Assembly (NCBI GenBank): GCA_019241525.1
Contig: JAFAWY010000101.1
Span: 1 to 64,000 of the forward strand
DNA length: 64,000 nucleotides
Origin: Pseudonocardiales bacterium
GTDB taxonomy: Bacteria > Actinomycetota > Actinomycetes > Mycobacteriales > Pseudonocardiaceae
Direction of reading: 5' to 3'
In this document: positions 1-64,000 of the stretch, piece after piece
Layout: each line of letters begins with the position of its first letter
How positions within the stretch are numbered: the stretch's first letter is position 1
The notes under the pieces: generated by a model
Told to the model about the DNA's origin: nothing
The model's input: the letters and a program-made list of their open reading frames with translations, nothing else
Databases searched by the model: none
Made by a program: the position numbers and the translations under genes

Positions 1-76
1 TAACCTGCTCAGACTCCGACAAACCAGTCAACCGGTCACGCAACGACTCACCTGAACTTCCTGCAGCTGTGACCAT
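1..76 (-). CDS. Possible 5' end of an unidentified gene, cut by the window edge
   Basis: An ATG at 76 reading leftward opens 25 codons without a stop to the window edge, with a purine-rich GAGAGG about 4 bases upstream that could act as a ribosome binding site. The translation (MVTAAGSSGESLRDRL...) has the LRDRLTGLSE pattern seen in linkers before acyl-carrier domains of modular polyketide synthases, but 25 residues are too few to assign a family. Only the start-codon context and the open frame are seen directly; any function is a guess. Confidence 0.3.
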   Translation of the reverse strand, partial: MVTAAGSSGESLRDRLTGLSESEQV

Positions 77-795
77 GCGGCCTCTCTAAGTCACCAGTGG
101 ATACCATTGTCTTGACCCATGACAGACTCGGGCACCCACCGGAAAACGTTACAAACATGCGTTGCCGAACGCATCCCCGAAGCAATCGGACGAAAAACGC
201 ACTCACCGGCCACATCCGGCGGTTCGCGGATTGCCCGGATGAGTCTTTCCCCTAAAGTGAGGTACAGGTTGCGTCAACCACCTGCAAGCTTTCGAGGATA
301 TGAACAAGAGCGGATGTTGCCCCTTTTAGATCACAAGCATCAGGATCTACCGAAGGATGCCACGCCTCGCGAACTAAAGGCGCCGTATGTTGTGGGCGGG
401 TGAGGTGGTGAATACGTCGACCCAACTCCGTCGCGTGGCTTGCGCATGTACCACCAACTGTCCCATCAGGCTGTGGGTGCCGAATTGGCCATCCACGTCA
501 TACGACCTGGGCATATTCGTGTATCAATCCCCGAGCCGATCGTGACGTCGGACGCAAAGCTGGGACGGCGACGCAGGGGATGGAAGCGCCTGGAACGGCG
601 CTGCCCCGGGACAGGTGCATCCAGCGATTCCCTCATCCGGTCGGCTCTGTCCGCCTGTCCGAAAGCCGTGCGCTGAGCCGTCAAATGACGGGTTTGTTCC
701 GGTTTTCGCCAGGGCTCAAGAATCCCACTTCTCCTGGCTATGGGGCACCGCGAGGACGCCCTTCGCTTCAATACGACTGTGCCGACGCCGGTCGA
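77..795. other. No recognisable gene (about 720 bases)
   Basis: Several reading frames of 60-120 codons cross this stretch on both strands, but none has a convincing ribosome binding site, recognisable motif or sustained codon bias, and they overlap each other in conflicting frames. It looks like intergenic or strongly decayed DNA at the edge of an accessory region. No tRNA or CRISPR-like structure was seen. Confidence 0.4.
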
Positions 796-1041
796 CTACA
801 CCAGCCGCAGGATGATCACCCGTTGTCGGTCGTGGACGACGGCGTAGACGATCAGCCCGGCACCGTCACCGTAGGTGGTAGTCCACTGGTCGGTGCGCTC
901 GTCGTAGGCGCAGCGGGGTTGCTGACGGGGGCTGTCCAGTAACTGCTCGACGCGGGTGTCGATCTGCTCGCGGGCCTCAGCCAGAAGGCTGGTGTACTGC
1001 TCGCGGGCGATCTCCAGCCACACCGGTCCGGAGCGGGGCAC
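796..1041 (-). CDS. RelE/ParE-like small toxin candidate
   Basis: This 81-residue basic/hydrophobic protein has the layout of RelE/ParE-superfamily toxins: an N-terminal helical part (WLEIAREQYTSLLAEAREQIDTRVEQLLDS, split here as two segments), then beta-strand-like segments and a C-terminal VVHDRQRVIILRLV that resembles the closing strand of RelE folds. Such proteins are ribosome-dependent mRNA interferases or gyrase inhibitors. The GTG start follows directly on the TAG stop of the upstream gene (TAG-GTG), so the two are probably translationally coupled as a toxin-antitoxin pair with the antitoxin first. Assignment is by pattern and context; catalytic residues of a specific RelE subfamily could not be matched. 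Confidence 0.45.
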   Translation of the reverse strand: MPRSGPVWLEIAREQYTSLLAEAREQIDTRVEQLLDSPRQQPRCAYDERTDQWTTTYGDGAGLIVYAVVHDRQRVIILRLV

Positions 1042-1338
1042 CTACAGCCAGACCCAGTTCCCCTGTTCGTCACGGGCGAGCAGCCCGGTGAAATCGCCGG
1101 TGTGGGCTCGATCGACCTGGGCCTGCTCGTGCTCGGACAGTGGGTTGACGCGGATCGCGGCAATGCCCCACCAGCGGTCAACCACCGCATCCACCGCTGC
1201 GAGGTCGAAGGCCTGCGCAGCGTGGCCAAGGGCTTGGTGGAACTCGGCCCCGAACTGGGTGCACTCATCGGCAGATAACTCCGCCAGTGCCGCGCTGATC
1301 GCCGGCCCGGAACGCTCAATCTTTGTCACCGCGGTCAT
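1042..1338 (-). CDS. Putative antitoxin / small hypothetical partner of the downstream toxin
   Basis: A 98-residue acidic protein (starts MTAVTKIERSGPAIS) rich in Ala, Glu and Asp. An ATG at 1338 was preferred over longer alternatives because upstream codons read as Pro/Gly/Thr-rich non-coding sequence. Residues 10-60 are predicted helical (a helix around ALAELSADECTQF and another around AVVDRWWGIAA), and the tail contains ARDEQGNWVWL. Its stop abuts the start of the RelE-like gene, the usual arrangement of antitoxin before toxin. No ribbon-helix-helix or HTH motif could be assigned, so the antitoxin role is inferred from position. No good ribosome binding site is visible. Confidence 0.4.
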   Translation of the reverse strand: MTAVTKIERSGPAISAALAELSADECTQFGAEFHQALGHAAQAFDLAAVDAVVDRWWGIAAIRVNPLSEHEQAQVDRAHTGDFTGLLARDEQGNWVWL

Positions 1339-1861
1339 GAAAGGGAGTATCCACCCGGGCGGTCCCCCCGGCCCGAGGCGACACCCCCTCAGAAGAGTCC
1401 CGGCTTCATGGGTGGGTGTGGGTGTGGGGTGCCAGAGACTGGCCGGCACCACACACGCCGGCGCCGTAGCCGAATTGTCAACGCTGTCACCGGCGTCACT
1501 ACGGCTGAAACAGGGGACGAGGGGAGGGGGAGCTCCCCTGTTCCAGCCCCGGGGAGAAATCCGGGAGACGATCTTGCTCGTGCATAGCGACCGACCCCTG
1601 GTCAGACCAACGCAGACCAACGGCCTGACCTGCGGTTGTTAGTGTCACCGCAGCTAGGAGCGCGGTCCGTACCTAGTTCGGAATGCTCCTATGTCAACTT
1701 GCGTTGGCCTTTCGCTCCGCCGGGGGCATCGTGCGCCGCGCGGCGGCGGCGTCAAGGACCTCACGGCCGCGGTGCGGTCGGCCCTGCCGGGCTGCTCCTT
1801 GACCCCGTTGCCTGATCCCGGCGCTCTGGCATATCAGGCGGAGAAGGGGCGGGGAGAAAGA
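1339..1861. other. Intergenic, no gene; contains an inverted repeat
   Basis: About 520 bases between the toxin-antitoxin-like pair and the decayed IS110 transposase. No convincing coding frame was found. An 8-bp perfect inverted repeat GTCAAGGA (1751-1758) / TCCTTGAC (1796-1803) encloses a GC-rich 37-base loop; it could be a terminator or the outer part of the IS110-type element. Very GC-rich runs such as GCCGCGCGGCGGCGGC around 1735-1750 are also present. Confidence 0.4.
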
Positions 1862-2962
1862 TCAGGCCGCTGGGTGGGTCGGTTCGGCGAGGGTGGCGTG
1901 GGGGCGGGTGCTGGGCTGTGCTGTGCTGTCGGGGAGGTGGTTGCCTTGGTCGGTGCGCAGGGCGGTGTAGACGGCGTCGGACAGGCGCCGGCGCAGCAGT
2001 CGGAGGGCTTCGGTGCGGGTTTTGCCGCTGGCGGTGAGTTTGTCGAGATAGATCGCTCCTGGTCGACTCCTCGGGATTGCCTGATCGCGATCATGTGCAG
2101 CGCGCTGTTGAGGGTGCGGTTGCCGCCTCTGTTGAGCCGGACTTTGCCCGCGGTGTTGCCCGACCAGGCCGGAATGGGGGCGGTGCCGGTGAACCGGGCG
2201 TAGGCGTCGTGGGAGCGAAACCGGTGCACTCCAGCGGTCTGGCCCAGGATCATCGCCGCGGACAGCACCCCACAGCCAGGGATGGCCAACACCGCAGGAG
2301 CGAGGCTTTTGACCAAATCACGAAGCTCCCGCCACAGGGCGTTGATCTGCATGGTCAGCTCTCGGCAGCGATGCGGCAGCTCGCGGGCCAGCCGGGCAAT
2401 AAGACCGGTGCACGTGGCCAGGTGCTCGCCGAGGCGGTCGATGGCGCAGTAGCTGCGCAGCCCGCGGGCTCGAACCTGTCGTGCGGTGTCGAGTTCGTGG
2501 GGGTGCCACACAGCCGGTTGACCACCTGGGTGCGCTCACCCCACGAGATGCCGGCGGTGATCGACCAGCAGCGTGACTTGCCGGGTGGGACCGTCTAGCT
2601 CGGCGACCGGCAGCCGGTGGTGATGGCCCCAGGGTGGCCACCGCGACCGCTTCGGCGTCGATCGGGTCGGATTTGCCTGGCTGGCGTCCCTGCGCGCGGG
2701 CCGCTGCCCTCAGCCGGGTCGCAACCCGCACCAGTCGATGCCCGGCCGCAAGCAGATCGCGCTCTAGCCGCCGGGTCATGTTCCGACAGTCCTCGGCCGC
2801 AAAGCTCACCTGGGGCCACTGCCGGGCCCAGCTGACCAGCGCCAAGTGCCCGTCACTAGTCGCCGGCACCGTCTTTTCAGCCAGTCGGCGTCCCACCTCG
2901 TCGAGGGCGACCGCGGTGTGGGTGCGCTGGTGGGAATCAGTCCCGATCATCACCATAGGCAA
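1862..2962 (-). pseudogene. IS110-family transposase, multiply frameshifted remnant
   Basis: The N-terminal part (2640-2962) reads MVMIGTDSHQRTHTAVALDE... with the DEDD-type transposase N-domain, including the AEDCRNMTRRLERDL and KSDPIDAEAVA segments typical of IS110. The C-terminal part (about 2070-2500) carries the Transposase_20 core VLAIPGCGVLSAAMILGQ followed by RFRSHDAYARFTGTAPIP. These pieces lie in different frames: breaks occur near 2640, 2555 (in-frame TGA), 2505 and 2060, and the last 65 codons (AIYLDKLTASGKTRTEAL...) continue in a third frame to a TGA at 1862. At least four lesions make this a dead copy. IS110 elements lack clear inverted repeats, so element ends cannot be fixed. 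Confidence 0.85.
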
Positions 2963-3137
2963 CTCCGCTTAGATCATCGGTGTCCAGAAACGACCGAGCG
3001 AGGCGGGCACGTCTCTACCGAGCACCAGGCAGGCTCCTGACTTGCCCCGCTCGGCACGGCACCCGGTAGGGCCGCACATCCCGAACAAGCCACCAACCCA
3101 CAGGCTGGGGCAACGAAGAAGCGAGCGAACCCCTCTC
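2963..3137. other. Spacer between the IS110 remnant and the IS3 element
   Basis: Non-coding in all frames by inspection. It probably includes the original 5' flank of the IS110-type element. It ends exactly at the left inverted repeat of the IS3-family element. Confidence 0.4.
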
Positions 3138-3159
3138 TGTCAACCTGGGTTGAGGCACC
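3138..3159 (+). repeat. IS3-family left inverted repeat
   Basis: TGTCAACCTG followed by GGT and TGAGGCACC. It matches the complement of 4699-4719 in 19 positions with a one-base gap, starting with the 5'-TG terminus typical of IS3 elements. Confidence 0.85.
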
Positions 3160-3208
3160 CGTCCCCTGACAATTAGTGACCCGAGGGCGGGGATGGAGAC
3201 TCCCCGAC

Positions 3209-3667
3209 ATGACGACGATGGTGACCAGGCTCGACCGGGCGCCCGGGATCGAAGATCCTGGGCGGGTGTCTGGCGCTGGAGAGCAACGTCTCGATCCTGA
3301 GGTGCCCGGGCGGGCTCGGCGGCGGAGGTTTACCGCGCAGTACAAGCTGGAGATGCTGGCCGCCTACGACGCGGCGCCCGACGGTGAGAAGGGTGCGTTG
3401 CTGCGCCGGGAGGGCCTGTATTCCAGCCACATCGTGGAATGGCGCCGGGCCCGTGATGCCGGCGCGTTGGTTGGACTGTCCGCCCCGCGGGGTCGGCCCC
3501 GGCGGGATGCGCGCGATGACCGCATCGCCCGGCTGGAGCAGGAAAAACAACAGTTGGAGCAGGAGCTGGCCAAGGCCCGCTTCGTGGTGGAGGTGCAGGC
3601 AAAACTGCACGCGCTCTTGGAGACGATCTCCGAGAGCGAGGCACCCGAGCCCGGGTCACCGCGGTGA
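3209..3667 (+). CDS. IS3-family transposase OrfA (helix-turn-helix subunit)
   Basis: OrfA supplies the DNA-binding N-terminal part of the OrfAB transposase. The protein has RRRFTAQYKLEMLAAYDA, the typical start of the IS3/IS911 HTH domain, then GALLRREGLYSSHIVEWRR as recognition region, and a C-terminal leucine-zipper-like coiled coil around RIARLEQEKQQLEQELAKAR used for multimerisation. The ATG at 3209 with GGAGA nine bases upstream is preferred; a GTG at 3176 is an alternative. The stop overlaps the GTG of orfB (GTGA), so the two products could be made by translational coupling; a slippery A-run for programmed frameshifting (GGAAAAACAACAG near 3540) lies well before the overlap and is probably not the frameshift site. 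Confidence 0.85.
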   Translation: MTTMVTRLDRAPGIEDPGRVSGAGEQRLDPEVPGRARRRRFTAQYKLEMLAAYDAAPDGEKGALLRREGLYSSHIVEWRRARDAGALVGLSAPRGRPRRDARDDRIARLEQEKQQLEQELAKARFVVEVQAKLHALLETISESEAPEPGSPR

Positions 3668-4686
3668 CCGACGCCGCGGTCGCCGACCTGGCCCCGAACA
3701 TCGGCGTGCGGGCAGCGTGCCAGGCCGTGGGTGTCGCACAGGCCGGCTACTACCGCCGCCATCGGATCAGTCCGGCACCGGCGCGACCGGCATCCCAGCC
3801 GCACCGCGATCGGCTCCAGCCCCGCGCTCTGACCGAGCCTGAGCAGCGCAAGATCCTCGATGTGCTGCATTCGCCGCGGTTTGTCGACGCCGCACCGGCC
3901 CAGGTGTGGGCCACGCTGCTGGACGAGGGCGTCTACCTCGGGTCAATCTCGACGTTTTACCGGCTGCTGCGACGAGCGGGGGAGACCAAGGAGCGACGCC
4001 GCCAAGCCAGCCACCCAGCCAGGGTGAAACCCGAATTGGTCGCGACCGCGCCGAACCAGGTGTGGTCGTGGGACATCACCAAGCTGCACGGTCCGGCGAA
4101 GTGGACCTCCTACCACCTCTACGTGATCTTGGACATCTTCTCCCGATACGTCGTTGGCTGGATGCTCGCGCACCGCGAGTCGGCCGCGCTGGCCGAGGTA
4201 CTGATCCGCCAGACCTGCGCCAAACAGCACATCGGTGCCGACCAGTTGACCATCCACGCCGACCGCGGCAGCTCCATGACCTCCAAACCCGTCGCGTTCC
4301 TGCTCGCCGACCTCGGTATCACCCAGTCCCACAGCCGCCCGCACGTTTGCGACGACAACCCGTTTAGCGAAGCCCAATTCAAGACGCTGAAATACCAGCC
4401 CGACTTCCCCGGTCGCTTCGCCTCGATCGAGGCCGCCCGGGCTCACTGCCGAGTCTTTTTCCCCTGGTATAACGACCAACATCGCCATAGCGGCCTGGGC
4501 CTGCACACCCCCGCCGATGTTCACTACGGCACCGCCACCGCCATCCGTACCCAACGCGGCATCGTGCTCACCGCCGCCTACCACGCCCATCCCGAACGCT
4601 TCGTCCGCAAACCACCCCAACCCCCCGCCCTACCAACCAACTCGTGGATCAACCCACCCGACCAGAAAGACGCCACCGCTCAGTAA
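3664..4686 (+). CDS. IS3-family transposase OrfB (DDE integrase core)
   Basis: 340 residues. An HTH_21-like segment (residues about 60-120) is followed by the rve integrase core. The catalytic triad is visible as D137 (WSWDITK), D200 (IHADRGSSM) and E236 (NPFSEAQFKTLKY), with the D-35-E spacing typical of the family. The C-terminus has the usual YNDQHRHSGLGLHTPADVHYG block. All key residues are present and the frame is open to its TAA, so the element could still be mobile. It starts at a GTG overlapping the OrfA stop by four bases. Confidence 0.92.
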   Translation: MTDAAVADLAPNIGVRAACQAVGVAQAGYYRRHRISPAPARPASQPHRDRLQPRALTEPEQRKILDVLHSPRFVDAAPAQVWATLLDEGVYLGSISTFYRLLRRAGETKERRRQASHPARVKPELVATAPNQVWSWDITKLHGPAKWTSYHLYVILDIFSRYVVGWMLAHRESAALAEVLIRQTCAKQHIGADQLTIHADRGSSMTSKPVAFLLADLGITQSHSRPHVCDDNPFSEAQFKTLKYQPDFPGRFASIEAARAHCRVFFPWYNDQHRHSGLGLHTPADVHYGTATAIRTQRGIVLTAAYHAHPERFVRKPPQPPALPTNSWINPPDQKDATAQ

Positions 4687-4698
4687 TTACTACTCAAC

Positions 4699-4719
4699 GG
4701 TGCCTCATTCAGGTTGACA
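4699..4719 (-). repeat. IS3-family right inverted repeat
   Basis: GGTGCCTCA TT CAGGTTGACA, the complement of the left terminal repeat with a one-base gap. It ends ten bases before direct-repeat copy A. Confidence 0.85.
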
Positions 4720-4728
4720 GCTTCCGCG

Positions 4729-4875
4729 GTGCCGACGTTTTGTTGTAGTCCCTGCTTGGTGTTCTGTCGGCCATGTGCGTTGGTCAGGACGTTTCACCGA
4801 ATGTACTGTGCCATGGGGCATTCGGGTGCATTGCTCGGAACTACCGATCAGCCGCTGATGTGCGGACGTTCCGCT
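4729..4875 (+). repeat. ~147-bp direct repeat, copy A
   Basis: Begins GTGCCGACGTTTTGTTGTAG and ends near GCGGACGTTCCGCTG. It aligns almost end to end with 5723-5867 (shared blocks include TTGTTGTAGTCCCTGCTT, GCGTTGGTCAGGACGT, GGGTGCATTGCTCG and AACTACCGATCAGC) at roughly 85 percent identity by eye with a few one-base gaps. It is immediately downstream of the IS3 right end. No conserved reading frame spans both copies, so it behaves like a non-coding repeat or promoter-containing duplicated segment. Confidence 0.75.
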
Positions 4876-5124
4876 GCGTCTGTCTCCGTGTGGGCGGACG
4901 GGACCAGGCTTGCTCGCGACGATTCTGGAGGACCACGTTATCGGGTGGCTCATTGAGGAGCTTCGCCGGTGAGTTCGGTGGTTGGTGTATGGATTGTGCG
5001 AGTCAGCGGAGTTCGTCCTAGGGTTGCTGAACCTGCGCTCGGCGGCGGAGCGGACGTTGACACGTCGCCTGGCGATTGCGCGTCCGGCGTGGTGAGCGCT
5101 GTTTTTGATGAGTCGCGAGATAGC
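4876..5124. other. Segment between repeat A and the PfpI remnant, no gene seen
   Basis: About 250 bases with frames in both directions but no recognisable protein or ribosome binding site. It is part of the interval bracketed by the two ~147-bp direct repeats. Confidence 0.35.
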
Positions 5125-5703
5125 TCACGTGGAGGACGTGGTGTTGACTTCGTTGATAAGTCGGTTCGCCAGGTCCTCCGAGGACTGCGGGTTCTGTCCC
5201 GTGTACAGGTTCCGGTCAACCACAACGTAAGGGCGCAGCGGGAGTCGCCCCTTGGAGTAGTCGACGCCCGCCTCCTTCAGCCTGTCTTCCAGCAGCCACG
5301 GCGCCTTTCTCGCGAACCGGTTGAGCAGTTCCTCTCGGTTGGACAGCCCGGTCATCCGATAACCCGCGAAGGGTGACGTGCCGTCGGGTCCGGCCGCCGC
5401 CAGGATCGCAGCCGGCGCGTGGCACAGCAGGGCAAGCGGCTTGCCGGAGGCCAGTCGGTTGGCCAGCAGCGCACCGGAGGTCTTGTCGAAGGCGAGGTCC
5501 TCCATGGGGCCATGACCGCCGGGATAGAACACCACGTCGAATGCATCCGGATCGACGGTGTCCAGCGCCACCGGGTTGGCGAGCACGGTCTGGATACTGT
5601 CCAGGTAGAGCCTCATCTCCTTGCGCTTCCACGGCATTCCTCCGGAGATACCGAGGCTGAGTTGATCGAGCGTCGGAGCCTTCCCACCGGGGGCGACACT
5701 GAG
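5125..5703 (-). pseudogene. DJ-1/PfpI family (Hsp31-like) gene, 5'-truncated
   Basis: The open part encodes the core of a DJ-1/PfpI protein of the Hsp31/YhbO-like glyoxalase/chaperone type: DAFDVVFYPGGHGPMEDLA, the nucleophile elbow ALLCHAPAAIL with the conserved Cys, AGYRMTGLSNREE, and a C-terminal VVVDRNLYTGQNPQSSEDLA. Family members are about 220-235 residues, but the frame is open only from a TAA at 5704, giving LSVAPGGKAPTLDQLSL... and lacking the first ~50 residues, including the N-terminal strand and its conserved Glu. An ATG at 5637 could start a 170-residue product. The missing 5' end coincides with the edge of repeat copy B, which suggests rearrangement at the repeat. Confidence 0.75.
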
Positions 5704-5722
5704 TTATGCGCATGTGGGGCGG

Positions 5723-5867
5723 GTGCCGACGTCTTGTTGTAGTCCCTGCTTGTGTTCTGTCGCCATATGCGTTGGTCAGGACGTCCCGCCGAATGTGTTG
5801 TGCCATGGCGCTTCCGGGTGCATTGCTCGTAACTACCGATCAGCGGAATGTGAGGACGTTCAGCTGG
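5723..5867 (+). repeat. ~147-bp direct repeat, copy B
   Basis: Second copy of the repeat at 4729-4875, beginning GTGCCGACGTCTTGTTGTAG. It lies directly against the truncated 5' end of the PfpI gene and overlaps by a few bases the 3' end of the small reading frame at 5860-6057. Confidence 0.75.
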
Positions 5868-6222
5868 GGTTTTCGATCACGGGAAGGGTCGGGTTGACCG
5901 GGACCGGCTTGATGCTCGGGTCCTCGATGGCTTCATCGTTGTCGGACGTACCGATCTCCTCGGTAGCGAATGATCCACCTGTTATCCCTCGTGGAACGCG
6001 AGTTGCCGGGTGATCGTCAGTCGCGTCGCCTTCGGCAAGATCAATATTCTTGGCCACGGGCCTGAGCCGTATCGCAACAAATCTCCCACCGTGCGCTCAC
6101 GCATCGGCAGATACGGGTAGTCAAGGGGGACTGCACGTCCGTAGATCAAATACGGGTACAGGCGGCCATGGTCGGCGGTGGGGTATCCGTATGTGGGGCG
6201 ATGTGAGCTTTGTCGGGTAGTG
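5860..6222 (-). pseudogene. Unidentified acidic protein remnant, probably frameshifted
   Basis: A GTG-initiated 65-codon frame (5860-6057) encodes a Cys-free acidic, Pro-rich peptide (AKNIDLAEGDATDDH... ending PTLPVIENPS). Immediately upstream another frame reads without stop through YGYPTADHGRLYPYLIYGRA, LDYPYLPMRERTV and GDLLRYGSGP. If a single C is added to the GGCCCG at about 6058 the two join smoothly (…RYGSGP-VAKNIDLAEG…), so this is probably one gene of about 120 or more codons with a one-base deletion. I do not recognise the family. It lies directly downstream of, and in the same direction as, the FAD oxidase gene. Confidence 0.35.
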
Positions 6223-6225
6223 GTC

Positions 6226-7656
6226 TCAGGTTCGGGTTTCCCAGGTGTCGAAGATGCGGCAGACGCCTTCGAGGGTGGGGTGTTGGTCGATGATGGCGTG
6301 TAGCCGCTCGCGCAGGTCGTGGTGGTCGTTGTTGTCGGTGTGGCTGGAGATGGCGAGGATCAGCAGGCTGGACAGGGTGTTGGCGAGTTGGTGGTCGCGG
6401 TCGTAGGGCATGTTGCCGTGGGGATCGGTGAGCACCGAGATCATCTGGGCGCCACCGGTGGCGAGCAGGCTGGGGATGTCGGGACGGTTGGGCCGTTGGG
6501 TGGGTGGGTAGGGGTTGGGCAGTGGTGCGGGTTGGCCAAGCAGTTCGGCGGTGATGAGTGTGGCGATGGCCGGGGCCATGAGGATGCCGTTGCGGTAGGT
6601 GCCGGTGGCTAGGTGCAGTCCGGGCAAGGCGGTGGCGCCGATGAGTGGGGCGCCGTCGCTGGTAGCGGGGCGGTAGCCCCATCGGGCGCCGATGAGTGGG
6701 GCGGTGCGCAGGTCGGTACGGAATTGATGCAGGAGGGCGTGCAGGAGATGGTGGTGTTCGCCTGCCGTTGCCCCGGTGGGCATGTCGGTAGTTGTGGGGT
6801 CGGTGAATCGGTTGGTGGCTCCGAGGTACAGGCCGCCTGAGTTGGGCACCAGGTGCAGACCGCAGGCGAAGTCGCGGTTCGGAGTGCGGACCACCATCGG
6901 CGGCTGCGCCGGTTCGGGGACATCGAGCAGGAGACTGACGCCTTTGGCGGCCAGCACTTTGGGTAGCGGGCCGGTGTGCGCGGCAAGCGGGGCTAGCAGG
7001 CCGTCGGTGGCCGTGTCTGCAGCCAGGATCACCGCGCCAGCGTGCAGCTGGGTTCCGTCCTCAAGGGTGATACCGACGGCCCGGCCATTGGTGACGAGTA
7101 CCTGTGCCGCGGTGCCGTCCAGACGCTCGATGCGGGGGTGGGTTTGTGTGGCAGTGTTCATCGCTGAGAGCAGCGCAGTGGTATCGACCCAGCCTTCCTG
7201 GGGGCACAGCAGCGCGGCGACCGGGGCATGCCGCGCCGCAGGCCGCAGGCCCATTACCTGCCGAGGGTCCAGCTCCTCCACAGGCTGGTCGAGATTAGCT
7301 GCTGCCGCGCGGATGGCATCGAGGTTTTCATGATCGGCCGGATAGTCCAGGTTGGCGATGACCACCGTGCCCTGCCTCAGCGCCACCCGCATGCCCGCAC
7401 GCTCGATCAACGTGCCTAGCCAGCCTGGCCAGCGCAGCGCTGATTGGTGGCGAAACCACAGATCAGCTGTGCTGGACTGGCCTGCGGTGTGCTCACCAAG
7501 CACGCCCAGCATCGCCCCCGCCGCCTGGCTCGCCGCACCCGGCACGGCATAACCAGGCCCGACCAGACCCACCTTGAGTCCCGCGTCGGCCGCCGACAGC
7601 GCGATCGCCATACCGACTACCCCTGTGCCCACCACCACGACGTCAACGCTGCCCAC
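6226..7656 (-). CDS. FAD-dependent amino-acid oxidase family protein (ThiO/glycine-oxidase-like)
   Basis: A D-amino-acid-oxidase (DAO) fold flavoenzyme of about 476 residues. The N-terminus has the dinucleotide-binding motif VVVVGTGVVGMAIALSAADAG, followed by the ThiO-like GAASQAAGAMLGV loop; the C-terminal FAD region shows RWGYRPATSDGAPLIG and GLHLATGTYRNGILMAPA. Homologues oxidise glycine or other amines to imines, as in thiazole formation for thiamine. No thiS/thiG neighbours are present, so thiamine biosynthesis is not supported by context. About 90 residues follow the usual end of the fold (from NRPDIPSLLATGG onward, His/Asp-rich), an extension of unknown role. The GTG at 7656 is chosen because GGGGAGG lies six bases upstream; a TTG two codons earlier overlaps that site. 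Confidence 0.8.
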   Translation of the reverse strand: MGSVDVVVVGTGVVGMAIALSAADAGLKVGLVGPGYAVPGAASQAAGAMLGVLGEHTAGQSSTADLWFRHQSALRWPGWLGTLIERAGMRVALRQGTVVIANLDYPADHENLDAIRAAAANLDQPVEELDPRQVMGLRPAARHAPVAALLCPQEGWVDTTALLSAMNTATQTHPRIERLDGTAAQVLVTNGRAVGITLEDGTQLHAGAVILAADTATDGLLAPLAAHTGPLPKVLAAKGVSLLLDVPEPAQPPMVVRTPNRDFACGLHLVPNSGGLYLGATNRFTDPTTTDMPTGATAGEHHHLLHALLHQFRTDLRTAPLIGARWGYRPATSDGAPLIGATALPGLHLATGTYRNGILMAPAIATLITAELLGQPAPLPNPYPPTQRPNRPDIPSLLATGGAQMISVLTDPHGNMPYDRDHQLANTLSSLLILAISSHTDNNDHHDLRERLHAIIDQHPTLEGVCRIFDTWETRT

Positions 7657-7873
7657 GCGCAACCTCCCCGACCCCCCTGCCGTAACCGGTCGTGTCGCAC
7701 CGCAACCGTGCGTACGCCGACGCGATACCCGGACCAGCCCGAAAACGTGATCACCATCATGGGACCACGACGCAAACCACCACGGGGCTATCTATCGGAT
7801 CGAAGGCACACCCATGGGCAGAGGAGTGCGGTTCAGTATGTCGCTAGGCACCCTGCCCAACAGGCCGTCGTTC

Positions 7874-8323
7874 TCATCCGCCAGGTGTTGCCGCCGTCTC
7901 TGCCGTATTTCGCCTTCGACTTGGATCTTGGTCAAAGGCGGGAGCGCAGCGTGCGATGTCATAGCCGTGGATCACCACTTCGACCAGGGCGTAGGGCAGT
8001 TCCGCCGCTGGTACGGCCAACTGGTCGGCTGTCGCCCGGTATTCGGTGAGGACCGTCGATCGGTCGTGTTGGCGTCGCGCTGCCACCCATCGCTCGTTGC
8101 GCGCGGTGAGGCTGAATCCCGAGGTGATCAACTCGGCGGTGAGTCGCCACGGCGTTGCCACATTCGACTGGGTGCAGTGCGCCACCACGTCCCGTACCCG
8201 CCATCCCGCGCAGAGCGAGAGCCGGTTCCATGCGGCGTCGTCGAGGGTTTCCACGAGGTCGCCCAGACGGTTTCGCTGCGCCGTGACCAGCTGCCGGATG
8301 TCTGTGTTCGCCGTGTGAGGCAT
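7874..8323 (-). CDS. Maleylpyruvate isomerase / DinB-like mycothiol-dependent family protein, short
   Basis: 149 residues with the MDMPI_N/DinB_2 four-helix pattern: LVTAQRNRLGDLVETLDDAAW, LSLCAGWRVRDVVAHCTQSN (the conserved W-x-V-x-D-V-x-A-H metal-binding block) and VEVVIHGYDIARC (second conserved His-Gly-x-D-I). Members are thought to be metal-dependent thiol transferases or isomerases acting with mycothiol. The usual length is about 190-220 residues; here the sequence after HGYDI loses resemblance and stops early, so a frameshift or truncation near 7945 is likely. A strong AGGAGAAGGG site precedes the ATG. The exact substrate cannot be predicted. Confidence 0.7.
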   Translation of the reverse strand: MPHTANTDIRQLVTAQRNRLGDLVETLDDAAWNRLSLCAGWRVRDVVAHCTQSNVATPWRLTAELITSGFSLTARNERWVAARRQHDRSTVLTEYRATADQLAVPAAELPYALVEVVIHGYDIARCAPAFDQDPSRRRNTAETAATPGG

Positions 8324-8478
8324 GGCTGCCCTTCTCCTGGGCTGTGATCAGCAGCAGCGAATTGTGCTGCTCCGGTGTCGGGCTGAAGTGGTGACGACAA
8401 CATCGGCACGGCGCTTGCTGACCGCTGCGCACCGCTGCAAACTTCCTCCCCGATGGCCGGTGACGGGAGGGTCGCTGG

Positions 8479-8967
8479 TCAGCGGTCTGGGGTGGGGCGG
8501 AAGGCGATGATGGGCAGTTCGCGGACCAGTCGGCGGCGGGCGTCGTCAGTGCCGTCGTAGGTCCAGCCGACTAGGCGGCTGAGGACCCGGCGGACGATCG
8601 GCGTGATCAGGTGGTTGCGGTGTTCGTAGTCGGCCAGGACCGCGGCGGCGTCGGGTTCGTTGAGGATGCGGTGGACTGGGGTGAAGTGGTGCCGGCCGAG
8701 GGTGATCTCGACGGCGGGGTGGGCTTGGATGTTGCGCAGCCAGTCGGTGGTGCGGCCGAAGCCGGCCATGACTATGACCTCACCGGTGGCCGGGTCGGTT
8801 TTCAGGACTTCCACGACGGTCTGGTAGCGGCGTCCGGAGCGGCGGCCGAGGTGGGTCAGGCGCAGGAACCGGTGGCCCAACAGCCATCCGGCGTGCCAGT
8901 CGTACAGGCGTAGCGGCGCGCGCAGTACCGCGCGCAGCAGTGGGCTGGGGCGTCGTGGGGTCGTCAT
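8479..8967 (-). CDS. Deazaflavin (F420)-dependent nitroreductase family protein
   Basis: About 162 residues of the Ddn-like split-barrel family: RFLRLTHLGRRSGRRYQTVV is the hallmark L-x-T-x-G-R-x-S-G-x-x-R block, followed by GEVIVMAGFGRTTDWLRNIQAHP and VEITLGRHH. Family members bind coenzyme F420 and reduce quinones or nitroaromatics at the membrane; some bind other flavins or heme. The ATG at 8967 is chosen because GGAGA sits seven bases upstream. The upstream ClC frame, on the same strand, runs 188 bases into this gene in another phase, an unusually long overlap discussed under findings. Confidence 0.85.
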   Translation of the reverse strand: MTTPRRPSPLLRAVLRAPLRLYDWHAGWLLGHRFLRLTHLGRRSGRRYQTVVEVLKTDPATGEVIVMAGFGRTTDWLRNIQAHPAVEITLGRHHFTPVHRILNEPDAAAVLADYEHRNHLITPIVRRVLSRLVGWTYDGTDDARRRLVRELPIIAFRPTPDR

Positions 8968-10852
8968 CACGGTGTCTCCGTCCGAGTCGCGGATCGGTTG
9001 GTCTGGCGTGGGCCAGTGGGCCGCGCAGCGCTGCGGTGTCACGGGGGGTGCCGGTGGGGTGCAGGGCGGTGAGGATGGTGCTGTGGGTAATCCAGCCGAT
9101 CAGGCGGGTGCCGTGGCGGTCGAGCACGGGCAGTCCGGTGCCGTCGGCGCCGGCCAATGCGTGCAGCGCGTCGGTCAGGGTGGAGTTCTCGGTGATCCTC
9201 GGGGGCATCTGGGCGAGGTCGGCCACGGTGCGGTCAGTGGACTCGGTGTTGGTCAGGGTTTCGGCCAGCGCGCGGGCGGTCACGCACCCGTGGTACTGCT
9301 TGTCGGCGCCCATCACGGGCAGGACCCCGTAGGCCGAGCGCCACAGCGCCTGGCCGGCCATGGTGATCACGGTGTCGGCGGCCAGCGGGTTGGGCAGCGG
9401 TTCCATCACCGCGGCCACCGTCACCTGTCCTGACCGGCCGTGTCCGCCGGTCGTTGCCGCGTCGAGGTTCACGCCCCGGCGGGCGAGCTTGAGCGTGTAG
9501 ATCGTGTCCTTCGACAGGGCGTGGGACACTGCAGTGGCGGCCACGATCGCCAGCATCAGCGGCAGGATGATGGTGTACTCGCCGGTCAACTCGAACAGGA
9601 TGATCACCGCGGTGATCGCCGCCCGGGTGGCCCCGGCGAATGCGGCACCCATGCCGATCAGCCCGTACATGCCCGGTGCCGCGGTTGCGGCGGGGAACAG
9701 GTGGTGCACGACGATCCCGAACGCGGTACCGCCCATGGCACCGATGAACAGCGACGGCGCGAACACCCCGCCCGAGCCGCCGATGCCGATGGTCAGGCTG
9801 GTCGCCACCATCTTGCCGGCCATCAGGATCAGCAGGAACCACAGCACGTAGCGGCCGTCGATGGCGTGCGCGAGCACCGGGTAGCCGACCCCGTACATCT
9901 CCGGCAGTAGCAGCAGCAGTCCGCCCAGCAGCAGCCCGCCGACCGCCGGACGCAGCCACTCCGGACCACGCACCAGGCGCTGCCAGACCCGGTCACAGCC
10001 GTCCTCGATCCAGTACAGGACGTGGGTGAAGGCCACGCCGACCGCGCCGATCACCAATCCGAGCAGGGCGAAGGCCAGGTACTCCCAACCAGAGCGCAGC
10101 CCGAACGCGGGCAGGTCCAGGAACGGGTGGTCACCGAACGCCGCTCGGCCGATCACGCTCGCGGTGATGCTGGCCAGCACGACCGCGCCGAAGGACTCGG
10201 TGGCGAAATCTCGCAGGATCAGCTCCATCGCGAAAAACGGGCCGGCGATCGGCGCGTTGAACGTTGCTGCGATCCCACCGGCCGCGCCGCAGGCGACCAG
10301 GATGCGTAACCGGTTTTCCGGCACCCGGGTGAGCCGGCCGAGGCTGGAGCCCCACGCCGAGCCGATCTGCACGATTGGTCCTTCCCGGCCGACCGAGCCT
10401 CCCCCGCCGATGCACAGCGCGGAGGCCAGCGCCTTAACCACGCTGACCTGCGGCGGAATCCGCCCACCGCGCTCGGCCACGGCGTACATCACCTCGGGCA
10501 CCCCGTGTCCGCGGGCCTCGGGCGCGAACTTGGTGACCAGCGGGCCGTAGATCGCTCCGGCGAGCACCGGCGCGGCCAGCACGAAGTACATGCCCAGGGC
10601 GGGCAAGTGGGGATTGGCGGCGTGGCCGGCGCCGGAGTAGTCCGGATGCCCGGACAGTAGGCCGGTGAACGTGGTGATCAGCCAACGAAACACGATCGCT
10701 CCGCCACCCGCCCCGGCGCCGATGACCACGGCGAGGCTGACCAGGCCACCCCGGCTTTCCCGCAACCATTCCCGAACCGGCACTCGCCGGGGCACCGGCA
10801 GTGATCGCGGTCCCGACAGGGGTGCTTCGGGAGAACGATCCACTTGGCTCAT
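8780..10852 (-). CDS. ClC-family chloride channel/transporter with C-terminal CBS domains
   Basis: The first ~455 residues form the ClC membrane domain with about ten helices. Ion-pathway motifs are visible: GHGVPEV (residues 115-121, where E. coli ClC has GSGIPEI), GSVGREGP (153-160, E157 being the gating glutamate) and GIGGSGGVFAPSLFIGA. Residues about 475-605 contain two CBS repeats (VAAVMEPLPNPLAADTVI..., VADLAQMPPRITENSTLTDAL) that may bind adenine nucleotides. The last ~62 codons lie inside the downstream nitroreductase gene out of phase and look like spurious Arg/Pro-rich sequence; the real protein probably ends near residue 610 (a run of six G/C at 9043-9048 is a candidate indel). It is divergent from a marR gene, which may control it. 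Confidence 0.88.
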   Translation of the reverse strand: MSQVDRSPEAPLSGPRSLPVPRRVPVREWLRESRGGLVSLAVVIGAGAGGGAIVFRWLITTFTGLLSGHPDYSGAGHAANPHLPALGMYFVLAAPVLAGAIYGPLVTKFAPEARGHGVPEVMYAVAERGGRIPPQVSVVKALASALCIGGGGSVGREGPIVQIGSAWGSSLGRLTRVPENRLRILVACGAAGGIAATFNAPIAGPFFAMELILRDFATESFGAVVLASITASVIGRAAFGDHPFLDLPAFGLRSGWEYLAFALLGLVIGAVGVAFTHVLYWIEDGCDRVWQRLVRGPEWLRPAVGGLLLGGLLLLLPEMYGVGYPVLAHAIDGRYVLWFLLILMAGKMVATSLTIGIGGSGGVFAPSLFIGAMGGTAFGIVVHHLFPAATAAPGMYGLIGMGAAFAGATRAAITAVIILFELTGEYTIILPLMLAIVAATAVSHALSKDTIYTLKLARRGVNLDAATTGGHGRSGQVTVAAVMEPLPNPLAADTVITMAGQALWRSAYGVLPVMGADKQYHGCVTARALAETLTNTESTDRTVADLAQMPPRITENSTLTDALHALAGADGTGLPVLDRHGTRLIGWITHSTILTALHPTGTPRDTAALRGPLAHARPTDPRLGRRHRDDDPTTPQPTAARGTARAATPVRLARRMAVGPPVPAPDPPRPPLRTPLPDRRGSPENRPGHR

Positions 10853-10863
10853 TGTTGTAGTAT

Positions 10864-10874
10864 CTAACAGTTAG
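10864..10874. promoter_or_regulatory. Palindrome CTAACAGTTAG, candidate MarR operator
   Basis: A perfect inverted repeat with one central base lies 11 bases upstream of the ClC start and in the 58-bp region shared with the divergent marR gene. Position and symmetry fit a MarR-type operator controlling both genes; not experimentally supported. Confidence 0.5.
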
Positions 10875-10910
10875 TCGCGCTACGTTTGTGAGGTTCGGTA
10901 CAAACGACCT

Positions 10911-11420
10911 ATGACTGTTGGGCCTGCCCCGACCCGCGGTGGCAGTGTCACCAGCGCCGACACGGTGACCGACGCCGTGTTGCGGGCCTCGCGCCTGCTG
11001 GTTGGCCTGTCGGCCCGCTCGATCGCCGCCGTGGACGACTCCATCACGCTGCCCCAGTTCCGGCTGCTAGTGGTGCTGTCCACGCGCGGCCCGATGAAGC
11101 TGTCGGCGTTGGCCGAGCACCTAGACGTCAAGTCATCCACCGCGACCCGCATGATCGACCGACTGGTCGCCGCTGGACTGGTGGACCGGGAGATCAATCC
11201 GATCTCCCGGCGTGAGGTGGTGATCGACCTGACCGGCACCGGCGCCTCCGTGGTCACCCGAGTCACCCAGGCACGGCGCAGGGAGATCGCTAACATCGTC
11301 GCGAACATGCCCCCACCACACCGCACATGGCTGGTGGACGCCCTGGATGCATTCAGCGAGGCCGGCGGCGAACCCTCCATCGACGGACTGGACACCCGAC
11401 GCGTCGCCGACTGGATCTAA
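10911..11420 (+). CDS. MarR-family transcriptional regulator (divergent from ClC)
   Basis: 169 residues. A winged helix-turn-helix core is visible: LPQFRLLVVLSTRGPMKLSALAEHL, recognition helix VKSSTATRMIDRLVAAGLVDRE and wing INPISRREVVIDLTGTG. MarR proteins act as dimeric, ligand- or redox-responsive repressors of adjacent genes. It is transcribed away from the ClC gene across a 58-bp gap containing an 11-bp palindrome. The ATG at 10911 has no strong ribosome binding site; a GTG downstream near 10946 is an alternative. Confidence 0.85.
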   Translation: MTVGPAPTRGGSVTSADTVTDAVLRASRLLVGLSARSIAAVDDSITLPQFRLLVVLSTRGPMKLSALAEHLDVKSSTATRMIDRLVAAGLVDREINPISRREVVIDLTGTGASVVTRVTQARRREIANIVANMPPPHRTWLVDALDAFSEAGGEPSIDGLDTRRVADWI

Positions 11421-11482
11421 CGCTGAAATCTGGAACTGAGGAAGATCGTTGACACCTGGGTCTCTTCATCGTTAGGAGACCT

Positions 11483-12490
11483 GTGAGTGATCCACTGAAT
11501 GATCCTGCGGTGCGTCGCAAGCTGGCAGTCCTGCGCCATGTTGACGAGGTGACCGGCAATGTGGCGATGACGTGCCGCTACTTTGGCATCAGTCGTCAGC
11601 TGTACTACACCTGGTTGCGCCGCTATCAGGACGAGGGCCTGGACGGGTTGCGGGATCGGTCGCGGCGGCCTAAGACCTGTCCGCATGCTACCGATGCTGA
11701 GGTCGTCGAGAAGATCGTCCACCTGCGCCGGACGTACCACTTCGGGCCGACGAAGATCTCGATGTATCTGCAGCGCTACCACGACGTGGCCGTGAGCAGA
11801 TCCGGGGTCTGGCGCATCCTCAAGCGCTTGGGCCTCAATCGGCTGCCGGCGTCGCAGCGGTATCAGCGGCGCGACCGCAAGTGGAAGCGTTACGAGAAAC
11901 AACAGCCTGGCCACCGGGTGCAGATCGACGTCAAGTTCATCGAACCGCTGACCACCACCGCAGCCAGCACCACCGCCGGCAGCTCGGCTGACTCCGCAGC
12001 GAGCAGCGAGGTGCGGTCGGGCCGGCGGGGCAAGTACTACCAGTTCACCGCGATCGATGACTGCACCCGACTACGCGTGCTGCGCATCTACCCGCAGTGC
12101 AATCAAAAGACCGCGATCCAGTTCGTCGACTACGTCCTGGACCGGCTGCCCTTCAAGGTCGAAGTCATCCAAACCGACAACGGCGCCGAATTCCAAACAG
12201 CGTTCCACTGGCATGTGCAGGACAAGGGCATTGGTCACGTCTACATCAAATCCCGCACGCCCGACTCAACGGCAAAGTCGAACGCTCCCACCGCATCGAC
12301 GCCGAAGAATTCTACCGTTTACTCGACGGCGTCGTCATCGACGACACCAAAGTATTCAACGACAAACTCCAAGAATGGGAAGACTACTACAACTACCACC
12401 GACCCCACGGCGCCCTCGGCGGACAAACACCCTATGAAAGACTCCGCCAGAAAACCCACCCAGCTGTCGCCGATCTACCACAGCCGCACA
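11483..12490 (+). pseudogene. IS481-like transposase, frameshifted
   Basis: The N-terminal HTH part (CRYFGISRQLYYTWLRRYQDEG) and the DDE core with D in VQIDVKFIEP and D in VIQTDNGAEFQT are in frame 11483-12262. A one-base loss at about 12263 (ACGCCCGACTC) shifts the frame; the rest, containing the catalytic Glu (LNGKVERSHRIDAEEFYRLL) and the typical NYHRPHGALGGQTPYERLRQKT ending, continues in another phase to roughly 12480. The insert TTTAASTTAGSSADSAASS between the first D and the strand after it is unusually Ser/Thr/Ala-rich. A GGTCTC/GAGACC hairpin sits just before the GTG start. No matching right-end inverted repeat was found, so the element is also probably truncated. Confidence 0.8.
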
Positions 12491-13145
12491 TGGCCGATGC
12501 TTTCGGAGCCAGTCGCCAGTCCGCCTGGGAACGATTCCGCACTCACTCCCGTTGGAATCGCACACACAGACTATCGCGGCTGCGACGTGTACGGCGTGCC
12601 GCGATGCTCCGCCGGATGGCGCTCGGCCAGAGCGATGAATTTGTCGCCGTCCTTCGACAGATGGTGCGAGCCGATCGCGCGTCGTCATCGCTGGATCGCC
12701 AGCTAGAAAGGCCTGCCGGATCGGTAGTGCGTGGATAGAAGCGCGGGCCGCGTGACTACTGAACCGCGATCAGGGCCGTTGTCACGGGCTACATGTTATG
12801 GCTGACAAAATTTTAATGTACCCTTGGCCGCTTCGATCACAACTGTGGTCGCTGCTCGTGTTTACAGGCGTCGGGAACGGCCCCGTAGCGATCGGTGTGC
12901 TCTTCGCGTGCATGGTGGGCATCATCGCCAGCCACAGATGCTCTGCGGGCGGGTACCGATCGGACGGATCGTGATCTCAGGCTCTTCAACCAAGAGGGCC
13001 TGGTTCTTATGCTGACACGTCAGCTCCACCGAGGAATGTCGGTGATCAGTCAGGATCCTTGGCTGATCCGACCGCTGTCGCGCAGAAGCAAAGACCAACC
13101 GCCTCCCTGTGGTGCAGCCGTCGGGAGGCGGTGGTTGGGGCTGAC
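12491..13145. other. Gene-free stretch with several inverted repeats
   Basis: About 650 bases with no supported gene. Visible secondary-structure signals: GCTGAC-AC-GTCAGC at 13011-13024, a GGCTCTT/AAGAGGGCC hairpin near 12980-13000, and the terminator at 13094-13138. An AT-rich patch (AAAATTTTAATG, about 12807) is unusual for this genome and may mark a promoter or foreign DNA. Confidence 0.4.
13094..13138 (-). terminator. Rho-independent-like terminator after pirin
   Basis: A long stem, CCAACCGCCTCCC pairing with GGGAGGCGGTGGTTGG (a few bulged bases) around a 16-base loop, lies eight bases past the pirin stop. No strong T-run follows, as is common in actinobacteria. Confidence 0.65.
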
Positions 13146-14153
13146 TCAGCTGCCCTGTGGCTGCTGGGTGGTCAGAGGTGAGTTGTGGCTGTCGGTGTGC
13201 GGCAGGTGCTGGGCGGGGATGACGCCCAGCTTGCCGGCCTGGTAGTCCTCGAAGGCCTGGAGCAGTTCGGCGCGGGTGTTCATCACGAACGGGCCGTAGG
13301 CCGCCACGGGTTCGCGGATAGGCAGTCCGCCCAGCAGCAACACCTCAAAGTTGGGCTCGGCGCTCGGCTGGTGGGCGGCGGCAGCGAGGGTCAGCGCATC
13401 ACCGGGCCCGAACACGGCCAGCTGGCCCTTGCGCACCGGCCGCGCCTGCGTTCCAACGGTGCCCTGGCCGGCAAGCACGTAGGCCAGTGCGTTGTATTCC
13501 GTCGGCCAGGGCAGGTCGACCTGGGCGTCGGGGCTGACAGTGGCGTGCACCACGGTGATCGGGGTGAAGGTCATACCGGGTCCGCGATACCCGGCAACCT
13601 CGCCAGCAATGACTCGCAGCAGCGCTCCGCCGTCGGCCGAGGACAGCAGCGTGGCCTGCCGGCCGCGGATGTCCTGGTAGCGCGGCGGGTTGAACTTGTT
13701 GGCCCTGGGCAGGTTGACCCACAGCTGGATGCCGTGGAAGACCCCACCGGAAACCACCAATGCCTCCGGTGGCTTTTCGATGTGCAAGATCCCAGCGCCC
13801 GCGGTCATCCACTGCGTGTCGCCGTTGGTGATCACACCTCCGCCACCGTTGGAATCTTGATGCTCGAAGACTCCATCAATGATGTAGGTGACGGTCTCGA
13901 ACCCGCGATGCGGGTGCCATGCGGTGCCCTTGGGCTCGCCCGGGGCGTAGTCCACCTCACCCATCTGGTCCATGTGCACGAACGGGTCCAGCTCGGTTAG
14001 CGAGACCCCGGCGAAGGCGCGGCGCACCGGAAATCCCTCGCCTTCGAAACCGCTCGGCGCGGTGGTCACTGAACGCACCGGACGTCGCCGGCTGGCCGGA
14101 TCTAGGCTGGGTACGCGGGGCAAAGTGAGAGTGTCCGCGGTGATGGCAGGCAT
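13146..14153 (-). CDS. Pirin-family bicupin protein
   Basis: About 335 residues with the N-terminal pirin cupin (DPFVHMDQMGEVDYAPG, then the metal-site block AWHPHRGFETVTYIIDG and WMTAGAGILHIEKP) and the C-terminal pirin_C cupin (ALAYVLAGQGTVGTQ, EVLLLGGLPIREPV, GPFVMNTRAELLQAF). Bacterial pirins are Fe/Ni/Cu-binding cytosolic proteins; some are quercetin dioxygenases or redox sensors. The second ATG at 14153 is preferred because GGAGG sits six bases before it. A 14-bp palindrome, identical to one in front of yceI, lies 15 bases upstream of the start, so the gene is probably repressed by the MarR protein at 14942. Confidence 0.92.
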   Translation of the reverse strand: MPAITADTLTLPRVPSLDPASRRRPVRSVTTAPSGFEGEGFPVRRAFAGVSLTELDPFVHMDQMGEVDYAPGEPKGTAWHPHRGFETVTYIIDGVFEHQDSNGGGGVITNGDTQWMTAGAGILHIEKPPEALVVSGGVFHGIQLWVNLPRANKFNPPRYQDIRGRQATLLSSADGGALLRVIAGEVAGYRGPGMTFTPITVVHATVSPDAQVDLPWPTEYNALAYVLAGQGTVGTQARPVRKGQLAVFGPGDALTLAAAAHQPSAEPNFEVLLLGGLPIREPVAAYGPFVMNTRAELLQAFEDYQAGKLGVIPAQHLPHTDSHNSPLTTQQPQGS

Positions 14154-14168
14154 GGCCATCCTCCAATA

Positions 14169-14182
14169 GTTGACGTATCAAC
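14169..14182. promoter_or_regulatory. MarR-type operator GTTGACGTATCAAC upstream of pirin
   Basis: Perfect 5-bp arms (GTTGA/TCAAC) around CGTA. The identical 14-mer occurs at 14878-14891 and a variant at 14908-14921, all next to starts of pirin, yceI and marR. The site abuts the pirin ribosome binding site, where a bound repressor would block transcription. Confidence 0.7.
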
Positions 14183-14254
14183 TTGTTGTTTCTGATAACG
14201 CGAAAGGTCAAGCGCACAATCCCCGGTATGGCTTCATCCCGGGTGACTCGCCAC

Positions 14255-14290
14255 GGCCTCGGGTGTGCTGTCGGGGGCACATCCGAGGCC
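14255..14290 (-). terminator. Hairpin terminator after yceI
   Basis: GGCCTCGGGTGTGC pairs with GCACATCCGAGGCC (one mismatch) around a 7-base loop, ten bases past the yceI stop codon. It separates yceI from the pirin promoter. Confidence 0.65.
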
Positions 14291-14300
14291 GCAGCCTGGA

Positions 14301-14858
14301 TCAGTCCTGCTCAATCTTGATCGCGGAGATGTCGAACTCGAGGGTTACCTTGTCGGAGACGAGCACGCCGCCAGCTTCCAGCGCAGCGTTCCACGCCACG
14401 CCCCAATCCCTGCGGTTGATTGTGGTGGTGCCTTCGAACCCGATACGGATGTTGCCGAAGGGATCAGTTGCAGTGCCGGTGTACTCAAAATCCACAGTGA
14501 CCGGCTTGGTGATGCCCTTGATGGTGAGATCCCCTGTGAGCCGGTAGGTGTTGTGGTCGACTGCCTCGGCTGCGGTGGACTTGAAGGTGATCTGCGGGAA
14601 GTTCGCCGCATCGAAAAAGTCGTTGTTGCGCAGGTGCTCGTCACGCTGACCATTGCCAGTATTGACGCTGGCTACCTGGATGGTGAGCTCGGCGTGCGAG
14701 TTCGCCGGATTCTCGAAGTCGATATGCGCCGTGCCCGCCAACTCGTCGAAGGAGCCGCGGACCTTGGTCACCATCGCGTGGCGAGCGACGAAACCGATCC
14801 GGCTGTGGCTGGCGTCGAGCACGTAGTCACCGGTAAGGGGCTGGGTGAGGGTGGTCAT
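14301..14858 (-). CDS. YceI-family protein (lipocalin-like isoprenoid-binding)
   Basis: 185 residues with the YceI signature: GDYVLDASHSRIGFVARHAM at the start, VRGSFDELAGTAHID, the NGQRDEHLRNNDFFDAANFP block, and AEAVDHNTYRLTGDLTIKGITKPVTVDFEYTG in the second half (quoted in parts). The fold is a lipocalin-like barrel that binds polyprenyl/isoprenoid chains; bacterial members are linked to stress and acid/base response. There is no signal peptide, so this copy is cytosolic, as in most actinobacterial homologues. AGAGGAAC precedes the ATG. The operator palindrome is 19 bases upstream, shared with the divergent marR. Confidence 0.93.
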   Translation of the reverse strand: MTTLTQPLTGDYVLDASHSRIGFVARHAMVTKVRGSFDELAGTAHIDFENPANSHAELTIQVASVNTGNGQRDEHLRNNDFFDAANFPQITFKSTAAEAVDHNTYRLTGDLTIKGITKPVTVDFEYTGTATDPFGNIRIGFEGTTTINRRDWGVAWNAALEAGGVLVSDKVTLEFDISAIKIEQD

Positions 14859-14877
14859 GAGTTCCTCTCGATCGTTT

Positions 14878-14891
14878 GTTGACGTATCAAC
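14878..14891. promoter_or_regulatory. MarR-type operator GTTGACGTATCAAC between yceI and marR
   Basis: Exact copy of the palindrome in front of pirin. It lies in the 83-bp divergent region where a MarR dimer would control both yceI and its own gene. Confidence 0.75.
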
Positions 14892-14907
14892 AACGTGCTC
14901 AACGCGC

Positions 14908-14921
14908 GCTGATGCGTCAAC
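14908..14921. promoter_or_regulatory. Variant operator GCTGATGCGTCAAC upstream of marR
   Basis: Same layout as the 14878 palindrome with imperfect arms (GCTGA/TCAAC) and spacer TGCG. It is 20 bases upstream of the marR start and fits an autoregulatory site. Confidence 0.6.
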
Positions 14922-14941
14922 ATTCCCGGTAGGGTGAGCAG

Positions 14942-15433
14942 GTGGCGACCCAGCGCTGGCTCACCGAGCAGGAGCAGGCGATGTGGCGCGGCTTTATGCA
15001 GATGTGCCGCGCCCTCGATCTGACGATCGAAGCGCAGCTGGCGGAGCACGGACTGTCCACCGCCGATTACGCGTTGCTGGTGCCGCTGTCCGAGACACCC
15101 GGCGGGGTACTGCGGCCCCGCGATCTGGGTCACGTCACCGGCTGGGATCGCAGCCGCCTGGCTCATCAGCTCCGGCGTATGGAACAGCGCGGCCTGGTCC
15201 GTCGCTTCCATTGCCCCACCGACGCGCGGGGCACCATGGTCGAACTGACCCCGACCGGACGTCAATCGATCGAGGCAGCCGCACCGGGTCACGTGGAGAC
15301 CGTGCGGCGACACTTCATCGACGTCCTCACTCCCGCGGAAATCGACACCCTCACCGCGATCGCCACCCGGGTCAGCAGTACAGCCACCCCCCGCTGCGGC
15401 ACCGAGGAGCCGTCCCAAAGCTGCGACAGCTAG
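14942..15433 (+). CDS. MarR-family regulator, likely repressor of yceI and pirin
   Basis: 163 residues with a winged HTH: LSTADYALLVPLSETPGGVLRPRDLGHV, recognition helix GWDRSRLAHQLRRMEQRGLV and wing FHCPTDARGTMVELTPTGR. This resembles the subgroup of MarR regulators found with yceI and pirin genes in actinobacteria. The GTG at 14942 follows GGGTGAGCAG. The N-terminus (TEQEQAMWRGFMQM) is typical of this subgroup. No Cys-based redox switch is obvious in the HTH; Cys residues occur near the N- and C-terminal ends. Regulation of the three-gene set is inferred from the shared palindromes. Confidence 0.9.
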   Translation: MATQRWLTEQEQAMWRGFMQMCRALDLTIEAQLAEHGLSTADYALLVPLSETPGGVLRPRDLGHVTGWDRSRLAHQLRRMEQRGLVRRFHCPTDARGTMVELTPTGRQSIEAAAPGHVETVRRHFIDVLTPAEIDTLTAIATRVSSTATPRCGTEEPSQSCDS

Positions 15434-15770
15434 CCACATCGGCACGGCAGGAAACCATGGTTCCGTCAACTGAGCTGCAGATGGTGTCGAGGGCATCGGA
15501 TCGCAGCGCCCAGTCAGGCCGTTGCAAGGGGGCTTCGAGGTTGCCGGTCGCGTGGGCGGGCATACCCTCGACGACACTGAGGTCACCGAAGCGGTGGCGT
15601 TGGGTCACGCAGCTGCCGGGTCGCACCAGGCAGCCGGCGCCGACCTCGGCTCAGTCGCAGATGATCGCGTCCGGCTCGATCACCGCACCTGCGCCGATCC
15701 GGCAACCGTGGATCATGAACCCCGGTCCGATCGTGACGTCATCACCGAGGATCAGATTTGTTTGGCTCAC
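15434..15770 (-). pseudogene. Gamma-carbonic-anhydrase-like hexapeptide-repeat protein, broken
   Basis: Reading leftward from 15770, left-handed beta-helix hexapeptides are clear: LILGDDVTIGPGFMIHGCRI, GAGAVIEPDAIICD, then an in-frame TGA, then AEVGAGCLVRPGSCV and VVEGMPAHATGNLEAP, which matches the GxPA cap of gamma-carbonic-anhydrase-like proteins (YrdA/PaaY type). The first half of the family and the metal-binding His triad are mostly missing, so the gene is truncated at its 5' end as well as interrupted. No function is expected. It converges on the marR gene. Confidence 0.7.
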
Positions 15771-15802
15771 TCGGGCAAGTCGGTGATGAGGACGTCATGG
15801 CC

Positions 15803-16579
15803 TTAGCTTCCGGCGGCGGTTCGGCTGGTCGACGCAGGTGGCCAGGCGATGCCGAAGTGCTCGTGCAGCCCGGCGACCCCGCGCGCGGTGACGCGCAGCG
15901 CCCGGTGAGTCGCAGCGGGCATGATCCAGCCTGCGGTATCGAACGCCTCAAGAACGGCCCTGCCCAGCGCACCGGCGATGTGATGGCGCTGCTCGGTCCA
16001 GTCGATGCAACAGCGCACCGCGCCCAGCCCAGGTGGCAGCATCGCGCCCAGCGTTACAAGCTCCTGGTGCCCTTTGGCGGTGAGGCGGTAGTCGCCTTCG
16101 TCGGCAACCCCGCCGGCAAGACGGTCTCCGCGTACCGCTGCCAGGTCCGGCGTGCCATCGGGTCCCTCGATGAAGCCCCGCTCGCGCAGCGTGTCGGTAA
16201 CTGCGACGCCCAGCCGACCGCCGATGTGGTCATAGCAGCGTCTGGCCAGCCGCAGTGCGTGCGCCCGGGTCCCTTCACGCAGCGAACGCACTGGCTGGGT
16301 CGGCGCCAGCCGGCCAATGACCTCCACCAGCCGCGCCACGTCTGGGCCAGCGAGCCGGTAGTAGCGGTACCGGCCCGTGGGCAGCACCTCGATCAGACCT
16401 CTCTCGGTGAGCTTGCGCAGGTGGCCACTGGCCGTCGACGGACGCACGCCTGCCTCGGCGGCTAGCACGCTGGCCGGCAGCGCACGCCCATCGGCCAACG
16501 CCAGCAAGATCCGGCACCGTCCACGATCGGCGAGCAACTGCCCCACTGCCGCCATGTCGACATCCCCGCCACCAGGCAT
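15803..16579 (-). CDS. ArsR-family HTH regulator with C-terminal extension
   Basis: About 258 residues. The N-terminal winged HTH reads AAVGQLLADRGRCRILLALADG, VLAAEAGVRPSTASGHLRKLTERGLIEV and RYRYYRLAGPDVARLVE, typical of ArsR/SmtB repressors. The remaining ~150 residues (REGTRAHALRLARRCYDHIGG... through CCIDWTEQRHHIAGALGRAV) form the helical domain usual in actinobacterial long-form ArsR proteins, with an HCys-type RRCYDH...CCIDWTEQ arrangement that might sense metal or oxidant. The ATG at 16579 is chosen over an upstream start because the HTH begins only ~12 residues later. It is divergent from the GH13 gene, a possible target. Confidence 0.85.
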   Translation of the reverse strand: MPGGGDVDMAAVGQLLADRGRCRILLALADGRALPASVLAAEAGVRPSTASGHLRKLTERGLIEVLPTGRYRYYRLAGPDVARLVEVIGRLAPTQPVRSLREGTRAHALRLARRCYDHIGGRLGVAVTDTLRERGFIEGPDGTPDLAAVRGDRLAGGVADEGDYRLTAKGHQELVTLGAMLPPGLGAVRCCIDWTEQRHHIAGALGRAVLEAFDTAGWIMPAATHRALRVTARGVAGLHEHFGIAWPPASTSRTAAGS

Positions 16580-16709
16580 GCCACCGACGGTAGAGCGACG
16601 ACACTTCACCGGCGGTCGAACCGACGCTGTCTTTTCGTAAGATTCCTCGCGTGATCTCAGCACCGATCGTCACCGTCCAGGAGTTCATCGTCGCGCCTGG
16701 CGCCTGCTG

Positions 16710-18383
16710 GTGGCCGGCATCGTCATGAGGCTGACCCAGACGTCCGACCTGTGGTGGAAGAACGCTGTTGTCTACTGCCTCGACGTCGAGACCTATCAGG
16801 ACAGCGACGGCGATGGCCACGGCGACTTCCGCGGGCTGATCCAGCGCATCGACCACCTGCAGCGCTTGGGTGTCACCTGCATCTGGTTGATGCCCTATTA
16901 CCCCTCGCCGGATCGCGACGACGGCTACGACATCACCGACTTCTACGGGGTAGATCCGCGGCTGGGCAGCCACGGGGACTTCGTCGAGTTCGTCCGGACG
17001 GCACGCGACCGCGGCATCCGGGTGATCGCTGACCTGGTCGTCAACCACACCTCTAACCAGCACCCCTGGTTCCAGAGTGCCCGCCGTAGCCCTGACTCGC
17101 CATATCGCGACTGGTACGTCTGGGCCGACCAGCCACCTGCGGACGGCCCGCAGGGCATCACCTTCCCCGACAAGGAGACCAGTCTCTGGACCTACGACGA
17201 GGCCGCGGGACAGTACTACCTGCACCGGTTCTACAAGTACCAACCTGACCTCAACATCACCAACCCGGCGGTGCGTGACGAGATTGCCCGGACGATCGGC
17301 TTCTGGCTGCACCTGGGACTGTCCGGCTTCCGGGTCGACGCCGTCCCGTTCCTGCTGGAGACCACCGGGCAGCGCGACGCAGCAGCGCTTCCCCGTCCGC
17401 ATGACTACCTCGCCGACCTGCGCTCGTTCCTCGGCCGGCGCAGTGGGGAGGGCGTGCTGCTCGGGGAGGTCAACCTGCCTTACCCGGACACGATGACGTT
17501 CTTCGGGTCCGACCGCGATGAGCTGACGATGTGTTTTGACTTCATCGGAATGCAGCGGATGTATCTGTCTCTCGCGCGGGGCAACGCCGAATCGTTGGCC
17601 GAGGCGCTGCGCCAGCGGCCGCAGCCTCCTAAGGACGCGCACTGGGCGACGTTCGTGCGCAACCACGACGAGCTGACGCTGGACAAGCTCACCGACACGC
17701 AGCGCCAGGAGGTGTTCGAGGCATTCGGTCCCGATCCGGACATGCAGCTTTATGGCCGCGGATTGCGCAGGCGATTGCCGACGATGCTGGGCGGTGACCG
17801 GGATCGCATCCGGATGGTCTACAGCTTGCTGTTTTCCATGCCCGGCACGCCGGTGTTGTTCTACGGCGAAGAGATCGGGATGGGGGAGGACCTCCGAGCT
17901 GAGGGCCGGCTTGCGGTGCGCACCCCGATGCAGTGGTCAGCCGAGCGCAACGGTGGATTTTCCACCGCTGACAAATCCGAGCTGCCTGGCCCGATCCCGG
18001 ATGGCGAGTACGGGCCCGAGCGGGTCAACGTCGCTGCGCAGGAACGCGACCCTGGGGCGCTGCTGTGCTGGGTGCGGCTGCTGATCGAGTCGTATCGACG
18101 CTGCCCCGAACTGGCCTGGGGACGTTACGAGGTACTCGACGCCGGCGACAGTGCGGTGCTCGCGCACCGGTGTGACACCGAAGGCGGAACCGTGTTGGCG
18201 GTGCACAACTTTGCTGCCGTACCGAAGAAGGCCGCGCTGAAGCTGGCTGGGCTGGACGCCTCCTGCGTGCTCAGCGATGTCCTGGCCGATGGGTCGGAAC
18301 GGGTCGCGAACGACGGTTCCGTGGTTGTTCAGCTCGGACGGTATGGCTGCCGCTGGCTACGTGTCGAACACGATTTCCGGTGA
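16710..18383 (+). CDS. GH13 alpha-amylase family, trehalose-synthase-like glucosyltransferase
   Basis: 557 residues. The (beta/alpha)8 domain shows DSDGDGHGDFRGLIQRIDHL, DIIVNH-equivalent VIADLVVNHTS, nucleophile D210 in GFRVDAV, acid/base E253 in LLGEVNL and transition-state D320 in VRNHDEL. The N-terminal WWKNAVVYCLDVETYQDSDG and RTPMQWSAERNGGFS match trehalose synthase (maltose-trehalose interconversion, GH13_16) and related maltose-acting enzymes. It is somewhat shorter than mycobacterial TreS and has no fused maltokinase. The N-terminal GTG (16710) and an ATG five codons later are both possible; neither has a clear ribosome binding site. The precise substrate needs assay; the family call is firm. 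Confidence 0.85.
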   Translation: MAGIVMRLTQTSDLWWKNAVVYCLDVETYQDSDGDGHGDFRGLIQRIDHLQRLGVTCIWLMPYYPSPDRDDGYDITDFYGVDPRLGSHGDFVEFVRTARDRGIRVIADLVVNHTSNQHPWFQSARRSPDSPYRDWYVWADQPPADGPQGITFPDKETSLWTYDEAAGQYYLHRFYKYQPDLNITNPAVRDEIARTIGFWLHLGLSGFRVDAVPFLLETTGQRDAAALPRPHDYLADLRSFLGRRSGEGVLLGEVNLPYPDTMTFFGSDRDELTMCFDFIGMQRMYLSLARGNAESLAEALRQRPQPPKDAHWATFVRNHDELTLDKLTDTQRQEVFEAFGPDPDMQLYGRGLRRRLPTMLGGDRDRIRMVYSLLFSMPGTPVLFYGEEIGMGEDLRAEGRLAVRTPMQWSAERNGGFSTADKSELPGPIPDGEYGPERVNVAAQERDPGALLCWVRLLIESYRRCPELAWGRYEVLDAGDSAVLAHRCDTEGGTVLAVHNFAAVPKKAALKLAGLDASCVLSDVLADGSERVANDGSVVVQLGRYGCRWLRVEHDFR

Positions 18384-18419
18384 GCCATCCCCCTTACGCG
18401 GTTGGTGGTGAGCTTCGGT

Positions 18420-18743
18420 ATGTCGTCTGAGCATGTGATCGTTTCCTCGACTACGGGCAGCGAGGAGTCCGCCCGTGCTCTCGCTGCCGGAGTGATCGAC
18501 GCCAAGCTGGGCGCCTGTGCCCAGATCGTCGGGCCGATCACGAGCGTGTTCCGCTGGGAAGGGACGGTGCAGACCGAGCAGGAATGGCGGGTGGATATCA
18601 AGACGGCCGCCGATCGAGTCGCGGCGCTCACCCAGCACATCAAGGCTCACCACAGCTACGACGTGCCGGAAATCATCGCAACACCCATCACAGGCGGCAG
18701 CGCCGAATACCTTTCGTGGCTGGAAAACGAAACACGTACCTAG
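18420..18743 (+). CDS. cutA: CutA1 divalent-ion tolerance protein
   Basis: 107 residues. EHVIVSSTTGSEESARALAAG, LGACAQIVGPITSVFRWEG and QEWRVDIKTAADRV, then YDVPEIIATPITGGSAEYLSWL, match the small trimeric ferredoxin-like CutA1 fold almost end to end. CutA is implicated in copper/divalent cation tolerance, though its exact role is unclear. The ATG at 18420 is preferred, with GGTGG upstream; a TTG at 18402 is an alternative. It follows the GH13 gene by about 36 bases and could be cotranscribed. A strong hairpin element follows its stop. Confidence 0.93.
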   Translation: MSSEHVIVSSTTGSEESARALAAGVIDAKLGACAQIVGPITSVFRWEGTVQTEQEWRVDIKTAADRVAALTQHIKAHHSYDVPEIIATPITGGSAEYLSWLENETRT

Positions 18744-18771
18744 ACTTTCGGACGCTCGCCCTCGCCACCCT

Positions 18772-18835
18772 CCCGACAGGGAGACATATCGGGGTGAAAA
18801 TCACCCTGTTGAGGCCGATATATCTCCACGTCGGG
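18772..18835. repeat. ~65-bp palindromic hairpin element, copy 1 (cutA-ftsH gap)
   Basis: Arms CCCGACAGGGAGACATATCGG (first 20 bases: CCCGACAGGGAGACATATCG) and CCGATATATCTCCACGTCGGG pair along ~21 bp with few mismatches around a ~22-base loop. A second copy with the same arms is at 38118-38185. Both are intergenic between co-oriented genes. It may act as a terminator or be a small dispersed repeat. Confidence 0.8.
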
Positions 18836-18898
18836 CTGGAATTGCGCTGGTATGGGATTCGATGTTCACTATCGTGCCCGGTGGGGAAGGAGTTGGGC

Positions 18899-20983
18899 AT
18901 GCCTGACCCGTCTGCGTCAAACGGCGGCGACCGTCCTGGCCGCCTGCCGGACTCAGTACGGTCGTGGCTGCGCCAGGATCCGCCGAAGACCCCGCCGTGG
19001 CGGGTAGAAGGCCTGCCGGGGCGATCCAGCGAGCCGTCGCCGCCGCGGCGGCCGAGCTGGTCCCGGTTCTGGTGGGTGCTGCTGGGGTTGCTGGCGATCA
19101 ACTGGATAGTCTCGGCACTGCTGCTCGGTCCGGCGCCGCGTACCGCGGTGTCCTACACGTATTTCGTGCAGCAGGTCGACGCCGGCAACGTCAAGGAGAT
19201 CACCTCGACCGCGGACCGGATCGAAGGTGGCTTCAAACACCAGGTGCCCTACCCACCCGGTGCCCCGGACGCTAAGCCGGTCGAACGGTTCAGCACCCAA
19301 CGCCCGTCGTTCGCTGACGACGCGCTGTTCCAGAAGCTGCAGGATCACGGCGTGGTGGTCAACGCCAACCCGCCTGATGAGAGGCCAGCGGTATGGCAGC
19401 AGGTGCTCCTGGGATTCGGCCCGACACTGCTGTTTCTGGGTCTGATGGTGTGGTTGTTCCGGCGCAGTGCCGCCGCGGCCGGGGGACTCGGCGGCATCGG
19501 TCGGTCGCGGGCGCGGCTCTACCAACCCGAGGCCGGGCCGCGCACGACATTCGCCGATGTCGCCGGTATCGACGAGGTCGAAAACGAAGTCATGGAGATC
19601 GTTGACTTTCTCCGCGACCCCGGCCGTTACCGGCGGCTCGGTGCGCAGATCCCGCGAGGGGTGTTGCTCTCCGGGCCGCCCGGGACGGGCAAGACGCTGC
19701 TCGCCCGCGCGGTGGCCGGCGAGGCGAACGTGCCGTTCTTTTCGATCTCTGCATCTGAGTTCATCGAGATGATCGTCGGCGTTGGCGCCAGCCGCGTCCG
19801 TGACTTGTTCGAGCAAGCCAAGAAGGTCGCGCCCTCCATCATCTTCATCGACGAGCTCGACGCCATCGGACGCTCCCGCGGTGGTGCGCAGTCCTTCGGC
19901 GGCCACGACGAGCGCGAGCAGACCCTCAACCAGATCCTCACCGAGATGGACGGGTTCACCGGCAACGAGGGGGTCGTCGTGCTTGCTGCCACCAACCGTC
20001 CAGAGATCCTTGATCCAGCGCTGCTGCGCCCTGGCCGTTTCGACCGGCGGGTGACGGTCAGCCCGCCCGATCTCAAGGGGCGGCGACAGATCCTCGACGT
20101 GCACGTCCGCGGCGTACCGCTGGCCGCCGACGTCGACCTTGACGATGTGGCGGCCTCGACGCCGGGCATGGTCGGCGCAGACTTGAAGAACCTGGTCAAC
20201 GAGGCAGCGCTGCTTGCTGCTCGGCGCAACCACGACCGGGTGACCGCGGCGGATTTCAGTGATGCCCTTGAGAAGATTGTTCTCGGTACGGTGCGCGGCA
20301 TCATGCTGTCCCAAGAGGACAAGGAGCGCACCGCGTTCCACGAGTCGGGCCACGCGCTGCTGGGCATGCTGACACCCGGAGCCGATCCGGTCCGCAAGGT
20401 GTCGATCATCCCGCGCGGTCAGGCGCTGGGAGTGACCTTCCAGAGCCCGCAAACCGACCGGTACGGGTACTCGGCGAAATATCTGCGAGGCAGGATCGTC
20501 GGCGCACTGGGCGGCCGAGCCGCCGAGGACCTCGTCTACGGCGACATGACCACCGGCGCGGAAAGCGACTTGGAGCAGGTCACCGGCATCGCTCGCCAGA
20601 TGGTTGGCCGGTGGGGGATGTCCCCAGCCATCGGCCCGGTGTCGGTGCTGCCGCCGCCAGGACAGGAGACGCCATTCGGCCAGGACGGTGTCGCTCCGGC
20701 GACCAAGCAGCTGGTCGACGAGGAGGTCCGGCGAATAGTTGACGACTGCTACGCCGAAGCGGTCGCTACGTTGCGTGAGCACCGCGAGCAGCTCGACCGG
20801 CTGGCGCACACCCTGTTACAGCGAGAGACGCTCGACGAGGACGAGGCCTACGAGGCCGCGGGAATCCGCCGGGAAACCGCTCCGGCCGCAGTCGCCCGGG
20901 GGGAGGCGCCGCACACCGAGCCCGCCCCGGGCCTCCCGGTTTCCAGTCCCCGGCAAGGTGACACATCGGGGCCGGCGACCTGA
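18899..20983 (+). CDS. ftsH: ATP-dependent zinc metalloprotease FtsH
   Basis: 694 residues. Two membrane segments (about residues 57-78 and 168-187) enclose an extracytoplasmic loop of ~90 residues. The AAA module has Walker A GPPGTGKT (259-266), Walker [12 protein letters not shown], and the second region of homology with R-finger ([19 protein letters not shown]). The M41 protease zinc site HESGH is at 481-485. FtsH degrades misfolded membrane proteins and regulators. The C-terminal ~40 residues are Pro/Ala-rich and variable. The ATG at 18899 has AAGGAG six bases upstream, which rejects the longer frame overlapping cutA. Compared with mycobacterial FtsH it is shorter at the tail. This may be a second FtsH paralogue, as the [14 protein letters not shown] core is conserved but the N-domain is divergent. 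Confidence 0.95.
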
Positions 20984-20984
20984 C

Positions 20985-22037
20985 TCACCGGCTCGCCCGT
21001 CCCACCAGTACGCAGGCGTCGTCGGTGCGGATACCGGCGTCGCGCAGCAGCGTGGCCGCCGTCAATAGCGGTGTACTGGTCACCAACTGATCGAGTTCAT
21101 CGCAACCCCAGCGCCCGCGCACCCCATCGGAGTGCAGGATGACGAGCGAGTCAGCCGGTAGTAGGTGGTCGAAGGGCTGCAACGGAGGCTCGCGGTAGCC
21201 CACGATGCCGCTGTGGGATACCAGGCGTCGCTTTTCCCGTGCGTTCACCACCGCGCCCCCGATGTTGCCTACCCCGATGAAGCGCAGCCGGTGGGCGTCG
21301 GGATCAAGCTCGGCGATTGCCACCGCACCACCGTAGGTACCGGCCAGGGCACGGTGGATCCTGAGCAGGGCGACCTCCGGCGGTGATACGGGCTGGGTGC
21401 AGTCGGTGAAGGCCCGGACCGCCTCCCTGGCGGCTGCCGCGGCCAGCGGTCCACGTCCGGACCCGTCGCAGACCATCAGCGAGATTCGGGGTCCGTCGCG
21501 GCGCACCGCATACGTGTCGCCGCAGACGTCTTCGCCGCTTGCCGCACGGGAGATGCCCGCTGCCGGTGGTCCGACGGCCTCGGCAGCCAGCGTCGGGCGA
21601 GCCTGCCGATCTGCCTCGAAGCGAGCCGCAAGCACGGTGCCCCGGCCCGGCCGTGACGCGATATCGAGCTGGTCGGCGAGCCGGGCAACCATGCCAAGTC
21701 CGACGCCGAGCGTCCCTGCCGTCGAGTGACGATGCCGGCGAGCGATCCCGACGTCGACGATTCCAGGTCCGCTGTCCACCGTGACCACCTCGACCGCGGC
21801 CGACGCGCCAGTACGGATCGAGCGCAGCAAGATCGCTCCACCACCGCCGTGGGTGTGCACATTGGTTGCCAGTTCGGTCACCGCTAAGCCAACTTCCGCC
21901 ACGCGTGCGACCGGCAGTCCAACCTGCTGCGCAAGCTGTTCAGCGGCGCGGCGTGCCGCGACCGCGTCGCTGACTTCATCCAGTGACAGCCACGCCACAT
22001 CTTCGACGGTGGCAGCGGCGGTGGCAGGGCTGCTCAT
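20985..22037 (-). CDS. RsbT-RsbX-type fusion: ATPase kinase plus SpoIIE/PP2C phosphatase
   Basis: 350 residues in two domains. Residues 1-~135 are a GHKL/HATPase_c module of the RsbT/RsbW type (AEVGLAVTELATNVHTHGGGG N-box, VDSGPGIVDVG G1 box, GTLGVGLGMVARLAD G2-like). Residues ~150-350 are an RsbX/SpoIIE-like PP2C phosphatase (EDVCGDTYAVRR, LMVCDGSGRGPLAAAAAREAV, RLRFIGVGNIGGAV, SLVILHSDGVRGRW). In RsbRST stressosome systems RsbT phosphorylates RsbS/RsbR and RsbX removes the phosphates; here both activities are on one chain. The partner RsbS-like frame directly upstream is broken. The ATG at 22037 is chosen over a TTG three codons earlier. The gene converges on ftsH with only 1 base between stop codons. 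Confidence 0.85.
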   Translation of the reverse strand: MSSPATAAATVEDVAWLSLDEVSDAVAARRAAEQLAQQVGLPVARVAEVGLAVTELATNVHTHGGGGAILLRSIRTGASAAVEVVTVDSGPGIVDVGIARRHRHSTAGTLGVGLGMVARLADQLDIASRPGRGTVLAARFEADRQARPTLAAEAVGPPAAGISRAASGEDVCGDTYAVRRDGPRISLMVCDGSGRGPLAAAAAREAVRAFTDCTQPVSPPEVALLRIHRALAGTYGGAVAIAELDPDAHRLRFIGVGNIGGAVVNAREKRRLVSHSGIVGYREPPLQPFDHLLPADSLVILHSDGVRGRWGCDELDQLVTSTPLLTAATLLRDAGIRTDDACVLVGRASR

Positions 22038-22050
22038 CGCCGCCAAGAAG

Positions 22051-22238
22051 TCATCGCGTCCATATCACCACCGCACCCGAACCGCCGTAGGTCACGATAT
22101 TGTGGGCGGGCTTGCCCGCGACCGTCACCAGTGTGGTCTGATCGACCAGGGACAACGACTGCACTGTCGGTCCAAGAGGTCAACCCAAGTCCAGACCAGC
22201 AGCGCGTCACCGAGCCGCAGGATCGGCACGCGCTCCAT
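22051..22238 (-). pseudogene. RsbS-like STAS protein remnant
   Basis: The frame beginning at ATG 22238 reads MERVPILRLGDALLV, which matches the N-terminus of RsbS-type STAS antagonists (consensus RVPILRLGD-LLVSIQVDL-D), then VDLLDRQ before running into an unrelated tail and a TGA at 22125. A different frame continues toward 22051 (TTLVTVAGKPAHNIV). Full-length RsbS is about 120 residues, so this copy is truncated or frameshifted after ~24. Its position just before the RsbT-RsbX gene supports the identification. Confidence 0.5.
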
Positions 22239-22381
22239 CAAACACTCCGCCGTCGTGACGCACCAGATCCATCTCAGGGTGACGCAGCGCACCCAACACC
22301 CGAACCGCGGTGGTGTCTTTAGGTCAGGGATTCTTCGGGACTGGTTAGGTACCGCCGCCAACGATGTCAGTCAGCCCGATG

Positions 22382-22831
22382 TCAGGGCACGATCTGCACC
22401 TCGTCGCCGAGGTGCAGGGTGTTGTAGAAGATCCGGGCGGCATCGGGGGTCAAATGCACGCAGCCGTGCGAAGGAACTCGCACATTGTCTTCATGAAACG
22501 CGTTATCGCCGTCGAAAAACACGGAGTAAGGCATTGGGGCGTTGTGGAACAAGCTGCTGCGGTGGTGTAGGTCTTTCCAGAACACCTTGAAGGTGCCCGG
22601 CGCAGTCGGTGCGCTGGGTTGGCCGGTGGCCACCGGAACCGGGCCGTAGCTGACGTTGCCGTCGCGCATCAGCCACGCCTGCTGGGAAGACAACTTGACG
22701 CAGGCCCGGGTCGACACTCCGCAGGGAGCGCCATCCGGCGCGACCGCGGCAGTAGCCTTTGTTGCAGGCAACACACCCGTAGCTGCCACGGCCGCCAACC
22801 CAGCGATCCCGGCTGCACGAATGATCGGCAT
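22382..22831 (-). CDS. Exported L,D-transpeptidase (YkuD domain), copy 1
   Basis: 149 residues. An N-terminal signal peptide (IIRAAGIAGLAAVAATGVLPATKATA) is followed by a short YkuD catalytic domain: VSYGPVPVATGQPSAPTAPG, APMPYSVFFDGDNAFHED and the active-site S-H-G-C-V-H-L with the nucleophilic Cys. L,D-transpeptidases make 3-3 peptidoglycan cross-links or attach proteins outside the membrane. Two extra Cys (GAPCGVSTRACVKL) near the N-terminus may form a disulfide. The ATG at 22831 is chosen because the signal peptide begins there; longer starts give no export signal. A paralogue lies at 36861-37310. Confidence 0.9.
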   Translation of the reverse strand: MPIIRAAGIAGLAAVAATGVLPATKATAAVAPDGAPCGVSTRACVKLSSQQAWLMRDGNVSYGPVPVATGQPSAPTAPGTFKVFWKDLHHRSSLFHNAPMPYSVFFDGDNAFHEDNVRVPSHGCVHLTPDAARIFYNTLHLGDEVQIVP

Positions 22832-23087
22832 AATGTCGTTCTCCTCCGGCCAGCACGACTGTTCGTCGCACTGAGTTACCCGATCACCGCGCACAGTAAA
22901 CCCCAGCTCCCCAGCCCCTCTCGCGTTAAACGGTGCACCGCTGTTCAGGGACTCCCGAAACAGCAGCCTGCATCCTCCAACGCGAGAGTATGAGGGCGGG
23001 GTGGGGTAGGCAGGCCAGAGCGGGACGCTAGGATCAGGGCGGGACCACAGCGTCCCGGGTGAGTCGGGGAAAACCAGGAGGCAACCT

Positions 23088-26080
<2,993 letters not shown>

Positions 26081-26138
26081 GTAGCGATGCAACTTATTCG
26101 GTCGCATCCCCACTTACCGGCGGCTACCACCCGTCCGG

Positions 26139-26948
26139 GTGATGCCGCTGATCTTGCATATCGAGCCTGGCGCGATGCCATCGCGCAGCGCGCTGCTGGA
26201 AGCAGCCGCGTCGGCGGCGGTGGCGCTGTGCCGTGATGAGCGGTCACAGCCCGGTGGCCCATGGTCCGCCGAGGTGCAATCCTGGCTGGCCGGCCGGATT
26301 CGAAAAGTTGCTCGCCGGGCCCGCGGCGCGCGCTGGGCTGCGGTGACCGAGCTTCCCGGCGTCACCGTTGACAACCGCGGCGCCCAGGTGCGGGCATTGC
26401 TGCCGTGGTTGGTCACCGAGACGCCGCACATCGTGACGCGGCTGCAGGTAGGTGGGACTGATCTGCCGCCCGATGAAGCCGGTCCACTACCCGAGGGCGT
26501 CCCGGTGCTCTGGCTGACGCCCGGGCCGCTGATGACGGTGGGGAAGGCGGCTGCTCAGGTGGGGCATGCCACGGTATTGCTGGCGGCGCGGCTTGCCATC
26601 GACGGCCGGATACCTGAATTGGAGAGTTGGGCCGCAGGTGGTTACCGCTGCGGCGTGCGCCCCGCCAGCCCAGGCCGATGGGCTGAGTTGGTGACCACCG
26701 AGCATCCCGAACAAGCTTGGAGGCAGCGCAACGTGCTTATCGTGCGCGACGCGGGCTTCACCGAGGTTCCTCCCGGCACCCCCCACTGTGGCTGCCCACT
26801 TCCGCGCCTAGATCCTAGATCCCGCACTTGCGCAGACCCGCAGAGAGATCATGAGGCGGCGGCCAGGCGAGTGAGGGCGGACCGGGCCACGGCGGGGTCA
26901 GTGGTCGGCCAAAATGGCGGCAGCGAGGCACGGAGGAAGGCGCCGTAG
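26139..26948 (+). CDS. PTH2-family peptidyl-tRNA hydrolase, 3' end frameshifted
   Basis: The N-terminal ~100 residues (MPLILHIEPGAMPSRS...GRIRKVARRARGARWAAV) form the actinobacterial-specific extension; the C-terminal half has the Pth2 core VGKAAAQVGHATVLLAA and RQRNVLIVRDAGFTEVPPGT. Pth2 hydrolyses peptidyl-tRNA dropped from ribosomes. After PPGT a run of six C (26780 region) throws the frame off; with one C fewer it would read TVAAHFRA and stop at 26811, the usual length. As sequenced it extends 45 unrelated Arg/Ala-rich residues and overlaps dinG by 100 bases, so a frameshift, real or from assembly, is very likely. The ATG at 26142 may be the true start. It follows serB in the same direction. 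Confidence 0.75.
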   Translation: MMPLILHIEPGAMPSRSALLEAAASAAVALCRDERSQPGGPWSAEVQSWLAGRIRKVARRARGARWAAVTELPGVTVDNRGAQVRALLPWLVTETPHIVTRLQVGGTDLPPDEAGPLPEGVPVLWLTPGPLMTVGKAAAQVGHATVLLAARLAIDGRIPELESWAAGGYRCGVRPASPGRWAELVTTEHPEQAWRQRNVLIVRDAGFTEVPPGTPHCGCPLPRLDPRSRTCADPQRDHEAAARRVRADRATAGSVVGQNGGSEARRKAP

Positions 26949-28891
26949 CGGGCCGTGACCAGCCGCGGGTCCAGAATCGCGACCATGCCTCGATCTTCGG
27001 TGGAGCGCAGCAGGCGCCCGGCGCCCTGCGCCAGCAGCAGTGCAGCGTGCGTCGCGGCCACCGTGAGAAACCCATTGCCGCCACGAGCTGCCACCGCTCG
27101 TTGCCGTGCCGAACTCAGCGGATCGTCCGGGCGGGGGAACGGGATGCGGTCGACCACCACTAACGACAGCGACCGGCCGGGCACATCGACGCCCTGCCAC
27201 AGCGACAGTGTGCCGAACAGGCAGGTTGGCTCATCCTGCGCGAACTGCTGCACAAGCAAGCCGGTGGCGTCGTCACCCTGGCACAGGATCGGCACGTCCA
27301 GCCGGGATCGCAGTGCCTCAGCGGCCTGCTTGGCGGCGCGCATCGAGGAAAACAGGCCTAGAGTGCGCCCGCCGGCTGCGGTAACCAGCGCACACAGCTC
27401 GTCGAGACAGGCTGGTGCCAGTCCATCGCGGCCAGGTGGCGGTAGGTGCGCGGCGGTGTAGAGGATCCCGGCTCGGCGGTGGTCGAAGGGAGAGCCTGCG
27501 TCCACACCGACCCAGGCCGGGCCGGTGTCGTCCTCGGCTGGTGGTGGCCGCTCGGTGGCGGTACCGGATGCGGGTGCGCCGATCGGCCGTTGCCGGGGAA
27601 GGCCCCACTGGGCGGCTAACGCGTCGAAGCTGCCACCCAGGGTGAGCGTGGCTGAGGTAAGTACCACGGTGCGCTTGTCGAACAACCGTTGTTGTAGCAG
27701 GCCCGCGACGTGCAGCGGCGCCACTCGCAGGACTCGCCCGCGGACCGACTCATCTGACAGCCATACCACGTCACGCCGGTCGGTCTCCTCATCCGGGAAG
27801 GCGACCAGGATCCGGGCGGCCGCGGAGTGCACCTGCTCCAGCGCCGCCAGCGCGAGGCGGCGACGGGCAGCGTTATCAGAATCCTCGCGCCGTTCAGATC
27901 CCAACGCGGTGGTGCAGTGGTGTGCTGCGTCGCGCACCGCAGCCAGTCCGGTGGCCACCAGAGTGCTCAGGGTGTCCCACCGCTGCACGTCTGCCTCGGC
28001 GAGCAGTAAGGCCAGCTTGTCGCCGGCCGCGGCCAGCTCGTCGGAAACCTGCTGATCGACGAGCCGGGCGCAGCGGCGAGCCGCGGTTTCGACCATCGAC
28101 GCGGTGAGCTCCTCGGTGGCCGCGCTGGTGACCCGGTCAACTAGATCATGCGCCTCGTCGATGATCACGACACTGTGATCGGGTAGGACGGGTCGATCGC
28201 CCATCGCGTCGATGGCCAGCAGCGCATGATTGGTGACCACCACCTCGGCGCGGCCAGCACGGGCCCGGGCCTGCTCGGCGAAACAGTCCATGCCCACCGG
28301 GCAGCGCGACAGCCCCAGGCACTCCCGGGCACCGACCGACACGTGCCGCCAGGCCCGGTCGGTGACGCCGGGTACCAGCTCGTCGCGATCCCCGGTGTCC
28401 GTCTTCGCGGACCACTCATGCAGCCGGGCGATCTGGCGACCCAGCACCGAGGTTGGCGAGGCCGCGGCGGCGGCCTCGAAGAGGTCTTCACCCTCGTCGG
28501 TGGGTCCGGTGTTCAGCCGGTGCAGGCACAGGTAGTTGCGCCGGCCTTTGAGGATCGCAAAGCTGGGAGCGCTGCCTAGCTGCGGTTCCAGCGCTGCTGC
28601 CAGCCGCGGCAGGTCCCGGTCCACAAGCTGGCGCTGCAGCGCGATGGTTGCCGTGCAGACCACGACCGTGGTGCCGGACTCCACTGCGTACCGGATCGCC
28701 GGCACCAAGTAGGCCAGCGACTTGCCGGTACCGGTACCGGCCTGCACCGCGAGATGCTCGCCGGTGCGGATCGCCCGGTCTACCGCCTCGGCCATGAGGA
28801 TCTGGCCAGCCCGCTGGGAACCTCCCACGGCGCGCACCGCTGCCGCCAGCAGCGTCGCGACATCCGGCACGGTCGGGGCGGAGGCGGACAC
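26849..28891 (-). CDS. dinG: DinG-family ATP-dependent helicase
   Basis: 680 residues. Superfamily-2 XPD/DinG-type helicase with Walker A AGTGTGKS (51-58), DEAH box VVIIDEAHD, and C-terminal motifs LFSSMRAAKQAAEAL, LWQGVDVPG and LLRSTEDRG. Four Cys between motifs Ia and II (NYLCLHRL, ARECLGLSRC, GMDCFAEQ) form the FeS-cluster site. It unwinds 5'-tailed DNA, R-loops or G4 structures. It corresponds in position to mycobacterial Rv1329c beside pncB. GTG start. Confidence 0.93.
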   Translation of the reverse strand: MSASAPTVPDVATLLAAAVRAVGGSQRAGQILMAEAVDRAIRTGEHLAVQAGTGTGKSLAYLVPAIRYAVESGTTVVVCTATIALQRQLVDRDLPRLAAALEPQLGSAPSFAILKGRRNYLCLHRLNTGPTDEGEDLFEAAAAASPTSVLGRQIARLHEWSAKTDTGDRDELVPGVTDRAWRHVSVGARECLGLSRCPVGMDCFAEQARARAGRAEVVVTNHALLAIDAMGDRPVLPDHSVVIIDEAHDLVDRVTSAATEELTASMVETAARRCARLVDQQVSDELAAAGDKLALLLAEADVQRWDTLSTLVATGLAAVRDAAHHCTTALGSERREDSDNAARRRLALAALEQVHSAAARILVAFPDEETDRRDVVWLSDESVRGRVLRVAPLHVAGLLQQRLFDKRTVVLTSATLTLGGSFDALAAQWGLPRQRPIGAPASGTATERPPPAEDDTGPAWVGVDAGSPFDHRRAGILYTAAHLPPPGRDGLAPACLDELCALVTAAGGRTLGLFSSMRAAKQAAEALRSRLDVPILCQGDDATGLLVQQFAQDEPTCLFGTLSLWQGVDVPGRSLSLVVVDRIPFPRPDDPLSSARQRAVAARGGNGFLTVAATHAALLLAQGAGRLLRSTEDRGMVAILDPRLVTARYGAFLRASLPPFWPTTDPAVARSALTRLAAAS

Positions 28892-29029
28892 AGCCGCAGA
28901 CGCTACCGCCCGATCACTCGACGAAGTCGTGGCGGCACTCGGCCGCCCACCGTCGAGTCCGGATGACGTCGGACGTCGTTGGACCCCCCCGATGCGGCCC
29001 GCGCCAACCGCAGCCCGCGGTCATCACCC

Positions 29030-30313
29030 TCACATGAAGACGGTCGGGATGGCAGGTTCGCCGGGGGACAAGCGTCGACCCTCCCAGGGAAGGGTGGCCA
29101 GGGCGGTGCTGACTCGCTTGCGCCCATCCCGCACGGTGGGTGGTGAGGCGACTGGTTGGCCTCCGCGCAGCAGCGGCACCGGCAGCAGGCGGTCGTGTGG
29201 TCCGAGGGGAGGTTGCTGGCCACGGAGGAACACGACTTCCTCGACCGATGTACCGCTGCCGTCGTATCGGCGCAGCGCGCTTTTGGCGCCGCCCCGGGTG
29301 AGCTTGGCTGCGCTGCGCTTGGCCACCGGCTGCCCGTCCACCTCCACCAGCTTGTAGACCATTCCGGCCGTGGGCACACCGGAGCCGGTCACCACGGAGG
29401 TGCCCACCCCATAGGCATCCACCGGTTCGGCGCGTAACGCCGCGATCGAGTACTCGTCCAGGTCTCCCGACACGACGATCTCTACGTCCGGTGCACCGAG
29501 TTGGTCGAGTTGCTCGCGGGCGTGGCGAGCCAGCTCCCCGAGATCCCCCGAATCGATCCGGATTGCGTGCAGTCCCGGCCCCGCAACCTCGATTGCGGTA
29601 GCGATGCCCTGGGTGATGTCGTAGGTGTCCACCAGCAGGGTGGTGTCAGTGCCCAGCGCTGCGATTTGCGCGGCGAACGCGTCCGCCTCCCGTCCGTAGA
29701 GCAAGCTGAACGCGTGCGCTGCGGTGCCGGCGGTAGGGATGCCGTAGCGTTGGCCAGCGGCGAGGTTGGATGTCGCGGCGAAACCCGCCAGGTAAGCGGC
29801 CCGGGCCGCGGCCACCGCGGCCTCCTCATGGGTCCGCCGCCCGCCCATCTCCATCAATGGCCGATCGCCCGCCGCGATGGTCATCCGGGCGGCCGCGGTG
29901 GCCACCGCGCTGTCGTGATTGAGCACCGAGAGCACCAGCGTTTCCAGCAATACCGTCTCCCCGAAACTGCCGGTCACCGTCAGCACCGGGGAGCCGGGGA
30001 AGTACAACTCGCCTTCCGGGTAGCCGTCGATGTCGCCGCAAAAGCGGTAGCCGGTCAACCAGTCCACGGTGCGGGGATCCAGCATGCGCTGGAGGAAGGC
30101 CAGTTGCTCGTCGTCGAACCGGAACCGGGCCAGCGCGTCGAGCAGTCGAGGGATACCGGCGAGCACGCCGTAGCGGTGGCCCCGCAGCCCGCGCGCGAAA
30201 ACCTCGAACACGCACTGCCGGGACGCAGAACCGTCAGCCAGTGCACTAGCCAGCATCGTCAGCTCGTACTGATCGGTGAGAAATGCGGTACTGCTTGGCA
30301 GGCAGGGTGGCAT
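29030..30313 (-). CDS. pncB: Nicotinate phosphoribosyltransferase
   Basis: 427 residues. FLTDQYELTMLASAL, DIDGYPEGELYFPGSPVL, AGDRPLMEMGGRRTHEEAAV (catalytic region) and AIRIDSGDLGELARHARE, VSGDLDEYSI, YGVGTSVVTGSG follow the PncB order. It makes nicotinate mononucleotide from nicotinate and PRPP in NAD salvage. The C-terminal LRGQQPPLGPHDRLLPVPLLRGG is typical of actinobacterial PncB1. It diverges from clpS across 41 bases. Confidence 0.95.
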   Translation of the reverse strand: MPPCLPSSTAFLTDQYELTMLASALADGSASRQCVFEVFARGLRGHRYGVLAGIPRLLDALARFRFDDEQLAFLQRMLDPRTVDWLTGYRFCGDIDGYPEGELYFPGSPVLTVTGSFGETVLLETLVLSVLNHDSAVATAAARMTIAAGDRPLMEMGGRRTHEEAAVAAARAAYLAGFAATSNLAAGQRYGIPTAGTAAHAFSLLYGREADAFAAQIAALGTDTTLLVDTYDITQGIATAIEVAGPGLHAIRIDSGDLGELARHAREQLDQLGAPDVEIVVSGDLDEYSIAALRAEPVDAYGVGTSVVTGSGVPTAGMVYKLVEVDGQPVAKRSAAKLTRGGAKSALRRYDGSGTSVEEVVFLRGQQPPLGPHDRLLPVPLLRGGQPVASPPTVRDGRKRVSTALATLPWEGRRLSPGEPAIPTVFM

Positions 30314-30354
30314 CTGGGGAGCTTATTGGTCAGCCAGGGTGGGAACATTGATTC

Positions 30355-30654
30355 ATGACCACACCCGTCGAACTGGAACAGACCCAGGTCGACCCAGCGG
30401 TGGACGAGACCGGCACCGAGGACCGGCCTTGGCTGACGATCGTCTGGAACGACCCGGTGAATCTCATGTCCTATGTCACCTACGTCTTCCAGGAGCTTTT
30501 CGGATACAGCCGGGACAAGGCGACCAAGTTGATGCTCGATGTGCACCATAAGGGCCGGGCCGTGGTTTCGAGCGGCTCTCGCGAGAAGGTGGAGATCGAC
30601 GTGGCGAAGCTGCATGGTGCCGGGCTTTGGGCGACCATGCAGCGAGACACGTGA
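30355..30654 (+). CDS. clpS: ATP-dependent Clp protease adaptor ClpS
   Basis: 99 residues. [21 protein letters not shown] contains the conserved V-x-NDP-x-x-x-M-x-Y-V N-end-rule substrate pocket; then [20 protein letters not shown]. ClpS delivers N-degron substrates to ClpA/ClpC. Its stop overlaps the next gene (GTGA), so they are cotranslated. Confidence 0.95.
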
Positions 30655-31187
30655 ACGGCTGGCGGCGGCGTGGCGAGCTGCTGGTCGGCACCTTGACCGG
30701 ACGGGAAGCTGGACTGCTGCGCGGGATGGTCGGCCAGATCCGTGACCTGCTCGCGGCTCGGGTGGCTGCGAATCCCCGTGACGAGTTGGCCGAGCTCACC
30801 GGCATTATCGCCGGCCCCACCACCGCGCCAACCGACCAGGTGCTGGCCCGGCTGCTGCCCGATTTTCACCGCGAGGACACCGGGTTGTCCGGCGGTATGC
30901 GGGCGCTACACGAGCCCGATCTGCTGGCTGCCAAAGACGGCGCGGCCGCCGTGATACTCGAAACCTGCCCGGCGCACGGCGGGCGGATCAGGCTGTCGGA
31001 GGAGCAGGCCCAAGCCTGGCTGACTGCGCTCAACGACGTCCGGCTGGCCTTGGGCACGGTGCTAAAGGTCACCGAGGACATGCCTGATGAGCTCCCACCG
31101 GATGATCCGCGCACCCCACATCTGGCCGTGTACCACTGGTTGACTTGGGTGCAGGAGTCCCTCATCCAGGCCCTGATCAGCACGTAG
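30651..31187 (+). CDS. DUF2017 domain protein
   Basis: 178 residues, counterpart of mycobacterial Rv1332 between clpS and mec. [27 protein letters not shown] begins the conserved domain; [18 protein letters not shown] and [22 protein letters not shown] follow. It is predicted cytosolic and mostly helical; function unknown, though its constant place after clpS hints at a role in protein quality control. The GTG at 30651 overlaps the clpS stop. Confidence 0.88.
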
Positions 31188-31196
31188 GATGACAGG

Positions 31197-31652
31197 GTGC
31201 TGACGATCCGCCGCGACCTCGTCGACGCGATGGTGGCCCACGCCCGGCAAGACCACCCGCATGAAGCGTGCGGTGTCCTTGCGGGTCCTGCGGGATCGGA
31301 TCGTCCAGAGCGGTTCATCAAGATGGCCAACTCTGCAAGTTCGGACACCTTCTACGAGTTCGACTCCCGGGAACTGATCGAGCTGTACCGAGAGCTTCAG
31401 TCGCAGGACGAGGAGTGGGTTGTTTTTTACCATTCCCACACTGCCACCGAGGCGTATCCGTCGCGTACCGACGTCAACATCGCCAGCTATCCCGAGGCGC
31501 ACTACGTGCTGATCTCTACCCGTGATCCGGACGTCCACGAACTGCGCTCATACCGGATCATCGATGGTGAGGTGACCGAGGAGCCGGTGGAGGTCGTCGA
31601 GTCGTACATGTTTTCGCACACCGGTGCTGACGACGTCCCAGACGTGCCTTGA
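31197..31652 (+). CDS. mec: JAMM/MPN+ metalloprotease Mec (CysO-specific)
   Basis: 151 residues with the complete JAMM zinc site: E23 (HEACGV), H79 and H81 (FYHSHTATEA), S89 and D92 (YPSRTDVN). Mec releases cysteine from the CysO-cysteine adduct and, in related systems, trims the carrier C-terminus. The gene is followed by cysO and cysM as in Mycobacterium. Start GTG at 31197, 9 bases after the DUF2017 gene. Confidence 0.95.
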   Translation: MLTIRRDLVDAMVAHARQDHPHEACGVLAGPAGSDRPERFIKMANSASSDTFYEFDSRELIELYRELQSQDEEWVVFYHSHTATEAYPSRTDVNIASYPEAHYVLISTRDPDVHELRSYRIIDGEVTEEPVEVVESYMFSHTGADDVPDVP

Positions 31653-31746
31653 TTCGCGCCGGCTCGCGCAGTCTTCGGAATGCCCGGGCTCGGTTGCGCG
31701 TACTGAATTGGTGAGCCGACCGCACCCTATGAGGAGGATCCCGAGA

Positions 31747-32028
31747 ATGGCCGTCACCGTCTCAGTTCCCACCATCCTGCGCACCCACACCGGAGGCGAG
31801 AAGTCTGTGGAGGCATCCGGCTCCACGGTCGCTGAGGTCATCGAAGATCTGGAGAGGCGGCACTCGGGGATCAAGAATAGGCTGGTGAAAGACGGGTCCC
31901 TGCACCGTTTCATCAACGTTTACGTCAACGACGAGGACGTTCGCTTCGCGGGTGGTCTGGGGGCTGCTGTGCACGACGGCGACAACGTGACCATCCTGCC
32001 GGCCGTGGCCGGCGGGGCCAACTGGTGA
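31747..32028 (+). CDS. cysO: Sulfur-carrier protein CysO (ThiS-like)
   Basis: 93 residues of the ThiS/MoaD ubiquitin-like fold: VTVSVPTILRTHTGGEKSVEA, RFINVYVNDEDVRF and DGDNVTILPAVAGG. CysO carries sulfur as a C-terminal thiocarboxylate to O-phosphoserine on CysM. Unlike the mycobacterial protein, which ends in Gly-Gly, three residues (Ala-Asn-Trp) follow here, so the carrier must be trimmed before activation. The ATG at 31747 has GGAGG about nine bases upstream. Confidence 0.93.
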   Translation: MAVTVSVPTILRTHTGGEKSVEASGSTVAEVIEDLERRHSGIKNRLVKDGSLHRFINVYVNDEDVRFAGGLGAAVHDGDNVTILPAVAGGANW

Positions 32029-32059
32029 GTGGGGTGCGAGGGGCGTGACGAGGCTCTGG

Positions 32060-32071
32060 CCGCTATAGCGG
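32060..32071. promoter_or_regulatory. 12-bp palindrome CCGCTATAGCGG between cysO and cysM
   Basis: Perfect dyad followed two bases later by AAAGCCCTGCTTT, a short hairpin. In the 102-bp cysO-cysM gap it could be an operator, attenuator or processing site; function unproven. Confidence 0.35.
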
Positions 32072-32088
32072 TTAAAGCCCTGCTTTAG

Positions 32089-33081
<993 letters not shown>

Positions 33082-33170
33082 CCGCCCGACCGAAGACCCG
33101 CTTGCGGGGTCGAGCATTGGCGTAGCCCCCCGGCCGCTGGTGCACAGGGTCCTCTTAGACAGCCGGGGTA

Positions 33171-33818
33171 ATGTCCGTGAGCGTGCCCGAGGCGAATTCC
33201 GTTGGTTTGCGGCGGCCGCGAGTGCTGCCGGCCCGGCCCGGGCAAGCGGCGATGATCATAGCCGCGTTCACCGGCGTGCTGTACCTCACCGAGGCAGTGG
33301 ACACCTTGCTCGATGGCGCCCTGAATCAGGACGGCATCCGACCGCGGCAGCTCAACGGCCTGGACGGGATACTCTGGGCCCCATTGCTGCACGCCAGCTG
33401 GCAGCACCTCGCGGCTAACACGGTGCCCGTGCTGGTATTCGGTTTTTTGGCCCTCGCCGGCGGCGTCGGTCAATTCATCGCGGTCACCGCCACGGTGTGG
33501 CTCGTCGGCGGCTTCGGCACGTGGTTGACGGGTAGCGCCGGAACCCACCTCGGTGCCTCGATTCTGGTCTTCGGCTGGTTTATCTTCCTGCTTGCGCGCG
33601 GTTTGTTCACTCGTAGCCCGGCCCAGATCTTGCTGGCGGTGGCGTTATTCGCGCTATGGGGCAGCGTGTTGTGGGGGTTGCTACCCGGCACGGTCGGGAT
33701 TTCCTGGCAGGGTCATCTGTTCGGAGCCGCGGGTGGGTTGCTGGCCGCGTACCTGGTCGCCCTCGCGGATCGAGCCCGCGCTGATCGGTTCCCTCTGCCG
33801 CGGTTGACCCGATCATGA
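33171..33818 (+). CDS. Rhomboid-family intramembrane serine protease
   Basis: 215 residues with about six membrane segments. [20 protein letters not shown] is the conserved H-x-x-x-N block; the catalytic Ser is in [13 protein letters not shown] (G-A-S) and the catalytic His in [17 protein letters not shown]. It cleaves membrane-anchored proteins. It corresponds to Rv1337 between cysM and murI. Its stop overlaps the murI start (ATGA). Confidence 0.92.
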
Positions 33819-34615
33819 TTAGTCCGGACGCTCCGATCGGCGTCTTCGACTCCGGCGTGGGCGGGCTTACCGTCGCGCGCGCCATCGCCGATCAGCTGCC
33901 GCGCGAACGGCTGCACTACGTCGGCGATACGGCCCATGGGCCCTACGGTTGCCTGCCCATCGCGCAGATCCGGGCGAACGCGTTGATGGTGGCAGACGAG
34001 TTGGTCGACAGCGGGGTCAAGCTGTTGGTCATTGCCTGCAACACAGCCTCCGCGGCGTGCCTGGCCGACGCCCGGGAGCGCTACTCGATCCCGGTGGTGG
34101 AAGTAGTGCGCCCCGCCGTCCGTCGCGCGGTCGCCGTCACTCACTCCGGACGGATCGGCGTGATCGGCACCCAGGCCACCATCCGCTCCCGCGCCTATCA
34201 CGATGCCTTTGCTGCGGCCCCGCACGTCCAGGTGACCGGTGTGGCTTGCCCACGTTTTGTGGACTTCGTCGAGCGAGGGATGACCTCGGGACGCCAGATG
34301 CTCGGGTTGGCGCAGTCTTATCTCGAGCCGCTGCAGCGCGCCGGGGTGGATACGTTGGTGCTGGCCTGTACGCACTACCCGCTGCTCACCGGGGTGCTGC
34401 AGATCGTCATGGGTGACGGGGTGACCCTGGTGGCCAGTGCCGAGGAGACCGCCAAGGACGTGCTGCGGGTGCTTACCGACGCCGAGTTGCTGCGCGCTGA
34501 CCCAGAAGAGCCCGAGCATCTGTTCAGCGCCACCGGTGACCCGGTGTCCTTCGCCCGGCTGGCCCGCCGCTTCCTGGGACCCGCCCTGGCGACCTTCGCG
34601 CCGGCTGGAGGGTGA
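33815..34615 (+). CDS. murI: Glutamate racemase
   Basis: 266 residues. [28 protein letters not shown], catalytic C75 (IACNTAS) and C185 (LACTHYPLL) are all present. It supplies D-glutamate for peptidoglycan. The start overlaps the rhomboid stop by four bases; the next gene starts one base after its stop. Confidence 0.96.
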
Positions 34616-34616
34616 C

Positions 34617-35375
34617 ATGTTGCTCACCGTGCTGGGCTGCTCCGGCAGTGTCCCGGCGGCAACATCCCCGGCGTCTGGTTACCTGGTGCGTGCCGATGGC
34701 GCCAGCGTGGTGCTCGATCTCGGCAACGGCGCTTTCGGCGCGCTGCAACGCTACGTCGACCCGTTCACCGTCGACGGGTTGGTGCTGTCGCACCTGCATC
34801 CGGATCATTGTGCTGACGTGTCCGCGTTGACCGTCTACCGGCGCTACCATCCGCATCCTCCACGGCATGGCCCATTGCCGCTCTACGGACCGGCAGACGC
34901 CGCCGAGCGGTTGATCGCCGCGTACGCGCCGAATGTCGCCGAGCGCAAGGCCACGCACCTGTCCGATATTTACAGTTTCCGGACCTACCGCGACGTGGCC
35001 CGGATCGGCCCCTTCGAGGTGCATGCTGCACCCGTCGAGCATCCGTGCGAGGCCTACGCGCTGCGGCTACACCATGCCGGCAAGGCGTTGGTCTTCTCCG
35101 GAGACACCGGTCCCTGCCAGCAGCTCGTCGAGCTGGCTACCGGGGCCGACGTCCTGCTCGCCGAGGCGTCCTGGACCTACCGGCCGAATAACCCACCTGG
35201 CGTGCACCTGTCTGGACGGGATGCCGGTGAGGCTGCCGCCGCCGCGGGTGTGCGACGGCTGTTGATCACCCACGTGCCGCCGTGGACCGATCCGGAAGAA
35301 GTGCTGGCCGAAGCTCAAGCCGTCTTCTGTGGGCCTACCGAGCTGGTCCGCCCCGATGCCCACTACGACATTTGA
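34617..35375 (+). CDS. Metallo-beta-lactamase-fold phosphodiesterase (Rv1339-like)
   Basis: 252 residues. The MBL signature is LSHLHPDHCADVSALTV (H-x-H-x-D-H), with VEHPCEAYALRL, VFSGDTGP and LLITHVPPW completing the metal site. The close mycobacterial homologue Rv1339 is a cAMP phosphodiesterase; the murI-rph position is conserved. Cytosolic. The ATG at 34617 follows GGAGG and sits one base after the murI stop. Confidence 0.9.
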   Translation: MLLTVLGCSGSVPAATSPASGYLVRADGASVVLDLGNGAFGALQRYVDPFTVDGLVLSHLHPDHCADVSALTVYRRYHPHPPRHGPLPLYGPADAAERLIAAYAPNVAERKATHLSDIYSFRTYRDVARIGPFEVHAAPVEHPCEAYALRLHHAGKALVFSGDTGPCQQLVELATGADVLLAEASWTYRPNNPPGVHLSGRDAGEAAAAAGVRRLLITHVPPWTDPEEVLAEAQAVFCGPTELVRPDAHYDI

Positions 35376-35444
35376 CACCGACATGTGGCGACGCAGGATT
35401 GACCGTCGGCGGCCGTGTCCGGCTGCCGTGGGTAGGCTGACGTG

Positions 35445-36194
35445 GTGGCACGTGCGGATGGTCGGACCGATGAGGCGTTGCGCGAGGTGCGCATCACCCG
35501 CGGTTACCAGCAGTGGCCAGCGGGTTCGGTGCTGATCGAATGCGGCCGCACCCGGGTGCTCTGCGCGGCCAGTGTGGTGGATGGCGTGCCGCGCTGGCGC
35601 AAGGGTTCGGGGGAAGGTTGGCTTACCGCGGAGTACGCGATGCTGCCGTCCTCCACGCATACCCGCAGCGAGCGCGAATCAGTCAAGGGGCGCCTGGGCG
35701 GCCGGACTCACGAAATCAGCAGGCTGATCGGGCGAGCCCTGCGCTCCTGCATCGATCTGGCGGCACTTGGTGAGAACACCATCTCCCTGGACTGCGATGT
35801 CATCCAGGCCGACGGCGGCACCCGCACCGCGGCGATCACCGGCAGCTACGTGGCGCTGGCCGATGCGGTGACCTGGTTACGCGCCGCAGGCCGGTTGCGC
35901 CACCCGGATCCGTTGTCGTTCTCCGTCGCCGCAGTGAGCGTGGGTGTGATCGATGGCCGGGTCCGCCTGGACTTGCCTTATGAGGAGGATTGCCGCGCCG
36001 AAGTCGACATGAATGTGGTGGCCACTGACAGCGGCTCCCTCGTCGAGGTTCAGGGCACCGGTGAGGGGGCCACCTTCGCGCGGTCTACGTTGGACCACAT
36101 GCTCGACTTGGCGCTTAAGGGCTGCAAGGAGCTGACCGCCTGCCAAGCCGCCGCGCTGATGGCGCCATATCCTGGCGAACTGCCCCTGCCGTGA
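35445..36194 (+). CDS. rph: Ribonuclease PH
   Basis: About 249 residues. [81 protein letters not shown] and [17 protein letters not shown] are hallmark RNase PH blocks. It trims tRNA 3' ends phosphorolytically. Two adjacent GTG codons (35442, 35445) follow GGTAGG; the second gives better spacing. Its stop overlaps rdgB (GTGA). Confidence 0.96.
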
Positions 36195-36853
36195 ATACGT
36201 TGCGGCTGCTGCTGGCGACCCGCAACACCAAGAAGCTGGCGGAGTTGCGGCGGATCCTGAGCCTGTCCGACCTCGGTGGCGTGCAAGTGATCGGGCTTGA
36301 CGACGTACCCCCGTTTCCGGAGGCGCCGGAGACTGCTGCCAGCTTCGAGGGCAACGCATTGGCCAAAGCCCGGGATGCGGCAGCTGCCACCGGGGTGGCC
36401 ACCATTGCCGACGATTCGGGCTTGGAGGTGGATGCGCTCAACGGCATGCCCGGGGTGCTGTCGGCGCGGTGGGCCGGTCGCCATGGTGATGACGCGGCGA
36501 ACCTGCAATTGGTACTTGATCAGCTCGCCGACGTTCCGCATGATCGCCGGGGCGCAGCATTCGTGTGCGCTGCGGCGCTGGTGGTGCCCGGCGATACCGG
36601 AACGGCCGGCGCGCAGACCGTGGTGCGGGCACACTGGCGCGGCGCTGTTACCGGGCAAGCTCGTGGCAGCAACGGCTTCGGCTACGACCCGATCTTCATC
36701 CCGGCCGGCGAAACGCGCACCTCGGCTGAGCTGGACCCAGCTGAGAAGGATGCGGTATCGCACCGGGGGCAGGCATTGCGCGCTTTGTTGCCCGCGGTGC
36801 GCGCACTGGTCTCAGACCGACATGAGTCGGCTCAAGGTGATGGGCGGCCGTGA
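36191..36853 (+). CDS. rdgB: XTP/dITP pyrophosphatase (RdgB/HAM1)
   Basis: 220 residues. [65 protein letters not shown] and [14 protein letters not shown] define the family. It removes non-canonical purine triphosphates. GTG start overlaps the rph stop. It converges on the second L,D-transpeptidase gene with 7 bases between. Confidence 0.95.
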
Positions 36854-36860
36854 CTGCTGC

Positions 36861-37310
36861 TCAGTTAACGACCTGCACGACCTGGCCCACCGACAGCTTG
36901 TTGAAGAAGGTCACCGCGGCGTCGCGGCTCAGATGGATACATCCGGCCGAGGGCACCCGCAGACTTCCTTCGTGGAATGCGATGCCGGTATTGGTGAAGA
37001 ACACCGAGTAGGGCATGGGTGCATTGTTGAAGATGGAGCTGCGGTGGTTCTTGTCCTTCCACAGCACGCGGAACGTGCCAGGTGGAGTGTTTTCACCGGG
37101 CTTCCCGGATGTGATCGGAGTGGGCCCGTAGACGACTTGGCCACCGCTCAACAGCCAGGCTCGATGGCTGCTGAGGCTGACACAGGCCGCCGCGGACGAT
37201 CCGCACGGCGCGGCCGCCGACTGGATAGTGGCGGCTGCCACCGCTGGAGTAAGTACGGCGCAGCCGACGGCGACGCTCAGCGATACCACGGCAGTGCGAA
37301 CGAAGCCCAT
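36861..37310 (-). CDS. Exported L,D-transpeptidase (YkuD domain), copy 2
   Basis: 149 residues. Signal peptide FVRTAVVSLSVAVGCAVLTPAVA, paired Cys (APCGSSAAACVSL) and YkuD core GGQVVYGPTPITSGKPGEN, APMPYSVFFTNTGIAFHEG. The active site reads S-A-G-C-I-H-L where copy 1 has S-H-G-C-V-H-L; the Cys nucleophile is retained and Ser-x-Gly-Cys still fits the family. The overall match to copy 1 (22382-22831) is about 50-60 percent by eye, indicating paralogues. Both likely act on cell-wall peptides. Confidence 0.9.
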   Translation of the reverse strand: MGFVRTAVVSLSVAVGCAVLTPAVAAATIQSAAAPCGSSAAACVSLSSHRAWLLSGGQVVYGPTPITSGKPGENTPPGTFRVLWKDKNHRSSIFNNAPMPYSVFFTNTGIAFHEGSLRVPSAGCIHLSRDAAVTFFNKLSVGQVVQVVN

Positions 37311-37492
37311 TCCCCCGACCCCCCTCAGTTAGGCTCGTCTCAGGGTACGACTGCGAGGAGTCATTCCACAGGGTCTGTCATCACAGAATGTTATTTTCAC
37401 ACTGATGCTTGTGAAGATCTCATGAGTGGCCTTGACATCGCCACTCTGCGGTTGCCTAGCGCAAGACCGTCGGTTCGTGATCCGATTTACCT

Positions 37493-38098
37493 GTGAACAG
37501 CGACATATCCCAGTCGAGTCCCCAGGTTGACGGGTTACCGGCAGAAACCGGCGCCCCGTGGTTTGACGACTTGCCGATCCCCGTGGACGTCATCAAGCTG
37601 GGACAGGGTGTGGAGTTGCACCCGCAGTGCGAGCCGCTGGCGCCCCTGATAGGAGTGTGGCGTGGCAAGGGGCTTGCCCAGTATCCGTCGTTGCTCGGCG
37701 AGTTCCCGTACGGCCAGCAGATCGTCTTTTCCCACGACGGCAGGCCGTTCCTGGCCTACGAAGCGCGAGCGTGGTTGCTGAGCCCCGACGGTCAGGTGTT
37801 GCGCCCCGCGGCCCGCGAAGTCGGGTGGTGGCGGATGGACGAAGAGCAGACCATCGAGCTGATCCTTGCGCACATGTTCGGCATCTGTGAGATCTACTAC
37901 GGCGGGCAGATCAGTGACTCGTCGTGGGAGTTGCACGCACATGTCCTGGAGCGGACCGAAACGGCTCGGCAGACCACTGCGGCTGCCCGGTTGTATGGCA
38001 TTGTCGAGGGCGGTGATCTGGCTTATGCCGAGGAACGGGCGCTACGCGGCCTTCCCATGAAGCCGCACCTGTCTGCTCAACTCCAACGCCTCGTCTAG
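37493..38098 (+). CDS. Nitrobindin-like heme-binding beta-barrel protein (DUF1794)
   Basis: 201 residues. LAPLIGVWRGKGLAQYPSLL contains the G-x-W-x-G-x-G of the fatty-acid-binding-protein-like nitrobindin family; REVGWWRMDEEQTIELILAH forms barrel strands; the C-terminal PMKPHLSAQLQRL carries the candidate proximal heme His. Homologues bind ferric heme and isomerise peroxynitrite. No signal peptide. GTG start at 37493. A hairpin repeat element follows the gene. Confidence 0.88.
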   Translation: MNSDISQSSPQVDGLPAETGAPWFDDLPIPVDVIKLGQGVELHPQCEPLAPLIGVWRGKGLAQYPSLLGEFPYGQQIVFSHDGRPFLAYEARAWLLSPDGQVLRPAAREVGWWRMDEEQTIELILAHMFGICEIYYGGQISDSSWELHAHVLERTETARQTTAAARLYGIVEGGDLAYAEERALRGLPMKPHLSAQLQRLV

Positions 38099-38117
38099 GC
38101 CTCTCCACCCACCCCTT

Positions 38118-38185
38118 CTCCCGATATCGAGACATATCGGGATCGCCAGGACACCTTTTGGGCCGATATGTCTCCATGTCGGGAG
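38118..38185. repeat. ~65-bp palindromic hairpin element, copy 2 (nitrobindin-uvrC gap)
   Basis: CTCCCGATATCGAGACATAT / ATATGTCTCCATGTCGGGAG arms with loop GATCGCCAGGACACCTTTTG-type centre. It shares both arms with copy 1 at 18772-18835; the loop differs in sequence, as expected for a structure conserved for its hairpin. Confidence 0.8.
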
Positions 38186-38215
38186 GGGGAGGTGCTCGGG
38201 ATAGGCTGCCCGTTG

Positions 38216-40147
38216 ATGGCTGATCCGTGCACCTACCGTCCCGCGCCGGGGACCATCCCGGACGCGCCCGGGGTATACCGGTTCCGGGACGAGCATGGCC
38301 GGGTCGTCTATGTCGGCAAGGCGAATAGCTTGCGCAGCCGGCTGAACTCCTACTTCGCCGACCTGTCAGGCCTGCATCCGCGCACCCGGCAGATGGTCAC
38401 CACGGCCGCCTCTGTGGACTGGACCGTGGTAAGCACCGAGGTCGAGGCACTCCAGTTGGAATACAACTGGATCAAAGAATTCGACCCACGGTTCAACGTG
38501 CGGTACCGCGATGACAAGACCTATCCGGTGCTGGCGGTGACGCTGCACGAGGAATATCCGCGGTTGCATGTTTACCGCGGGCCACGCCGCCGCGGGGTCC
38601 GGTATTTTGGGCCATACGCGCACGCCTGGGCGATTCGGGAGACGCTCGACCTGCTCACCAGAGTATTCCCGGCACGGGTTTGTTCAACCGGCGTCTTCAA
38701 ACGGCACGGCCAGATCGGCAGACCCTGCTTGCTAGGCTATATCGACAAATGCTCAGCGCCCTGTGTGGGTAATGTTACCACCGAAGAACATCGCGCTATC
38801 GTCATCGATTTCTGCGATTTCCTCTCCGGTCGGACCGACAAGATGATCCGCCGACTCGAGCAAGAAATGGAGGCGGCGGCTGCTGAGCTGGAGTTCGAAA
38901 GGGCCGCCCGGCTGCGTGACCACTTGGGTGCGCTGCGCCGGGCGATGGAAAAGCAGGCAGTGGTGCTCGGTGACGGCACCGACGCCGACGTGATCGCGTT
39001 CGCCTGCGACGAGCTCGAGGCCGCCGTGCAGGTGTTCCACGTGCGCGGTGGGCGGGTCCGCGGGCAGCGTGGCTGGGTGATCGAAAGGGTGGAACAGGTC
39101 GACCTGGTCGGCCAGTTCCTCACCCAGTTCTACGGCGAGCAGGCGGCACTGGCTGGTTCAGCCGATGATGCCACCCAGCCGGTACCGCGCGAGGTACTGG
39201 TCCCTGAGCTGCCAGAAGACGCCGATGCGCTAACCGAATGGCTTTCGGAGCTCCGTGGTTCCCGCGTACAACTACGGGTCCCGCAACGGGGAGACAAGCG
39301 CGCGCTGGCCGACACCGTGGCGCGCAATGCCGCAGAGGCTTTCGCGCAGCACAAGTTGCGCCGGGCCGGCGATCTGACTGCGCGGGCCGCGGCGCTGCAA
39401 GAGATCCAGGAATACCTCGGGCTGGACACCGCCCCGCTGCGTATCGAATGCATCGACGTCAGCCATGTGCAGGGCAACGATGTGGTGGCCTCGCTGGTGG
39501 TCTTCGAGGACGGGTTGGCCCGCAAGCCGGATTACCGGCGCTTCGCAATCCGCGACGCGGCCGGCGGCGGTCACTCTGATGACGTGGCTAGCATTGCCGA
39601 GGTGGTCCGCCGGCGCTTCGCCCACTACCTGCGGGAAACGGAGCCGGCTGCCCGAGCTGGCCTGGATCCCGAGAGCGGACGGCCCCGGAAGTTCGCCTAC
39701 CCACCGAACCTGCTTGTGGTCGATGGCGGCCCGGCGCAAGTCGCCGCGGCGGCCCAGGAGCTGTTCGAGCTAGGGGTGACTGACGTGGCGGTCGCCGGGC
39801 TGGCCAAACGGCTGGAGGAGGTCTGGTTACCAGGCGAAGCCGACCCAGTGATCCTGCCCCGCACCAGTGAGGGCTTGTATCTCCTGCAGCGAGTCCGCGA
39901 CGAGGCACACCGGTTCGCGATCACCTACCACCGGCAGAAACGCTCGGCGCGCATGACCAGCTCTGAATTGGACCACGTCACCGGGCTCGGCCAGACTCGG
40001 CGCACCGCGCTACTCAAACACTTCGGTTCGGTGCGCCGCATCCGGCAGGCCACTGTGGCGGAGCTCACCGCGGTACCTGGCGTTGGTCCGAGTACGGCCC
40101 GGGCTGTCCTCGCTGCCCTGGGCAACGCGAGCGAGGGTGAGGTATGA
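38216..40147 (+). CDS. uvrC: Excinuclease ABC subunit C
   Basis: 643 residues. GIY-YIG nuclease ([19 protein letters not shown], residues ~18-36, then LRSRLNSYF), cysteine-rich [18 protein letters not shown] motif [16 protein letters not shown], RNase-H-like C-terminal nuclease ([33 protein letters not shown]) and tandem HhH ([32 protein letters not shown]). It incises both sides of lesions with UvrAB. The ATG at 38216 is chosen because homologues start MADP-x-x-Y-RP. Confidence 0.97.
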
Positions 40148-41031
40148 CCGGGACTCAGCAGGTGCAGGGCGGCATCGAGGTTGCCGTGGTCTCCGGACTA
40201 TCCGGCGCCGGCCGCAGCACGGCCGCCAAGGTCCTGGAAGACCTGGGCTGGTTTGTCGTGGACAATCTGCCACCAGAGTTGATCGCCACCATGGTGGAGC
40301 TGGGCGCCCGTTCGCAGGGTGTGGTGACCCGCGTGGCGGTGGTCATGGACGTGCGTAGCCGGGCGTTCACCGACGACCTGGCTGCGGTCATTAAAGATCT
40401 GGACGCTCGCGGTTACCGGCCCAAGGTGCTGTACCTGGAGGCCACCGACGCTGTGCTGATCCGGCGCTTCGAGCAAGTTCGGCGTAGCCATCCACTGCAT
40501 AGCGATGGCCGGTTGGTCGACGGGATTACCGCCGAGCGGGCACTGCTCGCCCCACTGCGTGATGAGGCGGACCTGGTGCTGGACACGACCGGGCTGTCGG
40601 TGCATCAGCTCCGGGCCAAGATCGAGCATGCGTTCGGCGGTGAATCGAGCACTCGTACCCGGGTCACGGTGGTGTCCTTCGGTTACAAGTACGGGCTGCC
40701 GATGGACTCCGACCTAGTGATCGACGTGCGATTTTTGCCGAATCCATTCTGGATCCCGGAGTTGCGTGAATTTACCGGGCTGGACGCCGATGTGCGCAAT
40801 TACGTGTTATCTCAGGAAGGCGCAGAAGAATTCCTCGAGCGGTATCTCGAGTTAATGCGATTGATTAGCGGTGGTTACCGGCGTGAGGGCAAGCGCTACC
40901 TGACCATCGCGGTGGGTTGTACAGGTGGTAAACACCGCAGTGTGGTCGTTTCCGAGGCGCTGGCCTCCCGGCTCGGCCAAGACGACGGGATGACCGTCAA
41001 GGTGGTGCACCGGGACGTGGGCCGCGAGTGA
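40144..41031 (+). CDS. rapZ: RNase adaptor / nucleotide-binding protein RapZ
   Basis: 295 residues. P-loop GLSGAGRS (18-25), [21 protein letters not shown] and the C-terminal [28 protein letters not shown] and [17 protein letters not shown]. In E. coli it controls GlmZ/GlmS; in actinobacteria (Rv1421) it binds nucleotides and UDP-GlcNAc. Start overlaps uvrC stop (ATGA); its stop overlaps yvcK. Confidence 0.95.
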
Positions 41032-42154
41032 CCCGCGCTGTGAAGGCCGTTGCGCTCGGTGGTGGTCACGGGCTGTACGCGACGTTGAGCGCCTTGCGGA
41101 CCATCACTTCGGACATTACTGCCGTCGTCACCGTCGCGGACGACGGTGGATCGTCCGGGCGGTTGCGCCGCGAGCTGGGTGTGCTGCCTCCGGGGGACCT
41201 GCGGATGGCGGTGACCGCGCTGGCCGCTGACGAAGGGCATGCCGGCCGCTGGCGCCAGGTCTTTGCGCATCGCTTTGGTGGTAGCGGGGCGCTGGCCGGG
41301 CATGCCGTGGGCAACTTGGTGATGGCTGGGTTGCTTGAGGTGTTGGGCGATCCGGTGGCGATGCTTGATGAGGTCTGCGGGCTGCTCGGGGTGACCGGGC
41401 GGGTTCTGCCGATGACTGCGCAACCGCTGGACATCGAGGCGGATGTGGCTGGCTTGGACGGTGACCCGGCCCATTCAACTACGCTGCGCCGGATTCGCGG
41501 GCAGGTAGCCGTGGCGACCACTCCAGGGCGGGTACACCGGGTGTGGCTACGCCCGGAACGGCCGCAAGCCTGCACCGAAGCGGTCCTGGCTGTCAGCGAC
41601 GCCGATGTCGTCGTGCTCGGGCCGGGTTCCTGGTTTACCAGTGTGCTGCCACACCTGCTGGTTCCGGACCTGGCCAGGGCGCTGGTCACGACCGAGGCGC
41701 GGCGGATTCTGATCCTGAACTTGGCGCCGCAGCCAGGAGAGACCGCCGGTTTCTCCCCAGAGCAGCACCTGACCGTGCTGCTCGATCACGCACCGCCAGG
41801 ATTCAGCGTGCATGCAGTCCTGGCGGACATCGATGCGGTCGCGGTGCCCGCCAGGTTGCACCGCTGCGCGCGGGCGCTCGGCGGGCACGCGTACCTTGAC
41901 CGGGTCGCTGAGGACGGATCCACCGATCGTCACGATCCGGTGGCGCTGGCCGCAGCACTACGTCGGATACTGAGACCTGCTCGTCAGGGTCGAAACATCG
42001 ACTCGAGACCTGCTCGTCAGGGTCGAAACATCGACTCGAGACCTGCTCGTCAGGGTCGAAGCATCGACGCGGGACCTGTCGGCCAGGGTCGAAGTCGACC
42101 AACCGACACGCCTGGCGAACGAGAGTTGGACCTGCAAGGGGAGGAGAAGCGCCG

Positions 42155-42164
<10 letters not shown>
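41028..42164 (+). CDS. yvcK: YvcK/CofD-like gluconeogenesis factor with a C-terminal tandem repeat
   Basis: 378 residues. [67 protein letters not shown] are the CofD/YvcK UDP-sugar-binding blocks. It controls cell-wall carbon flow (CuvA in Mycobacterium). From residue ~316 three in-frame repeats of 11 residues ([11 protein letters not shown]) follow the conserved domain. Start overlaps rapZ stop, and the whiA GTG lies inside its last codons. Confidence 0.93.
41972..42098 (+). repeat. 33-bp tandem repeat inside yvcK
   Basis: Units at 41972-42004, 42005-42037 and 42038-42070, each starting GAGACCTGCTCGTCAGGGTC, plus a diverged partial unit to 42098. The first two are identical and the third differs by a few bases. 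The unit length is a multiple of three, preserving the reading frame. Confidence 0.9.
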
Positions 42165-45479
<3,315 letters not shown>

Positions 45480-45482
45480 CGG

Positions 45483-46268
45483 ATGGCTCGCCAACCGTTG
45501 ATTGCCGGCAACTGGAAGATGAACCTCAACCATCTTGAGGCGATAGCCGTGGTGCAAAAGCTCGCTTTCGCGCTGCCGGAGAAGTACTTCGCGAAGGTGG
45601 AGGTGGCCGTGCTGCCGCCGTTCACCGCGCTGCGCAGCGTGCAGTCCCTCGTGGAGGGCGACAAGCTGCTGATCCACTATGGCGCCCAGGATCTGTCGCC
45701 CAAGGACTCGGGGGCCTACACCGGGGATGTGGCTGGGCCGATGCTCGCCAAGCTGGGATGCACCTACGTCGTCGTGGGCCATTCCGAGCGGCGCGGATAC
45801 CACTGCGAGGACGACACCCTGGTGGGCAGCAAGGTTAAGGCTGCCCTACGCAACGGGCTGGTGCCTATCCTGTGCGTCGGTGAAGGCTTGGAGGTGCGTG
45901 AGGCTGGTGGTCACCTGGCGCACAGCACCAACCAACTCCGGGCCGCGCTCAAGGGGCTTTCTACCGACCAGGTCCGCAACGTGGTGATCGCCTACGAGCC
46001 GATCTGGGCGATCGGTACAGGGCGGGTCGCCACTCCGGCCGACGCGCAAGAGGTCTGCGGTGCGTTGCGGGAGGCGTTGGCCGACAAGTACGGGACCGAG
46101 GTGGCCGACGAGGTCCGGGTGCTCTACGGCGGGTCGGTCAAGTCGAGCAATGTCGCTGACCTGGTTGCCGAGCCTGATATCGACGGCGCGCTGGTGGGCG
46201 GCGCAAGCCTGGATGCGGACGAGTTCGCGAAGCTCTGTGCGCTGGCCGCGGGAGGTCCGCTACCGTAG
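45483..46268 (+). CDS. tpiA: Triosephosphate isomerase
   Basis: 261 residues. Catalytic residues are in [10 protein letters not shown] (Asn/Lys), VVVGHSERR (His) and [15 protein letters not shown] (Glu and loop 6); [12 protein letters not shown] and [14 protein letters not shown] bind phosphate. It starts three bases after the pgk stop. Confidence 0.97.
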
Positions 46269-46366
46269 TCGGGCAAGCTATGCCAAGGCTGTGACTGCGG
46301 GGCCGGCATCCCCATCTGCTTGTCCGGCCGAGTAATCTTGCAAAGCAGTCATCGTCCGACGAGGGT

Positions 46367-46603
46367 GTGATGAAGCTCTTCCTGCAGATCTTGCTCCTGG
46401 TCACCAGCATCGCGCTGATCCTGCTGATCCTGTTGCATCGAAGCCGTGGGGGAGGGCTGTCAAGCTTGTTTGGCGGCGGCGTGCAATCGAGCTTGTCCGG
46501 ATCCAGCGTTGTGGAGAAGAACCTGGATCGGTTGACGCTGTTTGTCAGCGCGCTCTGGGTGATCTCCATCGTGGGGATCGGGCTTCTCATCAAAATCGGC
46601 TGA
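46367..46603 (+). CDS. secG: Protein translocase subunit SecG
   Basis: 78 residues with two membrane helices (FLQILLLVTSIALILLILLH and LTLFVSALWVISIVGIGLLI) around the conserved cytoplasmic loop RGGGLSSLFGGGVQSSLSG. Part of SecYEG. GTG at 46367 or ATG at 46370. The tpi-secG order is the actinobacterial standard. Confidence 0.95.
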   Translation: MMKLFLQILLLVTSIALILLILLHRSRGGGLSSLFGGGVQSSLSGSSVVEKNLDRLTLFVSALWVISIVGIGLLIKIG

Positions 46604-46650
46604 GCATGCCCCGGGCGTTGCCCGGGCGGTTCCGCGAGGTGAGGCAATCA

Positions 46651-46992
46651 ATGGCAAGTGGCAATGCCATCCGTGGTACGCGGGTGGGAGCAGGCCCCAT
46701 GGGGGAATCCGAGCGGGGCGAGACCGCGCCCCGTCGCCGCGTGTCCTACTGGTGCGCGAATGGGCATGAGTCTCGACCGTCATTTGCGGTCGACGCTGAG
46801 TTACCTGAGCTGTGGGATTGCCCGCGATGTGGTTTTCCGGCTGGGCGCGATGAGCATCAACCACCGGATGCACCGCGTAATGAGCCGTACAAGACCCATT
46901 TGGCCTACGTGAAGGAACGCCGTTCGGATGCTGACGGCGAGGCTATCCTGGCGGAGGCCCTGGCCAGGCTGAAGGAATCTCGGGAGCTATAG
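46651..46992 (+). CDS. rbpA: RNA polymerase-binding protein RbpA
   Basis: 113 residues. SGNAIRGTRVGAGPMGESERGE is the conserved sigma-interacting N-terminus; VSYWCANGHESRPSFA and LWDCPRCGFPAGRD carry the zinc-like Cys; KTHLAYVKERRSDADGEAIL is the sigma-binding tail. RbpA stabilises open complexes with housekeeping sigma and is restricted to actinobacteria. ATG at 46651 with GAGGTGAGG upstream. Confidence 0.96.
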   Translation: MASGNAIRGTRVGAGPMGESERGETAPRRRVSYWCANGHESRPSFAVDAELPELWDCPRCGFPAGRDEHQPPDAPRNEPYKTHLAYVKERRSDADGEAILAEALARLKESREL

Positions 46993-47077
46993 ACAGCAGC
47001 TATTCCGCGTGCCCCGCCGCCGTGCCGCGTAACCGCAACGGTCGCCGCAGGTGGCGGGGTCTGGCAACGGCTGAAGG

Positions 47078-47596
47078 TCAAGCGGCCTGGCAACTTCGGG
47101 TGTCCCCGTCGACGAGCAGGCTATACGAGCATCTGAGCGCTCGACTCGTTCCCTTCCAACTGAGTAATGACGTCACCGTGTGCGCCTGTGATCGGTACGG
47201 CACGGTTCGGTCAGCACTGTCGCTTTGTGCGCTCGGATGATCTGTGTCGAGACCACCCGCCCTCGAGGTTGCCGCTGTGGGCACCTCTTGGGCGAACGCC
47301 GCAGGCGCGGTGGCGATCAGGTGCCCAACCTGCGCCAGCGCCATCGGCGCGGTACCCAACAGCAATCCCGCCACGATCGCCGACGCAGCGATGAGGCGAA
47401 TGCATGTCAAGTCCGCGTGGCTCTTGCGGTAAGGCCCCTCCTGAAGGGCCATCTGGGCGTCGCCGGAACGGTCCACCTGAGTGGTCAGACCGGCCATAAC
47501 GTTGAGCGCGCCACAGTCGTCTGGCGTGTCACTGGTTTCAAGACGACTCGGTGGCCCGACTGTTCGGGTATCCACGAGATCCCCCATGTCTGTCAC
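47078..47596 (-). CDS. Hypothetical exported protein
   Basis: A 172-codon frame with a plausible signal peptide in the middle (IRLIAASAIVAGLLLGTAPMALA, cleaved after ALA), so an ATG at 47452 may be the true start. The rest is low-complexity Ala/Ser/Thr-rich (TSRAGGLDTDHPSAQSDSAD) without a recognised domain. The upstream part before the signal peptide looks spurious. It lies between rbpA and the export operon, facing the latter direction. Weak support. Confidence 0.35.
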   Translation of the reverse strand: MTDMGDLVDTRTVGPPSRLETSDTPDDCGALNVMAGLTTQVDRSGDAQMALQEGPYRKSHADLTCIRLIAASAIVAGLLLGTAPMALAQVGHLIATAPAAFAQEVPTAATSRAGGLDTDHPSAQSDSADRTVPYRSQAHTVTSLLSWKGTSRALRCSYSLLVDGDTRSCQAA

Positions 47597-47732
47597 CCTC
47601 CGTAATCATACGACGGCATCGCACGTCGCTTGGCAGATACCATCCCCAGACCTACCGGCCCAGAACTCGGCTGTCCTCGGGCAAGATGACGACCTTTACT
47701 CAGTTTTATGGACCACCACGCCCTGATCGATC

Positions 47733-49451
47733 TCATCCACCGGCACGCCCACCGCCGCCCGTGAGGCGACGGAGGTTCTGGATATCGCTGGTGGGCAGCG
47801 GCCGCGACAGATCGGCGATGACGACCTGATCACCTGGGTTGAGCCCGGCGAGCACCTGCGTGCGGGTCGGTCCGATGACACCGAGGGTAACGTCGACATT
47901 TTCCGCCGTGCCATTGTGCAATACGGCAACGGTGCTGGCGGAATTTCGGTGCTGGACCGCGGAACTGGGCACGGTAAGGGCGTCCGAGGCATGGGCCAGC
48001 ATGATCGACACCGATGCGCTTTGCCCTGCGAACAGTGGCTGGTCGGTGTCGGTCAGACCGATCGTGACCGGGTAGCTGACTGAACCGGAGCCAGTGGATC
48101 CGGACGTACCGAGCAGGCCGATCGAGACAACTTGGCCATGCAGGGCTGCTGAGGTGCCGCTCGGGACAACGGTTGCGGTATCTCCCACCTTGACGGACCT
48201 GACACTGGTATCGCTGACTGATGTGGTCACCTGGTGCGTTCCTGCTCCGATGACAACGATTTGCGGGCTTGCCGAACTGCCCGGCACAGCTTCGCCCGCG
48301 CTGATCGTCACCAAGCCGACCGTGCCCTCGATCGGGCTGCGCAACTCGGCTTGATCGTGCGCTTGTTGCGCCTCGGTGAGTTGCGCCTGTGCCGCGTCGA
48401 TCGCGGCCTGGTCCGAGGCCAGTTGTTGCGGGGAAGCTGCCCGAACGGCGGGTGCGGTAGAGGGTGGCCGCAGGGCTGCCGGGGTCCGGTTCGCGGTGCC
48501 CGTCGGTGTTGCGGTTGTCCGGGCGCTGCGAGCGGCGCTTGGTGTCGCGGTCGGGTGCGGGCTCGGGGCCGGTGGCGTGACCGGTGCGGTCGTCATGAAT
48601 GTGGTAATGGCTGCGCTGAGGGCGGGCAGATCCGCGGTCACCGCCTGCTGATCGCGGTCGACGGCAGTCTGATCGGCGAGGACCGCACTGATCGCCGCCT
48701 GACACTGGCTCGGATCGGCTGGCGCGGCGGTTGCGGTCACGTCCGGCAACGGCCGGCCATGCCGCTGGGAGTGGTTCGTGACGACCTGTGTTGTGCTGCC
48801 GTGGGTAGCGCTGACGAACGCCTGACAGCTGTTGGTCTCAGTGGTGAGATCACGCCTTTCCTGGGTGAGATCCTGGTCAGCCCGGTGTTGGTCGTTGATC
48901 AGCTGGGCCTGCTGCTTGCTGAGCGTGTCCCGGGCGGACAATGCCGGATTCGACGAGCCTGTCCCGGCCGCGTGAGCGTTATCCCCGGAAGTTGTTTGCG
49001 TGCTGAATGCGGACGGCGCCACTGCGGCCGTGACAGTGGGAATAGTCTGGCTCGACTGATCGGCGGCGAGCTTGGCCTGAGCGGCGGCGACAGTGGATCG
49101 GGCTGAGGCGACCTGGGCGTCCAGGGATGTGGTATCGAGCTGTGCCAGGGTCTGACCGACGGTGACGTGCTGGCCGACAGTGGCTGGCACGCTGCTCACC
49201 GTGCCAGCCACCGGAAAGCTCAGACTCGCCTGATTGACCGGTTGGATGGTGCCCAAGGAGTCGATAGTCGCGTCGACATCGGCTCGCTCGACACTGGCGG
49301 TGCGGTAGGACGATCCGCTGCTGCCACTGGCCTCGACCGCGATGGTGAGCACCACGGCGACCGTAGCTGCTGCGCCTGCTACCGCCCATCGGCGCTGGCC
49401 GCGTTGTGGGCGCGGCCGGCGCGGTCGATCTTTGATCACCAAGGCGTGCAT
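47733..49451 (-). CDS. Membrane-fusion (HlyD/RND-type) adaptor protein, second adaptor of the export locus
   Basis: About 572 residues. One N-terminal membrane helix (RRWAVAGAAATVAVVLTIAVEA) is followed by barrel-sandwich/lipoyl halves (QPVNQASLSFPVAGTVSSVP; AELRSPIEGTVGLVTISAGE) flanking a very long hairpin (residues ~120-390) with coiled-coil segments and a Pro/Thr-rich stretch TPTGTANRTPAALRPP. VKVGDTATVVPSGTSAAL and PVTIGLTDTDQPLFAGQSAS are the beta-barrel parts. It would bridge the MacB-type permease to the outer layer. Four bases separate it from the lipoprotein gene upstream. The ATG at 49451 was picked because earlier codons encode non-conserved Pro-rich sequence. Confidence 0.85.
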   Translation of the reverse strand: MHALVIKDRPRRPRPQRGQRRWAVAGAAATVAVVLTIAVEASGSSGSSYRTASVERADVDATIDSLGTIQPVNQASLSFPVAGTVSSVPATVGQHVTVGQTLAQLDTTSLDAQVASARSTVAAAQAKLAADQSSQTIPTVTAAVAPSAFSTQTTSGDNAHAAGTGSSNPALSARDTLSKQQAQLINDQHRADQDLTQERRDLTTETNSCQAFVSATHGSTTQVVTNHSQRHGRPLPDVTATAAPADPSQCQAAISAVLADQTAVDRDQQAVTADLPALSAAITTFMTTAPVTPPAPSPHPTATPSAARSARTTATPTGTANRTPAALRPPSTAPAVRAASPQQLASDQAAIDAAQAQLTEAQQAHDQAELRSPIEGTVGLVTISAGEAVPGSSASPQIVVIGAGTHQVTTSVSDTSVRSVKVGDTATVVPSGTSAALHGQVVSIGLLGTSGSTGSGSVSYPVTIGLTDTDQPLFAGQSASVSIMLAHASDALTVPSSAVQHRNSASTVAVLHNGTAENVDVTLGVIGPTRTQVLAGLNPGDQVVIADLSRPLPTSDIQNLRRLTGGGGRAGG

Positions 49452-49455
49452 GGCG

Positions 49456-50199
49456 TCAGGACCCGTTGCCGCCGGCCGCGGACCGGTTGGCCCGTCCGGG
49501 ACCACCGAAACCGCCCAGGCAGCCGTTAGGGCCAGGCTGGCGGACACTGATCGATGATGCGGCGACCGTTCCGGTGCCATCGGAGGGGCCCATTACGGTG
49601 ACGCATCGCCCCACACTGAGGCCGGACTTGTCGGTGGTGACGGTCTTGGTGAATGCGGTAGTTGCGGTCGTGGCGACTGTGCGGATGGTGTTCGCAGTGC
49701 CCTCCTGTATCACAAATCCGCTGCCGTTCACCGACGTGATCTTGCCCGAGGTGGCCATAGTGCGACCGCGACCACCACCGGCGCCCGCCCCGCGCCCCAG
49801 GCAGGTACCGCCCCTGGTCGCCGGGCTGATCAGCACGGACGTGGCGGTGAGCGGACCGGCATGGGTACCCGCTGGCTGCGCCGCCGGCCCGGTGGCGAAG
49901 GCGCAATCTCCGACAGCGAGGTCACCGAAGGTAGCGGTCACCGTCTTGGTGAAATTGGTAGAGGGGGTGAACGTGACCCGGACCGGGCCGGTTCGGGGGT
50001 TCTGCACCTCGATGTCGGTTGCGGTGACTGCGGCTACCGTGCCGCGCGGCGGGGGACTGCTCTGGCTCTGAGTTGTCGACTCAGCTGCTGGGCTGGAACT
50101 GGAAGGACTGCCGCAGGCGCTGACGGCCACGGCAGTCGCGAAAGCCGCGACAGTGGCCGCGACGAACCGGGCACGAGCACCTGACACCCGTCTGTTCAT
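49456..50199 (-). CDS. Putative lipoprotein with two DUF5666-like repeats
   Basis: 247 residues. The N-terminus is RRVSGARARFVAATVAAF then TAVAVSACGSPSSS, a lipobox (VSAC) for lipidation. Two related segments follow: RGTVAAVTATDIEVQN...GDLAVGDCAFATG and SGKITSVNGSGFVIQE...GLSVGRCVTVMGP, resembling the DUF5666 beta-barrel repeat. Rich in Gly near the C-terminus. In the middle of the export operon it may act as a periplasmic/wall accessory to the adaptors. Function unknown. ATG at 50199. Confidence 0.75.
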   Translation of the reverse strand: MNRRVSGARARFVAATVAAFATAVAVSACGSPSSSSPAAESTTQSQSSPPPRGTVAAVTATDIEVQNPRTGPVRVTFTPSTNFTKTVTATFGDLAVGDCAFATGPAAQPAGTHAGPLTATSVLISPATRGGTCLGRGAGAGGGRGRTMATSGKITSVNGSGFVIQEGTANTIRTVATTATTAFTKTVTTDKSGLSVGRCVTVMGPSDGTGTVAASSISVRQPGPNGCLGGFGGPGRANRSAAGGNGS

Positions 50200-50206
50200 G
50201 GGTTCC

Positions 50207-51439
50207 TCACTCGCTGCGGAGCGCTTCAATCGGGGCGAGCCGGGCAGCCCGGCTCGCCGGATAGACACCGAAAACCAGCCCGATCGCGACGGCCACGGCG
50301 AGTGCGCCCAGCGTCGCCAGCGGGGAGATCACAACCGGCTGGGAGATCAGCTTCGATAGGCCGAGCCCGGCGGCCACGCCCAATAGCACCCCGAGTACTC
50401 CACCGCTGAGCCCGAGGACGGATGCCTCGACCAGGAATTGGCGCCGGATGACCCGTGGCGTGGCGCCGAGCGCTTTGCGCAGACCGATCTCGCGGATCCG
50501 CTCGGTCACCGACACCAGCATGATGTTCATCACGCCCACGCCGCCGACCAGCAACGAGATCGCTGCGATACCACCGAGCAGCACTGTCAGAGTCTGGGTG
50601 ACCGAGGTGGCAGTGTTCAAGATCGACTGCTGGCTGGTGATGGTGAAATCCTCGCTGCCGGGTGTCGTGACGTGATGCAGGTTCGACAGTTCCGATTCGG
50701 CTTCCTGGTAGGCGGCGGACAGGGTGTCCGACGACTGGGCTTGCAGGTAGATGTTCTGCACCGAGGTGCGCGTCGCGCCGCCGAAGAGCCGCTCGGACGC
50801 GGTGGACAGCGCAACGATGGCCTGATCGTCCTCGTTCGCCGCCGCTGTCGAGCCCGCCGGGCTGAGCACCCCGATCACGCTCAGCGGTATGCCGGTGACC
50901 GTGACGGTTTGCCCGACCGCGTCCCGGGGGCCGAAGAGCTCCTGGGCGGTGGTGGCGGCGAGTACCACCACCGCCGCATGGTCGGTCACATCCTGCGTGG
51001 TGAGGAAGCGACCGCTGGATACCGTGCGCGCCCGGACGCTGAGCCAGTCTGGTGTCGTGCCCACCACGGTGGTGGTCCAGTTTGACGCTCCGGCCGTCAA
51101 TGATTCCGACCGCTGTACCGCGGGGGCGACCGCCGTGATGTCGGGTGCCACGACCTTGGAGGCCAGCGCGGTGGCATCAGTTTCGGTCAGGGTCGATGCG
51201 GATCCAAGGCCACCGCGAAGCCCGTTGCTGCTGGTGGTGCTACCTGGGCCGACGATGAGCAGGTTGCTGCCCAGCGAGTTGATCTGCTGGGTGATCTGCT
51301 GCTGGGCGCCGAGGCCGAGTCCGACGGTCAGGATGACCGCGGCGATGCCGATCAAGATGCCCAGCACGGTCAGCCCCGAGCGGAGCCGGTGCGACCGTAC
51401 CGCCTCCAGCCCAGTCCGGATCGTCTCCCACCAGTTCAT
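50207..51439 (-). CDS. MacB-type ABC transporter permease (FtsX domain)
   Basis: 410 residues. N-terminal transmembrane helix SGLTVLGILIGIAAVILTVGLG, an extracytoplasmic MacB_PCD domain of ~220 residues, then three C-terminal helices (GIAAISLLVGGVGVMNIMLVSV, VLGLSGGVLGVLLGVAAGLG, LATLGALAVAVAIGLVFGVYP) with the conserved ERIREIGLRKALGATPRVIRRQFLVEA cytosolic loop (quoted partly). MacB exports lipopeptides, macrolides or lipoproteins by mechanotransmission. It lies next to the ATPase and two adaptors. Confidence 0.92.
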   Translation of the reverse strand: MNWWETIRTGLEAVRSHRLRSGLTVLGILIGIAAVILTVGLGLGAQQQITQQINSLGSNLLIVGPGSTTSSNGLRGGLGSASTLTETDATALASKVVAPDITAVAPAVQRSESLTAGASNWTTTVVGTTPDWLSVRARTVSSGRFLTTQDVTDHAAVVVLAATTAQELFGPRDAVGQTVTVTGIPLSVIGVLSPAGSTAAANEDDQAIVALSTASERLFGGATRTSVQNIYLQAQSSDTLSAAYQEAESELSNLHHVTTPGSEDFTITSQQSILNTATSVTQTLTVLLGGIAAISLLVGGVGVMNIMLVSVTERIREIGLRKALGATPRVIRRQFLVEASVLGLSGGVLGVLLGVAAGLGLSKLISQPVVISPLATLGALAVAVAIGLVFGVYPASRAARLAPIEALRSE

Positions 51440-51600
51440 CCCCCCACCCCCTCCCCGGCGTGTCGCTCCCTCATGCTCCCCGTGTCGCGCCCTCCGGCAC
51501 GTCGCGCGTCGCGTCCCCCAGCCCGCCGTGTCTCCTCTCCTGCCCGGCGTGTCGCTCCCTCATCCACGGTGTGTCGCCTCCTGATGCACACCACTGTCGT
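51440..51600. repeat. Cluster of degenerate GAGCGACACGCCGGG repeats
   Basis: On the minus strand the motif GAGGGAGCGACACGCCGGG occurs at about 51460 and 51545 with diverged copies between (e.g. GGAGACACGGCGGG, GGGCGCGACACGGGG). The same motif family recurs at 53750-53880. The cluster occupies the gap between ATPase and permease genes and reaches into the ATPase 3' end. Confidence 0.6.
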
Positions 51601-52294
51601 TCTGGATGGCGCCATCCAGAATGTGCACGGTCCGGGCGGCCGCGGCCGCCACATCGGCCTCGTGCGTGATGAGCACGATGGTTCGCCCGGCGACGTGCAG
51701 TTCGGCGAGCAGGTCCAGGACGTCTGTGGTCGAGGCAGAGTCCAGGTTGCCGGTGGGTTCATCGGCCAGGATCAGCGCTGGATCGGTGACCAACGCCCGG
51801 GCGATAGCCACCCGTTGCTGCTGGCCGCCGGACAGCTCCCCGGGGCGGTGTTCCACCCGGTGGGCCAGACCAACCCGGGCCAACGCCTCCGTTGCCCTGG
51901 CAGTGCGCTCAGCGCGCCGGACGCCGGCATAGCACAGCGGCAGTTCCACATTGCGCCCGGCCGTCAATGAGGCCAGCAGGTTGAACTGTTGAAACACAAA
52001 CCCGATTCGCCGGTTGCGGACGTCTGCCAGTTCCTCTTCCGACATCGTGCTGACATCCTGGCCGGCCAGGCGGTACGTTCCCGATGTCGGGCTATCCAGG
52101 CAACCGAGGACGTGCATCAGCGTCGACTTACCGGATCCGGAGGGACCGGTGATCGCCACGAATTCGCCTTCCCGGATCGCGATGCAGGCCCCACGTAGCG
52201 CCTGGACCTGCAGCGAGCCGCTGCGGTAGGTCTTGCTGACGCCGCGCAACTCCAGGAGCGGAAATTCCAGCGTAGGAAACAGGTCGGTGGTCAT
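51560..52294 (-). CDS. MacB-type ABC transporter ATPase
   Basis: 244 residues. Walker [11 protein letters not shown]-loop [22 protein letters not shown], signature [15 protein letters not shown], Walker [17 protein letters not shown] and H-loop LITHEADV. The [14 protein letters not shown] block is typical of LolD/MacB-type ATPases. Its last ~12 codons ([10 protein letters not shown]) lie in the repeat cluster and may not be original. Encoded four bases after the first adaptor gene. Confidence 0.95.
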
Positions 52295-52297
52295 CGG

Positions 52298-53611
52298 TTA
52301 ACCCGTCCTGCTACCCAGACCGCGGCCTCCGCCGCCGAAACCACCGCCTCCACCACCAAAACCACCGCCCCCACCACCAAAACCACCGCCCCCACCACCA
52401 AAGCCACCGCCACTGCCACTGCCGCTGCCGAAACCACCACCCCGTCCTGTGCCGGCCCCACGAGAACCCGCCGGCGCGGCGGGCAGCACGATGCGGGTAC
52501 CGGCCGCTAGACCACTGGTGATTTGTGTCTGGCCGCCCGCGCTGAGTCCCACCGTCACCGGACGGGATACCTGCTTAGTGCCGGACATCTCATAGACCAC
52601 AAACTGGCCACCTTCGGAGTGCACCGCTGCCCGGGGCACCACGACGACGTCAGTGAGCTGTTTGACGGTGATCGAGATTTGAGCGGTGGCACCGATGGGC
52701 AGGTTGCCGGGATTACCGGTGACGTCAATGGTGATTGGGTAGCTGGTAACCCCGGAGTTCTGGCTCCCGACCATCCCCACCGAGGCCACGGTTCCGAATA
52801 CTTGGCTGGTCGACCCGTTCGGCACGATGACAGCCTGATCGCCGGAGCGCAGTTGACTGACCTGGGTGTCGTCGACGCTCGCGTTGACGATGTAGCTTCC
52901 TGTACTGATCACCACTATCTGCGAGTTTGATGCCGGGGTGGTCGAAGCGGACGCGTTGTTCGACGATGTGGTCGCGGCTAGCCCCCCGGTCCCCGTCGGC
53001 CCGCCAGACGCGCCACCTGAGCCACCTGAGCCAGCTGACGAGCCGCCGGATACTTGCTGGCCCACTGTCAACGACACCGCAGCGACTGTGCCGCCGAACG
53101 GCGCGGTCAACGAGGCGCGGGACAGGTTCTGCTGCGCGACGGTCAACTGCGCATTCGACGAGGTGAGCGCGGCGTTGTCGGCATTGAGCTGAGCCGCCGG
53201 CGCACCGGACGCCTGGTCTGCGGCGACCCTGGCCTCGCTGGCCGCCACCGCGGCCTTCGCCTGGGCCACCTGACTGGGCAGCGACGCTGCATCCACCGTC
53301 GCCAGGGTTTGGCCGGCTTTCACCTGCTGACCAACGGTCGCCGAGACCGCGGTGACCTGGCCACTGACTCCGAAATTCAGATTTGCCTGCTGGGCAGCGG
53401 CGATTGTGCCGGTTGCCAACACCGTTTGGCGTATCGTCCCCAGGGTCGCGGTGCCTAGCCGGGGAGCGGCAGCCGAGGAAGATCCTGCTGCCCATGCCCA
53501 GCCGGTGATCACGACGCCGGCCGCGATGACCACCACACTCACGATCAGCCAGCGCTTGGTCAGCAGCTGGCGCATCGTGATCATTGGCTTCACCACGACA
53601 ACCTTCCGCAC
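52298..53611 (-). CDS. Membrane-fusion adaptor protein with Gly-rich C-terminal repeats
   Basis: 437 residues. A single N-terminal membrane helix (WLIVSVVVIAAGVVITGWAW), lipoyl halves (AQQANLNFGVSGQVTAVSAT; SLTAPFGGTVAAVSLTVGQQ), a hairpin with Ser/Gly insert, beta-barrel (DVTGNPGNLPIGATAQISITV) and membrane-proximal domain (VVVPRAAVHSEGGQFVVYEM). The last ~50 residues are GGGFGGGGGG-type repeats, unusual for adaptors. First gene of the five-gene export operon. Start ATG at 53611; a second ATG at residue 10 is possible. Confidence 0.88.
   Translation of the reverse strand: MRKVVVVKPMITMRQLLTKRWLIVSVVVIAAGVVITGWAWAAGSSSAAAPRLGTATLGTIRQTVLATGTIAAAQQANLNFGVSGQVTAVSATVGQQVKAGQTLATVDAASLPSQVAQAKAAVAASEARVAADQASGAPAAQLNADNAALTSSNAQLTVAQQNLSRASLTAPFGGTVAAVSLTVGQQVSGGSSAGSGGSGGASGGPTGTGGLAATTSSNNASASTTPASNSQIVVISTGSYIVNASVDDTQVSQLRSGDQAVIVPNGSTSQVFGTVASVGMVGSQNSGVTSYPITIDVTGNPGNLPIGATAQISITVKQLTDVVVVPRAAVHSEGGQFVVYEMSGTKQVSRPVTVGLSAGGQTQITSGLAAGTRIVLPAAPAGSRGAGTGRGGGFGSGSGSGGGFGGGGGGFGGGGGGFGGGGGGFGGGGRGLGSRTG
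52337..52407 (-). repeat. 21-bp tandem repeat coding FGGGGGG
   Basis: Three to four units of AACCACCGCCCCCACCACCAA (plus strand) give the GGGGGF heptad near the adaptor C-terminus. Such repeats are prone to slippage. Confidence 0.8.
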
Positions 53612-53719
53612 GCCTGACCGGGTAGCGACGCAGGCGAGTCAGCCACAGGAATGTGAACGCGTGCTGCGGGCAGCCTGGAAGTTGCATGTGAGGGCGGCTA
53701 CCGGCCGGGCGGGCCAGAG

Positions 53720-53880
53720 GAGCTAGTCCGGTGGGGAACCTTGGCCAGGCGCTGGGGCAGGGCCAGGAGAGCGCGACACGCCAGGCAGAAAAAGGGGACA
53801 CAGCAGGCACGGGAGCGCGACACGCACGGTAGGAGCGCACGACACGCCGGGGAGGGGCCGCGAGCAGGAGAAGAAGGGGC
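53720..53880. repeat. Second cluster of GAGCG(C)GACACGCC repeats
   Basis: GAGAGCGCGACACGCCAGGC (53768), CGGGAGCGCGACACGCACGG (53810) and GGAGCGCACGACACGCCGGG (53833) occur within 90 bases between the adaptor gene and pgl. They match the family at 51440-51600 in opposite apparent orientation of the surrounding gap. Confidence 0.6.
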
Positions 53881-54654
53881 TTAGCGGGGGAGGAGTTCGG
53901 GGGGGAGTTTGGCGGCGGCAGCGCGGTCTAGCAGCCACAGCGTGCGGCGACGGCCAGTGGCACCGGCGGCGGGAACGCTCACCTGGCCGGCGCCGCCTAG
54001 GGCCATCGCCACCGCCGCGGCTTTGTCCGACCCGGAGACGATCAACCACACCTCAGCGGCGCACCGGATGGCCGGCTGGGTCAGCGTGATCCGGATAGGC
54101 GGCGGCTTGGGGCTACCTCGCACGGCGATCACCGCCCGCTCGGTCTCGTACACCGCAGGGGAGCCGGGAAAGACCGACGCGACGTGGCCGTCCTCGCCCA
54201 CGCCGAGAAGGCAGATATCGAAGGATGGCGCCACGCCGCGGTCTTCCGGCCGCCGCTGGTTGAGCAGCTGCTCTTCGTAGGTCCGCGCCGCTGCGTCCGG
54301 ATCATTGCCCCACGGACCGTCCGAGGCGCCCATCGGGAACACCCGGGCGGGATCCATATCGACGTGGTCGAGCAGGGCCTCGCGCGCTTGGGTCTCGTTG
54401 CGCTCCGGGTGACCGCGGGGCAGGAAACGCTCGTCCCCCCAGTAGATATCCAGTTGCCGCCAGTCCACTGCCGTTGCCGCCGGGGTGTTCGCCACCTCCC
54501 GCAGTACCGCGATCCCGATCCGGCCACCGGTCAGGACCAGGGATGCCGACCCGGAGGCGCTCTGCACATCCACGATCCGGGTGATGAGCCGGGCGGCCGT
54601 GGCAGCAGCAAGTACCTCGGCGGTGGCGTGCACCACCACGTCGGGGCGGGTCAC
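53881..54654 (-). CDS. pgl: 6-phosphogluconolactonase
   Basis: 257 residues. VLTGGRIGIAVLREV, WRQLDIYWGDERFLPRGHPERN and ICLLGVGEDGHVASVFPG are the glucosamine-6-P isomerase/6PGL blocks. Hydrolyses 6-phosphogluconolactone. GTG start overlaps the opcA stop. The fifth enzyme of the operon. Confidence 0.94.
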   Translation of the reverse strand: MTRPDVVVHATAEVLAAATAARLITRIVDVQSASGSASLVLTGGRIGIAVLREVANTPAATAVDWRQLDIYWGDERFLPRGHPERNETQAREALLDHVDMDPARVFPMGASDGPWGNDPDAAARTYEEQLLNQRRPEDRGVAPSFDICLLGVGEDGHVASVFPGSPAVYETERAVIAVRGSPKPPPIRITLTQPAIRCAAEVWLIVSGSDKAAAVAMALGGAGQVSVPAAGATGRRRTLWLLDRAAAAKLPPELLPR

Positions 54655-55622
54655 GGACCGCGCCTTGCATCGGCCGATCGGCTGCCCTTCGTCGCGCCGG
54701 TGCGCCGACCTTCGACCTCGGTCATCGCCTGGAGCGCGGCGTAGTAGATCTCATCGGGGTCCAACCTGCGCAGCTCCTCGGCGAGACACTCGCGCACTGG
54801 TCGCCGTCGCAGCGGCACCTGGCGGTCTGGTTGGCCAGGCTGGCGCAGGGTGCCGACCTTGCCGTCCGGCCGGACCAACTCCACCGGGCCGGAACGACGC
54901 TCCAGTACTGCCGCGTGGATCCCGCCGCCCGGAGGGCTGGTGCGGCGGCGCACTGGTACCTCCAGGCGGGCGCGCAACCAGCCGGCAAGCAGGTCGGTCG
55001 ATGGGTTATCGGCGGCACCGGTCACGGTGACCGCGTCGACGTCCTCGTACGGCGGCAGGTCCAGGGCCGCGGCGAGCAGGGCGCGCCATGGCGTGAGCCG
55101 CGACCACGCCAGGTCGGTGTCCCCGGGGGTGTAGGCGGTACGCCGGCTTTCGAGTGCCTTGATGGGCTGAGCTGCCGCAGCGGCGTCAGTGATCCGGCGC
55201 TGCGCCAGCTGGCCAAGGGGATCGATCGCGGGAGCTGCCGGGGACACCCCGGGCCACCAGGTAACCACGGGGCAGTCTGCCAGCAGCAGCGGTACCACCA
55301 CGCTGTCTCCGTGGTCGGCCAGCGGGCCGTATAAGCGCAGGACGAGCACCTCGGACGCGCCGGCGTCGCCACCGACGCGGATCTGGGCGTCCAGCCGGGT
55401 CCCGGCCCGCTTGAGACCCCGGGCGACCACGAGCACCCGGCACGGGTGCTCCATGCTCGCCTCATTGGCCGCTTCAATGGACTGCTCCACCTGTGCTGAG
55501 TCGTCAGTGACGATCACCAGATTGAGTACCCGGCCCACGGCGACTGCGCCGCCGCGCTCCCGGATGTCGATCAGGGCGTGGTTGACCGCTGATGCTGTCG
55601 TCGACGGCAAATCGATGATCAT
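54651..55622 (-). CDS. opcA: Glucose-6-phosphate dehydrogenase assembly protein OpcA
   Basis: 323 residues. PCRVLVVARGLKR, DCPVVTWWPGVSPAAPAIDP, DLAWSRLTPWRALLAAALD are OpcA signatures. OpcA activates or allosterically controls Zwf in actinobacteria and cyanobacteria. It overlaps the photolyase stop (ATGA) and pgl start. In most relatives it directly follows zwf; here two unrelated genes intervene. Confidence 0.95.
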   Translation of the reverse strand: MIIDLPSTTASAVNHALIDIRERGGAVAVGRVLNLVIVTDDSAQVEQSIEAANEASMEHPCRVLVVARGLKRAGTRLDAQIRVGGDAGASEVLVLRLYGPLADHGDSVVVPLLLADCPVVTWWPGVSPAAPAIDPLGQLAQRRITDAAAAAQPIKALESRRTAYTPGDTDLAWSRLTPWRALLAAALDLPPYEDVDAVTVTGAADNPSTDLLAGWLRARLEVPVRRRTSPPGGGIHAAVLERRSGPVELVRPDGKVGTLRQPGQPDRQVPLRRRPVRECLAEELRRLDPDEIYYAALQAMTEVEGRRTGATKGSRSADARRGP

Positions 55623-56998
55623 AATGTGCTCTCAGCTGTTTTCCGGGCGGTGTGGAAGCGATCCGCCCCTTCGCGCAGGTCGATGATCGGCTCGGGATAG
55701 TCCAGGCGGCCCCGGTGCGGTGCGTCCAGCTTCCACGGTTGGTGCACCGCGGGTCTAGGGACGTCCCGCAGTTCGGGTAGGTAGCGGCGGACGTAGTCAC
55801 CGTCGGGGTCATAGCGCTGCGCCTGCCGTAGCGGATTGAGCACCCGGTTGGGCCGGGTGTCGGTACCGGTGCCCGCGACCCATTGCCAGTTGAGTTGGTT
55901 GTTGGCGACATCGGCGTCGACGAGCAGGTCGAAGAAGTGCTGGGCGCCAAGGCGCCAGTCCAGATACAGCGTCTTGGTCAAGAAGCTGGCAGCGATGAGG
56001 CGAGCACGATTGTGCATCCAGCCCTCGGCGCGGAGTTGCCGCATGCCGGCATCGACGATCGGGTAACCGGTGCGGCCATCTCGCCAGGCCTGCGCGGCTT
56101 CCTCGTCGTCGCGCCACCGGTCGTGCCGGTGGCGGTAGTCGGTGGTCGCGGCGTCGGGACGCGCAGCGAGCACCTGGTGGTGAAAGTCGCGCCACGCCAG
56201 CTGGCGGATGAAGGCTGCCCCGCCGGGTGTGTCGGCGTCGGCGGTGTGTACCGCCTCGGTTGCTGAGACACATCCGAAGTGCAGGTAGGGGGACAGCTGG
56301 GAGGTGCCATCGGCGGCCAGATCATCATGCGCCTGTTCGTAATCAACGACTCGTCCGGCCAGCCAGTCGCTCAGAATGCGCCGGCCCGCCGTTTCCCCAC
56401 CCCGGGGGAGCTGGGGTGAACGCTGGCCGGAACACAGTTCGTCAGCGCTGGGTAGTGGGTCGCTGGTAACGGATGGCACGGTGATCCGGCTGGGCGGTGG
56501 GCGCAGAGCGCGGCGCTGCGCGTCAAGCCAACGCCGGTAGTAAGGGGTGAACACCGCGAAATGAGTGCCGCCACCCGCCGGAGTGATCGCGCCGGGTTCC
56601 ACCACAGTGATCGACATCTCGTGGACCTGCAACCGGCAGCCGTGTTCAGCGAGACGCTCGCGTAATCCTTGCTCGCGGCGGTGGCTGTAAGCGCTGACGT
56701 CACCGGCGACATGCACCTGGTCTGCGCCCAGCTCCGCGGCAATGCGCTCGACTTCCTTGACCACGTCACCAGAGCGCACTACAAGACGCCCGCCCAACTT
56801 CCGCAGTTGGTCATCCAGATCCGCCAGCGCGTTGGCGAGAAAAGTTGCCCGGTTGGCGGACATCGACCCGCCGCGCAGGATTGCTGAGTCGAGCACGAAC
56901 AGCGGCACTACTTCGGTGGCGGCGTGGCACGCGGCGTGCAGGACAGGGTTGTCATGTACCCGCAGATCCCGGGTGAACAGGCCGATTGCCACGCTCAT
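55619..56998 (-). CDS. phr: Class I CPD photolyase
   Basis: 459 residues. N-terminal antenna-binding domain (IGLFTRDLRVHDNPVLHAA), and FAD domain with LSPYLHFGCVSATEAVH, RQLAWRDFHHQVLAARPD, GRTGYPIVDAGMRQLRAEGWMHNRARLIAASFLTK (in parts) and DWRLGAQHFFDLLVDADVANN. The Trp triad region (WMHNRAR, NWQWVAG) is present. It repairs UV pyrimidine dimers with light. It is overlapped on both sides by SDR and opcA genes, so it is truly part of this operon. Confidence 0.93.
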   Translation of the reverse strand: MSVAIGLFTRDLRVHDNPVLHAACHAATEVVPLFVLDSAILRGGSMSANRATFLANALADLDDQLRKLGGRLVVRSGDVVKEVERIAAELGADQVHVAGDVSAYSHRREQGLRERLAEHGCRLQVHEMSITVVEPGAITPAGGGTHFAVFTPYYRRWLDAQRRALRPPPSRITVPSVTSDPLPSADELCSGQRSPQLPRGGETAGRRILSDWLAGRVVDYEQAHDDLAADGTSQLSPYLHFGCVSATEAVHTADADTPGGAAFIRQLAWRDFHHQVLAARPDAATTDYRHRHDRWRDDEEAAQAWRDGRTGYPIVDAGMRQLRAEGWMHNRARLIAASFLTKTLYLDWRLGAQHFFDLLVDADVANNQLNWQWVAGTGTDTRPNRVLNPLRQAQRYDPDGDYVRRYLPELRDVPRPAVHQPWKLDAPHRGRLDYPEPIIDLREGADRFHTARKTAESTL

Positions 56999-58491
56999 GC
57001 CGCGGACCCGCCGGTGGTGTGCACGCTGTTCCGGGCGCTGGAGCGCTCGGCCGCACTGGCGATATTGCGCACCATGCCGCCGAAGACGATGCCATGGAAA
57101 GGCGCGACACTGTGCCAGTACAAATGTCCCGCGAGCCCATGAGGTTTGAACAGCGCCCGCTGCCGGTAGCAGGAGCCGCCGTTACCGTCCGGAACGGCTT
57201 CGAGTTCCAGCCACGCGCGGCCGGGAAGGCGCATTTCGGCACGCAACCGCAGCAGCCGGGGTCGCTGGAGGTGCTCCACCCGCCACCAGTCCAGGGCTTC
57301 CCCGGCGTGCAGGCGGTGGGGGTCGCGGCGGCCGCGGCGCAACCCGACACCACCGACTATCCGGTCGATCCAGCCGCGTACCGACCATGCCAGGGGAAAC
57401 GAGTACCAGCCGTGCTCGCCGCCGATGGCTTCGATGACGTTCCAGAGAGTCTGGGCATCGGCGGTGCAGCGGTACTCCCGAAGGTCCTCGTACAGCGAGC
57501 CGCCGGACCACTCCGGGTCGGTAGGCAGCGGATCCGATGGCGCACCCGGCCACGCCGCATCTGACCAGCGGGTAGGGACCTGGGCGCGGCGGGTGTTCGT
57601 CAACGCCAGCTCGACGGCGTGCTCATAGGGAGTCAGGCCACCGTCCGGGTCGGGAATGTAGTCGGCGATGTCGTGATCGTGGCAGACCACTTCGTGCACC
57701 AGCGATTCGATCAACGGGACGGCGATGCTGCGCGGCACCGGGGTGACCAGGTTGACCCACTGAGCCGACAGCCAAGGCGTCAGCACCGGCACCGGCACGA
57801 CCACGCGCCGGGGCAGCTTGGCCACGACCGCGTAGCGGCGCATCATCTCCAGGTAGGTCAGCACATCCGGCCCACCGATATCGAAAGCCCGGTTGACCTT
57901 CTCCGGCAGCGCCGCAGCGGCGGTCAGGTAGTGCAGTACGTCACGCACAGCGATGGGCTGGATGCGGTTGTGCACCCAGCGTGGCGTAACCATGGCAGGC
58001 AACCGCTCGGTGAGGTAACGCAGCATCTCGAAGCTGGCCGAGCCGGATCCCAGAATCACCGCCGCCCGCAACACGATGGCCGGCGCACCGGAGTCGAGCA
58101 GGATCTGCCCTACCTCGGCCCGTGAGGCCAGGTGATCCGAGAGCGGCCCAGTGTCGGGCGTGATCCCGCCCAGATACACCAGGCGGGCAGCGCCGGCAAC
58201 GCGAGCTGCCTCGGCGACCACCTGGGCGGCGCGGCGGTCGACGTCAACGAAATCTCGCCGGTTGAGCGAGTGCACCAGGTAGTAGACGACGTCCTGACCG
58301 GCCATCGCCTTCTGCGCGCTCCCCGCATCGGTGACATCCCCTGAGACGATCTCGACCTGATCCCGCCAGGGCACCTCGGCGAGCTTGCCGGGAGTACGCG
58401 CAACCACCCGCACGTGGTGGCCGGCGCTCAACAGGGCGGGAACGAGGCGACCACCGATATAGCCGGTGGCGCCGAACACTACGCAGCGCAT
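56995..58491 (-). CDS. NAD(P)-binding SDR / DUF2867 fusion protein
   Basis: 498 residues. Rossmann glycine motif VVFGATGYIGGRL (residues 5-17), Tyr-x-Val-HSLN (VYYLVHSLNRRDF), then a C-terminal DUF2867 (SRPBCC-like) domain with WNVIEAIGGEHGWYSFPLAW, GGVGLRRGRRDPHRLHAGEALDWW and ALFKPHGLAGHLYWHSVAPFH. Homologues are often next to photolyase or carotenoid genes and are thought to act in redox or membrane metabolism. Sits directly upstream of phr with a 4-base overlap and 24 bases after zwf. Confidence 0.88.
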   Translation of the reverse strand: MRCVVFGATGYIGGRLVPALLSAGHHVRVVARTPGKLAEVPWRDQVEIVSGDVTDAGSAQKAMAGQDVVYYLVHSLNRRDFVDVDRRAAQVVAEAARVAGAARLVYLGGITPDTGPLSDHLASRAEVGQILLDSGAPAIVLRAAVILGSGSASFEMLRYLTERLPAMVTPRWVHNRIQPIAVRDVLHYLTAAAALPEKVNRAFDIGGPDVLTYLEMMRRYAVVAKLPRRVVVPVPVLTPWLSAQWVNLVTPVPRSIAVPLIESLVHEVVCHDHDIADYIPDPDGGLTPYEHAVELALTNTRRAQVPTRWSDAAWPGAPSDPLPTDPEWSGGSLYEDLREYRCTADAQTLWNVIEAIGGEHGWYSFPLAWSVRGWIDRIVGGVGLRRGRRDPHRLHAGEALDWWRVEHLQRPRLLRLRAEMRLPGRAWLELEAVPDGNGGSCYRQRALFKPHGLAGHLYWHSVAPFHGIVFGGMVRNIASAAERSSARNSVHTTGGSAA

Positions 58492-58515
58492 ATCAGCACG
58501 GAAGCCAACTGGAGA

Positions 58516-60060
58516 TCATGGTCGCCGCCAGCTCCGGCCTGCCTGGGCGATCATCCGGTCTGCCGACTGCGGTCCCCACGTCCCCGCTGGATAGGGCTCG
58601 GGTTTGCCGTGCTTGGTCCAGTACTCCAGTACCGGATCAAGGATTTCCCAGGACAGCTCGACTTCCGCATTGACCGGGAACAATGACGGCTCACCACGCA
58701 GCACGTCGAGCAGCAGCCGCTCATAGGCCTCGGGGGAGGACTCGGTGAAGGCACTGCCGTAGCGGAAGTCCATTGTGACCCCGCGCACTTCCATGGTGGT
58801 GCCTGGCACCTTCGAGCCGAACCGGATGGTGACGCCCTCGTCGGGCTGGATCCGGATCACCAGTGCGTTTTGCCCCAATTCCTCGGTCATCGTCGCCTCA
58901 AACGGCAGGTGGGGAGCCCGCTTGAAGATCACCGCAATCTCGGTGACGCGCCGGCCCAGCCGCTTGCCGGTACGCAGAAAAAACGGCACCCCAGCCCACC
59001 GCCGGTTGTCCACTTCGAGCGTGATCGCGGCGAAGGTCTCGGTGGTAGAACCAGGGCGCAAGCCGCCCTCCTCAAACACCCCGGGAACCTTGGTGCCACC
59101 CTGCCAGCCACCCAGGTACTGGCCCCGTGCAGTGGTCTCGTCAAAAGGCCCCACCGGTTCGGTCGCCGAAAGCACCTTGATTTTTTCACCACGTAGCGAT
59201 TCGGGGGAGAAGGACAGCGGCTCCTCCATCGCAGTCAGAGCGAGCAGCTGGATCAGGTGGTTCTGGATAACATCGCGGGCCGCCCCGATGCCGTCGTAAT
59301 AGCCGGCCCGGCCGGCTACCCCGATATCCTCTGCCATGGTGATCTGCACGTGATCCACATAATGGCTGTTCCAGATCGGCTCGTAAAGCTGGTTGGCAAA
59401 CCGCAGCGCCAGAATATTCTGCACCGTCTCCTTGCCAAGGTAATGGTCGATGCGATACACCGACTCCTCGGGAAAGACGTCGTTGACTATTTCGTTAAGT
59501 TCTTGCGCGCTACGTAAATCGTGTCCGAACGGCTTTTCAATCACCACGCGACGCCACTGGTCAGCAGTTTGCTCGGCCAAGCCGGTGCGGGCGAGCTGTT
59601 TGAGGACCACTGGGAACATTGCGGGTGGAATCGCGAGGTAAAAGGCGTGGTTACCGCCAGTTCCGCGTTCCTGGTCGAGCTGCGCGACAACCTCTGCGAG
59701 TTCGTCGAAAGCCGCATCGTCTTCGAAGCTGCCGGGCACGAAGCGAATACCCTCAGACAGCTGCCTCCAGACGTCCTCCCGGAACGGGGTCCGGGCATGC
59801 TCGCGTACCGCGCCATGGACCAGCTCGGTGAAGTTCTCGTCAGCCCAGTCACGGCGGGCGAATCCGACCAACGCGAAGCCCGGTGGCAGCAGCCCGCGGT
59901 TGGCCAGGTCATAGATCGCCGGCATGAGCTTTTTACGGGACAGGTCCCCGGTAACTCCAAAGATCACCACACCGCACGGTCCGGCGATCCGGGGCAGCCG
60001 CTTGTCCCGAGGATCCACCAGCGGATTGATCCGCCGTGCCACCTTCATTGCCATGTTCAT
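58516..60060 (-). CDS. zwf: Glucose-6-phosphate dehydrogenase
   Basis: 514 residues. GVTGDLSRKKLMPAIYDLAN (NADP motif), EKPFGHDL, RIDHYLGKETVQNILALRFAN (catalytic His) and FFLRTGKRLGRRVTEI. Makes 6-phosphogluconolactone plus NADPH, with OpcA as partner. ATG overlaps the stop of the pgi relic (ATGA); another ATG two codons on is possible. Confidence 0.97.
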   Translation of the reverse strand: MNMAMKVARRINPLVDPRDKRLPRIAGPCGVVIFGVTGDLSRKKLMPAIYDLANRGLLPPGFALVGFARRDWADENFTELVHGAVREHARTPFREDVWRQLSEGIRFVPGSFEDDAAFDELAEVVAQLDQERGTGGNHAFYLAIPPAMFPVVLKQLARTGLAEQTADQWRRVVIEKPFGHDLRSAQELNEIVNDVFPEESVYRIDHYLGKETVQNILALRFANQLYEPIWNSHYVDHVQITMAEDIGVAGRAGYYDGIGAARDVIQNHLIQLLALTAMEEPLSFSPESLRGEKIKVLSATEPVGPFDETTARGQYLGGWQGGTKVPGVFEEGGLRPGSTTETFAAITLEVDNRRWAGVPFFLRTGKRLGRRVTEIAVIFKRAPHLPFEATMTEELGQNALVIRIQPDEGVTIRFGSKVPGTTMEVRGVTMDFRYGSAFTESSPEAYERLLLDVLRGEPSLFPVNAEVELSWEILDPVLEYWTKHGKPEPYPAGTWGPQSADRMIAQAGRSWRRP

Positions 60061-60335
60061 CCAAGCTCCTGCACCGCATGCATGAGGGCGACGAGTCCAG
60101 CTGGCCGGTCACGCAGGTGCAGCCGCAGCACCGGACGCCCGTGCGCGGCAAGCACCTGCGCGTCAGCTAATGGTTGCGCCCGCCGAAGTGGTCCCGGGGT
60201 GAAGTCGGTACCGGGCACCGGGATATCGATGTCCACTGTGCCGGGCAACTGCAGGAAAGCACCGTTGTGGTGGACACCTTTGTGGTGCTGGCCGGTGGAG
60301 TGCAGCAAACGCGTACCCCAGCCAAATTCGGGCAT
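60057..60335 (-). pseudogene. pgi: C-terminal relic of glucose-6-phosphate isomerase
   Basis: An ATG-initiated 92-codon frame reads MPEFGWGTRLLHSTGQHHKG, HNGAFLQLPGTVDIDIPVPG, then RRAQPLADAQVLAAHGRPVLRLHLRD. This matches only the C-terminal ~95 residues of actinobacterial Pgi (STGQ-x-HKG-x-x-NG-x-FLQ). About 450 residues are missing, replaced by the end of tal 8 bases upstream. It therefore marks an internal deletion of pgi in the standard tkt-tal-pgi-zwf operon, leaving an open but presumably inactive remnant. Confidence 0.85.
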
Positions 60336-60342
60336 CGCCAGC

Positions 60343-61470
60343 TCAGCCTGCTGTCGACGGTGCAGCCTTGGCCAGCTGGTCGGCGACCGTATCGGCCAGC
60401 TGGGACCACGACGCATCGAACTTCTCCGCACCCTCGCGCTCGAGTACGGCGAACACGTCGTTGAGATCGATCCCGACTGCGGCCAGTTCATCGAAGATGT
60501 GCTGTGCCTCCGCGGCTTGGCCTGACACCTGGTCACCCGGCACCTCGCCGTGATCGGCGAAGGCCAGCAGGGTGCTCTCAGGCATGGTGTTGACCACTCC
60601 GGGTGCGATGAGGTCGGTGACGTATTTGCTATCCGGGTAGTGGGAATTCTTCACGCCGGTGGATGCCCACAGCGGTCGCTGCGGACGTGCCCCGCCCTCA
60701 CGCAGGCGTACCCACCGTGGCGTGGCGAATTCTTCCTGGTACGCCGCGTACGCTAGCCGAGCGTTGGCTACTGCGGCCTGTCCGCGCAGCGCCAGTGCCG
60801 GCTCGGTGCCGATCGCCTCCAACCGCTTGTCGATCTCGGTATCGACCCGGGAGACGAAGAACGACGCGACCGACGTGATGCCGGCCAGGTCGTGACCGTT
60901 AGCGCTGGCCTGCTCCAGGCCGGCGAAGAAGGCCGCCATCACCTCGCGGTATCGCTCCACCGAGAAGACCAGGGTGACGTTCACACTGATCCCGTCGGCC
61001 AGCGCGCCGGTAATGGCTGGCAATCCTTCTTCCGTCCCTGGAATCTTGATCATCAAGTTGGGTCGATCCACCGTCTTCCACAGTTCAGCAGCCTGGGCGA
61101 GGGTTGCCGCGGTGTCATGCGCCAGCCGGGGATCGACCTCCAGCGATACCCGGCCGTCCACCCCGCCGGTGGTCTCCCAGACACCGCTGAACACGTCACA
61201 GGCAGATTGAACGTCTGCAACGGTGATTTCCCGTACTGCCTCTTCGACCGAGGCCCCGCGAGCAGCCAGTTCCCTTACCTGCTCGTCATAGTCCTCCGCG
61301 TGCTCTAATGCATGCGCGAAGATTGTCGGATTGCTGGTCACCCCGACCACGTGCCGTTGAGTGATCAGCTCGGCAAGATTTCCTGAGGTGATCCGGTGTC
61401 GGGACAGGTCGTCCAGCCAGATCGATACGCCAGCCTCAGATAGCGCCTGCAGGGGATCTGTCCTGCTCAC
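60343..61470 (-). CDS. tal: Transaldolase
   Basis: 375 residues. [46 protein letters not shown] (Schiff-base Lys), [22 protein letters not shown] (in parts) and [19 protein letters not shown]. Transfers dihydroxyacetone units in the pentose phosphate pathway. The GTG at 61470 has GGGAGG eight bases upstream; the GTG three codons earlier overlaps that site. 18 bases after tkt. Confidence 0.95.
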
Positions 61471-61488
61471 AAGGGGCACCTCCCTGGG

Positions 61489-63594
61489 TTACTGCTTGAT
61501 GTGTCCCAGACTGCGTCGGGCCGCATCCGCGACGGCTTCGCCGGTGAAACCGAATTCCCGGAACAGCGTCTGCCAATCCGCCGAGGCGCCAAAATGTTCT
61601 AGCGAGACCACCTCGCCGTGGTCACCCACGAAGCGATACCAGGGCATCGCGACGCCGGCCTCAACCGCAACTCGCGCCTTCACCGTAGGCGGTAGCACCT
61701 GGTCACGGTAGGCCTGTTCCTGCTCGTCGAACCACTCGACGCACGGCATCGACACCACCCGGGTCCCGATACCCTCGGCGGCCAGCGTCTGCTGGGCGGC
61801 GACGGCGTACTGGACTTCAGAGCCGGTCGCGATGAGCAGCACGTCAGGCAAGCCGTTACCGACCTCGGCGGAGGTATCGGAAAGCACGTAACCGCCGCGC
61901 GCGACGCCGTTGACGTCGGTGCCCTCCAGCACTGGCACGTTCTGCCGGGTCAGGCACAGTCCCGTCGGCCGGGTGCCCTTCTCCAGCAGCGCCTTCCACG
62001 CTGCCGCCGTCTCGTTGGCATCTGCCGGGCGTACCACATCCAGCCCGGGAATGGCCCGCAGCGCGGCCAGATGTTCCACCGGCTGGTGGGTGGGACCGTC
62101 TTCCCCGAGGCCGATGGAGTCGTGCGTCCAGATGTACGTGACCGGCGTCTTCATCAATGCGGCCAGCCGCACTGCAGGGCGCATGTAGTCACTGAAGATC
62201 AAGAAAGTACCGCCGTAGGGCCGGGTCGGCCCGTGCAGCGCGATCCCGTTGAGGATCGCGCCCATCGCATGCTCGCGCACCCCGAAGTGCAGGGTGCGCC
62301 CGTACGGGTGCGCGGTCCACATCTTGGTGGAGATCTTCTCGGGGCCGAAGGAGTCGGCACCCTTGATCGTGGTGAGGTTGCTCTCGCCAAGGTCGGCGGA
62401 GCCCCCCCACAGTTCCGGCAACTCCTCGCCGATCGCCGAGAGCACCTCCCCGGACGCCTTGCGGGTCGCAAGGCCTTTCTTGTCCGGCTGCCAGGTCGGC
62501 AGCTTCTCGGCCCAGCCGGCGGGTAGCTCCCGGCGGATCAGCCGGTCGAACAGGGCGGCCCGCGATGGGTTGGCCTGCCGCCAGCTGTCGAAGGCTTGTT
62601 GCCACTTCGCGTGTGCTGCCTGGCCCCGGGCGACCACCTGGCGGGTGTGCTCGAGGATCCCCGGCTCGACGACGAAAGAGCGCTGCGGGTCGAAGTTCAG
62701 CGCTTCCTTCACCGCGGCCACCTCATCGGCGCCCAGCGCAGAGCCATGCGCGGCCCCGGTGTTCATCTTGTGCGGTGCCGGGTAGCCGATCACGGTGCGC
62801 AGCACGATCAGCGATGGGCGCCCGGTCTCAGCCTTGGCCGCTTCGATCGCCTCCACGATGCCGACGACGTCCTCGCCACCATGCACGGTTTGCACATGCC
62901 ACCCGTAGGCCTCGTAGCGGGCGGCGGTGTTCTCCGACAGCGCGATCTTGGTGTCGTCCTCGATGGAGATCTCGTTGGAGTCGTAGATCACCACGAGATT
63001 GCCGAGTTCCTGGGTGCCGGCCAGCGAGGACGCCTCAGACGTGACACCTTCCTCGATATCGCCGTCAGAAGCGATGACGTAGATGTGGTGATCGAACGGG
63101 CTTTCGCCCAGCACAGGATCCGGATCGAACAGGCCGCGTTCGCGGCGAGCCGCCATCGCCATCCCCACGGCAGCGGCCAGACCCTGGCCCAGCGGCCCCG
63201 TGGTGATCTCCACACCGATGGTGTGCCCGTACTCGGGGTGGCCCGGCGTCTTCGAACCCCACTTGCGCAGCTGCTCGATATCCTCCAGTTCCAGCCCGTA
63301 GCCGGAGAGGAACAGCTGCAGGTACAGCGTCAGACTGGAATGCCCGCAGGACAGCACGAACCGGTCCCGGCCGGTCCACGCCGGGTCGGTCGGATCGTGC
63401 CGCAGCACCCGCTGGAACAGGGTGTACGCCAGCGGGGCAAGGCTCATGGCGGTACCTGGGTGGCCGCTGCCGCAGTGTTGCACGGCGTCTGCGGCGAGCA
63501 CGCGGATGGTGTCCACCGCGCGGGTGTCCACATCGGTCCAGTCGTCTGGCACCCGAGGAGTGGTGAGCTGGGTCAGATCGTCGATGACGGACAC
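61489..63594 (-). CDS. tkt: Transketolase
   Basis: 701 residues. GSGHPGTAMSLAPLAYTLF, VGMAMAARRERGLFD, DGDIEEGVTSEASSLAGTQE with NEISIEDDTKIA (ThDP motif), TWQPDKKGLATRK, and pyrimidine-domain HDSIGLGEDGPTHQPVEHLA. First gene of the pentose-phosphate operon. GTG at 63594 with AGGAG seven bases upstream. Confidence 0.97.
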   Translation of the reverse strand: MSVIDDLTQLTTPRVPDDWTDVDTRAVDTIRVLAADAVQHCGSGHPGTAMSLAPLAYTLFQRVLRHDPTDPAWTGRDRFVLSCGHSSLTLYLQLFLSGYGLELEDIEQLRKWGSKTPGHPEYGHTIGVEITTGPLGQGLAAAVGMAMAARRERGLFDPDPVLGESPFDHHIYVIASDGDIEEGVTSEASSLAGTQELGNLVVIYDSNEISIEDDTKIALSENTAARYEAYGWHVQTVHGGEDVVGIVEAIEAAKAETGRPSLIVLRTVIGYPAPHKMNTGAAHGSALGADEVAAVKEALNFDPQRSFVVEPGILEHTRQVVARGQAAHAKWQQAFDSWRQANPSRAALFDRLIRRELPAGWAEKLPTWQPDKKGLATRKASGEVLSAIGEELPELWGGSADLGESNLTTIKGADSFGPEKISTKMWTAHPYGRTLHFGVREHAMGAILNGIALHGPTRPYGGTFLIFSDYMRPAVRLAALMKTPVTYIWTHDSIGLGEDGPTHQPVEHLAALRAIPGLDVVRPADANETAAAWKALLEKGTRPTGLCLTRQNVPVLEGTDVNGVARGGYVLSDTSAEVGNGLPDVLLIATGSEVQYAVAAQQTLAAEGIGTRVVSMPCVEWFDEQEQAYRDQVLPPTVKARVAVEAGVAMPWYRFVGDHGEVVSLEHFGASADWQTLFREFGFTGEAVADAARRSLGHIKQ

Positions 63595-63882
63595 GCTGGT
63601 GCTCCTGACTGTGCTCGTTTTGGCGCCGTGAGGCTGAAGTGCTCCGGCCTGATATCGGGGTTGATCTCTTGGGGCTGTTTTCCGGGTCGCTACCTACCCT
63701 AGCGAGCGGGGACCTGTTGTGATCTCCCCCTGCAGAGCGGCCCCGGGGGGGAACACGCGGGTTAGCGCAGTTAACATCTCCTCGGAGGGAGTACCCGCCG
63801 AACGGACGTCCATGCCTGCGCGTCCGGATCCGGCGGTCGGGAGGAGCCACCGTGAGCACAGCGTCCCAACTCCGGGAACGCG
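63595..63882. promoter_or_regulatory. Divergent tkt/ctaB promoter region with a short leader frame
   Basis: 288 bases drive tkt leftward and ctaB rightward. On the plus strand GGAGG precedes a GTG at 63852 opening a 12-codon frame (MSTASQLRERGE) that ends in TAG at 63888, overlapping the ctaB GTG at 63883; this could couple ctaB translation. No clear -35/-10 was assigned. Confidence 0.4.
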
Positions 63883-64000
63883 GTGAGTAGTACCGTTACG
63901 GCTCCGGGCGAATCGCGTATTCGCCGGCGTGCCAGCGTGTTGCGCGGCTACCTCGCATTGACCAAGCCGCGCGTGATCGAACTACTCCTGGTGACGACTA
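63883..64000 (+). CDS. ctaB: Protoheme IX farnesyltransferase, N-terminal part
   Basis: Reads MSSTVTAPGESRIRRRASVL, then RGYLALTKPRVIELLLVTT, before the window edge. Y-x-x-LTKPR-x-x-x-LLL is the start of the UbiA-type CtaB/CyoE fold, which makes heme O for cytochrome oxidase; position opposite tkt is the actinobacterial norm. GTG start with a CGGGAACG context, weaker than the upstream mini-frame. Confidence 0.88.
   Translation, partial: MSSTVTAPGESRIRRRASVLRGYLALTKPRVIELLLVTT

Follow-up and report, generated by a model that had tools for sequence, protein, structure and literature searches.

The closest described system to the locus considered here is that of Corynebacterium glutamicum, in which the MarR-type regulator RosR (Cg1324) is encoded next to the YceI-type protein Cg1322. 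The operator consensus of RosR is reportedly TTGTTGAYRYRTCAACWA. DNA binding by RosR is reduced by H2O2, and loss of cg1322 raises the sensitivity of C. glutamicum to H2O2 (PMC5401885). The published rosRb site of this organism is TAGGTGATATGACAACAC (PMC7764795). A second relevant group comprises the promoters read by the thiol-stress sigma factors SigR of Streptomyces and SigH of Corynebacterium and Mycobacterium, whose consensus is fitted by GGGAAT-N18-GTT (PMC3489674, PMC10012870). The first of these two papers mentions neither cg1322 nor rosR, and the second mentions neither of them nor pirin.

The window, i.e., the whole stretch of DNA analysed, comprises 64,000 nt from a Pseudonocardiales bacterium, whose genome is 4.7 Mb in 148 contigs and 98%-complete. 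It contains the marR, yceI and pirin genes and the predicted elements listed in Table 1. The MarR protein scores above the Pfam cut-offs for MarR_2 (38.3 bits; cut-off 27) and MarR (29.4; cut-off 24.6), and the NCBIfam equivalog cut-off is reached by none of the MarR, YceI and pirin proteins. The preliminary description of this DNA called the role of the YceI and pirin proteins poorly understood, which for YceI is an overstatement in view of the phenotype of cg1322 loss (PMC5401885).

Table 1. Genes and predicted control elements of the marR–yceI–pirin locus, in window coordinates.
Feature	Position	Strand	Description
pirin	13146..14159	-	337 aa, two-domain; Pfam Pirin 2e-30, Pirin_C 6e-28
Operator O3	14169..14182	none	predicted; GTTGACGTATCAAC, upstream of pirin; extends to AGTTGACGTATCAACT at 14168-14183
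Weak SigR/SigH-like pirin promoter candidate	14197..14223	-	GGGATT-N18-GTT, one mismatch
yceI	14301..14858	-	185-aa YceI-domain protein, divergent from marR; Pfam YceI 5e-55
Operator O1	14878..14891	none	predicted; GTTGACGTATCAAC; 18-mer TTGTTGATACGTCAACAA on yceI strand; over expected yceI start site
SigR/SigH-type yceI promoter	14901..14927	-	predicted; GGGAAT-N18-GTT, O2 inside spacer
Operator O2	14908..14921	none	predicted; GCTGATGCGTCAAC, one-arm variant, 30 bp from O1; common to both divergent promoters
marR probable -10	14930..14935	+	TAGGGT, 6 nt before GTG; marR predicted leaderless
marR	14942..15433	+	163-aa RosR-type MarR regulator, GTG start; Pfam MarR_2, MarR; reciprocal best hit with RosR

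The C. glutamicum locus (L101) was located by searching, at the protein level, a genus whose genomes are of Corynebacterium size. Since the published rosRb site there overlaps the start codon of a gene for a 162-aa MarR protein with cysteines at positions 64, 92 and 151, we take this gene to be rosR; these cysteine positions presumably match those of C. glutamicum RosR. The rosRb 18-mer itself gave two unrelated matches in a scan of genome contigs, and 251 sampled genomes of one family contained none. In searches run in both directions, the window MarR and the L101 protein are each other's best match, with about 40% identity (the next match in its own genome is at 2.4e-11), and the WDRSR stretch in the recognition-helix region is identical in both. 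In both loci marR is adjoined by a divergent yceI, and the window YceI is the counterpart of Cg1322, being 53% identical to the YceI encoded beside rosR. The operator core, the pairing of sites about 30 bp apart and a leaderless-type marR start are shared as well. The window set is, on sequence grounds, a relative of RosR/Cg1322, and marR, yceI and their putative operators appear to be an already known kind of switch.

The exact copies of GTTGACGTATCAAC reported earlier before pirin and yceI, and the variant GCTGATGCGTCAAC reported before marR, were all re-found at their positions. It had been supposed that yceI and marR have one site each; instead, because both sites lie inside one 83-bp divergent gap, O1 and O2 form a double operator. 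The idea of a MarR that regulates itself together with yceI has support from the sequence, and so has the suggestion that the sites would let a repressor block initiation. A pattern search of the whole 4.7-Mb genome returned only two exact copies of GTTGACGTATCAAC, both at this locus, so the 14-mer is not the common, randomly placed sequence that would have spoken against the earlier description. When up to two mismatches are allowed, the count rises to 12 places against 8 and 5 for a reversed control pattern, which is near background. The degenerate core GTTGAYRYRTCAAC, which we take to be the RosR operator core, is matched at 14/14 positions by O1 and O3 and at 13/14 by O2; with at most one mismatch it is found at 10 genomic positions (4 for the control), namely O1–O3 and seven others, of which five are inside long open reading frames and two (L020, L055) have an ambiguous reading-frame context. 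These counts support the view that the predicted sites are rare and non-randomly placed. RosR was reportedly assigned a larger regulon by Bussmann et al. in 2010, whereas the same search with GTTGAYRYRTCAAC and at most one mismatch gave no further convincing sites of the MarR elsewhere in this genome.

The double arrangement recurs in related loci. Of 61 marR genes related to that of the window, 34 have an upstream site matching at 13–14 of 14 positions, where mononucleotide shuffles predict 0.01; many of the 61 are close relatives and hence not independent. Pairs of sites 28–31 bp apart precede many related marR genes across the order, and the C. glutamicum pair is spaced by 29 bp, its second site being weak (11/14). 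Because such pairs also precede marR genes with no adjacent yceI, the paired layout is best regarded as a trait of this regulator subfamily. In two members of the window's genus (G002, G004), yceI and marR are co-directional and pairs of 12/14 sites precede yceI.

The sequence GGGAAT-N18-GTT upstream of yceI is the sole such match in the window; it combines a GGAAT-type -35 with a GTT -10 at a spacing inside the N17–19 range. O1 falls at the expected yceI start site, and O2 within the spacer of the yceI promoter, beside the marR -10. Comparable motifs are found upstream of yceI in 7 of the 26 other yceI loci examined, with GGGAAT in L026, L031 and L152 and the form GGAAT in L027, L052, L054 and L149. 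The genome also encodes a match to the SigH_actino family (TIGR02947, C24:6560-7132) with 354 bits (cut-off 251.55). We therefore describe the yceI promoter as SigR/SigH-type and predict sigma control. Its spacing is the same as in the SigR/SigH regulons, and it differs from them in having a predicted repressor site within the spacer; at cg1322, in contrast, no such promoter match was found. As for marR, in 49 of the 61 related genes (5.5 expected) a TANNNT precedes the start by 4–9 nt, and the recurrence of this spacing suggests that marR is leaderless and that O2 lies in its upstream promoter region.

Taken with the genes, sites, promoter-like layout, conservation and SigH/SigR orthologue seen in the sequence, these features lead us to propose, as the likely reading, that a RosR-type and probably peroxide-responsive MarR represses marR, yceI and pirin through O1–O3. 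MarR dimers would bind O1 and O2 in the marR–yceI gap, at a distance of three helical turns. Occupancy of O2 would block the yceI promoter at its spacer and the marR promoter in its upstream region; with O1 covering the yceI start site, both divergent promoters would be shut. At O3, a dimer would sit immediately before the ribosome-binding site of pirin. The DNA would be released once a cysteine is oxidised, Cys91 being the most likely one (it aligns with Cys92 of RosR), and full expression of yceI would in addition require the thiol-stress sigma factor, so that a double condition is imposed. We favour this RosR-type model because the sites are rare, the regulators are reciprocal best hits, yceI is divergent, WDRSR and the cysteine at 91/92 are kept, the sites are paired, the SigR/SigH-type promoter, a strong SigH_actino match and the probable -10 of a leaderless marR are in place, and RosR and cg1322 are tied to H2O2 (PMC5401885).

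The inclusion of pirin is less certain. The three-gene set described before is supported by the sequence for marR and yceI; for pirin it is supported only in part, the site being identical and its spacing being broken in a sister species. O3 is 14/14 identical to O1 and lies 10–23 nt before the pirin ATG, and a pirin with its own identical operator distinguishes the window from RosR/Cg1322 of C. glutamicum. In the sister genome (G009), O1 is exactly kept at yceI, and the pirin site, GTTGATGTCAAC, keeps its arms with a spacer 2 bp shorter; the operator as such is therefore conserved at yceI and not at pirin. The outer bases also differ, being A...T in O3 and T...A in O1. The broken spacing and these outer bases weaken the pirin part of the model.

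It is conceivable, though we think it rather doubtful, that control by the MarR is confined to marR and yceI, and that the pirin site belongs to another regulator, its likeness to O1 being specific to this lineage. In this reading, pirin orthologues would have an old palindrome, approximately TAGTTG-N6-CAACTA, that some other MarR-type protein reads. Besides the deletion in the sister species and the outer bases of O3, such a reading is favoured by the pirin loci of the order at large: GTTG-N6-CAAC lies upstream in 15 of 30 (0.02 expected), and most of these lack a neighbouring marR or yceI. Since unlinked orthologues carry such palindromes, pirin may have had its own operator before this MarR took control of it, or may still answer to another regulator. 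In three genomes, moreover, the palindromes of pirin (GTTGTATCTGCAAC in G090, GTTGCAGACGCAAC in G105, GTTGCACGCGCAAC in G097) are unlike the sites of the RosR-like gene of the same genome, and a second MarR-like gene, recognised by eye, occupies about 10912-11420, at 1.7 kb from pirin. Against a separate regulator stands the complete identity of O3 and O1: if both sites were of the bare form GTTGA-N4-TCAAC, we infer that the four middle bases would agree by chance in about 1/256 of cases. Furthermore, AGTTG-N6-CAACT occurs four times in the genome and its control also four times, and a search for a separate regulator of sites of this kind gave none.

Pirins of a different class, too, repeatedly adjoin RosR-like marR genes, which counts against a separate regulator: they lie within 6 kb in 10 of 61 genomes, mostly within 1 kb. 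The order RosR-like marR, divergent yceI, pirin is found in other genera, at L065, L149–L152 and L158, where the pirin belongs to another class and, unlike that of the window, lies directly downstream of yceI, is likely co-transcribed with it and has no operator of its own. The loci L150–L152 have paired RosR-type sites as in the window; strong RosR-type sites were not found in L065, L149 and L158. In another locus, L153, yceI seems to survive only as its C-terminal part, flanked by a RosR-like marR and a pirin.

The promoters of pirin orthologues provide a second connection. Of the 30 pirin loci across the order (L119–L148, among them that of the window), a GGAAT/GGGAAN-N18-GTT promoter is present in 16, with 0.13 expected, which suggests that pirin is generally under SigR/SigH control. 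A literature search gave no paper linking pirin, YceI and MarR, and nothing usable on pirin with SigR/SigH. As judged from sequence comparison, the new elements of the locus are the putative link to pirin and the predicted repressor site inside a stress-sigma promoter.

What would the regulator respond to? Many MarR proteins respond to small ligands, and it could be that this one does so, rather than to peroxide, the motif mirroring only the conserved DNA-reading helix of the subfamily; we consider this unlikely. The cysteines bear on the matter. Cys91 of the window protein aligns with Cys92 of RosR; Cys152 is roughly opposite Cys151, but the tail is poorly aligned there; and Cys64, present in RosR, is without a counterpart. 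Nearly all related MarRs have Cys91, which therefore does not set RosR apart. The closest PDB matches, 3zmd (5e-31) and 3zpl (2e-25), presumably AbsC and SCO3205 of Streptomyces coelicolor, belong to the same subfamily and have a cysteine in the wing region that aligns at the Cys91 position; hence, Cys91 alone is no indicator of RosR function. In a quick, midpoint-rooted tree with many poorly resolved forks, the window MarR is not placed beside corynebacterial RosR, the two being in different large groups, each of which mixes proteins with and without yceI. The single clearly kept RosR cysteine and the placement in the tree count somewhat against the RosR-type model, and the window MarR is only possibly a strict orthologue of RosR. 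A small ligand is also suited by the missing Cys64 and by the occurrence of the same paired sites before marR genes with no yceI nearby. On the other side, the divergent yceI and the reciprocal best hit argue for RosR-like function, and the SigR/SigH-type promoters at yceI and at the pirin orthologues point to thiol or oxidative stress.

That the palindromes arose by chance in a GC-rich genome and have no regulatory role is very improbable, for although the two-mismatch pattern is near background, the only exact copies in the genome are both here, related loci are enriched for sites with a fixed spacing, and the conservation extends across families.

Pirins and YceI proteins occur widely in bacteria, their functions being poorly assigned, and their repeated linkage to RosR-like regulators and thiol-stress promoters would give them a concrete, predicted role in oxidative stress. 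It is tempting to propose, tentatively and with somewhat more doubt than belief, that YceI and pirin make up one oxidative-stress module in some Actinobacteria, in which a RosR-type repressor site lies inside a SigR/SigH promoter spacer and expression requires both an oxidised repressor and a free thiol-stress sigma factor. Pirin would then belong to the peroxide/thiol response, having entered the module independently on more than one occasion. The interleaved layout of operator and promoter would further illustrate a way in which a single promoter could join repression with control by an alternative sigma factor.

Some minor features lie beyond the 3′ end of pirin. At 13011-13024, GCTGACACGTCAGC has perfect arms and matches the core at 12/14 positions; it was rejected as a fourth site, being at chance level (three places in the window score 12/14) with no suitable gene behind it. 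Just beyond the pirin stop, a GC-rich inverted repeat, CCGCCTCCC...GGGAGGCGG (13099-13137), is a possible terminator, at which the terminator scanner was silent. The second MarR-like gene is on the + strand, directly upstream of a transposase gene at 11483-12738 that by eye is IS481-like; the latter is probably broken, since its frame appears to shift near 12270.
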